64,000 bases of DNA from Caulobacter sp. 602-2 (lineage in GTDB: Bacteria; Pseudomonadota; Alphaproteobacteria; Caulobacterales; Caulobacteraceae). Positions 1-64,000 of the stretch are shown here, piece after piece; the stretch's first letter is position 1; the number at the start of each line of letters is the position of its first letter. The notes under the pieces were generated by a model, which did not search any database, was not told the DNA's origin, and saw only the letters and a list, made by a program, of their open reading frames with translations. A program made the position numbers and the translations under genes. Where the stretch lies: the NCBI RefSeq assembly GCF_011043625.1, contig NZ_JAAKGT010000007.1, positions 62,001-126,000 on the forward strand. Direction: 5' to 3'.

Positions 1-2445
1 GGCCAGCGCGTCAACGGCCGGGTGCAGGTGATCTCGATCCGCGGCCTGTCGCCCGACTTCTCGACCACGCTGCTGAACGGCCGCCAGCAGGTCAGCGCCG
101 GCGACAACCGCGCCGCCGAGTTCGACCAGTATCCGTCCGAGCTGCTCAACAGCGTCGTCGTCTACAAGACCTCGAACGCCGCCCTGATCGGCCAGGGCCT
201 GTCGGGCACGGTCGACATGCGCACCGTCCGCCCGCTGGACCAGAAGGGCCGGGTGATGACGCTGAACGCCCGCCGCGAAGTCAGCGATCTGGACAAGGCC
301 AATCCCGACGGCTCGAAGAGCGGCTATCGTTTCAGCGCCTCCTACATCGACCAGTTCGCCGACGGCACGATCGGCGTCGCGCTGGGCTACGCCCACCTCG
401 ACAGCCCGACCCAGATCCAGCAGTACAAGGCCTGGTACTGGGAGCAGCCGGCCCAGTTCACCGGCGCCAACGCCGGCGCCTACAGCCTGGGCGGCCAGGA
501 GATCTTCGCCACCAACCGCGACCAGGTGCGCGACGGCTTCATGGGCGTGCTGGAATGGCGGCCCAACGACAAGCTGCACTCGACGCTGGACCTGTTCTAC
601 TCGACCTTCGACCAGAAGGAGGTCCGCCGCGGCATGCAGTGGTTCTCCAGCCCCAGCACGCCCGACGCCACGGTGTTCCTGAACCCCGGCTTCACCAAGG
701 TCGGCAACTCGCTGATCAACACCTCGGGCACGGCGACCAACGTCACCCCGATCGTCCGCAACGACCGCAACACCCGCAAGGACGAGCAGTTCGCCCTGGG
801 CTGGAACACCTCGTACGTCTCGGGCGCGACCACCTACACGGCCGACATCGGCTACTCGAAGGTCGAGCGTCGCGAGCAGATCCTCGAGACCTACGCCGGC
901 TACGGCCCGATCCGCACCTTCGACAACATCGCCTACGACCTGAACTTCAACGGCGTGGGCAAGTACACGACGGGCCTGGACTACGCCGACGCGACCCACA
1001 TGCAGCTGGGCGATCCGGCGGCCTGGGGCGGCTGGGGCCATGACGGCGCCATCCGCTTCCCCGAGGTCGAGGACCGGATGTTCACCGGCGACTTCCGCAT
1101 CGACCACGACGTCTCCGAGACCCGTCTCGGCGGCTTCCTGAGCAGCGTGCAGGCCGGCATCAACTACGCCGACCGCAAGAAGGACAAGACGGTCTCGGAC
1201 AACGACCTGTTCCTGAAGAACGGCCGCGCCCCGACCACCGTGGCCTCGCAATACCTGCTGGAGCCGGCCTCGCTGGCGTTCGCGGGCGTCGACCAGGTGC
1301 TGGCCATCAATCTGCAGAAGGCCCTGCCGGTCTATTACAACATCGTCCCGATCGGGAACGCCGACGACTACAACAAGGACTGGAAGATCCAGGAGCGCCT
1401 GACCACGGCCTACCTGATGGCCAAGATCGACACCCATGTCGGCGCGCTGCCGATCAAGGGCGACATCGGCCTGCAGTACATCTCCACCAAGCAGGAATCG
1501 ACGGGCTACACCGTCAGCGGCGGCACGGCCCAGGCGCCGAGCCTGACCAGCGTCGAGGACACCTACGACGAACTGCTGCCGAGCCTGAACCTGACGGCCG
1601 AGCCGGTCGAGAACCTCTATGTCCGCTTCGGGGTGGCCAAGACCTCGGCCCGTCCGCGCCTGGACGACATGCGCGCCAGCATCACCGCCGGCGTCGACGC
1701 CCTGACCTTCCGCTGGAGCGGCTCGGGCGGCAATCCGTACCTGAAGCCGTGGAAGGCGACCGCCTTCGACCTCTCGGTCGAGAAGTACTTCGCGCCGGGG
1801 ACCTACATCGCCGTCGCCGGCTACTACAAGGACCTGGAGACCTACATCTACAACAAGTCGGTCGACTACGACTTCTCCAACGTGCCCAACACCGGCACGG
1901 TCCAGCCGATCAGCAACATCGGCCTGCTGACCCGCCCCGAGAACGGCGAGGGCGGCAAGCTCTACGGCTACGAGATCTCGGGCGCGGTCGACTTCGGGCT
2001 GATCACGCCGTGGCTGACGGGCTTCGGCTTCGTCGGCAGCATGTCGCACACCAAGACCGACATCCAGCCGGACGGCCCGGGGTCGAACAACGCCCTGCCG
2101 GGGCTGTCGGGCGACGTCTACAACGTCACCGGCTTCTACGAGCGGGCGGGCTTCTCGGCCCGGATCAGCAAGCGCCATCGCTCGGCCTTCCGCGGCGAGG
2201 TGGTGCAGCTGTTCGCCTATCGCGGCTTCACCCAGGTGCTGGCCGACGAGCAGGTCGACGCCCAGATCGGCTACGAGTTCCAGGACGGACCGCTCAAGGG
2301 CCTTTCGGCCGTGTTCCAGGTCAACAATCTCGACAACAGCCCCTACCGCACCCGCACCGGCGTGCTCTCGGACGGCACGCTGCTGCCCGAGACCAACGAC
2401 CAGTACGGCCGGCAGTACATCTTCGGTCTGAACTACAAGTTCTGA
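1..2445 (+). CDS. TonB-dependent receptor, 5' end outside window
   Basis: The frame is open from base 1, so the true start lies left of the window and 814 codons are visible. It should be an outer-membrane, TonB-energised importer. The visible start is inside the plug domain (ISIRGL, then LLNGRQQVS), followed by a long beta-barrel ending in Phe (GLNYKF), as expected for outer-membrane assembly. The style resembles the large TonB-Xanth-Caul receptor family of Caulobacter and Xanthomonas. The tryptophan-halogenase-like gene and two glycoside hydrolases follow on the same strand, so a carbohydrate ligand is likely (inference). Signal peptide, any STN domain and the TonB box cannot be seen. Confidence 0.93.
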   Translation, partial: GQRVNGRVQVISIRGLSPDFSTTLLNGRQQVSAGDNRAAEFDQYPSELLNSVVVYKTSNAALIGQGLSGTVDMRTVRPLDQKGRVMTLNARREVSDLDKANPDGSKSGYRFSASYIDQFADGTIGVALGYAHLDSPTQIQQYKAWYWEQPAQFTGANAGAYSLGGQEIFATNRDQVRDGFMGVLEWRPNDKLHSTLDLFYSTFDQKEVRRGMQWFSSPSTPDATVFLNPGFTKVGNSLINTSGTATNVTPIVRNDRNTRKDEQFALGWNTSYVSGATTYTADIGYSKVERREQILETYAGYGPIRTFDNIAYDLNFNGVGKYTTGLDYADATHMQLGDPAAWGGWGHDGAIRFPEVEDRMFTGDFRIDHDVSETRLGGFLSSVQAGINYADRKKDKTVSDNDLFLKNGRAPTTVASQYLLEPASLAFAGVDQVLAINLQKALPVYYNIVPIGNADDYNKDWKIQERLTTAYLMAKIDTHVGALPIKGDIGLQYISTKQESTGYTVSGGTAQAPSLTSVEDTYDELLPSLNLTAEPVENLYVRFGVAKTSARPRLDDMRASITAGVDALTFRWSGSGGNPYLKPWKATAFDLSVEKYFAPGTYIAVAGYYKDLETYIYNKSVDYDFSNVPNTGTVQPISNIGLLTRPENGEGGKLYGYEISGAVDFGLITPWLTGFGFVGSMSHTKTDIQPDGPGSNNALPGLSGDVYNVTGFYERAGFSARISKRHRSAFRGEVVQLFAYRGFTQVLADEQVDAQIGYEFQDGPLKGLSAVFQVNNLDNSPYRTRTGVLSDGTLLPETNDQYGRQYIFGLNYKF

Positions 2446-2452
2446 CCCCTGC

Positions 2453-2496
2453 GCGCGGAGGGTCGATCCCTTCCCCTGGCCCTCCGCGCTTTTTTT
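2453..2496 (+). terminator. Rho-independent terminator after the TonB receptor
   Basis: A perfect 10-bp stem (GCGCGGAGGG with CCCTCCGCGC), a 17-base loop and a run of seven T follow the receptor stop by 7 bases. It should separate receptor transcription from the halogenase/hydrolase genes downstream, or attenuate read-through. Confidence 0.88.
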
Positions 2497-2534
2497 CGTT
2501 TCGACGACGCTCCCTTCAAGAGGCTCCGCGCGCC

Positions 2535-4073
2535 GTGACCCCGATCAAATCCATCGCCGTCGTCGGCGGCGGCTCGGCCGGCTGGATGAGCGCGGCCTTC
2601 CTGTCGGCCATGCTCGGGCCGGGGACCGCGATCACGCTGGTCGAGTCCGACGAGATCGGGACGGTCGGGGTGGGCGAGGCGACGATCCCGCCGATCCGCC
2701 AGTTCAACGCCATGATCGGCCTGGACGAGGGCGCGTTCCTGGCCGCCACGCAAGGGACCTACAAGCTCGGCATCGAGTTTCGCGACTGGGGCCGCGTGGG
2801 CGACAGCTACATGCACGCCTTCGGCGCGATCGGGCAGGGCGCCGGCACGCTGTCGTGCCACCAGCACTGGCTGGCCGATCGCGGCCGACCGGGCGCTCCC
2901 AGCCTCGAGGCCCTGACGCTCGGCGCGGGTCTTGCGCGGGCGGGACGGTTCTCGCCGCCGCAGAAGGACCGGCCGCGTTCGCCCCTGTCGCGACTGGCCC
3001 ACGCCTATCACTTCGACGCGGGTCTCTACGCGGCCTTCCTGCGCAGCCACGCCGAGGCGCGGGGCGTGACCCGGATCGAGGGGCGGATCGTCGAGGTCCG
3101 CCAGGAGCCTGCGCGCGGCCACATCCAGAGCCTGCGCCTGGCCGACGGTCGCGAGGTGGCCGCCGACTTCTACATCGACTGCTCGGGTTTCCGGGGCCTG
3201 CTGATCGAGCAGACGCTGAAGGCCGGCTGGGACAGCGCCAGGCGCTGGCTGCCCTGCGACCGCGCCCTGGCCGCGCCGACCCTGACGCCCGGTCCGATCA
3301 CGCCCTATACGCGCGCCACCGCCGTGGACGCGGGCTGGCGCTGGCGGATCCCGCTGCGCCACCGCACCGGCAACGGCCTCGTCTACTCCAGCGACCATCT
3401 GAGCGACGACAAGGCGCATGAGCGGCTGATCCAGGGCCTCGACGGCGAGCTCCTGGCCGATCCGCGTCCGATCCGTTTCGAGCCGGGCCGCCGCAAGGCC
3501 GGCTGGATCGGCAACTGCCTGGCCGTGGGCCTGGCCGGCGGGTTCCTGGAACCGCTGGAGTCGACCAGCCTGCACATGGTGCAGACGGCGCTCTACCGCT
3601 TTCTCACCCTTTATCCCGACGCCGGCTGCGATCCGGCCCGCATCGCCGAGTACAACCGGCTTTCGGCGCGCGAGTTCGAGCAGGTGCGCGACTTCGTGAT
3701 CCTGCACTACGTGCTCAACGCCCGCGACGAGCCGTTCTGGCGGCAGGTGCGCGAGACCCCGCCGCCCGACGGCCTGGCCCGCAAGCTCGAGCTCTTCGCC
3801 GCCTTCGGCCATATCGAGCGCGAGAGCGACGAGCTGTTCTACGAGGAAAGCTGGGTGCAGGTGCTGCTGGGTCAGGGGGCTTCGCCGGCCGCCGCCCATC
3901 CGCTGGCCGCGCTGAAGAGCCCGGCCGAGCGCGCCGCCTTCCTCGACCAGATCGCCGCCGTCAACGCCGCCTGCGTAGAGGCCTGCGACACCCACGACGC
4001 CTATCTGGCCGCCGTCCTGGCGCGCGCCGGGGCGGCTTCCACGCGTCCCTTGATTTCGACCACCACGGAGTAG
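2535..4073 (+). CDS. Tryptophan-halogenase-like flavoprotein
   Basis: 512 aa, within the usual range for FAD-dependent tryptophan halogenases. The N-terminus has the dinucleotide-binding motif GGGSAG (about residues 10-15). The conserved Lys of the halogenase active site appears as K77 in TYKLGIEF, and the signature WxWxIP is present as WRWRIP (residues 268-273). The family uses reduced FAD, O2 and halide to form a Lys chloramine. Members beside TonB receptors in Caulobacter and Xanthomonas have uncertain substrates, and no partner flavin reductase is visible here. GTG start chosen because the flavin-binding motif begins ten codons later. Four bases separate its stop from the GH3 gene, so they are probably co-transcribed. 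Confidence 0.88.
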   Translation: MTPIKSIAVVGGGSAGWMSAAFLSAMLGPGTAITLVESDEIGTVGVGEATIPPIRQFNAMIGLDEGAFLAATQGTYKLGIEFRDWGRVGDSYMHAFGAIGQGAGTLSCHQHWLADRGRPGAPSLEALTLGAGLARAGRFSPPQKDRPRSPLSRLAHAYHFDAGLYAAFLRSHAEARGVTRIEGRIVEVRQEPARGHIQSLRLADGREVAADFYIDCSGFRGLLIEQTLKAGWDSARRWLPCDRALAAPTLTPGPITPYTRATAVDAGWRWRIPLRHRTGNGLVYSSDHLSDDKAHERLIQGLDGELLADPRPIRFEPGRRKAGWIGNCLAVGLAGGFLEPLESTSLHMVQTALYRFLTLYPDAGCDPARIAEYNRLSAREFEQVRDFVILHYVLNARDEPFWRQVRETPPPDGLARKLELFAAFGHIERESDELFYEESWVQVLLGQGASPAAAHPLAALKSPAERAAFLDQIAAVNAACVEACDTHDAYLAAVLARAGAASTRPLISTTTE

Positions 4074-4076
4074 CCC

Positions 4077-6362
4077 ATGACGACCGCCGCCCAGCCTTCA
4101 TCCGCCCTGCGGATCCTGCGCCGGACCTCCGCCGCCGTGGCGCTGCTGGCCCTGCTGCCGGCCGCGAGCCTGGCCCAGACCATGCCGACCAAGGACAGCG
4201 CGCCGCTGGCCGCGCGGGCGAACGACCCGGTGTGGGCGCGCGCCGACGCGCTGGTCAGGCAGATGACCCTGGACGAGAAGATTACCTATCTGCACGGCCT
4301 GTTTCCGCCCAACACCAAGCCCGCGCCGGCCGACATGATCCCCTCGGCCGGCTACGTGCCGGGCGTGCCGCGCCTGAAGATCCCGACGCTGCGGGAAAGC
4401 GACGCCAGCCTCGGCGTCGCCAATCAGGTCGAGCAGCGCAAGGGCGACACCGCCACGGCCCTGCCGTCGGGCCTGGCGCTGGCCGCCACCTTCGAGCCGA
4501 AGCTGGCCTACGCGTCCGGCGCGATGATCGGCGCCGAAGCCCGCGCCAAGACCTTCAACGTCCTGCTGGCCGGGGGCGTCAACCTGACCCGCGACCCGTG
4601 GGCGGGCCGTAACTTCGAGTACCTGGGCGAAGATCCGCTGCTGGCCGGCGAGATGGCCGGGGCGTCGATCCGCGGCGTGCAGAGCAACCACATCGTCTCG
4701 ACCATCAAGCACTTCGCCATCAACGCGCAGGAGACGGGCCGCCACGTGATGGACGCCCGCATCGGCGAGGCCGACCTGCGGGAAAGCGATCTCCTGGCCT
4801 TCCAGATCGCCATCGAGAAGGGCCAGCCGGCCTCGGTGATGTGCGCCTACAACAAGATCAACGGCGACTGGGGCTGCGAGAACGACTTCCTGCTCAACAA
4901 GGTGCTCAAGCGCGACTGGAACTATCCGGGCTGGGTGATGTCGGACTGGGGCGCGGTGCACAGCACCACCAAGGCCGCCCTGGCGGGCCTGGACCAGCAG
5001 TCGGGCCAGGAGCTCGACAAGCAGATCTACTTCGGCGACGACCTGAAGGCCGCCGTGGCCAAGGGCGAGGTCAGCCAGGCGCGGGTCGACGACATGGTCC
5101 GCCGCATCCTCTACGGGGTGATCGCCACCGGCCTGATCGACAACCCGACCCCGGCCAGCGCCCAGCCGATCGATTACGTCGGCAACGCCAAGGTCGCCCA
5201 GAGCCTGGCCGAGCGCGGCGCGGTGCTGCTGAAGAACGACCGGGACCTGCTGCCGCTGGCCAAGAGCGCGAAGAAGATCGTGCTGGTCGGCGCCCATGCC
5301 GACGTCGGCGTTCTGTCGGGCGGTGGTTCGTCCCAGGTGCGTTCGGTCGGCGGCGCGCCGGTCGAGATCCCGCTGAACGGCGGCGAGGCGGCCTCGTTCG
5401 TGCGCGTCACCTGGCACGCCTCCTCGCCGCTGCAGGCGATCAAGGCGGCCTATCCGAACGCCCAGGTGTCCTATGTCGACGGCAAGGATCCGGCCGCCGC
5501 CGCCGCCGCTGCGCGCGACGCCGACCTCGCCATCGTCTTCGCCTGGCACTGGCAGACCGAGGCGCAAGATGCGCCCTCCATCGCCTTGCCCGAGAACCAG
5601 GACGCCCTGATCGACGCCGTCGCCAGCGCCAACAGGAACTCGCTGGTCGTACTTGAGACCGGCGGCCCGGTGCTGATGCCGTGGCTGGACCGGGTCGGCG
5701 GCGTGCTGCAGGCCTGGTATCCGGGTCAGCGCGGCGGCGAGGCCATCGCCGGCATCCTCAGCGGGGCGGTCAATCCGTCGGGCCGCCTGCCGATGACCTT
5801 CCCCAGGACCGAGGACCAGGCCCCGCGCGCCTCGGCGCCGGGCTATGCCGAGCAGGCCGCCATTGACGACGCCCGCCGCGCGGGCAAGGAGGCCGGGCCG
5901 ATCAAGGGCTTCCCGGTCGACTACACGGAAGGCGCGGCTGTCGGCTATCGCTGGTTCGCCCAACAGAAGCTGCAGCCGCTCTATCCGTTCGGCTACGGCC
6001 TGTCCTACACGAGCTTCGGCTACCGGAACCTCAAGGTCGAGGACGGCGACGGGCTGAAGGTCAGCTTCGACGTCACCAACACCGGCAAGGTGGCCGGCGC
6101 CGACGCGCCGCAGCTGTACGTCACCGCCGGCAAGCGCAAGTCGATGGTTCGCCTGGCCGGTTTCCAGAAGGTCGACCTGCAGCCGGGCGAGACCAAGCGG
6201 GTCACCCTCAGCGTCGACCCGCGCGTGCTGGCCGACTACGACACGGCCAAGCCCGGTTGGACCCTGCCGGCCGGTTCGTACCCGCTGTATGTCGGCGCCC
6301 ACGCCGGCGATCCGGCCCTGACCGGTTCGGCCAAGCTGAAGGCCTGGAGCCGCAAGCCGTGA
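4077..6362 (+). CDS. GH3 beta-glucosidase, exported
   Basis: 761 aa, typical of BglX-like GH3 enzymes. A signal peptide (residues 1-33, ending AASLAQ) points to the periplasm. The N-terminal barrel carries KHFAINAQETGRH and the nucleophile motif VMSDWGA with Asp290. The middle alpha/beta sandwich and a C-terminal fibronectin-III-like domain (about residues 640-750) complete the family layout. It should remove terminal non-reducing beta-linked glucose (or xylose) from oligosaccharides. Its stop codon overlaps the start of the GH30 gene (TGATG), indicating translational coupling. Substrate linkage cannot be read from sequence. Confidence 0.93.
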   Translation: MTTAAQPSSALRILRRTSAAVALLALLPAASLAQTMPTKDSAPLAARANDPVWARADALVRQMTLDEKITYLHGLFPPNTKPAPADMIPSAGYVPGVPRLKIPTLRESDASLGVANQVEQRKGDTATALPSGLALAATFEPKLAYASGAMIGAEARAKTFNVLLAGGVNLTRDPWAGRNFEYLGEDPLLAGEMAGASIRGVQSNHIVSTIKHFAINAQETGRHVMDARIGEADLRESDLLAFQIAIEKGQPASVMCAYNKINGDWGCENDFLLNKVLKRDWNYPGWVMSDWGAVHSTTKAALAGLDQQSGQELDKQIYFGDDLKAAVAKGEVSQARVDDMVRRILYGVIATGLIDNPTPASAQPIDYVGNAKVAQSLAERGAVLLKNDRDLLPLAKSAKKIVLVGAHADVGVLSGGGSSQVRSVGGAPVEIPLNGGEAASFVRVTWHASSPLQAIKAAYPNAQVSYVDGKDPAAAAAAARDADLAIVFAWHWQTEAQDAPSIALPENQDALIDAVASANRNSLVVLETGGPVLMPWLDRVGGVLQAWYPGQRGGEAIAGILSGAVNPSGRLPMTFPRTEDQAPRASAPGYAEQAAIDDARRAGKEAGPIKGFPVDYTEGAAVGYRWFAQQKLQPLYPFGYGLSYTSFGYRNLKVEDGDGLKVSFDVTNTGKVAGADAPQLYVTAGKRKSMVRLAGFQKVDLQPGETKRVTLSVDPRVLADYDTAKPGWTLPAGSYPLYVGAHAGDPALTGSAKLKAWSRKP

Positions 6363-7780
6363 TGCGCATCGCCCTGATCTCGACGGCGGCGGTCCTGGCC
6401 CTGGGAGGCTGCGCCAGCGTCACCCCGGCGCCCGAACGCGTCGCCCGCGCCTGGGTGACCACCGGCGACAAGGCCCAGCTGCTGGCCGAGCAGCCGCCGC
6501 TGGCCAATCTGCCGGCGGGGCAGGGCGCTGACCTGCCGGTCGTAGCCGTCGACGCCGCCGCCCGCGACCAGTCGATCGTCGGCTTCGGCGCCTCGATCAC
6601 CGACGCCTCGGCCTGGCTGATCCAGACCAGGATGTCGGCGACGCAACGCCAGGCGCTGCTGTCGGAGCTGTTCGGGCGCGGGGAGGGCGGCCTCGGCTTC
6701 AGCTTCACCCGCGTTACGATCGGCGCGTCGGACTTCTCGCTCGACCACTACAGCCTGGACGACGCGCCCGGCGGGGCGGCCGATCCGGAGCTTGCGCACT
6801 TCTCGACGGCGCGGCCGGAAGCGTACGTGTTCCCCACCGTGCGGGCGGCGCTGAAGGTCAATCCGGACCTGAAGGTGATGGCCTCGCCCTGGAGCGCGCC
6901 GGCCTGGATGAAGACCACCGGCTCGCTGGTGAAGGGCCAGCTCAAGCCCGACGCCTATCCGGTCTATGCCGAGTTCTTCGCGAGGTACGTCAAGGCGGCC
7001 AAGGCCCAGGGCGTGCCGACCGACTATCTCAGCATCCAGAACGAGCCCGACTTCGAGCCCGAGAACTATCCGGGCATGCGCTGGCCCGCCGCCGACCGGG
7101 CCCGGTTCTTCGGCGACAACCTGGGTCCGGTCTTCGCCCGCGAGCGGATCGGAACCAAGGTGCTGGACTGGGACCACAACTGGGACCAGCCGCAGCAGCC
7201 CATGACCGTGCTGGCCGATCCCAAGGCCAGAGCGTTCGTCGCGGGCGTGGGCTGGCACTGCTACGCCGGCGACGTCACCGCCCAGGACGAGGTGCGCAAG
7301 GCCCATCCCGACAAGGACGTGTTCTTCACCGAGTGCTCGGGCGGCCAGTGGGCGGCCAAGTTCGACGAGAGCTTCCTGTGGATGATGGACAAGCTGATCG
7401 TCGGCTCCACCCGGAGCGGGGCGCGGGGCGTCCTGATGTGGAACCTGGCGCTGGACGAGAGGTACGGTCCGCACGCCGGCGGCTGCGGCGATTGCCGGGG
7501 CGTGGTGACCATCGACCAGGCCACCGGCGCGGTGGAGCGGAACCAGGAGTACTACGCCTTCGGCCACGCCAGCCGGTTCGTGAAGCCGGGCGCGGTGCGG
7601 GTCGGCTCGCCCGCCGAGGTGGCCGGCCTGAAGACGGTCGCCTTCGTCAATCCCGACGGCGGTCGGGCCCTGATCGTGCTCAACCAGACCGCCGAGGAAA
7701 AGGCCTTCGCCATCGTCGACGGCGCCCGGCGCCTGCAGGGCAAGCTTCCCGCGAGGTCGGCGGGCACCTTCGTCTGGTGA
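6362..7780 (+). CDS. GH30 glucosylceramidase/beta-glucanase family lipoprotein
   Basis: 472 aa. The N-terminus is a lipoprotein signal with lipobox LGGC (Cys17), so it is probably membrane anchored in the periplasm or on the outer membrane. The GH30 signatures are clear: acid/base Glu228 in IQNEPDFE and nucleophile Glu324 in FFTECSGGQW, with the early motif GFGASITDASAWLI. Family activities include glucosylceramidase and endo-beta-1,6-glucanase. The start ATG overlaps the GH3 stop, so the two hydrolases are made together, which fits stepwise breakdown of a beta-glucan (inference). A reading frame starting at 6257 would destroy the lipobox and overlap GH3, so it was not used. Confidence 0.92.
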   Translation: MRIALISTAAVLALGGCASVTPAPERVARAWVTTGDKAQLLAEQPPLANLPAGQGADLPVVAVDAAARDQSIVGFGASITDASAWLIQTRMSATQRQALLSELFGRGEGGLGFSFTRVTIGASDFSLDHYSLDDAPGGAADPELAHFSTARPEAYVFPTVRAALKVNPDLKVMASPWSAPAWMKTTGSLVKGQLKPDAYPVYAEFFARYVKAAKAQGVPTDYLSIQNEPDFEPENYPGMRWPAADRARFFGDNLGPVFARERIGTKVLDWDHNWDQPQQPMTVLADPKARAFVAGVGWHCYAGDVTAQDEVRKAHPDKDVFFTECSGGQWAAKFDESFLWMMDKLIVGSTRSGARGVLMWNLALDERYGPHAGGCGDCRGVVTIDQATGAVERNQEYYAFGHASRFVKPGAVRVGSPAEVAGLKTVAFVNPDGGRALIVLNQTAEEKAFAIVDGARRLQGKLPARSAGTFVW

Positions 7781-7786
7781 CTTGAA

Positions 7787-7831
7787 GGGGCGGCGGAAGA
7801 ACTGTCACGAAGCCGTGGTAGCCGCCGCCCC
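7787..7831. promoter_or_regulatory. Long hairpin upstream of the FecI-like sigma gene
   Basis: GGGGCGGCGG (7787-7796) pairs with CCGCCGCCCC (7822-7831) across a 25-base loop, between the GH30 stop and the sigma gene. No T-run follows, so it is not a standard terminator. It could limit read-through from the hydrolase operon or shape the 5' leader of the sigma mRNA. Confidence 0.4.
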
Positions 7832-7890
7832 ATGCTCCCCAAGGCCGCTTCTTCCGCGCCGGCGCGCCCAGACACGCCCGATCCCGTGTC

Positions 7891-8397
7891 ATGACCGACC
7901 TGGCGTCCCTGCGCGCCCAGCGCGACGAGCTCTATCACTTCATCGTCCGCCGCACCCGTGATCCGGCCGCCGCCGACGATCTGGTGCAGGAAACCTTCGC
8001 GCGCCTTTTGACCTACGAGAAGGCGCGCACCGTCGCCGACCGTGCGGCGCTCGGCTATCGCATCGCCCTCAACCTCGTCCGCGACCATTTCCGCAGCCGC
8101 AAGCGGCGGCCGACCGAGATGCTGGACGAGGAGATCCCCTGCCAAGCCCCGGCGCCGGAGCAGATCCTCATGCATCGCCAGAAGGTCGAGGTGTTCGGCA
8201 AGGTGCTGGACGCCATGCCGCCGCTGCGTCGCGACGTCTTCATCCGCCGCCGCCTGCACGGCCAGACGACGCGCGAGATCGCCGACGCCCTGGCGATGAA
8301 CGAAGCTGCCGTCGAGAAGCACGTCGTGCGGGCCCTCGAACAGCTGCATCGCGAGATGACCAAGGCCGAGCGCCGCGCCGTGGGAGGCCGCCGATGA
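7891..8397 (+). CDS. FecI-type ECF sigma factor
   Basis: 168 aa with sigma-70 region 2 (about 8-75, including AADDLVQETFARLL) and region 4 (about 105-160, a helix-turn-helix with TTREIADALAMNEAAVEKHV). This is the usual two-domain ECF architecture. It overlaps the FecR gene by 4 bases (ATGA) and lies just before an STN-bearing TonB receptor, the classical FecI-FecR-FecA surface-signalling arrangement. The sigma factor is expected to be held by FecR and to activate the receptor gene, perhaps also the hydrolases. No clear Shine-Dalgarno precedes it. A 20-codon reading frame (7832-7894) ends on its start codon and might couple translation, but this is weak. Confidence 0.92.
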   Translation: MTDLASLRAQRDELYHFIVRRTRDPAAADDLVQETFARLLTYEKARTVADRAALGYRIALNLVRDHFRSRKRRPTEMLDEEIPCQAPAPEQILMHRQKVEVFGKVLDAMPPLRRDVFIRRRLHGQTTREIADALAMNEAAVEKHVVRALEQLHREMTKAERRAVGGRR

Positions 8398-9332
8398 GCC
8401 GCGCCCGCCGCACCGCCGCCCTCTGGGCCGCCCGCCGCATGGACCCGGCCTTCCGCGACGAGGCCGGTTTCGAGGCCTGGAAGTCGGACGACCCGGCCAA
8501 CGCCCAGGCCTTCGACCAGGTCTGGCGCACCAACCAGGACAGCGCCCTGACCGAGGCGATGAAGCTCAGCGAGCAGCGCCGTCTGGCCAGGCGTCGCCAG
8601 GCGGGCCCGATCGCGGCGCTCGCCGGCGGCCTGCTCGCCTGCGGCCTCGCCGTGGCGCTGGCCTGGCCGCAACTGCAACTGATGACCGTGACGCCGACGG
8701 CCTTCGAGACGGCGCGCGGCGAGCACCGCGGCGTCGTCCTGGAGGACGGCACCAAGGTCATGCTCGACGGCGACACCCATCTGGAGGTGCGCCTTGGGAC
8801 GGGCCGGCGCGAGGTGGCGCTGACCAGGGGCGAGGCCTTCTTCGACGTCGCCCATGACGAGGCTCGCCCGTTCACGGTCAGGACCGCTGCCGGCTCGGCC
8901 CGCGTGCTGGGCACCGCCTTCGACCTGGAGGTCAGCGACGAGCGCGGCCCAGAGCGGCTGGAACTGTCGGTGCATCGCGGCCGGGTGCGCCTGGCGCCCG
9001 AAGGGTTGATCCGTCGCACCGTCGACCTGACCGTCGGCCAGCGAGCTTTCGCCACCGAAGGAAGGCTGTCCAAGGTCCGGACCTTTGATCCCTTGGCCGA
9101 CGACTGGCGTTCGGGATGGCTGGAAACCGACGGGGTGACCCTGGGGCGGCTGGTCGAGCGGGTGAACCGCTCGTCCGAGCGCCGCATCGTCATCGCCGAT
9201 CCGGAACTGGCCCGCCAGCGGGTGGCCGGCCGCTTCCGCCTGGACGAGCCGGCGACCCTGGTCCGCAACCTGGCCCTGGTTCACGGCTTCGAGGTGCGCG
9301 AAGGGCAGGGCGGCCTGGTGATCAGCCGGTGA
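8394..9332 (+). CDS. FecR-type anti-sigma/sigma regulator
   Basis: 312 aa. A cytoplasmic N-terminal DUF4880-like segment with alternating Trp residues (ALWAARRMDP, then DQVWRT) is followed by one membrane helix at about 65-90. The periplasmic FecR domain (about 100-200) contains RGEHRGVVLEDGTKV and GEAFFDVAHDEARPFTV. The C-terminal DUF4974/STN-like part (about 245-312) would contact the receptor signalling domain. It should relay outer-membrane receptor occupancy to the sigma factor. The 4-base overlap with the sigma gene ensures stoichiometric expression. Confidence 0.93.
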   Translation: MSRARRTAALWAARRMDPAFRDEAGFEAWKSDDPANAQAFDQVWRTNQDSALTEAMKLSEQRRLARRRQAGPIAALAGGLLACGLAVALAWPQLQLMTVTPTAFETARGEHRGVVLEDGTKVMLDGDTHLEVRLGTGRREVALTRGEAFFDVAHDEARPFTVRTAAGSARVLGTAFDLEVSDERGPERLELSVHRGRVRLAPEGLIRRTVDLTVGQRAFATEGRLSKVRTFDPLADDWRSGWLETDGVTLGRLVERVNRSSERRIVIADPELARQRVAGRFRLDEPATLVRNLALVHGFEVREGQGGLVISR

Positions 9333-9442
9333 CGGCCGTCGGCCGTCGTCGAAACTTCATAAAATTCCCTGTCCTGAAAGGGGCGGCGGCGACGTCTTCC
9401 CCGCCGAAGCCGGCCTGACGCCGCGCATTCGGGGATAAGACG

Positions 9443-12343
9443 ATGACCTTCAAGACCTGGACCTTGTGGAGCACGGCCTCGGCCGCCGTCCTGATGTCGG
9501 CGACGACGGCGATGGCCGCTCCGGCGCCCAAGCCCGCCCTGGCCATTCCGGCCGGCGATCTGGCCAGCGCGCTGCCGGCCTTCTCGCGCGCCACCGGTCT
9601 GCAGGTGCTGGCCGATCCGGCCCTGCTGGCGGGCAAGCGCACCGCCGGCGTGCGCGGCGAGCTCGACGCCGAGACGGGCCTGAACCAGCTGCTGCGCGGC
9701 ACCGGCCTGACCTATGTCCGCAACGGCGGCGCGGCCGTCCTGCGCCCGGTCGCCCAGAAGATCTCGACCGCCCCGGCCCCCGTCCGCCGCGCCGAAGCCG
9801 CCGCGCCCGCCGCCGCTGAGCCGGCTGCGGACGAGTCCGCCACGGTCGAGGAGATCGTCGTCACCGGCGGCTTCGCCAACTCGCTGGCGCGCGCGCTGGC
9901 CGACAAGCGCAAGGCCGCCAACGTCGTCGACGCCATTTCGGCCGAGGACATCGGCAAGTTCCCGTCCAACAACATCGCCGAGGCGCTGCAGCGCGTGCCG
10001 GGCGTGGCCATCACCCGCGATCGCGGCGAGGGCCTGTTCGTCCGCGTCCGGGGCCTTGGTCCCAACTTCCAGATCGTCACGCTGAACGGCCGCAGCGCCG
10101 CGGTGAACGAGAACATGCGCGACAGCGGCCAGAGCGGTCGCCAGTTCCGCTTCGACACCCTGCCGTCCGAACTGGTGGCCGGCGTCGAGGTCGGCAAGAC
10201 GCCGCTGGCCTCGCTGGACGAAGGCGCGATCGGCGGCGTGGTCGACATCAAGACCTTTCGCCCCCTGACCCTGGGCAAGAACACCATCGCCGCCTCGGCC
10301 ACCGCCAGCCATCCGGAGCTGGCCGGCGCCACCGACCCGCGCGTTTCGGGCCTGCTGAGCTGGGTGAACGACGACAAGAGCTTCGGCGCGCTGCTGGCCC
10401 TGGTCTACGACCAGCGCACCCTGCGCCAGGACCGCGTCACCGGCGTCAGCTGGAGCTATGCCGACACGTCGACCACCCTGGGCAAGAGCCTGGCGGCGCA
10501 GGGGATCAACCTCTATCCGACCGCCATCCGTCCGACCCTCGAACGCGAGGACCGCGAGCGCAAGGGCCTGGTGTTCTCGGCCCAGTACCGCCCCACCGAC
10601 GCCACCGAGATCACCTTCGACGCCAGCTACACCCACCTCGACGACCACTATGACGAACTGACCTACTCGGTCGACCAGACGGTCTCGACCCTGGTTCCGG
10701 GCTCGGCGGTGGTGCGCGACGGCACGCTGGTTGGCGGCACGGTCACCTCGACCAGCCAGATCGGCCGCGAGGTCAGCGATCTGGCCCACGACAACCTGAT
10801 GCTGGCCATCAACGGCAAGCAGCGGATCGGCGAATGGACCTTCTCGGGCGATGCGGCCTACGCCCGCGCCTATTCGGAAACCTCCAAGCCGATCACCCGC
10901 ACCCGCCTGCTGGGCGCCATCGGCCAGACGACCTTCAACATGAGCAAGGTCGACGACGACGTGCTGCCCAGCGTCACCCTGGCCACGGCGAACCTGTCGA
11001 ACCCGTCGCTGCTGCCGTTCCGTCGCATCGAATGGCGCACCAACGACTCGCTGGACCTGGAGAAGGCCATCCAGGCCGACGCCGAGCGTCCGGTGCAGTG
11101 GGGACCGTTCAGCCGCGTGGCCTTCGGTGTGAAGTTCCGCGAGCGTGAGCGCAGCTACAATCGCGCCGACATCAACTTCACCACCAACCTGGCCGGCAAG
11201 TACTTCGACGCCAGCTACTTCGAGGCCTTCCCGGCCGGCGACTTCCTGGGACAGGTGGGCGGCAGCCTGCCGCGCACCTGGGTCATGCCCGACCCGGAGA
11301 AGTTCTGGGCCCTGGCCGACAAGACCCAGAAGGGCACGGCCCGCGCCGACCAGCGCAATTCCTACTTCGTGTCGGAAGAGATCCTGGCGGGCTACGGCCT
11401 GACCGACATGGACACCGAGCTGTTCGGTCGTCCGCTGCGCGGCCAGTTGGGCGTTCGCGTCGCCCAGACCAAGCAGGTCTCGGCCGGCCACGCCGACACC
11501 GGCAGCGCCGCCATCCCGGTCCGCTACGAAAAGACCTACACCGACGTCCTGCCGACGCTGAACTTCGCCATGGACATCACCGACACCCTGCAGGCCCGCT
11601 TCGCCGCGGCCAAGGTGATCACCCGTCCGTCGCTGGCCGATCTGGCCCCGCGCCTGACGCTGAACTCGTCGGGTACGGTGCTGACGGCGGTGGGCGGCAA
11701 TCCGCAGCTGCAGCCGTTCGAGGCCTGGCAGTACGACGCCACGCTGGAATGGTACTTCGCCCCAGGCAGCGCGATCGTGGCCGGCGCCTTCTACAAGGAC
11801 ATCACCACCTTCGTTTACAGCCAGAAGACCAACATCGTGGTCGACGGCCAGACCTACCAGCTGACCTCGCCGACCAATGGCGGGCAGGCCAGCATCAAGG
11901 GCGTGGAGCTGGCCTACCAGCACCTGTTCAAGAACCTGCCCGCGCCGTTCGACGGCCTCGGCTTCCTGGCCAACTACACCTACACCGACACCGAAGCGAC
12001 CTACTCGCCGACCCTGACCGACGAGATGGTCAACGTGGCCAAGAACAGCTTCAACATCACCGGCTTCTACGAGAAGGACCGCATCGCCGCCCGCGCCAGC
12101 TACAGCTGGGTGGACGACGTGCTGCAGGACGTCGGCGGCGCGGGCCTGTCGGCGCTGAACGACGCGGCCTTCGGCTCGCTGGACGCCAGCGTCAGCTACA
12201 AGATCACCGACAACATCACCGCGGCCCTGGAAGGCCAGAACCTGACCGACGCGGCCCAGTGGCAGTTCGTCAAGGGCGGCTGGTTCGGCGGCTACACCCA
12301 CTACGGCCGCACGGTGAGTTTCGGCTTGCGGGCCAAGTTCTAA
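9443..12343 (+). CDS. TonB-dependent transducer with STN signalling domain
   Basis: 966 aa. Signal peptide about residues 1-30. A Secretin/TonB short N-terminal (STN) domain at about 33-95 (IPAGDLASALPAFSRATG) is the domain that touches FecR. After an Ala/Pro linker come the TonB box (EEIVVTG), a plug with FVRVRGLGPNFQIV and a beta-barrel ending in Phe (GLRAKF). This is the FecA-like partner of the sigma/FecR pair 110 bases upstream. It likely imports oligosaccharides released by the GH30/GH3 enzymes and also signals their presence (inference). It resembles the large Caulobacter/Xanthomonas receptors. Confidence 0.94.
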   Translation: MTFKTWTLWSTASAAVLMSATTAMAAPAPKPALAIPAGDLASALPAFSRATGLQVLADPALLAGKRTAGVRGELDAETGLNQLLRGTGLTYVRNGGAAVLRPVAQKISTAPAPVRRAEAAAPAAAEPAADESATVEEIVVTGGFANSLARALADKRKAANVVDAISAEDIGKFPSNNIAEALQRVPGVAITRDRGEGLFVRVRGLGPNFQIVTLNGRSAAVNENMRDSGQSGRQFRFDTLPSELVAGVEVGKTPLASLDEGAIGGVVDIKTFRPLTLGKNTIAASATASHPELAGATDPRVSGLLSWVNDDKSFGALLALVYDQRTLRQDRVTGVSWSYADTSTTLGKSLAAQGINLYPTAIRPTLEREDRERKGLVFSAQYRPTDATEITFDASYTHLDDHYDELTYSVDQTVSTLVPGSAVVRDGTLVGGTVTSTSQIGREVSDLAHDNLMLAINGKQRIGEWTFSGDAAYARAYSETSKPITRTRLLGAIGQTTFNMSKVDDDVLPSVTLATANLSNPSLLPFRRIEWRTNDSLDLEKAIQADAERPVQWGPFSRVAFGVKFRERERSYNRADINFTTNLAGKYFDASYFEAFPAGDFLGQVGGSLPRTWVMPDPEKFWALADKTQKGTARADQRNSYFVSEEILAGYGLTDMDTELFGRPLRGQLGVRVAQTKQVSAGHADTGSAAIPVRYEKTYTDVLPTLNFAMDITDTLQARFAAAKVITRPSLADLAPRLTLNSSGTVLTAVGGNPQLQPFEAWQYDATLEWYFAPGSAIVAGAFYKDITTFVYSQKTNIVVDGQTYQLTSPTNGGQASIKGVELAYQHLFKNLPAPFDGLGFLANYTYTDTEATYSPTLTDEMVNVAKNSFNITGFYEKDRIAARASYSWVDDVLQDVGGAGLSALNDAAFGSLDASVSYKITDNITAALEGQNLTDAAQWQFVKGGWFGGYTHYGRTVSFGLRAKF

Positions 12344-12370
12344 GGCCCCGATCGCTCCGTTTGCGGAGCA

Positions 12371-12406
12371 TCGTCGCGGCCGTCTGCACAGCTGGGCGGC
12401 CGCGAC
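12371..12406. terminator. Strong hairpin after the STN receptor
   Basis: A perfect 11-bp stem (CGTCGCGGCCG with CGGCCGCGACG) with a 14-base loop sits 27 bases after the receptor stop. There is no T-run, so it may stabilise the mRNA 3' end or act together with the terminator at 12468-12501. Confidence 0.5.
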
Positions 12407-12467
12407 GGCGATCTCTTGTTCCAGCGGGGGCCTCTGCTTGACCCCCCGTGATCCGATCCCCTCGACT

Positions 12468-12501
12468 GGCCCGCGCGATTCCGCCGCGCGGGCCGCTTTT
12501 T
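12468..12501 (+). terminator. Rho-independent terminator before the phosphatase
   Basis: GGCCCGCGCG (12468-12477) pairs with CGCGCGGGCC (12485-12494) over a 7-base loop and is followed by GC and five T. It ends receptor transcription 17 bases before the phosphatase start codon, so the phosphatase mRNA would depend on read-through or on a promoter within or near the hairpin. Confidence 0.82.
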
Positions 12502-12518
12502 CGTTCTCGGGAGTTTCG

Positions 12519-13778
12519 ATGCGTCTGCTTGCCCGCTTTTCCGCCTTCGCCGTGGCCGCGCTCGTCGCGGCGCCCGCAGCCGCCCAGTCATCGGGCGAGA
12601 CCCTGGAAAAGGTGGTGGTCCTCAGCCGTCACGGCGTGCGTGCGGCGATGTCGAGCCCCGAGCGGCTGGAGACGGCCACCGCGCGCCCATGGCCGCGCTT
12701 CTCGGTTCCGCCGGGCCACCTGACCGCCAACGGCGCGGCGCTCTCGACCCTGTTCGGCGCCTATTACCGCGAACTCTACGCCAGGCAGGGCCTGCTGGCC
12801 GGCGCCGACTGCGGGGCGGTCTACTACTGGGCCAACGTCACCCAGCGCACGATCGCCACGGCCAAGGCGCTGGGGGAGGGCCTGCAGCCGGGCTGCGCCA
12901 TCGACGTCCACACGGTGGGCGAGGGCAAGGTCGATCCGCTGTTCGAGCCGGTCAAAGCGGGCGTCGCCAAGCTGGACCTGGCCCTGGCGCGCGCCTCGGT
13001 CGCTGGCCGCGTGGGCGGGAACCTGGCCGCCTGGAGCGCCGGTCATGCCGACGCCATCGCCAGCCTCGACGAGCTTTTGATGCAGTGCGACGCCGCGCCA
13101 TGCCCGAAGGCGGAGGGCAAGCGCCGTGTCTATGACGAGCCCGCCGCCTTCCTCGACGACGCCGACGAGACGGTCGGCATTTCGGGGCCCGAGGCCTTCG
13201 CCTCCGGCGTGACCGAAAGCATGCTGATGGCCTGGGCTGACGGGCAGGACTTCGCGAGCCTGGGCTGGAAGGGCCTGGACGAGGCGGCCCTGCTGCGCGT
13301 CTTCCCGCTGCATCAGGCCGAGTTCGATCTGCGGCTTCGCTCGCATGAAGTCGCGCGCACGGGCGCGGGCCATCTGGCCTCGAAGATCCTGGCCACGCTG
13401 GAGGCCAAGCCGGGCAAGGACGCCATCGGCGGTCCGGACGCCAGGATGGTGGTGATCGTCGGCCATGACGGCACGCTGGCCATGCTGGGCGGGCTGCTCG
13501 GCCTCGAATGGGTCGCGCCGGGCTATCAGTCCAACCAGATCGCGCCGGGCGGCAATATCGTCTTCGAACGCTGGAAGCGCGCCGACGGCGTCCGCGTCAT
13601 CCGCGTGCGCTACGCGGTGCAGAGCCTGTCCCAACTGCGCGAGAAGAAGCCCCTGACGCTGGCGATCCCACCGTCGGCCTCGCCGATCTTCGTGCCGGGC
13701 TGCAGCCAGGCGGGGGCCGGTTACGACTGCCCGGTGGATGGTTTCGCGAAGGTGGTGAAGGGGGCGGTGGCGCGGTAG
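12519..13778 (+). CDS. Histidine acid phosphatase (phytase/glucose-1-phosphatase family), periplasmic
   Basis: 419 aa with a signal peptide (residues 1-23, ending AAPAAAQ). The family motif RHGVR (catalytic His) is near residue 38, and the C-terminal catalytic motif appears as VGHDGT. Between them is the WANVTQRTIATAKAL segment typical of AppA/Agp-like enzymes. They dephosphorylate phytate or sugar phosphates in the periplasm through a phosphohistidine. The usual RHGxRxP heptapeptide has Ala in place of Pro (RHGVRAA), a small departure next to the active site. Start chosen at the ATG with GGGAG 6 bases upstream and a proper signal peptide; the longer frame from 12438 lacks these. Confidence 0.88.
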   Translation: MRLLARFSAFAVAALVAAPAAAQSSGETLEKVVVLSRHGVRAAMSSPERLETATARPWPRFSVPPGHLTANGAALSTLFGAYYRELYARQGLLAGADCGAVYYWANVTQRTIATAKALGEGLQPGCAIDVHTVGEGKVDPLFEPVKAGVAKLDLALARASVAGRVGGNLAAWSAGHADAIASLDELLMQCDAAPCPKAEGKRRVYDEPAAFLDDADETVGISGPEAFASGVTESMLMAWADGQDFASLGWKGLDEAALLRVFPLHQAEFDLRLRSHEVARTGAGHLASKILATLEAKPGKDAIGGPDARMVVIVGHDGTLAMLGGLLGLEWVAPGYQSNQIAPGGNIVFERWKRADGVRVIRVRYAVQSLSQLREKKPLTLAIPPSASPIFVPGCSQAGAGYDCPVDGFAKVVKGAVAR

Positions 13779-13795
13779 GCGTGAAGCTGCGCCGA

Positions 13796-13820
13796 ACCCC
13801 TCTCTCTAAGGGAGAGGGGT
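13796..13820 (+). terminator. Hairpin after the phosphatase
   Basis: ACCCCTCTC pairs with GAGAGGGGT over a 7-base loop, 18 bases after the phosphatase stop. No long T-run follows, so efficiency is uncertain. Confidence 0.5.
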
Positions 13821-13823
13821 CAA

Positions 13824-13852
13824 TAAAAGGGGAGCGACCGGAGCCGCTCCCC
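13824..13852 (-). terminator. Terminator of the efflux operon
   Basis: Read on the minus strand, GGGGAGCG pairs with CGCTCCCC and is followed directly by TTTTA. It lies 8 bases beyond the emrB stop codon and should end the OMF-emrA-emrB transcript, back to back with the phosphatase hairpin. Confidence 0.7.
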
Positions 13853-13860
13853 GATCGGCC

Positions 13861-15414
13861 TCAGTGCACCGCCGACGTGTCGGCGACCCGCGTCGGCTTG
13901 GGGGCCAGCCAGACAACGAGGGCGGCCACCACGAAGAGCACGGCCATGGCCATGAACACCTGGTTGGTGGCCAGCATCACGCCCTGGCTCTGGACCATGT
14001 TGTCCAGCGTGCCGCGCGCCTGGTCGGCGCTCATGCCCAGGCCCTTCAGCTGGTCCATCGTGCCCTGAGCGCCGTTCAGCACGCCCGACAGTTCGTTGTG
14101 GTTGCGGCTGGCGCCGTCTGCCCAGACCGTGGTCACCACCGAGGTCGCAAACGCCCCCGACAGCGTGCGGCAGAAGTTCATCAGGCCCGCCGCGCTGGCG
14201 GTTTCCTCGACCTTGACGCTGGCCAGGGCGAGAGCGGTCACCGGCACGAAGAAGAACGGCATGCCGAAGCCCTGGAACAGCAGCCAGTGGGCGATGTCGA
14301 AATAGCCCATCTGCTGGTTGGCCTGCGCCCGGAAGAAGGTCATCACCGCCATCCAGATCAGGCCCAGGAACACCAGCCTGCGGGCGTCGAACTTGGCCGA
14401 CATGCCGGCCGCCAGCGGCGCGACCATCACGGCCGTGACGCCCAGCAGGGCCGAGACGTAGCCCGCCCAGGTGGCCGTGTAGCCCATGTTCTGCTGCAGC
14501 CAGAGCGGGTTGAGCACATTGATCCCGAAGAACGCCCCGAAGGCCACGCTCAGGGTTATCACCGCCGCGGTGTAGCCCCGGTGTCGGAAGACTCGCAGGT
14601 CGACGATCGGGTTCTCCTCGGTCAGCTCCCAGATCAGGAAGGCCGCGAAGCCGACGGCCGCGACGATGGCCAGGCCGATGATCATCGGCGAGGCGAACCA
14701 GTCGTGCTCCTTGCCGAGATCCAGCATGATCTGCAGCGCGCCGACCCAGACGACCAGCAGACCCAGGCCCACCAGGTCGACCTTCGCCTTGGCCAGGGGC
14801 GTCTCGTGGCCCTTCAGCAGGTTCCAGGCGAACCAGGCGCAGGCGATGGCGATCGGCACGTTGATCCAGAAGATGAAGGCCCAGCCGACGCTGTCGCACA
14901 GCGCCCCGCCCAGGATCGGCCCGAGGATCGGGGCGATCAGGGTGGTCATGGCCCAAAGGCCCGTAGCCGCCGCGGCCTTCTCCTTGGGGAAGACGCGTAG
15001 CAGGAGGGTCTGCGACAGCGGCATCAGCGGACCGCCGCAGGCGCCCTGCAGGATGCGGAACAGCACCAGGAAGCCCAGCGACGGCGCTAGGCCGCACAGG
15101 AACGAGAAGATCCCGAACCCGATCATGCCGAAGACGAACACCCTGACCGCGCCGAAGCGGGCCGACAGCCAGCCGGTCAGCGGCACGACCACGGCCTCGG
15201 CCACGGCGTAGGAGGTGATCACCCAGGTGCCCTGGCTGGGCGAGACGCCCAGGGCCCCGGCGATGTTAGACACCGAGACGTTGGCGATGGTGGTGTCGAG
15301 CACCACCAGGAAGTTGGCGGCGGCCAGGATCAGGCCGGCGAAGATCATCGCCGGCCCGCTGAGCGGCGCGGGTTCGGACGCCGCCCTTGCGGGGGCGGCT
15401 TGAGCGCTGGCCAT
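13861..15414 (-). CDS. emrB: EmrB-type DHA2 multidrug efflux MFS transporter
   Basis: 517 aa, the size of 14-helix DHA2 transporters. Characteristic elements are the first helix motif LDTTIANV, GWLSARFGAVRVF after helix 2, RILQGACGGPLMPLSQ, and INVPIAIA in the middle region. The protein should be the inner-membrane proton-driven pump of a tripartite system with the adjacent EmrA-like adaptor and NodT-like outer-membrane channel. The order on the minus strand is OMF, emrA, emrB with 23-base gaps, so one operon. Substrate unknown; hydrophobic drugs, organic acids or metabolites are typical for the family. Confidence 0.92.
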   Translation of the reverse strand: MASAQAAPARAASEPAPLSGPAMIFAGLILAAANFLVVLDTTIANVSVSNIAGALGVSPSQGTWVITSYAVAEAVVVPLTGWLSARFGAVRVFVFGMIGFGIFSFLCGLAPSLGFLVLFRILQGACGGPLMPLSQTLLLRVFPKEKAAAATGLWAMTTLIAPILGPILGGALCDSVGWAFIFWINVPIAIACAWFAWNLLKGHETPLAKAKVDLVGLGLLVVWVGALQIMLDLGKEHDWFASPMIIGLAIVAAVGFAAFLIWELTEENPIVDLRVFRHRGYTAAVITLSVAFGAFFGINVLNPLWLQQNMGYTATWAGYVSALLGVTAVMVAPLAAGMSAKFDARRLVFLGLIWMAVMTFFRAQANQQMGYFDIAHWLLFQGFGMPFFFVPVTALALASVKVEETASAAGLMNFCRTLSGAFATSVVTTVWADGASRNHNELSGVLNGAQGTMDQLKGLGMSADQARGTLDNMVQSQGVMLATNQVFMAMAVLFVVAALVVWLAPKPTRVADTSAVH

Positions 15415-15437
15415 AACGGGGTCCTTGCTGCTCGGGT

Positions 15438-16601
15438 TTAGTCGCGGGTGTCGATCGTGGCCTTCATCGAGAGGCCCACGCGCAGCGGGTGGGCCTTGAG
15501 GTCGGCCGGGTCGATGGCCACGCGCACGGGCAGGCGCTGCACCACCTTGATCCAGTTGCCGGTGGCGTTCTGGGCCGGGATCAGCGCGAAGGCCGCGCCG
15601 GTGCCGCCCGACAGGCCGGCGACCTTGCCGTGGTAGGTGACCGAATTGCCGTAGAGGTCGGCGGTCAGTTCGACCGGCTGGCCGATCTTGACCTTGCGAA
15701 GCTGGCCTTCCTTGAAGTTGGCGTCGACATAGGCCGCGGCGATCGGAACCACCTGCATCACCGGCGTGCCGGCGGCGACCCGCTGGCCGACCTGGACGGC
15801 GCGCTTGGCCACCACGCCGTCGATCGGCGCGCGGATGACGGTGCGCGACAGATCCAGCTGCGCCTGCTCGAACTTGGCGCGCGCGGCGGCGACTTCCGGG
15901 TTGCTGTCGACGGTGGTCCCGTCGGTCAGCACGGCGTTGGCGGCCAACGAGCCGGCGGCGGCGGCGCGGTTGGCCTGCGCTTGAGCCTGAGAGGCCTTGG
16001 CCGAGGCGAAGGCCGCCTGGGCGTTGGCGAAGGCGTTCTGGGCGCGGGTCAGCTCGTCGCCCGAGACGGCGCCGGTGGCGGCCAGGGCCTTGCGGCGGTC
16101 GAGATCGATGCGGGCGCGCTCGAGATCGGCCTGGGCCGAGGTCAGGCTGGCGGCGGCGCGGGCCTGGTCGGCGTCGCGGGCGGCGATCTGGGCCGACAGG
16201 CTCTGGTCGGTGGCGAGATAGCCGCGCACCCGGCGTTCGGCGCGGGCCAGGTCGGCTTGAGCAGAGGCGAGCGCGATGCGGGCGTCGCTGTCGTCGAGCA
16301 CGACCAGCACGTCGCCGGCCTTGACCACCTGGGTGTCGTGGACGGCGACGCTGCGCACCGGACCGCCGACCAGCGGGGTCACCTGGGCGACGTCGGCGCC
16401 GACATAGGCGTTGTCGGTCTCGACGTGGTGCGAGCCGACGAGGGCGTAGTAGGCGCCATAGCCGGCGCCGGCGATCAGGACGACGGCGGCGAGGCCGAGG
16501 AACAGCTTCTTGCGCTTGGCGCCGGCGGCGGCCTTGGCGGCGGCCGCCTTCTTGGCGTCCTGGGCGGAAGAGGCGTCGGCGGAGGCTTCGGAATCGTACA
16601 T
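15438..16601 (-). CDS. emrA: EmrA/HlyD-type membrane-fusion adaptor
   Basis: 387 aa. A short cytoplasmic Ala/Lys-rich N-terminus is followed by one membrane helix (about 33-53). Next come a biotinyl-lipoyl-like start (ETDNAYVGADVAQVTPLVGG), a long Ala/Gln/Arg-rich coiled-coil hairpin (about 110-230) and a beta-barrel domain with VIRAPIDGVVAKRAVQVGQ. This is the periplasmic bridge between EmrB and the outer-membrane channel. Start ATG at 16601 is preceded by GGAG on the minus strand. The frame continues upstream antisense to the OMF gene, but that extension is not coding. Confidence 0.92.
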   Translation of the reverse strand: MYDSEASADASSAQDAKKAAAAKAAAGAKRKKLFLGLAAVVLIAGAGYGAYYALVGSHHVETDNAYVGADVAQVTPLVGGPVRSVAVHDTQVVKAGDVLVVLDDSDARIALASAQADLARAERRVRGYLATDQSLSAQIAARDADQARAAASLTSAQADLERARIDLDRRKALAATGAVSGDELTRAQNAFANAQAAFASAKASQAQAQANRAAAAGSLAANAVLTDGTTVDSNPEVAAARAKFEQAQLDLSRTVIRAPIDGVVAKRAVQVGQRVAAGTPVMQVVPIAAAYVDANFKEGQLRKVKIGQPVELTADLYGNSVTYHGKVAGLSGGTGAAFALIPAQNATGNWIKVVQRLPVRVAIDPADLKAHPLRVGLSMKATIDTRD

Positions 16602-16624
16602 GGGGGAGGGCTCCGGGAAACGGG

Positions 16625-18064
16625 TCAGGCGGCGCGGTAGCCGCCGCCGAGGGCGCGCACGAGCGCCACGTCGAGGGTGAAGGCGCGGGTCTCGAGGTCG
16701 GCGAGCGTCCGCTGGTTGGCGATCAGGGCGTCCTCGGCGGAGAGGACTTCCAGGTAGGTGGCCAGACCCCCGCGATAGCGCTGCAGGGCGATGTCGTGGG
16801 CGGCCGACGAGGCGGCGACGGCCTTGCGGGTCTCGTCCAGGCGGGCGTCGAGGGCGCGGGCGCTGACGGCGGCGTCGGCGACGTCCTTCAGGGCCTGGGC
16901 CAGGGCGCCGTTGTAGCTGGCCACGGCGGCGTCGTAGTCGGCCGCGGCGCCGCGATAGTTGGCCCGCAGCGCGCCGCTTTGGAAGATCGGCAGGCGCACG
17001 GCCGGTCCGATCGAGCCGATGCGCGACCCGCCCTTGGTCAGGAGGTCCAGGCCCAGCGACTGCTGGCCGAAATAGGCCGACAGGTCGACATTGGGATAGA
17101 ACTCGGCCTTGGCCTCTTTGATCGACTGAGCCGCGGCCTCGGCGCGCAGGCGGGCGGCGACCACGTCGGGGCGGCGGCCGATCAGGTCGGCCGACAGGTT
17201 GGCCGGCAGGCCGAAGGCCTTCAGCGTTCCGACCTTCGGACGCTGGATCGCGAGACCCCGGTCGGGACCAGCGCCCAGCAGGGCGGCGATGCGGTTGCGG
17301 GTCAGTCCGACGGCCTCGTCGGCGGCGGCCAGCTGGGCGCGGGCCGAGGCCAGGCCGGCCTTCGACTGCTCGGCCGAGCCGCGGTTCTCCAGGCCGTTGG
17401 CGGCGCGGTCGGCAGTCAGCTGGGCGGTCTGCTCGCGGGTCTTGACCGCGTCGGCGGCCGCGTCGCGATCGGCGAACAGCTGAGCCAGATCGGCATAGGC
17501 GGCCGCGACGCTGGTCGACAGGACCAGGCGCGCCTCGGCGGCGTCGGCCTTGGAGGCTTCGGCTTGCGACGTCGCCGCCGCCAGGGCCGCGCGGTTCTTG
17601 CCGAAGAAGTCGAGCTCCCAGGAGAAGTCGAGCGTGGCGCGGCCGGTGTCGTTGTAGCCCTTGGGCACGAAGGCGGCCGGGATGCCGTTGTTGTAGCTTT
17701 GCTTGACCGAGGCGTAGGTCGCGCCGGCGCTGAGGCTGGGCAGCGTCGCCGAGCGGGCCTGGCCGGCCAGCGCTTCGGCCTTGCGCACGCGGGCCTCGGC
17801 GGCGACCAGGTCGGGCGAGCCGGCCAGGGCCTCGTCGACCAGGGCGTCGAGCTGGGCGTCGCCATAGGCGGTCCACCAGCGGTCGGCCGGCCAGTCGGCG
17901 GCGGGCGCGGCCAGGCTCTGTTGCGAGGCGTAGGCGTCGGGCGCCTTGATCGCCTGGGCCGGCGGCAGCTTGGGCACGGCGGCGCAGCCCGCCAGGGCCG
18001 TTGTCGCCAGAAGGCCCGCGAGGGCCAGCTTAAGGGGGGAAGTCCGGGGGAGGGCGTTTGCCAT
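16625..18064 (-). CDS. NodT/OprM-type outer-membrane efflux lipoprotein
   Basis: 479 aa with a lipoprotein signal and lipobox LAGC (Cys27). It contains the two OEP repeats of the TolC-like family, including GDAQLDALVDEALAGSPDLVAAEARVRKA near residue 75 and the mirrored second half. It should form the trimeric outer-membrane channel of the tripartite pump with EmrA and EmrB and is the first gene of the operon. The 138-base gap to the divergent TetR gene carries two palindromic sites, suggesting repression by that TetR. Confidence 0.93.
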   Translation of the reverse strand: MANALPRTSPLKLALAGLLATTALAGCAAVPKLPPAQAIKAPDAYASQQSLAAPAADWPADRWWTAYGDAQLDALVDEALAGSPDLVAAEARVRKAEALAGQARSATLPSLSAGATYASVKQSYNNGIPAAFVPKGYNDTGRATLDFSWELDFFGKNRAALAAATSQAEASKADAAEARLVLSTSVAAAYADLAQLFADRDAAADAVKTREQTAQLTADRAANGLENRGSAEQSKAGLASARAQLAAADEAVGLTRNRIAALLGAGPDRGLAIQRPKVGTLKAFGLPANLSADLIGRRPDVVAARLRAEAAAQSIKEAKAEFYPNVDLSAYFGQQSLGLDLLTKGGSRIGSIGPAVRLPIFQSGALRANYRGAAADYDAAVASYNGALAQALKDVADAAVSARALDARLDETRKAVAASSAAHDIALQRYRGGLATYLEVLSAEDALIANQRTLADLETRAFTLDVALVRALGGGYRAA

Positions 18065-18083
18065 CGGATTTGCTCGATATCAA

Positions 18084-18150
18084 ACCGTACAGGACGGTCC
18101 AAATATAACTTGACGTGACGGCGTCAAGTGAAAAGTGTACGGTCTGGTCC
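18084..18150. promoter_or_regulatory. Candidate TetR operators between efflux operon and tetR
   Basis: Two inverted repeats lie between the divergent genes. One is ACCGT-ACAGG-ACGGT at 18084-18098. The other has 8-bp arms ACTTGACG and CGTCAAGT (18108-18129) with a 6-base spacer. The sequence GTACNGNNNGGTCC occurs twice in direct orientation, 50 bases apart (18087-18100 and 18137-18150). TetR dimers typically bind such palindromes and repress both directions. Which repeat is the operator is inference. Confidence 0.6.
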
Positions 18151-18202
18151 AGAAAACGCCTGGGCCTGGTTAATTGGCCGATCGGAGACGGGAGGAGGGC
18201 GC

Positions 18203-18817
18203 GTGCGCGTCAAGACCGAGGAAAAGCGCAAATGCATTATGGAAGCGGCCAAGGCCGTGTTCCTGGAGCGCGGGTTCCTGGGGGCGAGCATGGCCGAGGT
18301 GTCGGCGCGCGCCGGCGGGTCCAAGCAGACGCTCTACAGCTACTTCGCCTCCAAGGACGACCTCTTCGTCGCCACCATGCTGGAGAAGGGCGCGAAGATC
18401 ATGGATCCGCTCTTCACCACCTTCGAGGCCGAGGACGACCTGCGCACCGCGCTCAGCCGGTTCGGCCGGGCGTTCCTGTCGTTCGTTTCGAGCGACGAGG
18501 TGCTGGCTTTCCGGCGGATGATCATCGCCGAGGGCTTCCGCTCGAACCTCGGACAGCTCTTCTACGAGAACGGCCCCAAGCGCAGCTGGACCCGGATGGT
18601 GGCCAAGCTCGAGCAGTTCATCGCCGAGGGGAAGATGCGCCGCGCCGACCCCTGGCGGGCGTCGATGCATTTCCAGGCCCTGTGCGAGGCCGGGCCGTTC
18701 ATGCGCCTGCTGGAAGGCGTGCTGACCAGCCTGCCGCCGGAGGTGATCGACGAGGTGGTCGACGAGGCCGTCGACATCTTCATGCGCGCCTACGGACCCG
18801 AACCGGCCGCGGCCTGA
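18203..18817 (+). CDS. TetR-family repressor, probable regulator of the efflux operon
   Basis: 204 aa. An N-terminal helix-turn-helix (about 8-55: IMEAAKAVFLERGFLGASMAEVSARAG, given here in part, then KQTLYSYFASKDDLF) is followed by a C-terminal ligand domain of the AcrR/TetR_C type ending in a helical segment rich in Glu/Asp. GTG start chosen because GGAGGAGG lies 5-12 bases upstream; the longer frame from 18128 would run through the operator region. Divergent orientation to the OMF-emrAB operon implies ligand-relieved repression of the pump (inference from family and context). Confidence 0.9.
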   Translation: MRVKTEEKRKCIMEAAKAVFLERGFLGASMAEVSARAGGSKQTLYSYFASKDDLFVATMLEKGAKIMDPLFTTFEAEDDLRTALSRFGRAFLSFVSSDEVLAFRRMIIAEGFRSNLGQLFYENGPKRSWTRMVAKLEQFIAEGKMRRADPWRASMHFQALCEAGPFMRLLEGVLTSLPPEVIDEVVDEAVDIFMRAYGPEPAAA

Positions 18818-18880
18818 TCGCGGGCGTTGCGCGCGAGGCGATCGCGCGTAGTCTCTCCCTCATCGGTTGATTGGGGCCTG

Positions 18881-19372
18881 ATGTCGAACGGCAAGCTTAT
18901 CGCGGGAATGGCCAGCCTGGTCGCGACGGCGCTGCTGGCCGGCTGCGCCACGACGCCGGAAGCGCGCTTCGCCAGCCTTGGACCCCTGCGCGTGGCGCTG
19001 GCTGCCCCGCCAGAGGCGCTGCGCCAGCGGGCCGAACGCAACGACGGCCACGCCCAGATGGCGCTGTCCTTGCTCTACGAGTACGGCCAGGGCGGCGTCG
19101 AAAAGGATCCGGTCCAGGCGGCTTTCCTGCGTCGGCGCGCGACGGCCTCGCGCGGATCAACGCCGATCACCACCTACATTCCCGGCATCAATGGCAAGCC
19201 TGGCCGGGTGTCGATGATCTTCGTGCCGCGCTACGACGTCTCGCCGGGGCAGGCGGCTTTCAACCTCGCTTGCGCGCAGGCCCTCGCCGAGGGCGATCAG
19301 TCGCCCAAGGCGGTCCGGACCTGCGGCGGCGAGGCGGGCTACGCCGAACTGGCGGCCGCCTGGCGGCGCTAG
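18881..19372 (+). CDS. Small lipoprotein with a Sel1-like repeat
   Basis: 163 aa. Lipoprotein signal with lipobox LAGC (Cys22). A single Sel1-like unit (about 48-80: AQMALSLLYEYGQGGVEKDP then AAFLRRRA) is the only recognisable motif; such repeats usually mediate protein contacts. The C-terminal half includes two Cys residues (ACAQAL and RTCGGE) that might form a disulfide. The gene has no clear operon partner. Its TAG stop overlaps the oppositely oriented cysteine hydrolase stop at the shared CTAG. Function unknown. Confidence 0.72.
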   Translation: MSNGKLIAGMASLVATALLAGCATTPEARFASLGPLRVALAAPPEALRQRAERNDGHAQMALSLLYEYGQGGVEKDPVQAAFLRRRATASRGSTPITTYIPGINGKPGRVSMIFVPRYDVSPGQAAFNLACAQALAEGDQSPKAVRTCGGEAGYAELAAAWRR

Positions 19373-20010
19373 GCGCTCGCCGCGCCGGCGATCAGCGTCA
19401 GCGCCTCGTCTTCCGAAACCACCTCGGCGTACTTGGCCTGCAGGTCGAAGAGGTTGGCTTCCTGAACCCGCGCGTCGCGGTCGCCCGAGGCTTCGCGCAC
19501 CACGAACGGGATGAAGCCGTGCTGCAGGGCGTCGAGCGCGCTGGCCCGCACGCAGCCGCTGGTCGAGAAGCCGCCCATGATCACGGTGTCGACGCCCATG
19601 GCCCGCAGGGTCGAGGCCAGCGGCGTGCCGAAGAAGGCCGAGGCGTACTGCTTGGACAGCACGATTTCGCCCTCGATCGGGGTGATCTCCTTGGGGAACG
19701 CGCCCAGTGGCGAGCCCTCCTGGAAGGCCTTCAGGGCCGGCACCTTGCGATAGAAGACCCCGCCGTCGCGGCCGCCGACGCCGGCCTGGTAGACGACGTT
19801 GGTCAGGATCACCGGAATGCCGGCCTTGCGCGCGGCCTGCAGCAGCCGGGCGTTGCTGGCCAGGGCGTCTTCCACGCCGGCATAGAGCGGCGAGTCCGGC
19901 AGCAGGTAGGCGTCGACCACGTCGATGATCAGCAGGGCGGGGCTCTTGCCGAAGGCCAGACGGCCGCCGAAGCCGGCCTTGTGGTAGTCCGCGTTCAGGT
20001 CTTCGGCCAT
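19369..20010 (-). CDS. Isochorismatase-like cysteine hydrolase
   Basis: 213 aa with the isochorismatase-like fold: catalytic Asp in LLIIDVVDAYL (about residue 30), a Lys in FYRKVPAL (about 110), and the nucleophile Cys in GGFSTSGCVRASALDA (about 150). The Asp-Lys-Cys triad and the context next to hyuA/hyuB recall N-carbamoylsarcosine amidase, which cleaves the carbamoyl product of an N-methylhydantoinase, but other amide or ester substrates are possible. ATG at 20010 chosen (GGAG 7 bases upstream) over a TTG at 20016. A repeat element separates it from the CoA-transferase gene, so it may have its own promoter. Confidence 0.85.
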   Translation of the reverse strand: MAEDLNADYHKAGFGGRLAFGKSPALLIIDVVDAYLLPDSPLYAGVEDALASNARLLQAARKAGIPVILTNVVYQAGVGGRDGGVFYRKVPALKAFQEGSPLGAFPKEITPIEGEIVLSKQYASAFFGTPLASTLRAMGVDTVIMGGFSTSGCVRASALDALQHGFIPFVVREASGDRDARVQEANLFDLQAKYAEVVSEDEALTLIAGAASA

Positions 20011-20057
20011 TTCCAACTCCGCTGTCCTCGCCGGAGGACATCAAATCCAACAGATCG

Positions 20058-20167
20058 TGTCATCCCGGCCGTAGCGTAGCGAAGCGCCGGGATCTCCCAC
20101 GGTGGCCATATCGGAGACGTGGGAGATCCCGGCTCTACGGCGCTGCGCGCCTTCGGCCGGGATGACA
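20058..20167. repeat. REP-like nested inverted repeat, copy 1
   Basis: Outer 14-bp arms TGTCATCCCGGCCG (20058-20071) and its complement (20154-20167) enclose a second perfect 15-bp pair GCCGGGATCTCCCAC (20086-20100) and its complement (20119-20133). A close relative with the same outer arms lies at 63522-63636. No coding potential; probably a chromosomal REP/BIME-like element. Confidence 0.8.
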
Positions 20168-20188
20168 GTGAAGGGGGACCGGAGGCCC

Positions 20189-21382
20189 CTAGACCACGCC
20201 CTGTTCGGCGAAGGCCTTCAGCTCGCTTTCGCTCACCCCGAGCTCGCCCCAGACCGCGCCGTTGTCCTGGCCCACCGCCTGGGAGGCGATGGCGCGGACG
20301 ACGCCGGGGGTCTTGGAAAGCTTGGGCATGACGTTCTGCATCGGCAGCTCGCCCCAGCGGGGGTGGTCGAGCGTGACGATCGACTCCCGGGCCGCGAAGT
20401 GCGGGTCAGCCAGCATCTCGGGCGCGCGATAGATCTTTCCGGCCGGCACGCCGGCTTCGATCATCGCCGCCTCGACCTCGTCGACGGTCAGGGTCTTGGT
20501 CCAGGCTTCGATGAGGGCGTCCAGCGCCTTCATGTTGCGGCCGCGGTTGACGTGGTTGACGTAGTCGGGGTGCTGGGCGAGCTCCGGCTGGCCCATGGCC
20601 TTGCAGAGGCGGCCGAACACCGTGTCCTGGTTGGCGGCGATCAGGTAGTCGCCGTCCTTGCAGTGATAGACGTTCGACGGGGCGATGCCGGGCAGCACCG
20701 AGCCCGAGCGCTCGCGGATGTAGCCCATGACCTTGTAGTCGGGGACCAGGCTTTCCATGACCTGCAGCACCGCCTCGTAGAGCGAGCTGTCGACCACCTG
20801 GCCCTGGCCGGTGGCGTCGCGGTGGCGCAGGGCGGCCAGGGCGCCGAGGCACCCGTAGGTGGCCGCCAGGGCGTCGCCGATCGAGATGCCCATGCGCGAG
20901 GGCGCGCGGTCGGGATCGCCGACGATGTGGCGCCAGCCGCCCATGGCCTCGCCGATGCCGCCGAAGCCCGCACGGTCGGCATAGGGACCGGTCTGGCCGT
21001 AGCCCGACACCCGCACGATGATCAGGCCCGGGTTCTCGGCGTGCAGGACTTCGGGGCTGAGGCCCCAGCCCTCCAGCGTGCCCGGCCGGAAGTTCTCGAT
21101 CAGGATGTCGGCCGTGGCGATCAGCTTGCGGGCCAGGGCCTGGCCCTCGGGCACGCGCAGATTGGCCGAGACCGTGCGCTTGTTGCGGGCCACGACTTCC
21201 CACCACAGCGGATAGTCGCCGCGACCCCAGTCGCGCATCGGGTCGCCCTTGCCGGGCGGCTCGATCTTGATGACGTCGGCGCCCATGTCGCCGAGCAGCT
21301 GGCCGCAGAACGGACCAGCGATCAGCTGGCCCATCTCGACGACGCGCAGGCCCTTCAGCGGACCCGTGTTTTCAACCGTCAT
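20189..21382 (-). CDS. CaiB/BaiF family III CoA-transferase
   Basis: 397 aa, the usual family length. The N-terminus PLKGLRVVEMGQLIAGPFC and DMGADVIKIEPPGKGDPMR are classic family III signatures, and RENLRVPEGQ/IENFRPGTLEGWGL-like blocks follow. The catalytic Asp is expected near residue 170. These enzymes transfer CoA between organic acids via mixed anhydrides. Downstream of hyuA-hyuB by 8 bases, so same operon. It probably activates a product of the hydantoinase/carboxylase-like pair for further breakdown; the acid is unknown. Confidence 0.92.
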   Translation of the reverse strand: MTVENTGPLKGLRVVEMGQLIAGPFCGQLLGDMGADVIKIEPPGKGDPMRDWGRGDYPLWWEVVARNKRTVSANLRVPEGQALARKLIATADILIENFRPGTLEGWGLSPEVLHAENPGLIIVRVSGYGQTGPYADRAGFGGIGEAMGGWRHIVGDPDRAPSRMGISIGDALAATYGCLGALAALRHRDATGQGQVVDSSLYEAVLQVMESLVPDYKVMGYIRERSGSVLPGIAPSNVYHCKDGDYLIAANQDTVFGRLCKAMGQPELAQHPDYVNHVNRGRNMKALDALIEAWTKTLTVDEVEAAMIEAGVPAGKIYRAPEMLADPHFAARESIVTLDHPRWGELPMQNVMPKLSKTPGVVRAIASQAVGQDNGAVWGELGVSESELKAFAEQGVV

Positions 21383-21390
21383 GACGCGCC

Positions 21391-23274
21391 TTACTCCGCG
21401 GCCAGGGCCAGGGGAGCGTTACGCCAGACGGGCGCGCGGGGCGCCGGCAGGCCGGTCTGCTCCAGGCAGTTGGCGCGCAGTTCCTCGATCGAGGGACCGC
21501 GGTCGAACACCTCCAGCGGGCCGCGCTCGCTGCGGATCTTGGCGCGCAGGGCCTCGGTCGCCGCCGCATCGGCCTTGCCGGCCGCGTCGATCACCACGCC
21601 GAAGCGCTTGGCGCCCTCGACGCTGACCAGGCCGCGCGAGACTTCCAGCTCGACCAGTTCGACCTCGCGCTCCAGAGGGTCGCCCCAGCCGCCGCCGCCC
21701 CAGGTGACGAAGTGCAGCAGGTCGCCCTTGTCGACCTGGATCCCGTCGCACTTGGAGGGCAGGGCGATGCTCTCGCCATTGGCCTTGTCCAGGCGCTTCC
21801 ACGAGCGGGCGCCGGGGGCGCCGCCGTTGACGCCCCACGGCGGCACGAACCAGCGGTCGTCGTGGATGGCGATCGTGCCGGCTTCCGTGAACTTGTAGGT
21901 CATGTGGATGCCGTTGCCGCCCCGGAAGCGCCCGGCGCCGCCGCTGTCGGCGACGCTTTCATAGCGTTCGATGACCATCGGGAAGTAGCGTTCCAGGAAC
22001 TCGTTCGGCACGTTGGTGAAGCCCGGCCACAGCGAGTGGCCGTCGGCGCCGTCGCCGAACGGACGGCCCGGAATGCCGCCGAAGCCGATCTGGAACAGCT
22101 GGAACCACTCGCCCTTGCCGTCGAAGCCCGAGAACATCAGGTGCGGCGAGCTCGAGAAGCCGGCGGCGCACAGGAATTCCGGGGTCTTTTGACCCAGCAG
22201 CGCGCCCAGCACGTCGAAGATGCGGCCCAGAGCGTGGGTGCGGCAGGACAGGGCGGCCGGGAACTTCGGCTTCAGCAGGCTGCCTTCCGGAATCCGGACG
22301 TCGACGAGGTCGTAGAAGCCGTCGTTGAACAGGATCTGCGGGTCGAAGACCATGATCATGTAGATGCCGAAGAACATCTTGAACATGTTCTCGTTCAGCA
22401 GGAAGTTGATCGAGCTGTCCGACTGCGGATCGGTGCCGTCGAAGTCGAGAACGACCTTCGAACCCTCACGCCACATGGTGCACTTGATCTTGAAGGGACC
22501 GGCGCCCTTGCCGTCGTCGCAGATGTAGTCCTCGAACGACACCGGGGCCTCGCCGATCGCGGTCGAGATCAGGTGGGCCATGGCGCGGTGGTTGCGGGCC
22601 AGCAGTTCGTCCAGGGCGCTGGCGAACACGTCGTCGCCGAAGCGCTCGCAGATCTCGACCACCCGGCGGCCGGCCACGCGGCACGAGGCGACGATGGCGT
22701 GCAGGTCGGCCTTGAACCATTCGGGCATGCGCGACTGGTGGGCGGCGATGCGCACGATGTCGCTCTGCAGCTCGCCCTTGCGGTAGAGCTTCACCGGCGG
22801 CAGGCGGAAGCCTTCCTCGAAGATCGAGGCCGCGTCGGTGGGCAGCGAGCCCGGCACCTTGCCGCCGACGTCGGTCATATGGCCGAACATCGCCGACCAG
22901 GCCACCAGGCGCCCGTCTCGGAAGATCGGGGCGATGCACAGCTGGTCGGAGGCGTGGCTGATGGCGCCCTCGACCGAGTAGGGGTCGTTGACGAGGATGA
23001 TGTCGCCTTCCTCGATCTCGCCGTCATAGCCCTTGAGGAAGCCGTCGATGAACGAGCCGAACTGGCCCACCACCATGCGGCCGTCGCGGTCGGCGATCAG
23101 CGGGAAGGCGTCGCCCTGCTCGCGGATGCCGGGCGACAGCGCGGTGCGGAACAGGGTGGCGTCCATCTCGACGCGGGCGTTGCGCAGGGCGTTCTCGATG
23201 ATGTCGAGCGTCACCGGATCGACGGCGACCTTGCCGAAGGGCGTGGAATTGGTTTCCAGGATGCGCGCGGGCAT
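21391..23274 (-). CDS. hyuB: HyuB-type hydantoinase/oxoprolinase/acetone-carboxylase beta subunit
   Basis: 627 aa. The N-terminus DPVTLDIIENALRNARVEMD and the segment ILVNDPYSVEGAISHASD-like (about 95-115) are diagnostic for the HyuB family, as is GGAGRFRGGNG near residue 440. With HyuA it forms an ATP-dependent enzyme: N-methylhydantoinase, 5-oxoprolinase, or a ketone carboxylase (acetone/acetophenone carboxylase). The four-base-scale gap to hyuA (3 bases) shows co-translation. The third small subunit of acetone carboxylase is not present nearby. Confidence 0.92.
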   Translation of the reverse strand: MPARILETNSTPFGKVAVDPVTLDIIENALRNARVEMDATLFRTALSPGIREQGDAFPLIADRDGRMVVGQFGSFIDGFLKGYDGEIEEGDIILVNDPYSVEGAISHASDQLCIAPIFRDGRLVAWSAMFGHMTDVGGKVPGSLPTDAASIFEEGFRLPPVKLYRKGELQSDIVRIAAHQSRMPEWFKADLHAIVASCRVAGRRVVEICERFGDDVFASALDELLARNHRAMAHLISTAIGEAPVSFEDYICDDGKGAGPFKIKCTMWREGSKVVLDFDGTDPQSDSSINFLLNENMFKMFFGIYMIMVFDPQILFNDGFYDLVDVRIPEGSLLKPKFPAALSCRTHALGRIFDVLGALLGQKTPEFLCAAGFSSSPHLMFSGFDGKGEWFQLFQIGFGGIPGRPFGDGADGHSLWPGFTNVPNEFLERYFPMVIERYESVADSGGAGRFRGGNGIHMTYKFTEAGTIAIHDDRWFVPPWGVNGGAPGARSWKRLDKANGESIALPSKCDGIQVDKGDLLHFVTWGGGGWGDPLEREVELVELEVSRGLVSVEGAKRFGVVIDAAGKADAAATEALRAKIRSERGPLEVFDRGPSIEELRANCLEQTGLPAPRAPVWRNAPLALAAE

Positions 23275-23277
23275 GGC

Positions 23278-25335
23278 TCAGGCTTCCTTGGCAGGATTGA
23301 TCAGGATGACGCCGTAGGCGTCGACGAGCGCCTCGCAGTCGGGCAGCACCAGGGTGGTGGAATCCATCTCGGTGATGATCGCCGGACCGGGAACGCGGTC
23401 GCCGGCGCGGAGCTTGGAGCGGTCGTAGATGGCGGCCGGCTTCATGCCGCCGTCGGCCCAGACCTCGTGGTCGCGGATCTTGGCGCGCGACGGATCGCCG
23501 TCGCCCTTCTCGATCTCGAGGCTGGGGATCTCCTGCACCTTGCCCATGGCGACGGCGCGCAGGTTCACCAGCTCGTGCTCGGCGTCCATGTTGAAGGTGA
23601 AGAGGCGGCGGTGCTCGTCGTCGAAGGCGGCGGCCAGGCGGGCCAGCCCGCCGTCCTTCAGGCTGTCCAGGGTCACGTGCATGGGCACTTCGAAGGCCTG
23701 GCCGTGATAGCGGACATCGATCTCGAAGCGGGTCTCGATCTCGGCGTCGGTGACGCCGTCGGCCTTCAGGGTGTCGCGGATCTGGGCGTCCATCTCGCCG
23801 AACAGGCCCAGCACCTCGGCTTCGGTCGCGGCCGACAGGCGCTTGGAGTACGAACGGGCCGTCTCGGTGCGCATGCGGGTGGTGGCGTCGCCCAGGGCGC
23901 ACAGCACGCCGGGCGATACCGGCGACACGGCCGGCCACGAGCCCATCAGCTTGGCCACGGCGTTGACGTGCAGCGGGCCGGCGCCGCCGAAGCCCATCAA
24001 GGCGAAGTCGCGCGGGTCATAGCCCTGCTGCACCGAGATCATGCGCAGCGCGCCGAACATGTTCTCGTTGACGATGTCGATGATGCCGCGGGCGGCCTCG
24101 TAGAGGTCGATGCCCAGGGCGTCGGCGATGGTCTGGACCGCCGTGCGGGCGGCCTCGCGATCCAGCTTGAAGGCGCCGCCCAGCAGGTCTTCGGGCAGAT
24201 AGCCGAGCACGACATTGGCGTCGGTGACGGTGGGGGCGGTGCCGCCCTTGCCGTAGGCGGCCGGACCCGGCGCGGCGCCGGCCGATTCCGGACCCACGCG
24301 CAGGGCGCGGGTCAGTTCTGGCACCTTGGCGATCGAGCCGCCGCCGGCGCCGACCGTCTTCACGTCCAGCGACGAGGCGCGCACCGTCAGGTGGCCGACG
24401 TCGGTGGTGCGCACGCGGCGCGGCTCGCCGTTCTCGATCAGGGCCACGTCGGTCGAGGTGCCGCCGACGTCGAGCGTGAGGATGTTCTTCAGGCCCGAAT
24501 TCTTGGCCACCCACAGGGCGCCGGTGACGCCGCCGGCGGGACCCGACATCAGCAGGCTGACGGGGTGCTCCTCGGACTTCTCCGAAGACATCAGGCCGCC
24601 GTCCGAGCGCAGCAGGGCGATGCGGCCCTGCATGTCCAGGCCGCGCAGCTTGTCGCGCAGGTTCTTGACGTACTTGGAGACGACCGGACGGACCGAGGCG
24701 TTGGCGACGGTGGTCAGGGTGCGCTCGTACTCCTGCATCTCCGGCAGGACCTCGTGCGACAGCGAAACCAGCACGCCCGGCAGGATCTCGGCGGCCAGCT
24801 GCGCCACGCGGCGCTCGTGCGCGCCGTTGAGGTAGGCGTTCATCAGGGCGATGGTCACCGCCTCGACGCCTTGCTCCTTAAGCTTGGTCAGCTGGAGGCG
24901 GACGTCGGCCTCGTCGAGCGGGCGGATCTCCTTGCCCGCCGCGTCGATGCGGCCCTTGATCTCGACGGTGTCTTCCAGCTTCGCGAGAGGTTCCGGCTTG
25001 GGCCAGATGATCCAGGCGGCCAGGCCCCCGGGCACCAGCGAGCGGGCGATCTGCATCACCTGGTGGTAGCCCTCGGTTGTCACCAGGCCGACCCGGGCGC
25101 CCTTGCCCTCGAGCACGGCGTTGGTGGCCACGGTGGTGCCGTGCAGGAAGACGTCGACGTCGGAAGGCTTCACCCCGGCCTTCTCGCAGACCGCGTTGAC
25201 GCCGGTCATCACGCCGACCGAGCTGTCGTGCGGCGTCGACGGCGTCTTGTGCCGCCAGAAATCGCCCGTCGCCTCGTTCAGCAACAGCAGGTCGGTGAAG
25301 GTCCCGCCTACGTCCACGCCCAATCGGTAAGCCAT
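23278..25335 (-). CDS. hyuA: HyuA-type hydantoinase/oxoprolinase/acetone-carboxylase alpha subunit
   Basis: 685 aa. N-terminal actin-like ATPase signature RLGVDVGGTFTDLLLL, then FLHGTTVATNAVLEGKGA and the second phosphate-binding motif ILTLDVGGTSTDVAL (about 275-290). MGFGGAGPLHVNAVA is the usual third block. This subunit phosphorylates the substrate for ring opening or carboxylation. It is the first gene of hyuA-hyuB-CaiB and lies 140 bases downstream of a TonB receptor on the same strand, so uptake and catabolism of the same compound is plausible (inference). Confidence 0.93.
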   Translation of the reverse strand: MAYRLGVDVGGTFTDLLLLNEATGDFWRHKTPSTPHDSSVGVMTGVNAVCEKAGVKPSDVDVFLHGTTVATNAVLEGKGARVGLVTTEGYHQVMQIARSLVPGGLAAWIIWPKPEPLAKLEDTVEIKGRIDAAGKEIRPLDEADVRLQLTKLKEQGVEAVTIALMNAYLNGAHERRVAQLAAEILPGVLVSLSHEVLPEMQEYERTLTTVANASVRPVVSKYVKNLRDKLRGLDMQGRIALLRSDGGLMSSEKSEEHPVSLLMSGPAGGVTGALWVAKNSGLKNILTLDVGGTSTDVALIENGEPRRVRTTDVGHLTVRASSLDVKTVGAGGGSIAKVPELTRALRVGPESAGAAPGPAAYGKGGTAPTVTDANVVLGYLPEDLLGGAFKLDREAARTAVQTIADALGIDLYEAARGIIDIVNENMFGALRMISVQQGYDPRDFALMGFGGAGPLHVNAVAKLMGSWPAVSPVSPGVLCALGDATTRMRTETARSYSKRLSAATEAEVLGLFGEMDAQIRDTLKADGVTDAEIETRFEIDVRYHGQAFEVPMHVTLDSLKDGGLARLAAAFDDEHRRLFTFNMDAEHELVNLRAVAMGKVQEIPSLEIEKGDGDPSRAKIRDHEVWADGGMKPAAIYDRSKLRAGDRVPGPAIITEMDSTTLVLPDCEALVDAYGVILINPAKEA

Positions 25336-25402
25336 CGTCAGCCTCTATTGCTGGCGCGCCAACTCCCCCCAGGGTGACGGCGCGACGCCTATGGGGCGAC
25401 AT

Positions 25403-25437
25403 TCCCCCGATCGGGCGGCGTGCGCCGGATCGGGGGA
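25403..25437. terminator. Hairpin between the TonB receptor and hyuA
   Basis: TCCCCCGATC (25403-25412) pairs with GATCGGGGGA (25428-25437) over a 15-base loop, 39 bases beyond the receptor stop on the minus strand. There is no T-run; it may reduce hyu expression relative to the receptor or protect the receptor mRNA. Confidence 0.5.
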
Positions 25438-25475
25438 GGGGTTTCACCGCTGTGCGGGCGCCGCCCGTTCTGTCG

Positions 25476-27959
25476 TCAGAACTTCACGGCGAGCTCGACG
25501 CCGAAGGTCGCACCGGCCGCGGGCGAGGCGAAGTTGCCGCCGAACTCCGGCGCCGGGATCACCTCGGTCAGGTACTTTTCATCCAGCACGTTGCGGCCGA
25601 AGGCCGTGACGCTCCAGGTGTCGGCTTCGAGGCCGGCCCGCAGGTCCAGCGTGGTGTAGGCGTCGCGGCGGCTCTTGGCGTAGTTGGCCCGGCCCAGCGC
25701 GCCGTAGCTCAGCTCGAAGACCGTGGGCGCGTCCTGGTCCTGCACGACGTGGAACCAGGTCGGTCCCGTGCCGCGCACGTCGGCCCGCAGGTGAAGGGCC
25801 AGGTTGTCGGGCAGCGGATGGACGTAGTCGGCCGCCAGGTTCCAGGTGTAGCGCGGCGTGTAGGGCGACTCGTTGCCGACGGTGTCGGGTCGCACGCTGT
25901 TCTTGCGGATCTCGCTGTCGGTGTAGGCCCCCGAGGCCTCCAGCGTCAGGCGGGAGGTCGCCTTGTAGCGCAGGCCCAGCTCCGCGCCCTTGATCCGCAC
26001 CTCGTCGATGTTGGACACCACCCGCAGCAGGCCGAACGGGCCGACGAAGAACTCGAAGAACTGCATGTCGTCGACGTCGGTGTGATAGGCGGCCGCGTCG
26101 ATGGTCAGGCGGCCGTCCAGCATCCGGCCCTTGGCCCCGATCTCGAAGCTGCTGGAGACTTCCTTGTCGAAGTCATCGCGGATGCTCACCGGCTTGTAGC
26201 CGGCGGCCGTGCGCACCGGATTGACGAACAGGTTCACGGTGGCGGCGCTGCCCTGGCTGTTGAAGCCGCCCGACTTGAAGCCCACGCCCCAGTCGCCATA
26301 GAGCGTCCAGTCGTCGCTGGCCTTCCAGCGCAGGGCGATCTTGGGCTGGATCTGGTCGTAGGTCTTCTTCTGGTCCTTGATGCCGCCCGGATTGATCGTG
26401 GCGTCCAGACCCGGATTGAGCGCCGCGCCGCCGGTGTAGGGCGGGCCGTTGAAGTCGATGTACTTGGTGCGCGCCGCGGTCGGCACCAGGTTGTGCACCT
26501 TGCGCTCCTCGCGGTCGTAGCGCAGGGCCAGCGAGCCTTCGAGGCCGGGCGTGATGTCATAGGCCAATTGGCCGAACACGGCCGCCACATCGCTTTTGAA
26601 GTCGTCCCAATAGAGCTGCTCGGTCGAGTAGGCAGACGAGGAGGGCACGTAGAGCGCGCGCGGAACCTCGCCGCCGCCGTCCAGGCCCGTGGCCACGCCG
26701 ACCTCGCGGTCGATGCGCAGGGCGTAGGCCCCGACCATCCAGCGCAGCGGCTGGTCCGAGCGCGAGGTCAGGCGCAGCTCTCCCGAGACGTCGCTCTGGT
26801 CGCGCTTCTGGTACTGGTAGCCGTCGCAGGCGGTCGGGGTGTAGGGGCCGAAGAACGAGCCGGCCGCCGTCGGCGCCAGGTACTGCGGCGCGGGCAGGGT
26901 GATCCCCTTGGCGGTCAGGTTGGCGATCGAGGCGGCGCAGGCGGCGCTGGCGTTGAAGAACCCGAACGAGGCCGAGGTGCCGTCGGCGACCAGGTCGTTG
27001 TCGATGTCGGAATAGAGGGTCCAGGCCGTCAGGGTGGCGAAGCCGAGGTCCCGCTCCAGCTTGGCCGAGACCTCCAGCGCCTGCTGCTCGTTGGTGTGCG
27101 GCACGTTGTTCTGGAAGGCGAAGCGGTGGTCGTTGACGTCCTCGTAGTACGAGGGCGTGGCCAGCACCGAGGCGAAGGCGGGCAGGGCGAAGACGGCGTT
27201 GTAGGCGATCGAGCCGGCGGTCACCTCGCCATAGCGGGCCTTGAGGTCGAGCTTGGTCTTGTCGTCCAGGCGCGCCACGAGGCGGCCGTTCAGATTGTAG
27301 CCCTCGAAGCGGTCGACCGCGCCGCCGCCGAAATCGCTGCCCCAGAAGCCGTCGGTCTTGCGGAAGTCGGCCGACAGGCTGCCGGAGATCCGCTCGCTCA
27401 AGGGACCGGCCACGCGGATGTCGCCGGAAAAGCTGTCGCGGTTGCCGACGCTGATCTTGCCCGCGCCTTCGAAGGCTTCGCCCGGCTCGACGGTGGAGAC
27501 GATGATCGCGCCGGCGGCGGCGTTGCGGCCGTAGACGGCGCCTTGCGGGCCCTTCACGACCTCGATCTGGCGCAGGTCGGAGAACTCGCGGTTGAAGGCG
27601 GCCGGGTTGGCCATCTGCACGCCGTCGACGACGAAGGCGAACGAGGCCTGGGCGTCGCGGGCGCCGTTGACCCCGCGGATGTTGACCTGGGCGTCGCCCT
27701 GTTCGGCGGCCTGCACCAGGCTGACGCCCGGCGTCAGGGCCACGAAGTCGGCGGCGCGGGCGACGCCGGCGGCCTCCAGCGTGGCCTGGCTCAGCGCCGA
27801 GACGGCGGCGGGCACGTCGCGCAGGTTCTCGGCCCGCTGGCGGGCGGTGACCATCACCTCGTCGACGGCGGTGGGCGCCTCCTGGGCCGAAGCGGCGCCG
27901 GCCCACGTCAAGGCCAGCAGCGAAGCGCCCATCAGGGCCATGGTTCCTTGGGTGTTCAT
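25476..27959 (-). CDS. TonB-dependent receptor of the hydantoinase locus
   Basis: 827 aa. Signal peptide about 1-25 (ending AASAQ), TonB-box-like VDEVMVTARQRAENL, plug with VNIRGVNGARDAQ, VDGVQMANPAAF and IEVVKGPQGAVYGRNAAAGA, then a beta-barrel with a final Phe (GVELAVKF). The style is that of the substrate-specific receptors common in sphingomonads and Caulobacter rather than the FecA-like transducers; no STN domain. It is on the same strand as the hyu genes and divergent from the lyase-like gene. The ligand is unknown. Confidence 0.94.
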   Translation of the reverse strand: MNTQGTMALMGASLLALTWAGAASAQEAPTAVDEVMVTARQRAENLRDVPAAVSALSQATLEAAGVARAADFVALTPGVSLVQAAEQGDAQVNIRGVNGARDAQASFAFVVDGVQMANPAAFNREFSDLRQIEVVKGPQGAVYGRNAAAGAIIVSTVEPGEAFEGAGKISVGNRDSFSGDIRVAGPLSERISGSLSADFRKTDGFWGSDFGGGAVDRFEGYNLNGRLVARLDDKTKLDLKARYGEVTAGSIAYNAVFALPAFASVLATPSYYEDVNDHRFAFQNNVPHTNEQQALEVSAKLERDLGFATLTAWTLYSDIDNDLVADGTSASFGFFNASAACAASIANLTAKGITLPAPQYLAPTAAGSFFGPYTPTACDGYQYQKRDQSDVSGELRLTSRSDQPLRWMVGAYALRIDREVGVATGLDGGGEVPRALYVPSSSAYSTEQLYWDDFKSDVAAVFGQLAYDITPGLEGSLALRYDREERKVHNLVPTAARTKYIDFNGPPYTGGAALNPGLDATINPGGIKDQKKTYDQIQPKIALRWKASDDWTLYGDWGVGFKSGGFNSQGSAATVNLFVNPVRTAAGYKPVSIRDDFDKEVSSSFEIGAKGRMLDGRLTIDAAAYHTDVDDMQFFEFFVGPFGLLRVVSNIDEVRIKGAELGLRYKATSRLTLEASGAYTDSEIRKNSVRPDTVGNESPYTPRYTWNLAADYVHPLPDNLALHLRADVRGTGPTWFHVVQDQDAPTVFELSYGALGRANYAKSRRDAYTTLDLRAGLEADTWSVTAFGRNVLDEKYLTEVIPAPEFGGNFASPAAGATFGVELAVKF

Positions 27960-28139
27960 CGATCAGGCTCCCCTCCAGTGATCGGGGGTGAGCTTGCGCC
28001 GCGTACCGACGTTCGCTGCGCGGCCGCGCGGGCTCCCCGCCTGTCGGGCGCCGGGGGCGGGACGCTGGCTTCGCGGGCGCCGCCACGCATCCTCGCGCGC
28101 CATGCCTGCCCGCCTCGCGGGCGTCGAGGAGCCTGCGTC

Positions 28140-29054
28140 ATGACCACCCGTATCGAGATCGTCGAGGTGTCGCCCCGCGACGGCCTGCAGAACGAGAAGG
28201 CCATGGTCTCCTCGGCCGACAAGGCCGCGCTGGTGCTCAAGGCCGTGGAGGCCGGCGCCCGGCGGGTCGAGGCAGTCAGCTTCGTCAACCCGCGCGCGGT
28301 GCCGCAGATGGCCGACGCCGACGAGGTGATGGCCCGCCTGCGCGGCCAGCAGGACCTGCGCGCGCGCGGCGTGTCGCTGATCGGCCTCGTCCTGAACCGC
28401 CGTGGCCTGGACCGCGCCATCGCCGCCGACGTCGACGAGGCCAATTTCGTCGTGGTGGCCAGCGAGACCTTCAACGCCCGCAACCAGGGCGTCCCGATCA
28501 GCGAGACCCTGCGGCAGATTTCCGAGGCCCCCGAGGTCGCGCGCCAGGCCGGCCTGAAGCTGGGCGTCACGATCGCTGCGGCTTTCGGCTGCCCGTTCGA
28601 GGGCGAGGTGGCGGTCGAGCATGTGGCCCGCATCGCCGCCGAACTGGCCGATTATGGCGTCGGCGAGATCACGCTGGCCGACACCATCGGGGTGGGCGAC
28701 CCGCTGTCGGTCGAGACCCGGTTCGGCGCCGTCCGCGCCGTGGCGCCGGGCGCTGTCCTGCGCGCCCACTTCCACAACACCCGCAACACGGGCCTGGCCA
28801 ACGCCTTCGCCGCCTGGCGCGCGGGCGTGGTCAGCCTGGACGCTTCCATCGGCGGCATCGGCGGCTGTCCGTTCGCCCCGGCCGCTACCGGCAACGTGCC
28901 GACCGAGGACCTGGCCTACATGTTTTCACGGATGGGCGTGGCGACGGGCCTGGACCTGGCTGCGCTGATCGATGCGGCCGGCTGGCTCAAGGGCGTGCTG
29001 GGCGCGCCGGCCCTGCCGGGCATGGTCTCGAAGGCGGGCGGGTTTCCGGCCTAA
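28140..29054 (+). CDS. HMG-CoA lyase-like (DRE-TIM) enzyme
   Basis: 304 aa, family-typical. The N-terminus has VEVSPRDGLQNE (catalytic Arg13, metal-binding Asp14); HFHNTRNTG supplies metal-binding His residues, and GGCPFAPAATGNVPTEDL carries the signature Cys loop. Family members split 3-hydroxy-3-methylglutaryl-CoA or related 3-hydroxyacyl-CoA into acetyl-CoA plus a keto product, using Mg. Its pairing with a CaiB transferase across the divergent receptor suggests CoA ligation then retro-Claisen cleavage of a branched hydroxy acid (inference). ATG chosen with GAGGAG about 9 bases upstream; a much longer upstream frame is antisense to the receptor. Confidence 0.9.
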   Translation: MTTRIEIVEVSPRDGLQNEKAMVSSADKAALVLKAVEAGARRVEAVSFVNPRAVPQMADADEVMARLRGQQDLRARGVSLIGLVLNRRGLDRAIAADVDEANFVVVASETFNARNQGVPISETLRQISEAPEVARQAGLKLGVTIAAAFGCPFEGEVAVEHVARIAAELADYGVGEITLADTIGVGDPLSVETRFGAVRAVAPGAVLRAHFHNTRNTGLANAFAAWRAGVVSLDASIGGIGGCPFAPAATGNVPTEDLAYMFSRMGVATGLDLAALIDAAGWLKGVLGAPALPGMVSKAGGFPA

Positions 29055-29056
29055 GA

Positions 29057-29188
29057 GAACCTCCCCCTCTGGGGGAGGCGGCCGAAGGCCGGTGGGGGGA
29101 CGTTTTCAGCCGCCGCGGCGCTGGCCGATCTGGCGGCAACTCCCCCCACCGATCGCTTCGCGATCACCTCCCCCACAGGGGGAGGTTC
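29057..29188. repeat. Palindromic intergenic repeat with CCTCCCCCT arms
   Basis: GAACCTCCCCCT (29057-29068) is complemented by AGGGGGAGGTTC (29177-29188). Each outer arm also folds on itself (CTCCCCC with GGGGGAG). The element fills the space between two convergent genes, has no coding signal and resembles common alphaproteobacterial intergenic repeats. It may serve as a bidirectional transcription end. Confidence 0.75.
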
Positions 29189-29208
29189 CTGTTTCGTCAG
29201 GCTTTCGC

Positions 29209-29622
29209 CTAGTACTTCAGTCCCACCGCGACGCTCGCGCCGTCGGCGCCGACGTCGACCGCCGAGTCCTCGAACTTCGGCGGGCCGAACCGGGCCTTGG
29301 GGTCGCGTGACAGGCCCACGCCGTCGGCGGGCAGGCCAAGAGCGGTCTTCTTCATCACGCCGTCGCCGTCCTGGTCGTGGAAGGCCAGGAACGACCAGCG
29401 GCCGGCCGGCAGGCTGGCGAACTTGGCGGTCACCCCGCCCGAGGTGGCCGGGACCTTCACGTTGTAGGGGCAGGTCTTCAGGAACGTGGCCTTGTCGCAG
29501 GCCGACACCACGACCTGGCCCTTGGTGTTCTGAACCCCCGAAACCTTGACCTCCACGGAGGCCGCTTGAGCGGCCCCCGTGACGGCCAGCGCGGCGACGA
29601 GGACGAGGATGCTCGGTCTCAT
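29209..29622 (-). CDS. DUF2141-like exported protein
   Basis: 137 aa. Signal peptide about 1-20 (ending AAQA). The rest matches the DUF2141 pattern: VEVKVSGVQNTKGQVVVSACDKATFLK, then SLPAGRWSFLAFHDQDGDGVM and a Gly/Pro-rich end with GLSRDPKARFGPPKFEDSA. Family function is unknown; a small periplasmic beta-sandwich is expected. It starts 14 bases after the Rieske gene stop, so it is the last gene of that operon. A metal or cofactor role cannot be deduced. Confidence 0.82.
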   Translation of the reverse strand: MRPSILVLVAALAVTGAAQAASVEVKVSGVQNTKGQVVVSACDKATFLKTCPYNVKVPATSGGVTAKFASLPAGRWSFLAFHDQDGDGVMKKTALGLPADGVGLSRDPKARFGPPKFEDSAVDVGADGASVAVGLKY

Positions 29623-29636
29623 GCGCGTCGCTCCCG

Positions 29637-30812
29637 CTATTCGGCCGCGGCCGGCGCGGAGCCGCCGTGGCGCTGTTTCAGGGCCTCGGCCCGCACCCGC
29701 TCGCCGTCGACCAGCGGCACGGTCTTGAGCAGGAAGTCCTTGCCCTCCTTCGGATCGGCGCGGTCGGGCGAGGGGATCACCATCGCCCGCTTGCCCTGCA
29801 CGTCGCGCTCCATGGCGTCGACGTCCAGCGCCCAGCCCTTCTCGATCAGCTCGCGGCGCTTGTTGCGCCAGGCCACCATGATGCCGTCCGACTTCACGCT
29901 GACTTCCTCGTGCAGATAGACGGGCAGCAGCTCGGGGCAGACCTTCTCCATGATCACGCGGTCCTGCTCGAAGATTCGCAGGGTGCGGCGGCGGCTGTCG
30001 CCGTCCCAGATCTTCTGGGTCAGGAAGTTGCGGGCCATGATCCAGCGGGTGATCGTGGTGGTCTCGTCGATCGGCGTGTTGACGTCGAAGATCACCGTCG
30101 ACCAGGTCGGCGTCGGGCGGATCTGGATACGAACGTGCGCGCCCGAGACGTGGAAGCCGTTGCGCACGGTGACCATGCTGCGCTTGGCCTTGCGGAAGAA
30201 CTTCCACATGCCCTTGTACTCGGGGGGCACGAACTTCAGTTCGGCATAGGCCGACCACTCGTCCTGCTCGAGGGTGAACTCGTGGACCTGCGGGGCTTCC
30301 TTGTCGCCGAAGCTGGGGTGGACGAACGCCGCGTGCGAAGGGTCGATGCCGTTCTCGGTGATGCGGGCGTAGTTGGCCTTCCACTCGTAGGTGCCGCGGA
30401 TCTTGCGCCAGGACGGATCCTCGAACTCGGGGAACGGCGGCAGGGGCGGGCGCTCGGCCTCGGGCAGGTCGCCCATGAACACCCAGATCATCCCGTACTT
30501 TTCCAGCACCGGATAGGAATCGACCTTGGCGCGCGGCGGGATCTTCACGCCGGGCTCCTGCGACGGGATCTTCACGCACTTGCCGCCGCCGTTGAAGCGC
30601 CAGCCGTGGTAGGGGCACTCGATGGCGTCGTCGACGACCATGCCGCTGCCCAGCGAGGCGCCGCGGTGGATGCAGACGTCCGACAGGCAGCTGACCTTGC
30701 CCTTGGAGTCGCGGAACACCACGAACTCCAGGCCCAGCATCTTCACCCGCTTGTGGCCGCCATTCGGAATTTCGTCGCTGTACTCGGCGACGTACCACTG
30801 GTTCTTGATCAT
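29637..30812 (-). CDS. Rieske non-heme iron oxygenase, catalytic subunit
   Basis: 391 aa. Rieske 2Fe-2S ligands are Cys47, His49, Cys66 and His69 (CIHRG then CPYHGW). The mononuclear iron motif NGIDPSHAAFVHP gives the Asp-x2-His-x4-His pattern. These enzymes hydroxylate or O-demethylate aromatic and related compounds with electrons from a reductase; no reductase or ferredoxin gene is visible in the window. Start ATG overlaps the upstream serine hydrolase stop (ATGA), so they are translationally coupled. The substrate is unknown; the single-subunit form resembles the vanillate demethylase/phthalate oxygenase type more than two-subunit dioxygenases. Confidence 0.9.
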   Translation of the reverse strand: MIKNQWYVAEYSDEIPNGGHKRVKMLGLEFVVFRDSKGKVSCLSDVCIHRGASLGSGMVVDDAIECPYHGWRFNGGGKCVKIPSQEPGVKIPPRAKVDSYPVLEKYGMIWVFMGDLPEAERPPLPPFPEFEDPSWRKIRGTYEWKANYARITENGIDPSHAAFVHPSFGDKEAPQVHEFTLEQDEWSAYAELKFVPPEYKGMWKFFRKAKRSMVTVRNGFHVSGAHVRIQIRPTPTWSTVIFDVNTPIDETTTITRWIMARNFLTQKIWDGDSRRRTLRIFEQDRVIMEKVCPELLPVYLHEEVSVKSDGIMVAWRNKRRELIEKGWALDVDAMERDVQGKRAMVIPSPDRADPKEGKDFLLKTVPLVDGERVRAEALKQRHGGSAPAAAE

Positions 30813-32023
30813 GGCGCCTTCTCCGGCTGCGGGGCGGCGGGGGCCGCCAGACCGCGAAGAATGAGATTGGGTATCCTGGTGTCGTCCCAGTCGTCGAGAT
30901 CGACGCCGTCGCGCAGGACGACCAGCTTCTGCGAGGGCACGATCCACAAGCGGCGCTTGCCCCAGCCGTCGAGGAAGATGGCGTCCTCGGCCGCGATCGG
31001 CTCGGCCGAGACGCTGGCCTTGTCGGGGCGCTCGGGCGAGTAGATGCGGTTCTTGACGAACGGGCGGCCGCGCCAGATCTGGAAGCCATAGCCCGGATTG
31101 GCCTTGCCCGGCGCGCTCATGGCCGCGACGTACTCGGCGGGCAGCACCTGCTTGCCCTCGAACGACCCGCCGTTGGCCAGCATGATGCCGATGCGCATCC
31201 AGTCCTGGACCTGCGAGATCATGCAGCAGTCGCCGTGCGACAGGCCGCCTTCCTTGGCCAGCCACAGCGAGCCGTCGTGCATGCCCAGCGGCGCGAACAG
31301 CTTCTCCGACATGTAGTCGGCGAAGGTCTTGCCGGTGGCCCGCTCGACGATGACGCTCAGCGCCACCGGGTCGGGGTTGTGGTGGCCGAACACCGTGCCT
31401 GGCGGATGCACCGCCTTCAGGGCCAGGTTGTCCTTGGCCAGGTCCGGCGACAGGAAGGTGCGGATGGTGCTGGACCACGGCGCGTAGGAATAGTCCGGCG
31501 GCTCCAGGCCCGACGACATCTGCAGGAGGTCGCGGATGGTGATCCTGGAGCGCTCGTCGTTCTTCCACTCGGTGATGAAGTCGGCGGCCGGCTGGTCGAC
31601 CGACTTGATCTTGCCGTCGGCGATGGCCGCGCCGATCAGCATGCCGGTCATGGTCTTGGTGAAGGAGTGGGCCTTCATCACGGTGTTGGGGCCGACGCCG
31701 TTCCAGTAGCGCTCGTAGACGATCGCCCCGTCCTTGACGACGATCAGGGCGTCGGACTTGCGTGCGCCGGCGTACTCGGCGGCGGCCTCCAGCGCGGCGG
31801 GATCGATCCCGGCCGCCTGCGGCGTCGTCTTGGGCAGGGCGGCGCTCGGCGCGCCCTTCACGACGGCGACGGGCTTGTACCAGTCGATCGGCGGCTCGAG
31901 CGGATTGACGGTGAGGGCGCGGAAGTAGCGGCCCCAGTACAGCGGCGCGGCCGCATAGGTGGCCGCGCCCGCGAGGACGACGGCGCCTAGGCCGATCAGC
32001 AGGATCTTGCGCTTCTTCGCCAT
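30809..32023 (-). CDS. Beta-lactamase-fold serine hydrolase, membrane anchored
   Basis: 404 aa. One N-terminal membrane helix (about 7-26) leaves the rest in the periplasm. The nucleophile motif SxxK appears as HSFTKT. The usual second motif YxN aligns with GTVFGHHN, so Tyr is replaced by His. Family members (class C-like esterases, 6-aminohexanoate-dimer hydrolase, peptidases) cleave esters or amides. Overlaps the Rieske gene by 4 bases and the propeller gene stop by 1 base, so it is in the middle of an operon. It probably hydrolyses an ester or amide before oxygenation or after it (inference). Confidence 0.86.
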   Translation of the reverse strand: MAKKRKILLIGLGAVVLAGAATYAAAPLYWGRYFRALTVNPLEPPIDWYKPVAVVKGAPSAALPKTTPQAAGIDPAALEAAAEYAGARKSDALIVVKDGAIVYERYWNGVGPNTVMKAHSFTKTMTGMLIGAAIADGKIKSVDQPAADFITEWKNDERSRITIRDLLQMSSGLEPPDYSYAPWSSTIRTFLSPDLAKDNLALKAVHPPGTVFGHHNPDPVALSVIVERATGKTFADYMSEKLFAPLGMHDGSLWLAKEGGLSHGDCCMISQVQDWMRIGIMLANGGSFEGKQVLPAEYVAAMSAPGKANPGYGFQIWRGRPFVKNRIYSPERPDKASVSAEPIAAEDAIFLDGWGKRRLWIVPSQKLVVLRDGVDLDDWDDTRIPNLILRGLAAPAAPQPEKAP

Positions 32024-32916
32024 CAGGACGCCTTCACTTCGACGATCGAGGTCACGCCGAACGGGATGTCGAGCTTGACGCTGGCGACCAGGTCGCCGCT
32101 GTCCAGCGCGATCTTGGCCAGTTGGCCCGAGAAGAAGTCGCCGGCCCAGAAGTGCGCGCCGTCGTCGGTGACGCGCAGGAACGACCAGCCGCGGCCTTCG
32201 GGCACGGCGTAGGTACGCGCCACCGAGCCGTCCTGGGTCACGCGGCGCACTTCATTGCCGCAGCTGACCAGAACGTCGTCGTCGGGCGTGGCGGCGATCC
32301 CGAACACCATGCCCGGCGGATCGGTGCGCACATAGAGCGGCGGCAGCTGGGCGTCGGCTTCGATGTCGTAGCGGAACACGGTGTGGCCGGTCTCGGAGAC
32401 ATAGGCGGCGGTCTTGCCGTCCGACAGCACGGTCAGGTGGGTGACGCCCAGGAAGCCCATCACCCCGCCGTGGTACTCGGGACGATAGAAGCGCACCACG
32501 CGGCCGTCGGCGTCGAAGCGCACCAGCCGGCCTTCGCCGGTGAACGGCGGGGCCTGGCCCGACAGGTGCTCGCCGGCCAGGGCGCCGCCGTCGGGCAGGA
32601 ACACCATCGAGCCGAGGCCGCGGCCGGGGAGGAGCGAGGCCTGGCCCGGCACGCGAAGCCCGTTGGCGTCGATGCGGGTGACGTTGCGGGCGAAGGGGTC
32701 CAGCGCGTTGAGCTCGCCGGTGCGGGGATTCACCGCCAGGCCCGAAACCATGCCGAAGTCGCCCGTATGCAGCGCCGCCTTGGTCTGCAGGTCGGGGCCC
32801 AGGAGGAGGATCCTGGACAGCCCGAGCTTCAGCTTGTCGTCGGTGACCATCGTCGCGGCCACCCAGAGGTCGCCCGCCTGGGGTTTGACGGGGAGAGAGA
32901 GGGGGTCGCCGAACAT
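32023..32916 (-). CDS. SMP-30/gluconolactonase-like beta-propeller
   Basis: 297 aa. The repeating blocks (GLAVNPRTGELNALDP, SMVFLPDGGALAGEH, VLSDGKTAAYVSETG, GIAATPDDDVLVSCGN) describe a six-bladed propeller of the SMP-30/NHL type. Lactonase activity is common in the family but the metal ligands cannot be confirmed by eye. No signal peptide is evident. ATG at 32916 has GGAG 6 bases upstream, preferred over an adjacent TTG. First gene of the minus-strand operon propeller, serine hydrolase, Rieske, DUF2141. Confidence 0.8.
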   Translation of the reverse strand: MFGDPLSLPVKPQAGDLWVAATMVTDDKLKLGLSRILLLGPDLQTKAALHTGDFGMVSGLAVNPRTGELNALDPFARNVTRIDANGLRVPGQASLLPGRGLGSMVFLPDGGALAGEHLSGQAPPFTGEGRLVRFDADGRVVRFYRPEYHGGVMGFLGVTHLTVLSDGKTAAYVSETGHTVFRYDIEADAQLPPLYVRTDPPGMVFGIAATPDDDVLVSCGNEVRRVTQDGSVARTYAVPEGRGWSFLRVTDDGAHFWAGDFFSGQLAKIALDSGDLVASVKLDIPFGVTSIVEVKAS

Positions 32917-32977
32917 CAAGGTCTCCGCTTGCGGTCAGGCCCGCGCTTGGCGGGATGCTCGGAGACTTTCAAAAGGG

Positions 32978-32990
32978 GACCGACCGGTCA
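32978..32990. promoter_or_regulatory. Palindrome upstream of the propeller operon
   Basis: GACCGACCGGTCA contains the perfect 8-bp palindrome GACCGGTC (32982-32989) about 65 bases upstream of the propeller start, at the end of the TetR gene. A TetR-type operator is possible. Confidence 0.35.
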
Positions 32991-32995
32991 ATTTT

Positions 32996-33670
32996 CTAGT
33001 CGGCGTTATCCGCCTGACGAGAAACGGCCGCATCGACGCCGGTCTGGTAGCGGCCCATCACGTGATCCAGCATGCCCACGACGCGCTCCCACGCCAAGTC
33101 GTCATGCAGGTCGAAGCCGAAGAAATTGGGCTCGAACTTGGCGCGCATGCCGACATAGGACACTGCCGACAGCATGGTCATGGCGATGGCCAGCAGTTCC
33201 TTGTCCTCGCTGCGCTGGCCGATGAACAGGCGCTCGTACTCTTCCCAGATGCGGATGCGCACGGCGGTGACCGCGTCGCGCAGTTCCGGCGGGCCCGCGA
33301 ACTCGCCGGCCATGATGGTGGCCACGGCGGGGTGGGCGCGCAGCGACGAGGCGTAGGTGCGCACCAGCATGCGCAGGCGCTCCATCGGCGGGCGCTGGTG
33401 GAAGGTCTCCAGCGGTTCGTCCAGCATGTCGGAAAGGCGGGGCCAGATGCCGGTGCGGCGCACCCAGGCGTCGGCCACGCCCCCCAGTCCGCCGAAATAG
33501 TCATATATTTGTTTCTTGCCGACGCCGGCTTCCTTGATTAGGGCGTTCACACCCGCGTCGTGGACGCTTCCGCGCTCCATAAGACGCCCGAACGCCTCTA
33601 CGATCGCTGCTTCGGTGGCGATCCGGCGCGATTGCCGAGGCTTGGTTGCGGGCGCTACGTCTGTCAGCAT
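32996..33670 (-). CDS. TetR-family regulator of the Rieske/receptor locus
   Basis: 224 aa. The N-terminal helix-turn-helix is recognisable (ATEAAIVEAFGRLMERG, VNALIKEAGVGKKQIYDYFGG; about 15-62). The C-terminal ligand domain resembles TetR_C-type helices with EEYERLFIGQRSEDKELLAI. ATG at 33670 was chosen (AGGAAAG 7 bases upstream) over a TTG at 33709. It lies between the minus-strand propeller-to-DUF2141 operon and the divergent TonB receptor and MFS genes, and is the obvious candidate regulator of both. Confidence 0.88.
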   Translation of the reverse strand: MLTDVAPATKPRQSRRIATEAAIVEAFGRLMERGSVHDAGVNALIKEAGVGKKQIYDYFGGLGGVADAWVRRTGIWPRLSDMLDEPLETFHQRPPMERLRMLVRTYASSLRAHPAVATIMAGEFAGPPELRDAVTAVRIRIWEEYERLFIGQRSEDKELLAIAMTMLSAVSYVGMRAKFEPNFFGFDLHDDLAWERVVGMLDHVMGRYQTGVDAAVSRQADNAD

Positions 33671-33747
33671 GGCGGGACTTTCCTGAACTCCTATCCGATG
33701 GACGGACAAACGCTTTATCGCAAGACCTGTATTGGTCCGGCTCCATC

Positions 33748-33800
33748 ATCTTGACCGTCGGGGAACAGTCGCGGGGAACGCGGCGGGGTGTGGTCAAGAT
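33748..33800. promoter_or_regulatory. Split inverted repeat upstream of the TonB receptor
   Basis: ATCTTGACC (33748-33756) is exactly complemented by GGTCAAGAT (33792-33800), 15 bases before the receptor start. Between them, CGGGGAAC occurs twice with 13-base spacing (33759-33766, 33772-33779). The first arm contains TTGACC, usable as a -35 element. Likely part of the divergent tetR/receptor control region. Confidence 0.5.
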
Positions 33801-33815
33801 TTGAAGAGGGGAGTC

Positions 33816-36464
33816 ATGACCAAGTCGGCAATGAGTATCTATGGCGCGAGCGCGAGCGCTCTTACGCTTCTGATTTGTTCGGGGCAAGCCCTCGCGCAAA
33901 CGACGACTTCGGAAGAGTCCACGGTGATTGGGGAGATCACCGTCACGGCGCGTAACAAGTCTGAATCTTCCCAGGACATTCCGATCACGATCAACGCCGT
34001 GTCGGCCGAGACGATCGAACGTCGCAACATTTCCGATATCAGCCGCGTGGCGCAATCGACCGCCGGCCTGACCTTTGACCAGGGGCTGACGCCCAGCGAC
34101 ACGCGTCCGGCCATCCGCGGCGTGCAAGCGGTTCGGGGCCGTCCGAACGTGGCCATCCTGGTGGATGGGGTCGACACGTCTTCGGAAGCCTTCGCCACCG
34201 CCGGCGGCGGCGCGCTGGCCAGCTTGCGCTTCGTCGACGCCGAGCGCATCGAGATCGTGAAGGGCCCGCAGAGCGTGCTCTACGGCCGTTCGGCCTTCTC
34301 GGGCGCGATCAACTACATCTCCAAGCGTCCGAACCTCGGCGAGTTCGAGGGCAAGATCAGCCTGGAGGCCGGCGACTTCGGCCTGAAGGAAGGCAAGGTC
34401 TCGGTCTCGGTCCCGCTCGTGCAGGACAAGCTGGCGATCAACCTGAACGCCGGGGCCTGGGAAAACGACGGCCAGTACCTGAACAGCGTCAGCGGCAAGC
34501 GCGTCGGCGGCGGTGAAGCCAAGGGCGCGGCCTTCAGCGTGCTGATGAAGCCGACCGAGAAGCTGACCGTCTTCGCCCGGGTGCAGAGCTCGCACGAAGA
34601 ATACGATCAGATGGCCCGGGCCTACATCACCGCGGTCAACCCGCTGACCGGCACGGCCAACACCGCCAATCTCGGCGTGGCCGTCACCGATCCCAGCAAC
34701 AATCGCCCCGGCTTCACGGTCAAGGGCGACCTCAGCGACGCTGCGGTGGTCAAGAGCCAGACCATCGCCTATTCGCTGGATCCGCGCACGGGCAAGGACT
34801 TCAAGGGCACGGTCACGGATGCGACCCGCGCCTCGTTCGAGGTCAACTACGAAAGCGACTGGGGCACGTTCACCTCGCTGACCGGCATCACCCGCGGCGA
34901 GACCACCCAGGTCCAGGACTTCGACAACTCCAACAACAGCCTCAGCGGCAACGTGCTTCCGCTCTATGCGGGCATGGCGCCGTTCTACGGCTCGCTCTAC
35001 CAGTACCTGGGCTTCCTGCGCGCCTACGGCCTGAACTACTCGACCGTGGCCCCGACCGGCGGCCTGCCGGCCATCGGCTTCTCGGTGATGCTGGACGATG
35101 ACTTCGACACCAAGCAGCAGAGCCAGACGCTGCGCTGGAGCAAGGACTTCGGCAAGCTGCGCACCTCGCTGGAAGGCCTGTACTTCCACGAGCAGGCCAG
35201 CCAGATCAACAAGGACCAGTTCTGGATGCGCGAGGGTTCCGACCCGCGCCTGACCATCCTGACGGCGCTCTTCATGGGCGGCGGCGCCACGGCGACCGGG
35301 GCCTTCCAGGCACCGACCACGACCGCGAAGGCCACGGCGGACTATCCGCTGAAGATCTCGCGCGAGACGGACTCGCTGTCCTGGGCCGGCAGCGTCGAAT
35401 ACGACGTCACCGACGCCCTGACCCTGCGCTTCGACGGCCGCTACATCGAGGAACGCGTCGCCTATCGCGGCAGCCCGTACCAGCCGATGTACTACCGCCT
35501 GTTCGGCGTGCAGCTTGTCTGCCTGCAGCAACTGGGCTGCGCCGCCGGTCCGGCCGGCACCGCCGCCGCGCGGGCCGCCCAGCTGGCCAAGACCACCCAG
35601 GTCGACAAGAAGACCGTCCGCGCGGACGCCTTCACGCCGAACTTCGTGGCCAACTACAAGCTCACCTCGCGCAACTCGGTCTATGCGTCGTACGGCGAAG
35701 GCTTCAAGCCGGGCGGCGTCGACACCACCGGCACCAGCGGCAGCGTCGACTCCACCTTCAAGCCGGAGAAGCTGCAGAGCTTCGAAATCGGTTCGAAGAA
35801 CGTCTTCCTGGGCGGCGACCTGGTCCTGAACGGGGCGATCTTCTTCAACCGCTACAAGAACCAGCAGATCGGCACCACCAAGGTGCTGGGCGGCACCTCG
35901 GTGCCGTCGGTCGAGAACGCCGGCGAAAGCGAAAGCAAGGGCATCGACCTGACCAGCGACTGGCGGGCGACCCGCTGGCTGACGCTGAGCGGCAACTACA
36001 CCTACACCGACGCCGAATTCACCGACTACAAGGTCCCGACCCCGGGTTACTTCGACCGGATCGAGTCCAACGGCGGCGACTACACCGGCAAGGCCGTGCC
36101 GCTGACGCCCAAGCACAGCCTCAACATCTCGGCGCTGATCAGCGGCGAACTGCCGACGCTGGCGAACTGGAGCTGGACCACGGAACTTTCGGGCCGCTAC
36201 CAGTCCAAGCGCTACATGACCCAGAACAACCTGACCTGGCTGCCGAGCTACTTCGTCTCGGACCTGCGGGCCGGGATCACCGACGGGTCGTGGAGCGTCG
36301 ACGTGGCGGTGACCAACCTTTTCGACGACGACACCCCGAAGAACGCCATCGCGGCGACCGACTTCGGCTTCTTCGACCTCAACAACAACACGCCGCCGCG
36401 CTCCTACGTGGTTTCTCTGCCCGAGAAGCGCGCCGCCTCGATCCGCATCAGCAAGACCTTCTGA
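33816..36464 (+). CDS. TonB-dependent receptor of the Rieske locus
   Basis: 882 aa. Signal peptide about 1-28 (ending GQALAQ), TonB-box-like GEITVTARNKSE, plug blocks RPAIRGVQAVRGRPNVAI, VDGVDTSS and IEIVKGPQSVLYGRSAFSGA, then a beta-barrel ending in Phe (RISKTF). No STN domain. ATG has GAGGGGAG 4-11 bases upstream. The first 60 codons are noticeably less GC-biased than the barrel. It sits divergent to TetR and directly before an MFS transporter, so the locus has both outer- and inner-membrane uptake for its substrate (inference). Confidence 0.94.
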   Translation: MTKSAMSIYGASASALTLLICSGQALAQTTTSEESTVIGEITVTARNKSESSQDIPITINAVSAETIERRNISDISRVAQSTAGLTFDQGLTPSDTRPAIRGVQAVRGRPNVAILVDGVDTSSEAFATAGGGALASLRFVDAERIEIVKGPQSVLYGRSAFSGAINYISKRPNLGEFEGKISLEAGDFGLKEGKVSVSVPLVQDKLAINLNAGAWENDGQYLNSVSGKRVGGGEAKGAAFSVLMKPTEKLTVFARVQSSHEEYDQMARAYITAVNPLTGTANTANLGVAVTDPSNNRPGFTVKGDLSDAAVVKSQTIAYSLDPRTGKDFKGTVTDATRASFEVNYESDWGTFTSLTGITRGETTQVQDFDNSNNSLSGNVLPLYAGMAPFYGSLYQYLGFLRAYGLNYSTVAPTGGLPAIGFSVMLDDDFDTKQQSQTLRWSKDFGKLRTSLEGLYFHEQASQINKDQFWMREGSDPRLTILTALFMGGGATATGAFQAPTTTAKATADYPLKISRETDSLSWAGSVEYDVTDALTLRFDGRYIEERVAYRGSPYQPMYYRLFGVQLVCLQQLGCAAGPAGTAAARAAQLAKTTQVDKKTVRADAFTPNFVANYKLTSRNSVYASYGEGFKPGGVDTTGTSGSVDSTFKPEKLQSFEIGSKNVFLGGDLVLNGAIFFNRYKNQQIGTTKVLGGTSVPSVENAGESESKGIDLTSDWRATRWLTLSGNYTYTDAEFTDYKVPTPGYFDRIESNGGDYTGKAVPLTPKHSLNISALISGELPTLANWSWTTELSGRYQSKRYMTQNNLTWLPSYFVSDLRAGITDGSWSVDVAVTNLFDDDTPKNAIAATDFGFFDLNNNTPPRSYVVSLPEKRAASIRISKTF

Positions 36465-36486
36465 TCGCGCTGATCGAGTGACCTGC

Positions 36487-36518
36487 AAGGCCCGGCGCCC
36501 CTGCGCGCCGGGCCTTTT
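36487..36518 (+). terminator. Rho-independent terminator after the TonB receptor
   Basis: A perfect 12-bp stem (AAGGCCCGGCGC with GCGCCGGGCCTT), a 6-base loop and a short T-run follow the receptor stop by 22 bases. The MFS gene starts 30 bases later and would receive only read-through or its own promoter. Confidence 0.87.
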
Positions 36519-36548
36519 CCTTGCCCCCAAGTTTTTCTGGAGTTCCCG

Positions 36549-37862
36549 ATGGCAGCGTCCAAGAACCCCGAGCGGTTCGGCATACTGGCGATCGAGCCCG
36601 GCGTGCGCGCCGGCCACATGTGGACCGCGCTCTACGCCGCCTTCGTCAACATCGGCCTGGCCACCACGGTGGCGGTGATGACGCCCTATGTGCTGAGCGC
36701 GAACCTGGGCGTGCCGCTGGATCGCCAGGGCTCGGTCCTGGGGATTCTGAACCTCGTCAACGAGGTGGCGCTGCTGTTCGTGTTCGGCCTGGCCGGCGCC
36801 CTGGCCGACCGGGTGGGCCGCCGCGCGGTCTACGCCATCGGTTTCCTGGCCACGGCGGCGGGCTACCTGCTGTTCCCGCTGGCCACCAACATCTGGGACC
36901 TGTCGCTCTACAAGGTGGTCTACGCCATCGGCATCGGGGCGACGACCGGCATGCTGTCGACCATCCTGGCCGACTATGTGAAGGCCCGCGACCGGGGCAA
37001 GATCGTCGCCCTGTCGGGCATTCTCAACGGCCTGGGCGTGGTGGTGCTGGCGCTGGCCATCGGCAAGCTGCCGGCCGTGTTCGTCGGCCAGGGCATGGAC
37101 GAAAAGACCGCCGGCCAGGCCGCGCTGGCCATCGCCGCGGCCCTGTGCCTGGTCTCGGCCGCCGTCATGTGGCTGGGCCTCAAGCCCGGCGTGACGACGC
37201 GTTCGGTCGAGCGGGTCAAGCTCTCGACCCAGCTGGGCGTCGGCGTCGCCGCCGCCAAGGCCAATCCGCGCATCGTGCTGGCCTACGCCTCGGCCTTCGT
37301 GGCGCGCGGCGACCTGGCCATCGTCGGCGCCTACGCCATCGCCTGGGGCAAGAAGGCGGCGCTGGAGGATGGCGCGAGCCTCGCCGACGCCCTCGACCAG
37401 GGCCGGATCCCGTTCATCGTCGCCCAGTCGGCGGCGCTGCTGTGGCCGGTGGTCGTGGCCCTGATGATCGACAAGGCCCACCGCCTGACGGCCCTGGCCG
37501 CCTGCATGCTGCTGGGCGCGGTCGGCTACCTGGCGACGATGTTCATCGACGACCCGCTCAGCAAGGCGGCGCTGCCGCTGTTCGTGCTGCTGGGCGTGGG
37601 CCAGATCAGCGCCTTCATCGGCTCCCAGGCCCTGATCGGCAAGGAAGCGCCGGAAGAGGGCAGGGGCGCCGTCATCGGCTTCTTCAACCTGTGCGGCGCC
37701 TTCGGCATCCTGGTGCTGGGCACCCTGGGCGGCGTGCTGTTCGACGTGATCAGCCCGGCCTCGCCCTTCGTGCTGGTCGGCATCCTCAACGCGGCGGTCG
37801 GCCTGGGCTGCATCTATCTGCGGCTCAAGGAGGCCAGGTCGCCGGTGGCGCAGGAGGCCTAG
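36549..37862 (+). CDS. MFS transporter of the Rieske locus
   Basis: 437 aa with about 12 membrane helices. Family loop motif appears as GALADRVGRRAVYAIGF after helix 2 and a similar pattern in the second half. No signal peptide; inner membrane. GGAG lies 8 bases before ATG. It likely moves the locus substrate or its product across the inner membrane; direction is unknown. Its TAG stop overlaps the convergent ku stop at a shared CTAG. Confidence 0.88.
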   Translation: MAASKNPERFGILAIEPGVRAGHMWTALYAAFVNIGLATTVAVMTPYVLSANLGVPLDRQGSVLGILNLVNEVALLFVFGLAGALADRVGRRAVYAIGFLATAAGYLLFPLATNIWDLSLYKVVYAIGIGATTGMLSTILADYVKARDRGKIVALSGILNGLGVVVLALAIGKLPAVFVGQGMDEKTAGQAALAIAAALCLVSAAVMWLGLKPGVTTRSVERVKLSTQLGVGVAAAKANPRIVLAYASAFVARGDLAIVGAYAIAWGKKAALEDGASLADALDQGRIPFIVAQSAALLWPVVVALMIDKAHRLTALAACMLLGAVGYLATMFIDDPLSKAALPLFVLLGVGQISAFIGSQALIGKEAPEEGRGAVIGFFNLCGAFGILVLGTLGGVLFDVISPASPFVLVGILNAAVGLGCIYLRLKEARSPVAQEA

Positions 37863-38710
37863 GAAGCTTTCCTGGTCTTGGCGGAGGCGGCCTTCTTCGG
37901 GGCCGCCTTCTTCGCCGGAGCCTTGGCGGCGGAGGCCTTGCCGCCCAGGCTCTTCTTCAGCGCTTCCATCAGGTCGACGACGTTGGTGTCTTCGGGCAAG
38001 GCGGCTGTGACCTTGGTCTTGCCGCCCTTTTCCTTGCGCTTGATCAGGTCGCGCAGGGCCTCCTCGTAGCGGTCCTTGAAGTCCTTGGGCTCGAACGGCC
38101 CGTCCTGCTGCTCGATGATCTTGCGGGCGATGGCGATCATCGACGGATCGGCCTTCTTGGCCGGAATGTCGTCGAAGAGGTCGGCCGGATCGCGCATCTC
38201 GTCGAACGCGCGCAGCGAATAGGCCACCAGCCCCTTGCCGCGCGGCTCGATGGCCAGCAGGCGCTCGCGGGTGTGCATCACCACCCGCCCCAGCGCGATG
38301 CGTTTCGCGCCGGCCATGGCGTCGCGGATCACAGAATAGGCCTCGACCGCCAGCTTGCCGTCGGGGACCAGGAAATAGGGATTGTCCCAATACAGGCGGT
38401 CGATGTCGGCCACGTCGACGAAGCGCTCGATGTCGATGGTGCGGGTGCTTTCCAGCCGCACGCTCTCGATCTCTTCCGGCGTGACGATGACGTAGCGGTC
38501 CTTCTCGACCTCGTAGCCCTTCACCAGGTCGGCGCGCTCGACGGGGCCGAGGTCCGGATCGGTGGCCACCATCCTGATGCGGTTGTGGGTCTTAGGGTGC
38601 AGCAGGTTGAAGCGCACCTCGCCGCCGGGATTGGTGGCGGTGTAGAGCGCCACCGGGCAGGTGACGAGCGAGAGCCGCAGATGGCCCTGCCATGTGGGAC
38701 GCGGGGCCAT
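37859..38710 (-). CDS. ku: Ku, DNA-end-binding protein for non-homologous end joining
   Basis: 283 aa, the bacterial Ku size. N-terminus PTWQGHLRLSLVTCPVALY and blocks FNLLHPKTHNRI, KGYEVEKDRYVIVTPEEIE, RFVDVADIDRLYWDNPYFLVPDG (quoted in part) and GRVVMHTRERLLAIEP are diagnostic of the homodimeric ring. The C-terminal tail (about 255-283) is Lys/Ala rich and probably non-specific DNA binding. The usual partner LigD is not in the window. It starts 13 bases after the otsA stop on the same strand, so it may belong to the stress-sugar transcript. Confidence 0.94.
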   Translation of the reverse strand: MAPRPTWQGHLRLSLVTCPVALYTATNPGGEVRFNLLHPKTHNRIRMVATDPDLGPVERADLVKGYEVEKDRYVIVTPEEIESVRLESTRTIDIERFVDVADIDRLYWDNPYFLVPDGKLAVEAYSVIRDAMAGAKRIALGRVVMHTRERLLAIEPRGKGLVAYSLRAFDEMRDPADLFDDIPAKKADPSMIAIARKIIEQQDGPFEPKDFKDRYEEALRDLIKRKEKGGKTKVTAALPEDTNVVDLMEALKKSLGGKASAAKAPAKKAAPKKAASAKTRKAS

Positions 38711-38723
38711 CTGCGTGTCGCTC

Positions 38724-40177
<1,454 letters not shown>

Positions 40178-40181
<4 letters not shown>

Positions 40182-40972
40182 TGGGTCACCTCGTTCTTGG
40201 CGACCGATCGGGCGGCGGCGTCCAGCCAGGCGTGGACGGCCTGCGGGCCCTCGAGACGGTAGCTGGCGGCGGTCGGCCGTTCGGGCCCGACCAGCACGCC
40301 ATAGCCGCCCAGGCGGCGGGCGGCCTCGAAGCCGTCCTCGTCGGTCAGGTCATCGCCGATGAAGATCGGCAGCGCGCCCTGGAAGGCCGGTTCGCGCAGC
40401 AGGGCGGCCACCGACGAGCCCTTGTCCTGGCCCGGCGTGCGCAGTTCGGCGACCATGTCGCCCAGCTGCAGAACGAGGCCCGTCTGGCGCGACAGGCGCT
40501 CGGCCGCCTCGATCACCGCGTCGGCGGCCGACGGGGTGTTGCGGTAGTGCAGGCCGACGCTGAGGTGCTTGTCCTCGAACAGCAGGCCGCGGTCGCAGCG
40601 GGCCAGGTCGCCCAGCACGTCGCGGGCCTCGGCCAGGCCTTCGTGGGGCTGGGCGCGGAACACGCCCTCGGGGGTGCGGCGCTCCAGGCCGTGCACGCCG
40701 GCCATGTAGGCCAGGCCGTTGTCGCCCAGGATGCGGGAAAGATCGTCCAGCGAACGGCCGCTGATCACGGCCACGCGGTCGTCGAAGGCTTCGCGCAGGC
40801 GCGCGATCAGCGCCGCGCGCTCGGCGTCGGGGCCGACGTCGTCAGGACGCGGCATGATGGGCGCAAGCGTTCCGTCGAGGTCGAGGAACAGCGCGCAGTT
40901 GGCAGGAATACTGGTGGGCGGCGGCGGAAGATCCGACGACGCAAGCCGAGCGGCAGACCCGTACGTGGTCAT
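40178..40972 (-). CDS. otsB: Trehalose-6-phosphate phosphatase
   Basis: 264 aa, HAD superfamily. Catalytic motif I is FLDLDGTLAP with Asp31 and Asp33; AVISGRSLDDL and GDDLTDEDGFEAAR supply motifs II and IV. It removes phosphate from trehalose-6-phosphate made by OtsA. The 133-base gap upstream (to the GH15 gene) leaves room for a promoter, though no confident element was found; a GC hairpin lies at 41034-41059. Confidence 0.96.
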
Positions 40973-41105
40973 GCAGTTAGGCCCCTTTCACTATGGAACT
41001 CAGCCGCCAAGAACGCCCCGGCGCCGGGTTCGATCCCCCCGACGTGCCGGTCGGGGGGTCACGTTTGACTGACCAAAACGTGAGGCCGAAGGGGTTGACC
41101 TAGCT

Positions 41106-42908
41106 TCAGCGTACCGAAGTCCAGGGCCTGCTGAGCAGCGCCGCGCAGTTGATCAGACCTACCAACGAATAGGTCTGCGGGTAGTTGCCCCACAGCTCGC
41201 CGTCCTCGAATCCGATGTCCTCAGACAGCAGTCCGGCCGAGGTGCGGCGGTCCAGCATTTCCTGGAACAGCGCCCGGGCTTCCTCGACACGGCCTTCCAG
41301 ATAGAGCGCCTCCACCAGCCAGAAGGTGCAGATGTTGAAGGCCGTCTGCGGGGTGCCGAAATCGTCGGGCAGGGCATAGCGCAGCAGGTAGCTGCCCTTG
41401 CGCAGCCCCGCCTCGATGGCCGCCACCGTGGCCTTGTTGCGCGGGTCGTCGGCGGCGATGAAGCGCAGGTCCACCAGCTGCAGCAGGCTGGCGTCCAGCT
41501 CCTCGCCGCCGAAGGTGGCCGCGAACCGGCCCAGCGTCTCGTTCCAGGCGTGGGTGTCGATGGCCTCGCGCACCTTGGCGGCGCGGTCGTTCCAGAACTG
41601 GGCGCGGTCGGTAAGGCCCAGCTTCTCGGCGACGTTGCCCAGGCGGTCGCAGGCGGCCCAGCACATCACCGACGAATAGGTGTGCACGTTGGCCCGGCCA
41701 CGGAACTCCCACAGGCTGGCGTCGGGCTGGTCGTGCAGCTGGAAGGCGCGTTCGCCCACGGGCTCCAGCGCCTTGAAGTCGTCGACCGTCGCCGGCCGCA
41801 GCAGGCGCTCGTCGAAGAAGGCCTGGGTCGAGGACAGGATGATCTGGCCGTAGACGTCGTGCTGCTGGTGCTCGAAGGCCTGGTTGCCGATCCGCACCGG
41901 CCCCATGCCGCGATAGCCGGGCAGGTCGGGGGCGAAGCGTTCCACAAGCGCCGGCTCGTAGCCCACCCCGAACAGCGGCTGGATGTGGCCGCCGGCCGCC
42001 CGGTCGACGATGTTGCGCAGGTAGGAGAGGTAGTTCTCCAGGATGTCGGCCGCGCCCAGCCGGTTCAGGGCCTGCACCACGTAGTAGGCGTCGCGCAGCC
42101 AGCAGTAGCGATAGTCCCAGTTGCGGCCGCTGTTGGCGTGTTCGGGGATCGAGGTGGTCATGGCCGCGACGATCGCGCCGGTCTCTTCGTGCATGCAGAG
42201 CTTGAGGGTGATGGCCGCGCGGATCACCGCCGACTGCCAGTCCAGCGGCACGGCCAGGCCCCGCACCCAGTTCAGCCAATAGTCCTCGGTCTGCTGCAGC
42301 ATCCGCGCGCAGGTCGCGCCGACGTCGGCGTCGAAGCCCTCGTCGGCGCCCAGGAACATCGCCAGCGTCCGCTCCACGCGGAAGGTGCGCTCTTCCAGGA
42401 TGTGCGAGACCGGGCAGTCGGTCGTCAGCCGCAGCGTCATGTCCGAGCACAGGTAGCGGATGTGGTTGGAGCCGTTGGTGTGCTCGGCCAGGCGGCCGCC
42501 CCAGTTGGCCGTGGGGCGCAGGCGGATGGTGGCGCGGCACACCCCGTTGATCGGCCGCACCAGGCGGATGAAGGCGGTGGGGCGATAGATCCGGCCGAAC
42601 TGCTGGAAGCGGGGGGAAAAGTCGATGATCTCCAGGCTCGCCCCGTCGGCGTCGGTGACCACGGTGCGCAGGATCGGGGTGTTGCGCAGGTAAGCCTGCT
42701 CGATCTTCACCGCGCCGTCGACCACCACGTCCCACAGGCCCTTGCCGCCCTCGAACGGCGGCTCGAGGCCCCCCAGCAGGGTGCTGAACACCGGGTCGGA
42801 GTCGATGCGGGGCATGCACCCCCACACGAAGCGGCCGTCGCGGTCGATGAGGGCGCTGACCGAGCAGTTGCCGATCGGGAACAGGTCGAGGTTCTGGGGC
42901 ATGGTCAT
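41106..42908 (-). CDS. GH15 glucoamylase/trehalase-like enzyme
   Basis: 600 aa, the length of prokaryotic GH15 proteins without a starch-binding domain. The signature RNWDYRYCWLRDA is complete, and the C-terminal GNYPQTYSLVGLI follows the Glu-rich catalytic-base region EDIGFEDGELW. No signal peptide, so cytoplasmic. GH15 enzymes release glucose from alpha-glucans or, in some actinobacteria and relatives, hydrolyse trehalose. Sitting directly between an amylo-1,6-glucosidase-like gene (25-base gap) and otsBA, it may turn over glycogen/maltodextrin or trehalose. Confidence 0.92.
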   Translation of the reverse strand: MTMPQNLDLFPIGNCSVSALIDRDGRFVWGCMPRIDSDPVFSTLLGGLEPPFEGGKGLWDVVVDGAVKIEQAYLRNTPILRTVVTDADGASLEIIDFSPRFQQFGRIYRPTAFIRLVRPINGVCRATIRLRPTANWGGRLAEHTNGSNHIRYLCSDMTLRLTTDCPVSHILEERTFRVERTLAMFLGADEGFDADVGATCARMLQQTEDYWLNWVRGLAVPLDWQSAVIRAAITLKLCMHEETGAIVAAMTTSIPEHANSGRNWDYRYCWLRDAYYVVQALNRLGAADILENYLSYLRNIVDRAAGGHIQPLFGVGYEPALVERFAPDLPGYRGMGPVRIGNQAFEHQQHDVYGQIILSSTQAFFDERLLRPATVDDFKALEPVGERAFQLHDQPDASLWEFRGRANVHTYSSVMCWAACDRLGNVAEKLGLTDRAQFWNDRAAKVREAIDTHAWNETLGRFAATFGGEELDASLLQLVDLRFIAADDPRNKATVAAIEAGLRKGSYLLRYALPDDFGTPQTAFNICTFWLVEALYLEGRVEEARALFQEMLDRRTSAGLLSEDIGFEDGELWGNYPQTYSLVGLINCAALLSRPWTSVR

Positions 42909-42933
42909 TGTTCTTGTTACGCTTTTGGGAAAA

Positions 42934-45087
42934 TCAGCAGCGGGTCAGGATCGGCACGGTCGAGCGCCGTCCGCCCTGGACGGTGACATGGCGGCCGACA
43001 TGCTCGAACGCCAGGTCGGTCAGGCGCTCGCCGACGCCCAGGTTCTCGATCGACAGGCTGTCGATGCCGATCGGCAGGCGGGGCTCCTGGATGCGGATCT
43101 CGCCGGCCCAGCCGTCGACGGTGATGCCCAGGCAAGCCTGCAGCATCATGAAGGCCGAGCCGGCGGCCCAGGCCTGGGGCAGGCAGGCCACCGGATAGGC
43201 CACCGGCGGCTCGCCCGGCTGCCGGGGAAAGCCGCAGAACAGTTCCGGTAGCCGCATCTCGTAATGGGCAGCCGTCTCGAACAGGCCCGAGGTCATCCGC
43301 ACCACGCCGTCGCGATGGCCGTAGCGCGCCAGGCCCATGGCGCAGATCGCCGTGTCGTGCGGCCAGACCGAGCCGTTGTGATAGCTCATCGGATTGAAGC
43401 GCGGCTCGCCCTCGGCCAGGGTCCGCACGCCAAAGCCGTTGTTGAACGCCGCCGACAGCAGGGTGTCGGCCACCTTGGCCGCGCGCTCGGGCGAGGGCAG
43501 GCCGCAGAACAGCAGGTGCCCCGGATTGGAGCCGCGCACGCGGCAGGGCTTGCCGTGGCCGTCGACGGCCATGGCGTAGAAGCCCTTGTCCTCCATCCAG
43601 AACCGCTCCTCGACCATGGTCCGCAGGTGCTCGGCCTTGGCCGCCCAGCGCTCGGCGTCGGCGGTCTCGCCCCGACGGCGGGCCAGGTCGGCCATGCCCC
43701 TGAAGGCGGCGAAGGCGTAGCCCTGCACCTCGACCACGGCGATCGGCCCGTCGGGGAACTTGCCGTCGGCGTGGAAGACGCTGTCCTCGCTGTCCTTCCA
43801 GTTCTGGTTGGAAAGGCCGGTGTCGGCGCCGCGGGCGTAGTCGATCAAACCATCGCCGTCGCTGTCGCCGAACTGCTCGATCCAGGCCACGGCGGCCCGC
43901 AGGGCGTCCCACAGGGTGTCGATGAAGGCCAGGTCGCCGGTGCGTTCGGCGTAGGCGCAGGCCAGGGCCACGAACAGCGGGGTGGTGTCGACCCCGCCGT
44001 AGTAACGGCCGAACGGCAGTTCCCCCAGGCGCGTCATCTCGCCCTTGCGGGTCTCGTGCATGATCTTGCCGGGCGCGCTGTCGCGAAAAGCGCTGACCTC
44101 CTCGGCCTGATGTTCGGCCAGGTATCCCAGCACGCCCTTGGCCAGCCGGGGCTCGATCCACAGCACCTGCCAGGCGGTGATGATCGCGTCGCGCCCGAAC
44201 GGGGTCGAGAACCAGGGGATGCCGGCATAGGGATAGGGGCCGGTCTCGAATTCGGTGGTCAGCAAGGCCAGATCCGCCCGCGACTTCTCCAGCCAGTCGT
44301 TGAAGAGGCGGCCCGACGACTTCAGCCGCGCCCCGCGCCGGCGACGGCCGCGCATGTCCAGTCGCGCCCGGGCGGCGGCGGCCCGCCAGCGCTCGCGGGT
44401 CGGCGGGTGGTCGGGCACGGGGCCCACCTCGAGATAGAGGTCGAAGTGGGTCTCCGGCGTCAGCATGAACATGAACTCGGCCCGCTGAGGCGTCAGGCGC
44501 CCGGGCGGTTCGGAAAAGGCGATCACGCTGTCGCGGCGCAGCTCGTCCAGCCCCTGGTAGGCGAAGTGCACCGAGCGGCCGTTCAGTTCGGCCGGCAGCA
44601 CCCGGCCCCTGGCCTTGCGCTTGGAGCCGCGCACCTCGAACATGTCGTGGAAGTCGGCGTCGTACTCCAGGGCCACCGGCAGGATGACCATGTCGCGGCT
44701 GTAGTTGACGAACCGCAGGCGCTCGTAGAGGCGCTCGGCCCACAGAAAACGCTTGCGCTCGACATGGATCGCGCCGTGCGGCGCCGAGGCCCCGCCCAGC
44801 GACGGCAGGGTCTGGTTGGTCGAGTGCGAGGTGAAGAACACGTTGTCCTGCGAGACGCTGGCGCTCAGCAGGGCCGGCGGCCGGCCGCCGATCAGCAGCC
44901 GCAGGCGCGACAGCAGGCGGGTGTCGTCGTGGAACAGGCCGTCGGCCGCGCCCAGCACGTCGCCGAAGGCGTCGGCCACCAGGAAGGTGTCGCGATCCTT
45001 CAGGGCGAACAGCCGATAGGGCACGCGCGGTTCGCCGGTCTCGCCATGCTCGCCCGCCGTCACCGGGGTCGGCGCCATGTCGTCCAT
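42934..45087 (-). CDS. Amylo-alpha-1,6-glucosidase-like glycogen-debranching family protein
   Basis: 717 aa. The N-terminal GDE_N-like domain (about 20-220) includes RLFALKDRDTFLVADAFGD and GLFHDDTRLLSRLRLLIGG; the C-terminal (alpha/alpha)6 domain includes YAGIPWFSTPFGRDAIITA, GGVDTTPLFVALACAYAERT and GSVWPHDTAICAMGLARYGH. This family is annotated as amylo-alpha-1,6-glucosidase; exact substrate uncertain. Cytoplasmic. Follows the glycosyltransferase by about 110 bases on the same strand and precedes GH15, forming a glucan-metabolism run. Confidence 0.9.
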   Translation of the reverse strand: MDDMAPTPVTAGEHGETGEPRVPYRLFALKDRDTFLVADAFGDVLGAADGLFHDDTRLLSRLRLLIGGRPPALLSASVSQDNVFFTSHSTNQTLPSLGGASAPHGAIHVERKRFLWAERLYERLRFVNYSRDMVILPVALEYDADFHDMFEVRGSKRKARGRVLPAELNGRSVHFAYQGLDELRRDSVIAFSEPPGRLTPQRAEFMFMLTPETHFDLYLEVGPVPDHPPTRERWRAAAARARLDMRGRRRRGARLKSSGRLFNDWLEKSRADLALLTTEFETGPYPYAGIPWFSTPFGRDAIITAWQVLWIEPRLAKGVLGYLAEHQAEEVSAFRDSAPGKIMHETRKGEMTRLGELPFGRYYGGVDTTPLFVALACAYAERTGDLAFIDTLWDALRAAVAWIEQFGDSDGDGLIDYARGADTGLSNQNWKDSEDSVFHADGKFPDGPIAVVEVQGYAFAAFRGMADLARRRGETADAERWAAKAEHLRTMVEERFWMEDKGFYAMAVDGHGKPCRVRGSNPGHLLFCGLPSPERAAKVADTLLSAAFNNGFGVRTLAEGEPRFNPMSYHNGSVWPHDTAICAMGLARYGHRDGVVRMTSGLFETAAHYEMRLPELFCGFPRQPGEPPVAYPVACLPQAWAAGSAFMMLQACLGITVDGWAGEIRIQEPRLPIGIDSLSIENLGVGERLTDLAFEHVGRHVTVQGGRRSTVPILTRC

Positions 45088-45198
45088 CTCGATGCCCCTT
45101 GTCTAAACGCGATCAGCGGCCGCGCCAGGGGAGGCGCGGTCGCTGAACTTGGAAACACAATGCGGCGTCAACCCGGCGGGCTTCGGCCGTCTTTGAGG

Positions 45199-46263
45199 TC
45201 ACGCGGTCTGGGCCAACATCAGGCGCGGCGCGCGGGCCGCCTCGTCCAGATGCGCGTAGAGGTCGAGATAGCGACGGGCCATGGCGTGGGCCGAGAACCG
45301 CAGTTCGAACCGTTCGCGCACGGTCTGGCGCGACAGGTCGGGCAGGCGGCGAAGCGCGGCCACCGCCTCATCCTCGTCGTCGACGATGAAGCCGGTGACG
45401 CCTTCCTCGATCACCTCGGGCACCGAGCCCCACTGGTAGGCGATCACCGGCGTGCCGCAGGCCATGGCCTCGATCATCACCAGGCCGAACGGCTCGGGCC
45501 AGGCGATGGGGAAGAGCAGGGCGTCGGCGCCCCCTAAGAAGGCCGACTTCTCGGCGTCGCCGATCTCGCCGACGAACTCGATCAGCGGATGGTCCAGCAG
45601 GGGCTCGACGACGGCGTGGAAGTATTCGCGGTCGGCGACGTCGACCTTGGCGGCGATCTTCAGCCGGCGGCCCATGCGCTTGGCGATGGCGATCGCCCGC
45701 TCGGGGCCCTTCTCCGGCGAGATCCGGCCGAGGAAGGCGAGGTAACCCTCCGATCTCGGGTGATATTCGTAGATCTCGGCGCACATGCCGTGCAGCACCG
45801 TGCCGGCCCAGTTGGCGAAGGGCAGGGGCGTGCGCTGGCTGTCGGAGATCGAGACCAGCGGAAACTGCGGCCAGCGCCGGTAGACGCCCGGCAGGTCCTT
45901 CAGGTCCAGCCGCCCGTGCAGCGTGGTCAGGGTCTTTTCCGCCACGTCCTCGAACAGCGGGAAGTGCAGCATGTCGGTGTGGAAGTGGATGACGTCGAAG
46001 GCGTCGGCGCGGCGGCGAACCTCGGCCAGCATGGCCAGGTGCGCGGCGAGGTCGGATTTCAGCGGGGCGGGGTCCAGGCGGATGGCCTGGTCGCGGACGA
46101 CCAGCAGGTCGGCCTTGGTCCTGGCTTCGGCGGAGGCGAACAGGGTGACCTCGTGGCCAAGGTCGACAAGCGCGTCCGTCAGGTGCGCGACCACCCTTTC
46201 GGTGCCCCCGTAGAGCCGTGGGGGCACGGCTTCATACAGGGGCGGAACCTGGGCGATTCTCAT
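45199..46263 (-). CDS. GT4 family glycosyltransferase
   Basis: 354 aa, GT-B fold. N-terminus MRIAQVPPLYEAVPPRLYG with the GGTERVV loop, FHTDMLHFP in the first domain, FLGRISPEKGPERAI at the domain junction and the E-x7-E motif in EPFGLVMIEAMACGTPVIA. It transfers a sugar from a nucleotide donor; the neighbours suggest an alpha-glucan or a glucosylated solute, but the acceptor is unknown. ATG at 46263 has AGGAC 8 bases upstream. A candidate stress-sigma promoter lies at 46318-46344. Confidence 0.9.
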   Translation of the reverse strand: MRIAQVPPLYEAVPPRLYGGTERVVAHLTDALVDLGHEVTLFASAEARTKADLLVVRDQAIRLDPAPLKSDLAAHLAMLAEVRRRADAFDVIHFHTDMLHFPLFEDVAEKTLTTLHGRLDLKDLPGVYRRWPQFPLVSISDSQRTPLPFANWAGTVLHGMCAEIYEYHPRSEGYLAFLGRISPEKGPERAIAIAKRMGRRLKIAAKVDVADREYFHAVVEPLLDHPLIEFVGEIGDAEKSAFLGGADALLFPIAWPEPFGLVMIEAMACGTPVIAYQWGSVPEVIEEGVTGFIVDDEDEAVAALRRLPDLSRQTVRERFELRFSAHAMARRYLDLYAHLDEAARAPRLMLAQTA

Positions 46264-46317
46264 CTTGGCTGTCCTGACAAGGACGATTGTGGCGCAAAGG
46301 CGCCGTCGTCGAACTGC

Positions 46318-46344
46318 AAACCGCGAGTGTGGCCGGAAGGTTCC
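46318..46344 (-). promoter_or_regulatory. Candidate EcfG (general stress) promoter for the minus-strand sugar genes
   Basis: On the minus strand GGAAC is followed after 17 bases by GGTTT. The alphaproteobacterial general-stress sigma consensus is GGAAC-N16/17-CGTT; the -35 is perfect and the -10 has one mismatch. It would start transcription about 45 bases before the GT4 start codon. Confidence 0.5.
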
Positions 46345-46356
46345 GCAACGTGAGAA

Positions 46357-46382
46357 AGAACCAAAACGGGACCTTGGCCGTT
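46357..46382 (+). promoter_or_regulatory. Candidate EcfG (general stress) promoter for the L,D-transpeptidase
   Basis: AGAAC is followed after exactly 17 bases by CGTT, one mismatch from GGAAC-N16/17-CGTT. It faces away from the minus-strand candidate 12 bases to the left and lies 100 bases before the GTG start. Confidence 0.42.
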
Positions 46383-46482
46383 GCAGTTTCACGATCCTCG
46401 CGTTGACGACCCCGACGCGGAATTGCCATTTGGGAAGCGCGCGGAGGGGCCGCGTGCAACGTGCGTGCGAGACCCGTCGACG

Positions 46483-47970
46483 GTGAGCCAGAGCCTGAAA
46501 GTTTCGACCGTCCTGCTCGGGGCGGCCCTGTGGATGTCGGCGGCCCCGGCCGTTCTCGCTCAAGCTCAGGTCCGGCCGGCCCGCGCGCCGCAGCAGGCGC
46601 CCGTGGCGGTGCCCGCGCCGCCGGCCCTGCGCGCCGACCAGATCGACCTCTTGGCCAAGGCTCTGAACGACGCCCCCTCGCACGGTTTCGAGCCCGGCGC
46701 CTTCGCGCCCGACCGCGCCCTGGCCCTGCTGGACTCGCGCAGCGCGTCCGATCGCCAGGCCGGCGTCACCCAGCTGGTCGCCCTGACCATGCGCTACGCC
46801 AAGGCCGTGCACAGCGGCCGCTTGGCGCCCGCCGACTTCGACGGCAACTGGGGCCTGCGCCCGGCCGCCTACGATCCCGCGCCCGGCTTCGCCGCCGCGG
46901 TGCAGAACGATCGCCTGGCCGGCTGGCTGGAAGACCTGTCGCCGCCCTATACCGGCTACCAGACCCTGCAGAAGGGCCTCGTCGTCTATCGCGATCTGGC
47001 CGCCAAGGGCGGCTGGGCCGTGATCCCCGAAGGCCCGCCGCTGAAGCTGGGCGACAAGGGCGACCCGCGCATCGCCCAGCTCGAAGCGCGCCTGGCGGTC
47101 GAGGATCCGACCATCGCCGTCGACAAGGCCCCGGTGTTCGACGAGGCCCTGCAGCAGGCCCTGATGCGCGCCCAGAAGCGCTTCGGCCTCAATCCCGACG
47201 GCGTGTTGGGCAAGGGCACGCTGGCGGCGCTGAACGTGCCGGTGCAGCTGCGCATCGATCAGATCGTCGCCAACATGGAGCGCTGGCGCTGGCTGCCCGA
47301 GGAGCTGCCGGCCGACCGCATCCAGGTCAACATCGCCGCCGCCGTGATGAGCGTCTTCCACCACGACGCGCCGACCCTGACCATGCGCGCCGTCACCGGC
47401 CGTCCGGGCGACGAGACGCCGATGCTGCAGTCGCAGATCCACTCGATCGTGCTCAACCCGCCCTGGAACGTGCCCAGCTCCATCGCGACCAAGGAGCTGT
47501 GGCCCAAGGAGCGCGCCAATCCGGGCTATCTGGCCCGCAACGACTTCATCGTCATCCCGACCGAGGGCGGCGGCACGCGCCTGCAGCAGAAGGCCGGCGA
47601 CAAGGCGGCGCTGGGCCTGGTGAAGTTCGACTTCAACAACCCCTACGGCGTCTACCTGCACGACACCCCGTCGCGGGCCAAGTTCGCCAGCTACAGCCGT
47701 CTGGCCAGCCACGGCTGCGTGCGCCTGGAAAAGCCCATCCCGCTGGCCAAGCAACTGCTCGACGGCAGCACCGAATGGACGCCCGAGAACGTCGACGCCA
47801 CCATCGCCTCGGGCAAGACCGTGCGAGCCCAGCTGCCCAAGCCGATGGCCGTCTACCTGCTGTACTGGACCGCCTACGTCACCCCCGACGGGCAGGTGAA
47901 TTTCCGCGACGATCCGTACGGCTGGGATCGGACGCTGGTGCAGCGTATCGCCGCATCGAAAGCCGTCTGA
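46483..47970 (+). CDS. L,D-transpeptidase (YcbB-like) with peptidoglycan-binding domain
   Basis: 495 aa from the GTG start, which gives a clean signal peptide (about 1-26, ending AVLAQ). A peptidoglycan-binding-1 type helix bundle is seen near 190-260 (RAQKRFGLNPDGVLGKGTL). The YkuD catalytic domain (about 285-440) carries SHGCVRL with nucleophile Cys412. It should form 3-3 crosslinks in periplasmic peptidoglycan or attach proteins. A DUF882 peptidase follows, the same pairing as YcbB-YcbK in enterobacteria. A longer frame from 46381 lacks a signal peptide at its start. Confidence 0.92.
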   Translation: MSQSLKVSTVLLGAALWMSAAPAVLAQAQVRPARAPQQAPVAVPAPPALRADQIDLLAKALNDAPSHGFEPGAFAPDRALALLDSRSASDRQAGVTQLVALTMRYAKAVHSGRLAPADFDGNWGLRPAAYDPAPGFAAAVQNDRLAGWLEDLSPPYTGYQTLQKGLVVYRDLAAKGGWAVIPEGPPLKLGDKGDPRIAQLEARLAVEDPTIAVDKAPVFDEALQQALMRAQKRFGLNPDGVLGKGTLAALNVPVQLRIDQIVANMERWRWLPEELPADRIQVNIAAAVMSVFHHDAPTLTMRAVTGRPGDETPMLQSQIHSIVLNPPWNVPSSIATKELWPKERANPGYLARNDFIVIPTEGGGTRLQQKAGDKAALGLVKFDFNNPYGVYLHDTPSRAKFASYSRLASHGCVRLEKPIPLAKQLLDGSTEWTPENVDATIASGKTVRAQLPKPMAVYLLYWTAYVTPDGQVNFRDDPYGWDRTLVQRIAASKAV

Positions 47971-48082
47971 GCGCCTCGCCCAAGCTCTCAAGCCGCTGTC
48001 TTTGCAGCAGTTGAAGCGTGGCAGGAGCGGTGAATGCTCATGCTTTCAGCGGCCGCGCGTCCATCCGCCCGGCTTGACCCGA

Positions 48083-48104
48083 CGGCCTTCGTCAGGCCTC
48101 TTTT
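48083..48104 (+). terminator. Weak terminator after the L,D-transpeptidase
   Basis: A 5-bp stem GGCCT/AGGCC with loop TCGTC is followed by TCTTTTT. It lies in the 233-base gap before the DUF882 gene. The rest of this gap shows no reading frame or RNA motif that I can name. Confidence 0.45.
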
Positions 48105-48203
48105 TGTGCGTAAGCTTTTCCGATCCGGAAAGTTTATCGCGTTCTAAGTGAGCGCGGGCGGCCCCTTGGGCGGCCTGACGCAGTCAGTCGGGAAAGCGTA
48201 TCG

Positions 48204-48884
48204 ATGATCGAACGACGCAAGCTCCTGGGCCTTGGCCTGGGTGTGCTGGGCGCCAGTGCGGTCGGGCCGATGGCGGCCTTCGCACAGTCCAAGTTCGGCC
48301 CTGGGGCCGACCCCATCGCCGACCTGCTGATGAAGCAGGGCGACCTGGGCAATGCCGCCGAAGGCATGCCCGATAACGGCCTTCCCGAAGCGCCGGTTCC
48401 CGCGCCCGAGCCGAAACGCATCATTTCCGCCGAGCCGCGCTGGGTGAAGCTGCACAACGTGCACACCCAGGAAAAGCTCGAGGCCGTCTATTTCGAGAAG
48501 GGCGAGTACGTCCCCGACGCCGTCCAGGCCCTCGACAAGGTGCTGCGCGACTATCGCACGGGCGACGTCGCCCCGATGAATCCCAAGCTTTTCGACATCA
48601 TGGCTGGTCTCGCGGCCCGCACGGAAAGCAAGTCGCACTTCCAGATCATCTCCGGCTATCGCTCGCCCAAGACCAACGCGATGTTGCACGCGCGCAGCGG
48701 TGAGGTCGCCAAGCGCAGCCTGCACATGGACGGCAAGGCGATCGATCTCTATCTGGAGGATGTCTCCCTGGATCGGCTGAGGACTGCGGCCCTCGACCTG
48801 AAGCAGGGCGGCGTCGGGTACTATCCCGTCAGCAATTTCGTTCACGTCGATGTCGGCGCGGTCCGACGCTGGGTCGGCTCCTAG
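48204..48884 (+). CDS. DUF882/YcbK-like murein peptidase, Tat exported
   Basis: 226 aa. The N-terminus has a twin-arginine signal (ERRKLLGLGLGVLG), so the folded protein goes to the periplasm by Tat. The peptidase M15-like zinc motifs are His174...Asp181 (HMDGKAID) and His214-Val-Asp216 (FVHVDVG), with SGYRSPKTNAM before them. YcbK/MepK in E. coli cleaves the 3-3 crosslinks that L,D-transpeptidases make, which fits the neighbour upstream. Confidence 0.9.
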   Translation: MIERRKLLGLGLGVLGASAVGPMAAFAQSKFGPGADPIADLLMKQGDLGNAAEGMPDNGLPEAPVPAPEPKRIISAEPRWVKLHNVHTQEKLEAVYFEKGEYVPDAVQALDKVLRDYRTGDVAPMNPKLFDIMAGLAARTESKSHFQIISGYRSPKTNAMLHARSGEVAKRSLHMDGKAIDLYLEDVSLDRLRTAALDLKQGGVGYYPVSNFVHVDVGAVRRWVGS

Positions 48885-48914
48885 GATCGGAGCCTTCCCT
48901 TTAGGGAGCTCCAG

Positions 48915-49265
48915 ATGGCCAAGGCCGAACGTCGCGGCAATCCGTTGGGATGGATCGTCCTGGGTTTCGTCGTCGGGGCGGTCGCCGCCCTGGGCGTGAT
49001 CCTGGTGGTCAGCGCCGGGGTCGGTTTCGAAAGCTCCGGCTACGAGGAAGGCGCCGAGGTCCGCACCGCGGCCGATGATGCGGCCAGCGCCGCCACCACC
49101 CGCACGCCCGCCGCCCAGGCCCCGCCGCCGGCGGTCGCGCCCGAGCCCGAAAAGCCGCCGGTCGTCGAGGCTCCCCCCGCCACGCCCAAGCCCGCGCCCG
49201 AGATCGACCCGCAGATGGCCGACGACGCGGCGGCGGCAGGGATGACCTCGCGGACGCGTCAGTAG
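48915..49265 (+). CDS. Small single-pass membrane protein with Pro/Ala-rich tail
   Basis: 116 aa. One membrane helix at about 11-35 (IVLGFVVGAVAALGVILVV) with a basic N-terminus (AKAERRGNP), then a low-complexity Ala/Pro/Glu tail likely to span the periplasm. No domain recognised. GGAG lies about 9 bases before ATG. It follows the DUF882 gene by 30 bases and ends 3 bases before the convergent hfsH stop. Function unknown. Confidence 0.7.
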   Translation: MAKAERRGNPLGWIVLGFVVGAVAALGVILVVSAGVGFESSGYEEGAEVRTAADDAASAATTRTPAAQAPPPAVAPEPEKPPVVEAPPATPKPAPEIDPQMADDAAAAGMTSRTRQ

Positions 49266-49268
49266 GCG

Positions 49269-50051
49269 CTACAGCCCGATCCGTCGGGCGCCCTCGGCCA
49301 CGGTCACCACGTCGAAGCCGGCGTTGACCGCGCCGTCGACCAGCCGCTCCAGCGCTTCCACCGTGCAGCCCCAGGCCGACGGCTGCTCGGCCACGTCGTG
49401 GGTGTAGAGGATCAGCCAGGCTTTTCGACGGTGCGCCTGGTCCAGCCAGTGCAGGGCCACCTGCTCGCCGTCCTCGCCCTCGATGCCGACCGCCGGCGCC
49501 TGGTTGAGGTCGGCGCCGTTGGCGATCAGGCCGTGGTGCAGGGCCCTCAGGGTCTTGAAGCGGCCGGCCAGGGCTGTCTTGGCCGGCGCGGCCACGTCGC
49601 CATACGGGTAGGCGAAGCTCACCGCGTTTCCCACGCCCCACGCCGCCAGGGCGTCGGTGTTCTGCGCCACGTCGGCTAGCGCGACCTGCGTCGTCGCCTG
49701 GCCGCAGTCGAGGTGGCTGAAGGTGTGGCAGCCGATCTCGTGGCCGGCGGCGTGCAGCCGGGCGGCGTCCTCGCCGGTGGCGTAGCGGCCCATCGGGCCG
49801 TCGCGTCCGGTCAGGCCGGCGGCGAAATAGTAGGTGCCTCGAAAGCCCCGGCTTTCCAGAACCCGGGCCCCGGCCTCGCAGGCGGTGGCGGGCGCGTCGT
49901 CGAAGCTGAACGACACGATCGGCCGTTCCAGCTTCACCCGCGCCGGGCGGCGGTGCTGCAGGCGGATCAGCCGGCGGCGCACCTTGCCCTTCAGCGAGCG
50001 GTCCGGCTCGTAAGCGTCGACTTTCTCGTAGGTTTGCTCGACTGCGGTCAT
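49269..50051 (-). CDS. hfsH: Polysaccharide deacetylase, HfsH-like
   Basis: 260 aa, CE4 family. The metal/catalytic motifs are SFSFDDAP (Asp51, Asp52) and GCHTFSHLD (His-x3-His), with AYPYGDV later and LYTHDV near the end. No signal peptide, as in C. crescentus HfsH. In Caulobacter this enzyme deacetylates N-acetylglucosamine-type residues of the holdfast, which is needed for adhesion. Its start overlaps the hfsG stop by 1 base (TGATG). Assigned from gene order E-F-G-H and sizes as well as the domain. Confidence 0.82.
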   Translation of the reverse strand: MTAVEQTYEKVDAYEPDRSLKGKVRRRLIRLQHRRPARVKLERPIVSFSFDDAPATACEAGARVLESRGFRGTYYFAAGLTGRDGPMGRYATGEDAARLHAAGHEIGCHTFSHLDCGQATTQVALADVAQNTDALAAWGVGNAVSFAYPYGDVAAPAKTALAGRFKTLRALHHGLIANGADLNQAPAVGIEGEDGEQVALHWLDQAHRRKAWLILYTHDVAEQPSAWGCTVEALERLVDGAVNAGFDVVTVAEGARRIGL

Positions 50052-50980
50052 CACACGGCGTCCGAATAGAGGGCGGCCCGATAGAGCCGCATGGAAAAGG
50101 CGCGAAGCGGGGTGGGCAGGCTCTCGGCCAGGGCGACGGCCTTCAGCCAGGGCCGCCAGGTCCCGCGCAGCGGAACCGCCTTCAGGGCCTTGGCGACCTT
50201 GTAGCTGGGATAGGCGCTGACCACGTCGCGGTGGGCGGCCACCACGCGGGCGAAGTTGGCGGCCGACTGCTCGTACTTGGCGGCCATCACCGGCGCGGGA
50301 TCCAAACCGAGGTGCGTGGCCGTGTTGTCGACGTGCAGGATCGGATGGGCGCGCGCCACCCGCATGGCCCATTCGACGTCCTCCCAGCCCCAGCCGGCGA
50401 AGCCCTCGTCGAAGGCGATGGTCTCGAAGACGTCGCGACGCACCAGCAGATTGGAGGTGAAGACGTGCTTCTCCGGCGCCTGGGACCGCTGCGGGGCGGG
50501 CGTGCAGTCGCTCTTCAGCGCCATGGCCCGATGCAGGGCGTGCTCGGGACGGATAGGGGTCTGGTCTAGCGTGAAGCCGCCGAAGGCCACTGGGGCGTCG
50601 TCGGCGGCCACCGCCAGCCAGCGGGCCAGGAAGTCCTTCGGGTCGGGCAGCATGTCGCTGTCGAGGAACAGAAGGTGGCGTCCCCGGGCGTGCGCGGCCA
50701 GGCGGTTGCGGCCCTGGGCGCGGCCGGCGTTGCGCGACAGGCGTACGAAGCGGGCGGGGCGCTTCAGGCCCGCGGTGATCTTGCCGATCCGCGCGGCCAG
50801 GGCCTCGTCGCCGCCGCCGTCGTCCAGCACCACGATCTCGGCGGAAGCGTCCTTCCCGTCCAACGCGCGCAGCAGGGCGGCCGGGTCGTCGCGATAGGTG
50901 GGGATCAGCACCGACAGGCGCGGCGTCGCGCCGGCCCAGGCGGCGTTGTCGGTCACGGTTTCGGTGATCGGGGCGCTCAT
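50051..50980 (-). CDS. hfsG: GT2 glycosyltransferase, HfsG-like
   Basis: 309 aa, GT-A fold. N-terminal LSVLIPTYRDDP, EIVVLDDGGGDE, the nucleotide-sugar/metal motif LFLDSDM and the C-terminal GWGWEDVEWAMR, which is typical of processive-polymer-repeat glycosyltransferases. It should add a sugar to the lipid-linked holdfast repeat. Start overlaps the flippase stop by 4 bases (ATGA). Confidence in hfsG rests on synteny with hfsE, hfsF and hfsH. Confidence 0.82.
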   Translation of the reverse strand: MSAPITETVTDNAAWAGATPRLSVLIPTYRDDPAALLRALDGKDASAEIVVLDDGGGDEALAARIGKITAGLKRPARFVRLSRNAGRAQGRNRLAAHARGRHLLFLDSDMLPDPKDFLARWLAVAADDAPVAFGGFTLDQTPIRPEHALHRAMALKSDCTPAPQRSQAPEKHVFTSNLLVRRDVFETIAFDEGFAGWGWEDVEWAMRVARAHPILHVDNTATHLGLDPAPVMAAKYEQSAANFARVVAAHRDVVSAYPSYKVAKALKAVPLRGTWRPWLKAVALAESLPTPLRAFSMRLYRAALYSDAV

Positions 50981-52416
50981 GCGGTGCGGAACCTGCGGGT
51001 GATGACGGCCAGCCTTGCGCGGGCGCCGCCGGCGTCGAGCAGCAGGGCCGCGCCGCCGAAGGTCGCCGCGCCGAGGCCGGCCTTGAGGATCAGTTCGAAG
51101 AGACCGCCGATGTCGGGCAGGGCCAGCACCAGCGCCGCCATCAGGGCGCAGGCCAGGCCCGTCTTGGCCAGGGTTTCCCACGGGATCGGCAGGGCGCAGG
51201 CCTTGCGGCCCAACACGCCGGCGGCGATCGCGCCCAGGGCGTAGCTGGCGGTGGTCGCCCACAAGGCGCCGGAAAGGCCGAAGCGCGGGATCAGGATCAG
51301 GTTCAGCGCCAGGTTGGCGCCGGCCGGGATCGCCATGCAGGCGCTCAGCATCGTCGTGCGCCGGCCCAGCGTGAAGGCCTGCAGCAGGTAATAGGTGGTC
51401 ACGCCCGACAGCCAGCCGCTTGCGGCGATCCACGGCGTCACGCCCGCCGCGCCCTCGCGCAGGGCCGGGCCGATCATCACCTCGGTCAGCGGACGGGCGA
51501 CCAGGGCCAGGCCGACGGCGGCCGGCAGGGTCAAGAGCACCATGAAGTCGGCCTGCTCGCGGGCGCTTTCCACCAGCGCCGGCCGGCCGCCGCGCTCCAG
51601 CGCCGCGACCATGGCCGGACCGCCGGCCATGCCCAGCCAGATGAACACCACGTCCAGCGTGCGCGAGCCCAGCGAATAGCCGGCGTGGTAGACGCCGACC
51701 GCGCTCTCGTCGAGGAAGGCGGCCAGCAGGAAGCGGTCGGTGGTCGACAGCACCAGCGCCAGGATCAGCGAGAAGGCCACCGGCACGCCGTAGGCGGCGT
51801 AGGTCCTGGCCATGGCCTTGTCGAAGCTTCCGCCCTTCAGGCGCTTGAGGTCCGTCGGCAGCACGAACACCAGGCACAGCAGCGCGACCGCGCCCGTGCC
51901 CAGGATCGGGGCTGCGCCGCCCAGGCCCACCAGGGCCAGCACCAGCCCCAGGGCGAAGCCGCCGACCGTCTGGATCACGTCCAGCAGGGCCGCGCCCGAC
52001 ACCTCGCCGGCGGCGCGGCGGCGCTCCTGAGACATCTTGGCCAGGCTTTTCACCGCCGCGGCGGCGAAGGCGGCGGCGATCGCCGCCTTCAGCGCCGGGG
52101 CCATCGGCCAGAAGCGCAGCACCAAGGCGGCCAGCACTGGGATCGCCAGGGCCATCAGGATCCACAGGCGATAGAGGGTGGCGAAGTGGTCGGGCAGGCG
52201 GCCGTCCTCATCGGCGCGGGCCAGGAAGCGGGCCATGGCGGCCTCGGTCCAGGTCAGGAACGCCGTCTGGGTCAGGCTCAGCACCGAGAACGCCAGCGCA
52301 TAGATCCCGTACTCGGCCGGAGACAGGATCTGCGTGAACAGCACGATCGTCAGGAGGCCGACGACCCCCTGGGCGATGTTGACGGGCAGGTAGCCCAGGA
52401 CGCCACGCCAGAACAT
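50977..52416 (-). CDS. hfsF: Wzx-type lipid-linked sugar flippase, HfsF-like
   Basis: 479 aa with about 12-14 membrane helices starting LGYLPVNIAQGVVGLLTIVL, the polysaccharide-biosynthesis/MATE-like pattern (QILSPAEYGIYALAFSVL). It should move the lipid-linked holdfast repeat across the inner membrane. Start ATG at 52416 lies 2 bases beyond the hfsE stop region, consistent with an operon. The longer upstream frame is antisense-free overlap with hfsE and was not used. Confidence 0.85.
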   Translation of the reverse strand: MFWRGVLGYLPVNIAQGVVGLLTIVLFTQILSPAEYGIYALAFSVLSLTQTAFLTWTEAAMARFLARADEDGRLPDHFATLYRLWILMALAIPVLAALVLRFWPMAPALKAAIAAAFAAAAVKSLAKMSQERRRAAGEVSGAALLDVIQTVGGFALGLVLALVGLGGAAPILGTGAVALLCLVFVLPTDLKRLKGGSFDKAMARTYAAYGVPVAFSLILALVLSTTDRFLLAAFLDESAVGVYHAGYSLGSRTLDVVFIWLGMAGGPAMVAALERGGRPALVESAREQADFMVLLTLPAAVGLALVARPLTEVMIGPALREGAAGVTPWIAASGWLSGVTTYYLLQAFTLGRRTTMLSACMAIPAGANLALNLILIPRFGLSGALWATTASYALGAIAAGVLGRKACALPIPWETLAKTGLACALMAALVLALPDIGGLFELILKAGLGAATFGGAALLLDAGGARARLAVITRRFRTA

Positions 52417-52418
52417 GG

Positions 52419-53867
52419 TCAGCGCACGGCGGTCTTGTCGCCCAGCAGGCAGGGGACGGTCATCAGGATCACGTAGAGGTCCAGCCAGAACGACTGCCGC
52501 TCGATGTACTCGACGTCGTAGGCCACGCGCTGGCGCACCAGCTCGGGCGTGTCGACGGCCCCGCGCGAGCCCTTGATGGCCGCCCAACCGGTAACGCCGG
52601 GCTTCATGCGATGGCGATGGGCGTAGGTCGCCACCAGCTTGGCCGACTCCACGTCGCCGGTCATCATGCCGATGGCGTGGGGGCGCGGGCCGACGATCGA
52701 CATCTCGCCCGACAGCACGTTGAACAGCTGCGGCAGCTCGTCGAGGCTGGTCCTGCGGATGAACTTGCCGACCCGCGTGACGCGGTCGTCGTCGGCGCTG
52801 ATCTGGCGGGCGGCGCGGGCGTCGGCCATCTCGTGCCGCATCGAGCGGAACTTCCAGATCAGGATGGTCTCGTTGTTGAAGCCGTGGCGGCGCTGGCGGA
52901 AGAAGATCGGGCCGGGGCTGTCGAGCTTCACGGCCAGGGCCACGCCCAGCATGACCGGGGCGGCGAGGATCAGGCCGACGCCGGCGACCGCCAGGTCCTG
53001 GATTCGCTTGACCGTCGCCCGGCGGGCGTCGGTCGGGGCGCCCGACAGGTCGGCCAGATGCGACAGGGCCGCGTCGCGATCAGCGTCGCCGCCGACATCG
53101 ACGATCATGCTGACGGGGTTGGGCAGTTCCGACAGCCGCTCCACCAGTTGGCCGACGCGGGCCTGGGCGGTGGATTCGACGGCGATCACCACGCGATCGA
53201 CGAAGGGCATGATGCGGTGGTCGACCAGGGCCTTGGTGTCGCCCAGCACCGGCACGCCCAGTACGGCCTCGGGCGCGCGGGCGGCGCGGTCGTCGAACAC
53301 GCCCAGCACATTGACCTCGCCGGTGCGCAGGGCCGCGGCGATCAGCCGCTCGGCGTTGGTGGTGGCGCCGACCAGCACGATGTTGGGGGTCAGCCTGCCG
53401 GTGCGGCGACCGTGACGGACCAGGACCCACCAGGTCGCGTGCAGCGCGACGAAGGCGGGCAGGGCGGTCAGCAGCCAGCGGGCGACGACGTGCTCGCCAC
53501 GGGCCAGCGGCGTCAGCGCCACGGCCTGCACGGCGATGGCCGAGGCCCCGATGGCCGCGCCAACGCGCAGCAGGTGGCGGATCAGGGGCTCGCGATGGGC
53601 AAAGGCGTAGGCTTCCAGGCCATGCAGCACGACCAGCAGGACGGCCGCGCCCACCAGCGGGGCGACGAGGCCTCCATCGCGGGCCAGCCAGAGCGCCAGG
53701 GCGGCGGCGAGAATCGAATCGACGATGCGGAGGGCGCGAGTGAGGTTCTGGATCTGCACCCTGGCGCGAGCCGGGGTCAGCCGTTCCGGCCGGAACGGTC
53801 CGCGCCGGCTGCGTTCGGCGGCTGACGCATGGCTTGCGTCCGCGGGGCGGGCGAGGGCGGAACTCAT
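52419..53867 (-). CDS. hfsE: Polyprenyl-phosphate sugar-phosphotransferase, HfsE-like
   Basis: 482 aa. Several N-terminal membrane helices (about 40-150) and a nucleotide-binding-like middle domain (VLVGATTNAERLI, VLGVFDDRAA) precede the bacterial sugar-transferase domain (about 290-482). That domain has SPGPIFFRQRRHGF, WKFRSMRHE, SLDELPQLFNVLSGEMSIVGPRP and the C-terminal PGVTGWA. It initiates repeat assembly by loading a sugar-1-phosphate on undecaprenyl phosphate. First gene of the E-F-G-H operon. ATG at 53867 chosen over one 8 codons upstream. Confidence 0.84.
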   Translation of the reverse strand: MSSALARPADASHASAAERSRRGPFRPERLTPARARVQIQNLTRALRIVDSILAAALALWLARDGGLVAPLVGAAVLLVVLHGLEAYAFAHREPLIRHLLRVGAAIGASAIAVQAVALTPLARGEHVVARWLLTALPAFVALHATWWVLVRHGRRTGRLTPNIVLVGATTNAERLIAAALRTGEVNVLGVFDDRAARAPEAVLGVPVLGDTKALVDHRIMPFVDRVVIAVESTAQARVGQLVERLSELPNPVSMIVDVGGDADRDAALSHLADLSGAPTDARRATVKRIQDLAVAGVGLILAAPVMLGVALAVKLDSPGPIFFRQRRHGFNNETILIWKFRSMRHEMADARAARQISADDDRVTRVGKFIRRTSLDELPQLFNVLSGEMSIVGPRPHAIGMMTGDVESAKLVATYAHRHRMKPGVTGWAAIKGSRGAVDTPELVRQRVAYDVEYIERQSFWLDLYVILMTVPCLLGDKTAVR

Positions 53868-53961
53868 GATCGCTCTTGGGCTTCTGCGCACGGGAGAACG
53901 GGGTTCAACCTAGCGTGGCCGTCTGAGCGTCGCGTTAACGCGATTTTCCTTCACGCCTCGA

Positions 53962-53990
53962 TTGTCATTCGCGAGCGAACAGGCTATCGA
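53962..53990 (+). promoter_or_regulatory. Probable tRNA-Ser promoter
   Basis: TTGTCA (53962-53967) and GCTATCGA (53983-53990) resemble the Caulobacter housekeeping -35 and the -10 GCTANAWC pattern, with a 16-base spacer. It ends 17 bases before the tRNA. A palindrome CGCGTTAACGCG (53931-53942) lies just upstream, between this promoter and hfsE. Confidence 0.5.
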
Positions 53991-54007
53991 ACCGCTCCCT
54001 CTCAGGA

Positions 54008-54099
54008 GGAGACGTGGCCGAGAGGCTGAAGGCACCGCTTTGCTAAAGCGGCATACCTCAAAAGGGTATCGAGGGTTCGAATCCCTCCGTCTCCGCCAT
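54008..54099 (+). tRNA. tRNA-Ser (anticodon GCT)
   Basis: 92 bases including an encoded CCA. Acceptor stem GGAGACG/CGTCTCC, anticodon stem CCGCT/AGCGG with loop TTGCTAA giving anticodon GCT (54042-54044) for AGC/AGT codons. A long variable arm (type II tRNA) and a T-arm GAGGGTTCGAATCCCTC are present. All elements fit tRNA-Ser. Confidence 0.98.
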
Positions 54100-54218
54100 C
54101 CCCCTTTAAAATCAGATGTTTAGCCCTTGTTGGGCGGCCATTCGGCGCGCGTTTTGCGCGTCGTCGGCGACGCTGTCGGCGATGGAATCGCATCGCCTGC
54201 GAGTCGCGGGTGATTCCG

Positions 54219-55115
54219 TCAGCGCGGGCGCTTGTCGCCGCTCTCGGTCCAGAAGCGCCGCATCCGGTCGGCGACGTCGGCCGGCGGCGGATTTTTCCAG
54301 CCGGCGGCGCGGGCTTCGGGCGGCGGCCAGGCGCCGGTCAGCACCAGCCGGCGGGTCTCCTTGGCGTCGGGCGCGCCCGGAATGCGCCAGCCGGCGGCCT
54401 TCAGGCCGTCGAGCACGCGCGGGCGGGCCGCCTGCTCCTCGGGCTCGCCGGGACGCATGGGGCCGGACAGCACGGTTCCCACCGTCTCGCCGTTGCTTCC
54501 CACGGCCCAGGGATCGGCGCCCTTCTCCAGCAGCAGGTCGGCGATGCGGAAGTTCTGCTGCTCCACGGCCAGCCGCAGCGGCGTCGCGCCGGTGGCGTCG
54601 TGGTCGTTGATCCTGGCGCCATGCTGCAGGAGCAGCCGCACCGCGCCCAGCGAGTTGAGGCCGATCGCCGCCTTCAAGGGCCAGTAGGCCGCGCGCCGCT
54701 GCGGGCTGGCTCCGGCGGACAGCAGCTGCGTCGCCAATGCGGGGTCGGTGGCGCGCAGGGCCAGGCTCAGCGGAACGGCGTCGGCGGCGCCGTCGGGCGG
54801 GACGCCCAGATCGAGCAGGGCGCTCACCATCGGCTTGTCGCAGCGGGCGATGGCCAGGCTGAGCAGGTCGCCCCCCGGCCCGCCGCGCGTGGCCTTCAGG
54901 GCCGGATCGGCGCGCAGGCGGCGGCGCGCCTCGTCGACGTCGCCCTTCAGCACGGCGGCCATCAGGTCGCGTCCGGCCTGGCCGTGATCGGCGGCGGCCA
55001 AGGCCGAGCGGCTGTCGGGCAGGGCGGTTCCGCCCACGAAACACGAGGCGAGCGCGGCGTCCGTCATCATCACCATCGAAGCCGCCAGGGCGGCGATTGC
55101 TGCTGTGCGGGTCAC
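54219..55115 (-). CDS. Exported ankyrin-repeat protein, candidate lipase immunity
   Basis: 298 aa. A signal peptide (about 1-23, ending AALASC) sends it to the periplasm. About four ankyrin units follow (about 45-195), e.g. DLLSLAIARCDKPMVSALLD, GAVRLLLQHGARINDHDATG and TPLRLAVEQQNFRIADLLLE. Ankyrin proteins often serve as antitoxins for secreted toxins (known from polymorphic-toxin surveys). The GTG start lies 5 bases beyond the lipase stop with GAGG before it, so it is co-translated with the lipase. Immunity function is inferred from this context. Confidence 0.78.
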   Translation of the reverse strand: MTRTAAIAALAASMVMMTDAALASCFVGGTALPDSRSALAAADHGQAGRDLMAAVLKGDVDEARRRLRADPALKATRGGPGGDLLSLAIARCDKPMVSALLDLGVPPDGAADAVPLSLALRATDPALATQLLSAGASPQRRAAYWPLKAAIGLNSLGAVRLLLQHGARINDHDATGATPLRLAVEQQNFRIADLLLEKGADPWAVGSNGETVGTVLSGPMRPGEPEEQAARPRVLDGLKAAGWRIPGAPDAKETRRLVLTGAWPPPEARAAGWKNPPPADVADRMRRFWTESGDKRPR

Positions 55116-55120
55116 GAGCC

Positions 55121-56059
55121 TCAGTTGGCCGCCGCGCGGTAGGCCGCGTCAAGGCTGGACGACAGCCAGGCCTGGCCGTGCAGGTCGCCCAGCGAGGCGT
55201 CGCCCGCCGACTGGCCTTCGGGCCCGACCGGCGCCAGCACGTGGCGTTCGCCATAGGCCGGCGGCGCGTCGGCCAGCAGGCCGCCCAGGATCGCGCCGGG
55301 GATGCCGCCCAGCAGGCCGCCCAGGCCCGCGCCCAGCCAGCGGTCGCCGCCGTCCTGCACGCGGCTCAAGGGATCGCCGTCCAGATAGTAGGCGTCGACC
55401 TGCGGGGCGGCCGCGCCGCCGGCCCGGGCCGCCTCCAGCGTGTCCTCGTGCAGGCCCGCGGCGTTGAAGGTGTCGGCCGACAGGCCCGAGGCCACCGCCG
55501 CCGCCGAGGCCAGGCCCCCGCCCAGCGAGTGGCCGGTCAGGGTGACGTCCTCGCCCGCGGTGCGCAGGCGTTCGCCGATCACCAGCGCCTTGTCGTAGTG
55601 GCCGGAGTCCAGCCCCAGGCCCTGCTGGAAGTTGTTACGCCAGTCCTCGGCGTTCTGGCTGCCGCGGAAGGCCACGACATAGTCGCCCTGGGCGTCGACA
55701 TAGACCCGGGCGCGGAAGCTTGAGCCCGGCTCTTCCAGGTCGGTGGCGTCCAGGCCCAGGCGGGCCAGGTCGTCGGCGCTCGCCACCTCCCAGCCCGGCG
55801 GCGGGTTGGGCGTGTCGTTGTAGACGTCGGCGGCCAGGGCCATGTGCACCCGGGCTTCGGCCAGTTCCGCGGACTTGCCGCCGCCCGCCGCCGCGGCCGA
55901 GATCCGCACCTCGGCCTGGGCCGTGGTGGCGACCGCCGGCCGCGAGGCGGGCGCGTCCCATTCGGCCGCCACCCGGGCGTCGACGGCGACCCGCGCGCCG
56001 GCGCTGCTGTCGAAGCGCTCGCTCGTCGCGCTGATCCCCGATCCGCCATCGATGCGCAT
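55121..56059 (-). CDS. Class 3-like lipase, candidate secreted toxin
   Basis: 312 aa with no Sec signal; the N-terminus is Ser/Gly/Ala rich (RIDGGSGISATSERFDSS). The alpha/beta-hydrolase core (about 90-250) has VAFRGSQNAEDWRNNF before the nucleophile elbow TGHSLGGG (Ser178), the DUF2974/lipase-3 pattern. A hydrophobic Gly-rich helix LGGLLGGIPGAILGGLL (about 250-267) and a C-terminal HGQAWLSS (candidate catalytic His) follow. It probably attacks phospholipids. Partner ankyrin gene is 5 bases downstream. A CTAGGGA box lies 61 bases upstream of the start. Confidence 0.8.
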   Translation of the reverse strand: MRIDGGSGISATSERFDSSAGARVAVDARVAAEWDAPASRPAVATTAQAEVRISAAAAGGGKSAELAEARVHMALAADVYNDTPNPPPGWEVASADDLARLGLDATDLEEPGSSFRARVYVDAQGDYVVAFRGSQNAEDWRNNFQQGLGLDSGHYDKALVIGERLRTAGEDVTLTGHSLGGGLASAAAVASGLSADTFNAAGLHEDTLEAARAGGAAAPQVDAYYLDGDPLSRVQDGGDRWLGAGLGGLLGGIPGAILGGLLADAPPAYGERHVLAPVGPEGQSAGDASLGDLHGQAWLSSSLDAAYRAAAN

Positions 56060-56120
56060 GGCCCTCTGTCCCTCGGCGTCTTCGTCAGGACCGCGATGCT
56101 GCGCGCGGCGGCGGGGAGGG

Positions 56121-56141
56121 GATAGTTGGGGAATTCCCTAG
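56121..56141 (-). promoter_or_regulatory. CTAGGGA box, lipase copy
   Basis: On the minus strand: CTAGGGA-ATTC-CCCAAC-TATC. It matches the two boxes at 60365-60406 at the consensus CTAGGGA N3 Y CC Y A R Y TAT S. Its proximal end is 61 bases from the lipase start codon. The last four bases could be part of a -10 element. Confidence 0.6.
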
Positions 56142-56177
56142 TGCGGTGGGGGCAGGATCTACGGCGCCCAACACCAA

Positions 56178-56317
56178 ATCCCGTCATTCCCGCCCTTGTG
56201 GCGGGAACCCCTCTCTCGGCCGCAAGTACGGATGGGGCGGCGTGCTCAGCACGCTGCTTGCGCTGCCCTTGCGAGCGGAACCAGGGTTTCCCGCCACAAG
56301 GGCGGGAATGACGGGAT
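56178..56317. repeat. Inverted repeat with 30-bp perfect arms
   Basis: The 30-base arm at 56178-56207 is exactly complemented at 56288-56317, and each arm contains an inner CCCGCC-N5-GGCGGG palindrome. The 80-base centre has no coding signal. It lies in the 269-base gap between the lipase and the convergent-side ArsR gene and may be a REP/MITE-like element and transcription end. Confidence 0.8.
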
Positions 56318-56328
56318 GGAAAATGGCC

Positions 56329-57033
56329 TCAGGCTGCGACGCGGCCGTCGTCGTCCAGGCCGACGCCGAGCAGGCCGCGCAAGGCGATCACGCCCTCGGC
56401 CGTCAGCCGCACGGCCCGTCCCTTGGCCTCCAGCGCCAGCCAGCCCCGCTCGCGCATCGCCGCCAGCAGCTTCACGCCCAGCGGCCCGGCCAGGTGATGC
56501 CGGCGCTCGGTCCAGTCGAGGCACTGGCGGGCGACGCCGCGCGGGGAGGCGAGGGTGGCGACCTCGATCCCCAGTTCGCCGAACCAGGCCCGGCCCTCGT
56601 CCGTCACCGCATAGCGCTTGTCGTCGGCCGGCGTGAGCAGCCCGCGCTCCACCAGGGCGTCGGCGACCTTCACGCCCAGCCGTCCGGCCAGATGGCCATA
56701 GCAGCAGCGGGCGTCGCGCAGGGCGCGAGCCTTGGGCGAGCGCGGAACCTCCAGCGACCGCACCGGGGCCGCGATCGCCGACAGCGCCTCGATGGCGTGC
56801 GCCACTTCGGCCGAAGCCAGGCGATAATAGCGGTGGCGACCCTCGCGCTCGACGCTGAGCAGGCCGCCCTCGACCAGCCTGGAGAGGTGGTTGCTGGCCG
56901 CCTGGGCCGTGACGCCCGCCGCCCAGGCCAGGGCCCCGGCCGGCTGGGCGCGGCCGTCCTGCAGCGCCTGCAGCATGGCGGCGCGGACCGGATCGCCGAT
57001 CAGGGCGGCGGGGCTGGCGATATTGGCGTCCAT
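56329..57033 (-). CDS. ArsR-type winged-helix regulator
   Basis: 234 aa, longer than minimal ArsR proteins. The N-terminal winged helix (about 5-80) is ArsR-like: ALIGDPVRAAMLQALQDGRA, TAQAASNHLSRLVEGGLLSVEREGRHRYYRL. The C-terminal part includes DARCCYGHLAGRLGVKV with a Cys-Cys pair and a His (possible metal or redox site) and a second helix-turn-helix-like region. It is divergent from an MFS gene 84 bases away and probably represses it. Confidence 0.86.
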   Translation of the reverse strand: MDANIASPAALIGDPVRAAMLQALQDGRAQPAGALAWAAGVTAQAASNHLSRLVEGGLLSVEREGRHRYYRLASAEVAHAIEALSAIAAPVRSLEVPRSPKARALRDARCCYGHLAGRLGVKVADALVERGLLTPADDKRYAVTDEGRAWFGELGIEVATLASPRGVARQCLDWTERRHHLAGPLGVKLLAAMRERGWLALEAKGRAVRLTAEGVIALRGLLGVGLDDDGRVAA

Positions 57034-57117
57034 GGCGCCACTCTACCCCGATCGTCGCCGCAATGGTTCATCGACGCATGTAGCATCCGGCGGCGCGGAC
57101 GGCGCATGACGAGGCCC

Positions 57118-58467
57118 ATGAGCACCCAGCCCTCCCGCCTGCCGCTGATCACGGCCGCCGCCAGCTTCGGCTTCCTGGTCACCCAGCTGGACGTCACCAT
57201 CGTCAATGTCGCCCTGGACGCGATCGGCGACGCGTTCGGCGCGCCCACCGCCCAGCTGCAGTGGGTGGTCGACGCCTATGTGCTGGCCCTGGCGGCCATG
57301 CTGCTGTCGGCCGGGGCGATCGGCGACCGGATCGGCCCCAAGCGGGCCCTCCTGGCGGGGCTGGTCCTGTTCGGCCTGGCCTCGGCGGCCTGCGGGTTCG
57401 CCACGGGGCCGCTGGGCCTGATCCTGGCCCGGGTCGCGCAGGGGGCGGCCGGGGCGCTGCTGATCCCGCCGTCCCTGGCCCTGATCGCCCACGCCGCCCA
57501 TGGCGACGATCGCCGGCGCGCGGCCGCGGTCGGCTGGTGGACCGCCGCCGGCGGGGTGTCGATCGCCGCCGGACCGGTTCTGGGCGGCCTGCTGGTCGAG
57601 ACCCTGGGCTGGCGCTGGGTGTTCTTCGTCAACCTGCCGCTCTGCGCGATCGGGGCGGTGCTGGCCCTGCTGGTCGCCCCGGCGACCCCGGCCAAGCCCA
57701 AGGTCCCGTTCGACCTGCCGGGGCAAGCCCTGGCGGTGGCCGCCGTCACCCTGCTGGTCGGCGGTCTGATCGAGGGCGGTCATCGCGGCTGGGGCGGCGC
57801 GCCATTGGCGGCCCTCGTCGCTGGCCTGATCTTGGCCTTGGCCTTCGTGGTGTTCGAGCGCCACGCCCGATATCCGGCCATGCCGCTCTCCGTCTTTCGC
57901 AGCCGCCCGGCCTGGAGCGCGGTGGTCGTCGGCTCGGCCCTGAACTTCACCTATTACGGCCTGATCTTCGTGCTCGGCCTCTACATGCTGCGCACCCTGC
58001 ACTGGTCGCCGGGCAAGGCGGGGCTGGCCTTCCTGCCGCTGACGGCCACCTTCATCGTCTCCAACCTGGCCAGCGGATCCCTGGTCGGACGCTTCGGCGT
58101 CCGGGCCGTCACCAGCGGCGGGGTGCTGATCGCCGCCTGCGGCTACGCCCTGACCGCGCGGCTGGGACCGGCCAGCGGCGTACTCGACATGCTGCCGGGC
58201 TTTGCTTTGATCCCCGGCGGCATGGGGCTGGCCATTCCGGCCCTGACCAGCGGCCTGCTGGCCAATGTCGACCGCCACGACGCCGGCGCGGCCTCGGGCG
58301 TGCTCAACGCCTGCCGCCAGGTGGGCGGCGCGGCCGGGGTGGCGATCTTCGGAGCGCTGGCCGGGGCGGGGATCGCCACGGGCCTGCGGGCATCGGCGAT
58401 CGTGGCGACGACGATGCTGGTCGCGGCGGCCGGCGTGCTGCTGGCGCCGGGGCGCAGGGGGCGTTGA
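57118..58467 (+). CDS. MFS drug/metabolite exporter, DHA2-like
   Basis: 449 aa with about 14 membrane helices. LDVTIVNVALDAIG in helix 1, GDRIGPKRALLAGL after helix 2, VAQGAAGALLIPPSLALI and GWRWVFFVNLPL are typical of the DHA2 drug:proton antiporter branch. ATG at 57118 has GAGG 5 bases upstream; an alternative ATG at 57106 lacks this. Divergent from the ArsR-type gene, which presumably controls it. It interrupts the toxin-like gene group without an obvious functional tie. Confidence 0.87.
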   Translation: MSTQPSRLPLITAAASFGFLVTQLDVTIVNVALDAIGDAFGAPTAQLQWVVDAYVLALAAMLLSAGAIGDRIGPKRALLAGLVLFGLASAACGFATGPLGLILARVAQGAAGALLIPPSLALIAHAAHGDDRRRAAAVGWWTAAGGVSIAAGPVLGGLLVETLGWRWVFFVNLPLCAIGAVLALLVAPATPAKPKVPFDLPGQALAVAAVTLLVGGLIEGGHRGWGGAPLAALVAGLILALAFVVFERHARYPAMPLSVFRSRPAWSAVVVGSALNFTYYGLIFVLGLYMLRTLHWSPGKAGLAFLPLTATFIVSNLASGSLVGRFGVRAVTSGGVLIAACGYALTARLGPASGVLDMLPGFALIPGGMGLAIPALTSGLLANVDRHDAGAASGVLNACRQVGGAAGVAIFGALAGAGIATGLRASAIVATTMLVAAAGVLLAPGRRGR

Positions 58468-58543
58468 AACGTCGCCATTTCCGAGAGATCGTGAGCCGGC
58501 GTCCGGGTCCTTCGGAACGGGCGACACAGGGGGAGGCGGGTAG

Positions 58544-58795
58544 ATGGGACGCGCAGGCGCTACCGGGCAGATCATCGCCAGCGGCCTGCTTCTGCTGCTG
58601 GCGATCTTCTATCTGCCGCTGTCTATGTCGCTGGGTCTAGACCGGACGCTCTACCAGATCCTGTTGATCGGCTTTGGCTTGGCGTTCCTGGTCTTCTTCA
58701 AGGGATGGCGGCGTTGGCCCGTGGGCGTGTGTTGTCTCGCCGCGGTCGCTATCGGCGTTCACGGCACGATCGTCACTCCGGTCATGCCGTACTGA
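58544..58795 (+). CDS. Small three-helix membrane protein
   Basis: 83 aa with three hydrophobic segments (about 8-28, 35-52, 58-75) and the basic loop FKGWRRWP. GGAGG lies about 9 bases before ATG. No family recognised. It ends 23 bases before the convergent YezG-like gene; an immunity role is possible but nothing in the sequence shows it. Confidence 0.6.
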   Translation: MGRAGATGQIIASGLLLLLAIFYLPLSMSLGLDRTLYQILLIGFGLAFLVFFKGWRRWPVGVCCLAAVAIGVHGTIVTPVMPY

Positions 58796-58818
58796 CGCAG
58801 TGGGCCAAGAGTGGCGCC

Positions 58819-59139
58819 TTACGCCGCCGCGTAGTCGTACTTCAGGTCGAACGCGCCGTCCGACTTCAGCGAGAACACCGCCTTCGACCACGGCTCGTGG
58901 GCGCTCGATGCGGTCAGGCGGTGCAGGTTGCGCAGCGCCTTCGACACCGAATAGTCCAGCTTGCGCACGTCCAGGTCGGCCACGCCGCCGGCGGCCTTGG
59001 TGTAGTCGCCCGTCAGGCCCACCGAGCCGTCGATGACGTCGATGTTCAGGCGGATCTCCGACCAGGGCTCGGCCACGCTGCCGGCCAGGGCCTGGCCGAC
59101 GTGGCGGTAGATGCCTTCGGGGCTGTCGATGTCGGCCAT
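58819..59139 (-). CDS. YezG/DUF600-like immunity protein
   Basis: 106 aa, cytoplasmic, acidic. The layout (GIYRHVGQALAG, then EPWSEIRLNIDVIDG, then EPWSKAVFSLKSDGAFDLKYDY at the end) matches the YezG/DUF600 family. B. subtilis YezG is the antitoxin of the DNase toxin YeeF. It starts 30 bases after the DNase stop with GGAGGA before its ATG, so toxin and antitoxin are co-transcribed, the antitoxin second. Confidence 0.83.
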   Translation of the reverse strand: MADIDSPEGIYRHVGQALAGSVAEPWSEIRLNIDVIDGSVGLTGDYTKAAGGVADLDVRKLDYSVSKALRNLHRLTASSAHEPWSKAVFSLKSDGAFDLKYDYAAA

Positions 59140-59169
59140 GGAATCCTCCGGGAGGCGTGGACGCCAAAT

Positions 59170-60309
59170 CTAGTCGTTGAAGAAGGTGCGGGTCGAGGGC
59201 TTGCCGTCGATGACGTACTCCACCCTGAACGCGTCGGGCCGCTTGGAGGCGCCCTCGAACACCGCCTTGATGTCGACGTCGACCTGCTTGCCCTCCTTCA
59301 GGGCGGCGGCCCACTCGTTCTCCATCACCTTCCAGCCGCTCTTGTTCAGCGTGCCGTCCATGGCGTGGTAGTTTATCTGCTCGCCGGGGCCGTTGAAGAT
59401 CGCCGCGATCAGGTGGCCGCCCTCGTCGCCGTCGACCCCGTCCTTGATCCCGCCTTCCTGGCCCGCCTTGGTCTGCTGGTAGCCGTTGCGGTCGGCGTGC
59501 TTCAGGTCGAGCGTGCCGGTCACCTGCTCGACGCGGCCGCTGGCGTCGGTGGAATAGGTGTAGCGGCCGCTGACCACATAGTCGGTGTTGGGCGCCAGTT
59601 CGCCGTTCAGCTTGGCGTTCCAGCCGCCCTTGGCGCCTTGCTCCAGCTCGACGCGGGGGCGCACCGACAGGGCTTCGTCCAGCTTGCGGCTGGCGGTTTC
59701 CAGTGTCTGGCGGGCGCTGTCGGGCAGCTTGTCCAGCGGCAGGGCGTCGATCGCGCCCTTCAGCTTTTCCAGCGCCGGCTTGGCGGCGGCGGCGAAGGCG
59801 CTGTCGACCTTGGCGAGGTCCGCGGCCTTGCTCACCGTCTCGGCCCACTTGCCGAGCTTGCCCAGCTTGGCCGCGTCGCCGATGTAGGGAACCATGCTGA
59901 CGGCCGACAGGCCCGCGCCGAGGAAGTCGCCGCGGAACAGCGAGATCACCCCGTTGACGCCGTCCGAGATCGGCGTCGGGTCGAACAGGCCCGCCACGTC
60001 CAGCGCCATCTGGCCAAGGTCGAGGATCAGCTCCTGCTTCTGGGCGGCCGTGGCCGCGTCCATGTCGTCGGCCAGGCGCTTCTGGTCGGCGGGCGACAGG
60101 TCGGCCTCGATCTGCGCGCGCAGGCTCTGGGCCTTGGCCGGATCGGACTTGGCGATCTCGGAAAGCTGGCCGGCCAGTTCGCTGGTGTTCAGCTGGCCGC
60201 CGGTGCGGCTGGCCGCCAGCAGGCCGGAAGCCTCGGTGGAGACGCTGGCGGCGCTGGATGCGGCGCGACTGGAGGCCCCGATGGACTCGGCTGCGTTCAG
60301 ACCGGACAT
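59170..60309 (-). CDS. DNA/RNA non-specific endonuclease toxin, YeeF nuclease family
   Basis: 379 aa. The Ser/Ala-rich N-terminus has no Sec signal. The middle (about 135-175) is a hydrophobic pretoxin-like helix pair, VISLFRGDFLGAGLSAVSMV. The C-terminal nuclease (about 255-379) carries GDEGGHLIAAIFNGPGEQIN with His299, then MDGTLNKSGWKVMENEW and GASKRPDAFRVEYVIDG, the Endonuclea_NS_2 pattern of LXG/YeeF toxins. No LXG domain is present, as expected outside Firmicutes. The DUF600 partner follows directly. GGAGG lies 6 bases before ATG and a CTAGGGA box 55 bases upstream. Confidence 0.86.
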   Translation of the reverse strand: MSGLNAAESIGASSRAASSAASVSTEASGLLAASRTGGQLNTSELAGQLSEIAKSDPAKAQSLRAQIEADLSPADQKRLADDMDAATAAQKQELILDLGQMALDVAGLFDPTPISDGVNGVISLFRGDFLGAGLSAVSMVPYIGDAAKLGKLGKWAETVSKAADLAKVDSAFAAAAKPALEKLKGAIDALPLDKLPDSARQTLETASRKLDEALSVRPRVELEQGAKGGWNAKLNGELAPNTDYVVSGRYTYSTDASGRVEQVTGTLDLKHADRNGYQQTKAGQEGGIKDGVDGDEGGHLIAAIFNGPGEQINYHAMDGTLNKSGWKVMENEWAAALKEGKQVDVDIKAVFEGASKRPDAFRVEYVIDGKPSTRTFFND

Positions 60310-60364
60310 GAAAGCCTCCGTTGCGCCTCGACTGGCGCGACGATGGCTGGGGGCAGGGGGCGTC

Positions 60365-60385
60365 GATAGCTGGGAGCGTCCCTAG
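60365..60385 (-). promoter_or_regulatory. CTAGGGA box, DNase copy
   Basis: On the minus strand: CTAGGGA-CGCT-CCCAGC-TATC, identical to the lipase box at 16 of 21 positions. It ends 55 bases before the DNase start. AGCTATCGAC within it also looks like a Caulobacter -10 element, so the box may overlap the core promoter. Confidence 0.62.
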
Positions 60386-60406
60386 CTAGGGATAACCCTA
60401 GTTATG
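60386..60406 (+). promoter_or_regulatory. CTAGGGA box, LysM-protein copy
   Basis: On the plus strand: CTAGGGA-TAAC-CCTAGT-TATG. It abuts the DNase box with no gap, creating the 14-base palindrome TCCCTAGCTAGGGA (60379-60392). Its own CTAGGG-N4-CCCTAG is a perfect inverted repeat. It ends 59 bases before the LysM gene start. Confidence 0.6.
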
Positions 60407-60465
60407 CCGCCGGGGCCCGGGGACTAGCGTCTTCCCCAGGAAAGCGTCCGTACCAGGAGTGCCCG

Positions 60466-62196
60466 ATGACCGCCGTGTCCCTCAACACCCAGTCATCCGT
60501 CTCAGGCTCCGGCGGTGGGCGCTCCGGCGACTATGTCGTCAAGAGCGGCGACACCCTGTCGGCCATCGCCGATCAGCACGGCGTTTCGCTGGACGCGCTG
60601 ATCCGCGCCAATCCGCAGATCACCAATCCCAACGTCATCCGGCCCGGCCAGGAGATCGCGCTGCCGGCCGGCGCGGCGGCCGAGCCGCGCAGCTACACCG
60701 TCGCGGCGGGCGACAATCTCTCCAGCATCGGCGCCGAGTTCGGCGTCTCCTGGCAGGCGATCGCCCAGGCCAACCGGCTGTCGAACCCCAACCTGATCAA
60801 TGTCGGCCAGGACCTGCTGATCCCCGGCGGAGGCGCTGCGGCGCGGCCGGCGCCGGCCACGACCGACGCGGTCCCGACTTCGCCCTCCACGAACGGCCAG
60901 GCCACGGGCGTGCTGCCCTCGACCCAGGGCATGAGCCAGGGCCAGAAGTACGAGCTCTATGCGGGCTACGTGAACGCTTACGGCGACGCCCAGGCCAAGG
61001 CCGACCTCGCCGCCGGCAAGCAGGTGATCCTGGGGCTGCGCACCGAGACCAGCCTGAACGCCAACGGCGGCAAGGGCGCCTATGACGACCGGATCGTGGT
61101 TCTGCAGAAGGGCGGCGAGGTCCGCGAGTTCGCCGCCAACACCGAGCCCTCGGCCCAGTACGACGGCCGCTATGGCTCCGACTTCAACGGCGACGGCCGC
61201 AAGGAGCTGGGCCGCATCGCCGAGGGCACGGTCACCTTCCAGAAGAGCACGAGCTCCAGCCTCGGAAACGTGCTGCGCCCGACCGAAAGCCACGCCATCC
61301 AGCGCGACACCAACCACGACGGCCGCATCGACGACAGCGACGCCAAGGGCAAGGGCGTCAGCACCGACAACTCGTTCCTCTTCCACGCCGGCGGCAATTC
61401 CAACACCGGCTCGGCCGGCTGCCAGACGCTGAAGCCCGGCGACTTCCAGGCGTTCTGGAACGGCCTGGGTGGCCAGAAGGCCTTCAACTACGTGCTCGTG
61501 AACGTCGACAGGCAGGGGCCGCCCGGCGGCGCGACCACCACGACGCAGACGCAAGGTTCGAGCGACGCCCGCATCGGCGCCCTGTCCGAGCAGTACGAGA
61601 CCGGCGGGCGCGGCCCGGGCACGGTGTCGAGCGGCGCGGGCGACCCCGGCGGCGTCTCGTACGGCACCTATCAGCTGGCGGGCAATCGCGGCCGGCCCCA
61701 GCAGTTCCTGGCCGCCGAGGGCCGCCAGTGGGCCGCCGAGTTCGGCGGCGCCTCGCCGGGCTCGGCCAGCTTCACCGCCACCTGGAAGGCCATCGCCGCC
61801 CGCGAGCCGGAAAAGTTCGAGGCCGCCCAGCACGACTACATCCAGCGCACCCACTACCAGGTGCAGCTCGACACGGTCAGCAGCGCCACGGGCCTGGACC
61901 TGTCGACCCGCTCGGCGGCGATCCGCGACGTGGTCTGGTCCACCTCGGTGCAGCACGGTCCGGAGACCGGCGCCATCGTCAAGGCGATGGCCAGGGTGGA
62001 AGGGCAGGGGCTGTCGCCCGCCGACGGCCAAGCCTACGACCGCGCCCTGATCAACGCGATCTACGACGAGCGCGGCAAGCGCAACGACGCGGGCCAGCTG
62101 GCCTATTTCACCAGCGCCTCGGCCGCCGTGCAGGTCTCGGTCGCCAACCGCTTCGCCAGCGAACGCCAGGACGCCCTGGCCATGCTGGGCCGATGA
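60466..62196 (+). CDS. LysM protein with two peptidoglycan-enzyme-like domains, candidate toxin
   Basis: 576 aa, no Sec signal. Two LysM repeats (about 21-68 and 75-121) bind peptidoglycan. A middle region (about 150-345) contains calcium-loop-like DFNGDGRKE and DTNHDGRIDDSD and ends in FHAGGNSNTGSAGCQTLKP, whose His...Ser-x-Gly-Cys recalls L,D-transpeptidase-type catalytic motifs. The last part (about 365-576) starts EQYETGGRGPGTVSS and DPGGVSYGTYQLA, seen in phage-tail/VgrG-associated lysozyme-like domains. AGGAG lies 8 bases before ATG. Divergent from the DNase gene; a lipoprotein gene follows. Confidence 0.8.
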   Translation: MTAVSLNTQSSVSGSGGGRSGDYVVKSGDTLSAIADQHGVSLDALIRANPQITNPNVIRPGQEIALPAGAAAEPRSYTVAAGDNLSSIGAEFGVSWQAIAQANRLSNPNLINVGQDLLIPGGGAAARPAPATTDAVPTSPSTNGQATGVLPSTQGMSQGQKYELYAGYVNAYGDAQAKADLAAGKQVILGLRTETSLNANGGKGAYDDRIVVLQKGGEVREFAANTEPSAQYDGRYGSDFNGDGRKELGRIAEGTVTFQKSTSSSLGNVLRPTESHAIQRDTNHDGRIDDSDAKGKGVSTDNSFLFHAGGNSNTGSAGCQTLKPGDFQAFWNGLGGQKAFNYVLVNVDRQGPPGGATTTTQTQGSSDARIGALSEQYETGGRGPGTVSSGAGDPGGVSYGTYQLAGNRGRPQQFLAAEGRQWAAEFGGASPGSASFTATWKAIAAREPEKFEAAQHDYIQRTHYQVQLDTVSSATGLDLSTRSAAIRDVVWSTSVQHGPETGAIVKAMARVEGQGLSPADGQAYDRALINAIYDERGKRNDAGQLAYFTSASAAVQVSVANRFASERQDALAMLGR

Positions 62197-62260
62197 GAAC
62201 CGCCGCGGCGGGCCGGCGTTGAACAGAGAGACGCGAAGGCTCGCCCCGGATCACCCGACG

Positions 62261-62980
62261 ATGAAGTTTGCTCCCCCAACCCTCATCGCCCTCGCGCTGG
62301 CCGTTGCCGGTTGTGAGCGACCGGCGGCGGCCGATCCCCCCCTACCCATGGCCGCCGCCGGCACCGCACAGGGACCTGCGGGCAAGTATGTGATGAGCGG
62401 ACAGCGCCGGGGCGTGCTGACCCTGACCCCCAAGGGCGATCTCTGGCGCGTCAGCCTGTCGGGCGGCGCGCTTTCCGACGGCGCGGCGACCGCCGCCGAC
62501 TGCGAGCTCGAGGCCGAGGGGCCTTTGAGGAGCGGCCGCATCGAGGCCAGGGTCGTGCCCTTCGAAGGAACGAACATCAGCCTCGGCGCGGCCGACCTGG
62601 CGGCCCGCCCGGCCACGGCGCAGGTGATCCTCGATGCGGAGACGGCGAGCGTGAGCACCGACTTCCAGGGTTGCGGCGTCGGCGCCGACCTTTCCGGCCG
62701 CTATGTGCGCCAGGCGCCGGGCGCGATCTCGGAAGGCGACAGCGTCGCCGACCTGTCGTCGGCTCTGCCGGATGCGCAACTGACCATCCTGGACGGCTAT
62801 CCCTGGGCCCGGTTCGCGATCGAGCGTGGCGGCAAGCGCCTGGTCGTCGTGCAGTTCGACGGCGAGAACGAGGAACTGGCCGACGGCCGCAACAGCCAGC
62901 GCGCGATCGGCGCTAAGGTCGGTTGGAGCGCGCTGAAGCCGGCCCTGCGGGTCGTCAAGGTCGAGGGGGGCGCGTCATGA
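62261..62980 (+). CDS. Lipoprotein, candidate immunity to the LysM enzyme
   Basis: 239 aa. Lipoprotein signal with lipobox AVAGC (Cys18) from the ATG at 62261; a longer frame from 62219 would bury it. The remainder is a beta-rich, Cys-containing periplasmic domain with no family I can name. Periplasmic lipoproteins or exported proteins are the usual antitoxins of peptidoglycan-degrading toxins, and this gene follows such an enzyme by 64 bases. The immunity role is inference. It overlaps the next gene by 4 bases (ATGA). Confidence 0.72.
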   Translation: MKFAPPTLIALALAVAGCERPAAADPPLPMAAAGTAQGPAGKYVMSGQRRGVLTLTPKGDLWRVSLSGGALSDGAATAADCELEAEGPLRSGRIEARVVPFEGTNISLGAADLAARPATAQVILDAETASVSTDFQGCGVGADLSGRYVRQAPGAISEGDSVADLSSALPDAQLTILDGYPWARFAIERGGKRLVVVQFDGENEELADGRNSQRAIGAKVGWSALKPALRVVKVEGGAS

Positions 62981-63489
62981 TCCGTCCCGTCGAGCGCGCC
63001 TCGGGCGCCGACCTCTCCACCTGGACGCCGTCGACCACGGCCGCGCGGGCCGGAGTCGCGCGGCTGGCGATCGAGGCGATGGCCACCGTCGCCGGCGCGG
63101 CCCTGGTGGATCCGCTGCGCGGCGGCGATCGCGGCCAGGCCGCCGCCTTCGTCTGGGCCGAGCACGGCCAGTCGAGCATGGCCCAGGTGGGCGCGGACCT
63201 GCGGATCCTGGCGGCCCAGAGCGGCCAGTCGGTGGCCGGCCGGCTGTCGGCCACCTCGCCGGTCGACGCCGGCCGCATCGAGCGGGTGCTGGCCGACTTC
63301 GCCCGCGAACTGCGCGCCCAGGCCGCGGACAAGCCGCACCTGACGCCCTCGGCAATCGTCGAGCCGCTGCTGCGCTCGGTCGCCGCCGGCCTGCAGCGCG
63401 AGCCGGCCCCAGGCGCGGCGCGCTCGGACGTCGTCGAGCAGTTCGTGCGGATCATCGACGGCGCCACCGCCGAACTGAGGGCGGTCTAG
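62977..63489 (+). CDS. Hypothetical alpha-helical protein of the LysM operon
   Basis: 170 aa, Ala/Arg rich, predicted mostly helical, no signal or membrane segment. The N-terminus is IRPVERASGADLSTWTPSTT; the end is EQFVRIIDGATAELRAV. No known domain recognised. Start overlaps the lipoprotein stop (ATGA), so it is the third gene of the LysM operon. It could be a cytoplasmic adaptor or chaperone for export of the LysM enzyme, or a second antitoxin; no direct evidence. Confidence 0.7.
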   Translation: MIRPVERASGADLSTWTPSTTAARAGVARLAIEAMATVAGAALVDPLRGGDRGQAAAFVWAEHGQSSMAQVGADLRILAAQSGQSVAGRLSATSPVDAGRIERVLADFARELRAQAADKPHLTPSAIVEPLLRSVAAGLQREPAPGAARSDVVEQFVRIIDGATAELRAV

Positions 63490-63521
63490 GGGGGCGGATC
63501 ACCATCTCCGACCAACCACAT

Positions 63522-63636
63522 TGTCATCCCGGCCGCAGCGAAGCGGAGCGCCGGGATCTCCTACGGTTCCGATACTGCAGGTGTGGGAGATCCCGGCGCT
63601 GCGGACCGCTGGCGCGTTCCTCCGGCCGGGATGACA
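63522..63636. repeat. REP-like nested inverted repeat, copy 2
   Basis: Outer arms TGTCATCCCGGCCG (63522-63535) and complement (63623-63636) are identical to those of the element at 20058-20167. The inner GCCGGGATCTCC and GGAGATCCCGGC pair is also conserved, while the centre differs. It fills the gap between two convergent genes. Confidence 0.8.
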
Positions 63637-63674
63637 CGCGTTGGGGCGGGGGCCCTCTAGCCCTGCGCTCTTTG

Positions 63675-64000
63675 TCAGGACCCGCCGTCGTCGACGCGGG
63701 TCAGGTTGGCCAGGGCGGCGGCGGGGCGATCGAGCTTGTTGTGCACCGCCAGGGTAACGTCCATCCAGGCCTGGCCGCGCATCTGGCTCCACCACTCGTC
63801 GTGGACGGCGGCCTGGAAGTCGCCGTTGACCCGCTCCGAGCGGGTCTCGACCACGGGATCAGCCACAGTGTCGGCCGTATCTTCCACCACGCCTACGGTG
63901 TCGTCGACCACGCCGCCGACGCCGTCGAGCAGGCCGCCCAGCCCCTTGGCCAGCAGCGCGCCTTCCAGGGCGCCGCGCTGGGCGGGCGGCAGGCCCTCCA
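63675..64000 (-). CDS. C-terminal part of a second lipase-like protein (start outside window)
   Basis: The frame is open to the right edge; 107 codons plus stop are visible. The segment GLGGLLDGVGGVVDD followed some 40 residues later by RGQAWMDVTLAV parallels LGGLLGGIPGAILGG and HGQAWLSSSLDA at the C-terminus of the lipase at 55121-56059. This suggests a paralogous member of the same toxin group, but the catalytic core lies outside. Ends with an acidic tail (VDDGGS). No downstream partner gene follows on this strand before the repeat element. Confidence 0.62.
   Translation of the reverse strand, partial: EGLPPAQRGALEGALLAKGLGGLLDGVGGVVDDTVGVVEDTADTVADPVVETRSERVNGDFQAAVHDEWWSQMRGQAWMDVTLAVHNKLDRPAAALANLTRVDDGGS

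What the first reader, a model, noticed from the sequence alone, without database searches (positions are those of the whole stretch)
60365..60406. Shared 21-bp CTAGGGA box in front of all three complete toxin-like genes
Boxes at 56121-56141 (minus), 60365-60385 (minus) and 60386-60406 (plus) fit CTAGGGA N3 Y CC Y A R Y TAT S. Each points toward its gene and ends 61, 55 and 59 bases before the start codon. Two copies abut exactly and form TCCCTAGCTAGGGA. CTAG is normally scarce in bacterial DNA, so this density is unlikely by chance. The TAT part resembles a -10 element, so a regulator bound here would sit on the promoter. This defines a small regulon linking genes 4 kb apart and separated by an unrelated ArsR/MFS pair.
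Basis: seen in the sequence. Interest (0 to 1): 0.85.

Follow-up and report, generated by a model that had tools for sequence, protein, structure and literature searches.

The report
Shared switch for Caulobacter injection toxins
A 16-base DNA palindrome sits in front of toxin-like genes beside a type III secretion (injection) machine in plant-associated Caulobacter, and in relatives it also marks toxin-like genes elsewhere in the genome, so it is probably the switch that coordinates this bacterium's injected proteins.

Summary
The three boxes are exact, and the 5.17-Mb genome holds no other copy at up to 1 mismatch. The conserved core is a 16-bp palindrome, CTAGGG-N4-CCCTAG with an A/T-rich centre; the 'TAT' tail is secondary.

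The boxes lie beside a non-flagellar type III secretion (T3SS) island that starts just beyond the window's right edge. Further copies precede the right-edge gene, a 212-aa T3SS-cluster gene, a NopE-like (DUF1521) gene and the island's own FixJ-type two-component system. All 12 Caulobacter genomes with this island carry the core; 9 island-free congeners hold 2 look-alikes in total.

The toxin genes have immunity-like neighbours: lipase with a signal-peptide ankyrin protein, nuclease with YezG, muramidase with a lipoprotein.

Best reading: operator of a T3SS effector regulon, probably bound by the island's FixJ-like regulator (about 0.6). It works like Salmonella SsrB but is not its orthologue. 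Delivery into rival bacteria is plausible, unproven. The ArsR/MFS pair is a variable insertion.

The parts
56121..56141 (-). Box in front of the lipase gene; palindrome CTAGGGAATTCCCCAA at 56126-56141
   Evidence: 0 mismatches; exact core match; conserved in relatives
60365..60385 (-). Box in front of the nuclease gene; palindrome-like CTAGGGACGCTCCCAG at 60370-60385 (the most degenerate of the three)
   Evidence: 0 mismatches; conserved in relatives
60386..60406 (+). Box in front of the LysM/muramidase gene; perfect palindrome CTAGGGATAACCCTAG at 60386-60401
   Evidence: 0 mismatches; exact core match; conserved in relatives
55121..56059 (-). Lipase-like candidate effector, 312 aa
   Evidence: PF01764 Lipase_3, 24.4 bits against cut-off 22
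54219..55115 (-). Ankyrin-repeat protein with a signal-peptide-like N-terminus, directly downstream of the lipase gene; candidate immunity partner
   Evidence: PF12796; beside the lipase gene in G005, G007, G010, G020, G444, G445, both undetected at the C. hibisci locus; immunity role inferred
59170..60309 (-). DNA/RNA non-specific endonuclease, 379 aa, candidate effector
   Evidence: PF13930, E 3.8e-33
58819..59139 (-). YezG-like immunity protein, 106 aa
   Evidence: PF04634, 26.6 bits against cut-off 21.7; lost together with the nuclease in G007
60466..62196 (+). LysM + VgrG3-like C-terminal (muramidase-like) protein, 576 aa, candidate effector
   Evidence: PF21277 E 9.4e-56, LysM
62261..62980 (+). 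Lipoprotein-like protein (lipobox AVAGC) directly downstream of the muramidase gene; candidate immunity partner
   Evidence: sequence; conserved beside lysM in all island-bearing genomes examined; role inferred
62977..63489 (+). Conserved 170-aa protein of unknown function, overlapping the end of the lipoprotein gene, probably same operon
63675..64000 (-). Right-edge gene (160 aa, continues to window-equivalent 64157); its box CTGGGGAAAACCCCAA lies just outside the window, core at window-equivalent 64208-64222

Best explanation
The box is the operator of a regulon centred on a non-flagellar type III secretion island in plant-associated Caulobacter. A dimeric regulator binds CTAGGG-N4-CCCTAG, usually 48-78 bp before the start codon, and most likely activates genes for secreted proteins: lipase, nuclease, muramidase, a NopE-like protein, unlinked candidate effectors, and parts of the T3SS cluster. 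The most likely regulator is the FixJ/NarL-type response regulator (L007:7378-8022) with its apparently soluble histidine kinase (L007:6311-7381), encoded inside the T3SS cluster with a box in its own upstream region. Shown computationally: box, palindrome, conservation, restriction to island-bearing genomes, unlinked members, T3SS identity, toxin-partner gene pairs. Inferred: identity of the regulator (about 0.6), activation rather than repression (about 0.7), export by this T3SS (about 0.7), delivery into rival bacteria (about 0.4).
For: Genome-wide specificity: no other <=1-mismatch match in 5.17 Mb; all four exact core sites fall in 10 kb of the island and its flank. The <=1-mismatch box occurs in 6 of 61 related genomes, exactly those with the T3SS sctR orthologue. 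Exact core sites in 12 of 12 island-bearing genomes, against 2 sites in 9 island-free congeners; reversed control 0. Footprint conservation. About 24 bits of information. Unlinked sites 58-78 bp before a TNT toxin (PF14021, 2.3e-32), p308, p589 and the p508 family; p508 in 5/12 island-bearing and 0/12 island-free genomes, always with the box. SctC and SctJ pass curated T3SS cut-offs. HK-RR in the cluster, RR closest to FixJ, orthologue in every island whose assembly covers it. Ser/Thr-rich N-termini of box genes, 26% vs 12.6%, p=4e-5.
Against: No binding, expression or secretion data. RR and box travel in the same island, so their co-occurrence does not by itself single out the RR. The main sctU and slt-sctV promoters lack the box. 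At least two box genes (DUF3060, p533) have signal peptides and may be Sec- rather than T3SS-exported. Other secretion systems in these genomes were not surveyed. The genus is one clade, so the genomes are not independent; no outgroup with the same wiring was found.
Confidence: 0.7

Rival explanations
1. Same T3SS effector regulon, but the box is bound by another dimeric regulator encoded outside the island, possibly a repressor released on contact with a host or rival.
For: The co-occurrence of box and RR is confounded by linkage; each of these genomes encodes many FixJ-like paralogues; the perfect palindrome would also suit other helix-turn-helix dimers.
Against: The HK-RR pair is the only regulator recognised in the conserved T3SS cluster, has a box at its own upstream region, and this RR class is known to bind inverted repeats.
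Confidence: 0.3
2. The neighbouring ArsR-family gene (56329-57033) controls the flanking toxin genes through the box.
For: It lies between the lipase and nuclease genes; ArsR dimers bind inverted repeats.
Against: ArsR and MFS are absent from the locus in G007, G010 and G020, which keep the boxes; its own promoter region has no box.
Confidence: 0.02
3. The box is a chance or non-regulatory repeat (mobile-element end, structural palindrome) rather than an operator.
For: Two sites form a tight inverted pair; palindromes can be element ends.
Against: Fixed distance and orientation to starts of unrelated genes, conservation inside diverged intergenic DNA, no repeat unit around it, absence from island-free congeners.
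Confidence: 0.03
4. The regulon is real but its toxins are aimed at eukaryotes (plant, amoeba, fungus), and the partner proteins only protect the producer.
For: Host species are mostly plant-associated by name; NopE-type DUF1521 proteins act in legume symbiosis (PMC8367979, listed); TNT toxins can act on host cells (general knowledge).
Against: Periplasmic-type partners (a signal-peptide ankyrin protein and two lipoprotein families) fit toxins that arrive from outside, and a muramidase has its substrate in bacteria. A muramidase may, however, serve assembly of the machine itself.
Confidence: 0.45

Closest known systems
SsrA-SsrB regulon of Salmonella SPI-2 (PMC2837388)
   Same: A NarL/FixJ-class response regulator encoded in a T3SS island; palindromic operator with a 4-bp spacer before island operons and before unlinked effector genes; site also upstream of the regulator operon.
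   Different: Different half-site and length (6-4-6 CTAGGG here, degenerate 7-4-7 there); the RR here is closer to FixJ than to SsrB; kinase without obvious membrane part; binding undemonstrated here.
CrbS/CrbR and its ACTU motif (PMC5715377)
   Same: LuxR-family response regulator acting through an imperfect inverted repeat (-52 to -36) directly upstream of a sigma-70 promoter, which suits the spacing seen here.
   Different: Acetate metabolism, other sequence, no link to secretion.
Rhizobial T3SS with TtsI/tts boxes and NopE effectors
   Same: Alphaproteobacterial T3SS with a NopE-type DUF1521 protein; SctD carries a Y4YQ C-terminal domain.
   Different: TtsI is a different regulator switched on through NodD and flavonoids; no TtsI was recognised here (tts box itself not tested); toxin-immunity pairs are the bulk of the regulon here.
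Polymorphic toxin-immunity systems (PMC3482391)
   Same: Nuclease, TNT and lipase/muramidase-type toxins with adjacent immunity-like genes lost and gained as pairs.
   Different: [quoted passage not shown] here they share an operator with a T3SS island.
Myxococcus Kil / needleless T3SS* (PMC12075869, abstract)
   Same: A T3SS-derived apparatus linked to killing bacteria.
   Different: There a Tad-like pilus with a needleless basal body; here a full export apparatus with candidate rod or needle genes.

Membership tests
Non-flagellar T3SS | T3SS-type secretin SctC and inner ring lipoprotein SctJ | tested here: met
   TIGR02516 403.6 bits (cut-off 238.45); TIGR02544 226.8 (cut-off 161.95)
Non-flagellar T3SS | Export gate SctR,S,T,U,V and ATPase SctN | tested here: met
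   Pfam hits above cut-off for R,S,T,U,N and V; SctV 686.6 against the 692.25 equivalog cut-off, just below
Non-flagellar T3SS | Secretes its substrates | not testable with these tools
   Needs a secretome of an sctV deletion
SsrB-like T3SS regulon (works like) | NarL/FixJ-class RR encoded in the T3SS island | tested here: met
   Response_reg + GerE, L007:7378-8022
SsrB-like T3SS regulon (works like) | Common palindrome before island genes and unlinked effector genes | tested here: met
SsrB-like T3SS regulon (works like) | RR binds the palindrome and activates | not testable with these tools
   Needs EMSA, DAP-seq or deletion RNA-seq
SsrB orthologue (is a) | RR groups with SsrB rather than other RRs | tested here: not met
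   Best models and structures are FixJ (231 bits; PDB 5xso), no NarL-type model near its cut-off
FixJ (is a) | NF006900 equivalog cut-off 255 bits | tested here: not met
   231.3 bits: FixJ-like, not FixJ
Hrp-box (HrpL) or PIP-box (HrpX) T3SS regulon | hrp or PIP box before the genes | tested here: not met
   No hrp box in 36 kb; one PIP-like site not in front of a box gene
TtsI/tts-box regulon | tts box before the genes | not tested
   Consensus not retrieved
LexA-controlled bacteriocins | Alphaproteobacterial LexA box (GTTCN7GTTC) before toxin genes | tested here: not met
   None in the 36-kb island region
Polymorphic toxin-immunity pair | Toxin domain with adjacent immunity gene, gained and lost together | tested here: met
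   nuc+yezG, lip+ank, p508+lipoprotein; only YezG belongs to a named immunity family
Polymorphic toxin-immunity pair | Partner neutralises the toxin | not testable with these tools
   Needs co-expression

The most novel reading that the evidence does not exclude
An alphaproteobacterial type III secretion system that delivers toxins with matching immunity genes (nuclease, lipase, muramidase, TNT/NAD-glycohydrolase type) into competing bacteria, with the whole arsenal, linked and unlinked, wired to one palindromic operator read by an island-encoded FixJ-like regulator.
Probability: 0.35. Interest if true: 0.9.

Novelty: new variant of a known kind. Interest (0 to 1): 0.74.

Why it matters
It gives a sequence tag that finds T3SS effector candidates anywhere in these genomes, including families with no known domain, in a genus better known as a cell-cycle model. 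It ties toxin-immunity modules to a T3SS, a route that the standard survey of polymorphic toxins reported as apparently unused. It also makes a regulator-operator pair available for direct test in environmental strains.

Tried and rejected
ArsR as the regulator: rejected, absent from the locus in three box-bearing genomes. LexA, hrp and PIP boxes: not found where needed. A shared -10 element 12-36 bp downstream of the palindrome: not convincing, 1 of 40 shuffles scored as high. A related T3SS in another alphaproteobacterium (G414, SctV about 45%): its 40 kb gave no counterpart of the response regulator and no box, so there is no evidence from outside the genus. Distant DUF3060 homologues in the own genome and in island-free congeners lack the box, but are too diverged to be a test. 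Some exact core matches in relatives lie inside coding genes (G447 C48, G007 1580k with G449 C7, G449 C15) and were taken as chance. Structure prediction of the 514-aa candidate effector and of the lipoprotein beside the muramidase gave low confidence (mean pLDDT 52 and 42), so no fold search was made. No relative of the 514-aa candidate in viral contigs. PADLOC gave only ankyrin-repeat similarity. Literature holding CTAGGG or CCCTAG: no described regulator with this operator in the two papers opened.

Full report
1. The observation. The dinucleotide-shuffled expectation in the window is 0.17 matches at up to 3 mismatches; 4 are seen, the fourth being the other-strand reading of the lysM palindrome. 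In the whole own genome (5,168,154 bases) there are three sites at 0 mismatches and none at 1. At 2 mismatches there is that overlapping reading and one new place, C31:127844-127864, 1.8 kb beyond the right edge of the window. CTAG is depleted in the window: 21 found, 96 expected.

2. What the unit is. One site per promoter and genome gives a 16-bp palindrome CTAGGG-N4-CCCYAR with A/T in the middle, about 24 bits against a 70% GC background, enough to be nearly unique in a 5-Mb genome. These sites were picked by eye as the best in each promoter, so the figure is somewhat optimistic. The tail YTAT is shared by the lipase, nuclease, muramidase and DUF1521 promoters but not by the others. The relaxed core TRGGGWWWWCCCYAR has four exact sites in the own genome, all at C31:118126-127863; allowing one mismatch adds the promoter region of a two-component system (C31:141771) and of a DUF1521 gene (C31:146424), plus five places elsewhere.

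3. Where it sits. The window is C31:62001-126000. Just to the right begins a non-flagellar T3SS island: sctU, a fliO-like gene, a lytic transglycosylase gene, sctV, sctC, sctD, sctJ, sctL, sctN, a histidine kinase and a FixJ/NarL-type response regulator, sctQ, sctR, sctS, sctT, then a DUF1521 gene. SctC and SctJ pass the curated T3SS cut-offs. DUF1521 is the domain of NopE-type T3SS proteins of Bradyrhizobium and Vibrio coralliilyticus. The sctU and slt-sctV promoters lack it, so the machine is only partly under the box.

4. Relatives. At up to 1 mismatch, 6 of 61 related genomes, all of the same genus, have the box, and exactly those six have the sctR orthologue at 96% or more; the other congeners have only the flagellar-type copy or none. 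Named carriers of the island include C. zeae, C. hibisci, C. radicis and C. endophyticus, mostly plant-associated by name. With the relaxed core at 0 mismatches, all 12 island-bearing genomes have sites, 9 island-free congeners have 2 sites in total, and the reversed pattern gives none in the 21 genomes. Across genomes the palindromes are among the most conserved blocks in otherwise diverged intergenic DNA. The genomes are one clade, so they are not independent replicates.

5. Unlinked members. In island-bearing relatives the core occurs outside the island, oriented toward a gene and ending 58-78 bp before the start: a TNT-domain toxin with a small overlapping partner gene in C. endophyticus BI (PF14021, 2.3e-32); a 297-aa and a 589-aa protein without Pfam hits; a roughly 510-aa family; and a DUF3060 protein with a signal peptide. 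A further signal-peptide protein in UNC279 has it at a similar distance. The 510-aa family is in 5 of 12 island-bearing and 0 of 12 island-free genomes, always with the box; the 589-aa protein is in exactly the two genomes with its box, of 26 searched. Three further site families lie inside coding genes and are probably chance.

6. What the genes are. The box genes other than the two signal-peptide proteins have Ser/Thr-rich N-termini (26% against 12.6% in neighbouring genes, p = 4e-5), as T3SS substrates often do (general knowledge). Several come as pairs: nuclease + YezG; lipase + an ankyrin-repeat protein with a signal-peptide-like start; muramidase + a lipoprotein; TNT + a small cytoplasmic-type protein; the 510-aa family + a lipoprotein, 5 of 5. 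Pairs are lost together: nuclease and YezG in G007, lipase and ankyrin protein at the C. hibisci locus. The partner's predicted place fits the toxin's target: cytoplasm for nuclease and TNT, periplasm for muramidase and lipase. That points to antagonism between bacteria, but immunity genes also protect producers of host-directed toxins, so the target is open. The ArsR/MFS pair between lipase and nuclease genes is missing from the locus in G007, G010 and G020 and has no box: a variable insertion, not part of the system.

7. How it probably works. The palindrome suggests a dimer of a helix-turn-helix regulator. The only transcription factor recognised in the conserved T3SS cluster is the FixJ-like response regulator, with an intact receiver (DVRMP, TGHGD, EKPF), next to a kinase with HELNQP and ATP-binding motifs and no obvious membrane segment (sequences; domains). 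The box in its own upstream region suggests autoregulation. Regulators of this class bind inverted repeats: SsrB an 18-bp 7-4-7 palindrome before SPI-2 operons and unlinked effectors (PMC2837388); CrbR acts through an inverted repeat directly upstream of a sigma-70 promoter (PMC5715377). The step from box to this regulator is inference (about 0.6), as is activation (about 0.7). Transcription starts are unknown; a search for a shared -10 was inconclusive.

8. Known or new. T3SS genes in Caulobacterales have been noted in passing (PMC12248157). The searches made here found no description of this island's regulation or of the operator, in a library limited to open-licence papers, so absence there is weak evidence. 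The regulon is a new example of a known kind of wiring; [quoted passage not shown]

Noticed in passing
L006:11826-12197 (minus), window-equivalent 65826-66197: A FliO-like gene (PF04347, 48.9 bits) sits directly downstream of sctU in the non-flagellar T3SS; FliO in Caulobacterales T3SS operons is mentioned in PMC12248157.
   Followed up: partly
window 56175-56320 and L007 about 5100-5240: Similar intergenic elements of about 150 bp with inverted ends (CATTCCCGCC...GGCGGGAATGACGGG), apparently a dispersed repeat, one of them between the lipase box and the ArsR gene.
   Followed up: no
window 63520-63645: Another intergenic inverted repeat (ATCCCGGC...GCCGGGAT type) just downstream of the conserved 170-aa gene.
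   Followed up: no
window 56329-58467: ArsR/MFS pair between lipase and nuclease genes is present in some carriers (G005, G444, G445) and absent from the locus in G007, G010 and G020.
   Followed up: yes
L127, L129, L132, L139 (about 4000): A conserved box lies between divergent genes for a DUF3060 signal-peptide protein and an M28 peptidase, far from the T3SS island; their link to the T3SS is unclear.
   Followed up: partly
L006:11094-11732 and L007:10-279: The box-controlled 212-aa protein and an 89-aa protein of the T3SS operon share a C-terminal domain (34% identity, E 9e-11); possibly needle or filament related.
   Followed up: partly
L153:11006-13016: In C. hibisci the orf160 and orf212 homologues are only 41-49% identical while neighbouring genes are 84-92%, as if these secreted-protein candidates diversify or recombine.
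   Followed up: no
L138:2305-3993: In Caulobacter sp. UNC279MFTsu5.1 a perfect palindrome precedes a 533-aa signal-peptide protein without Pfam hit, seen in one genome only.
   Followed up: no
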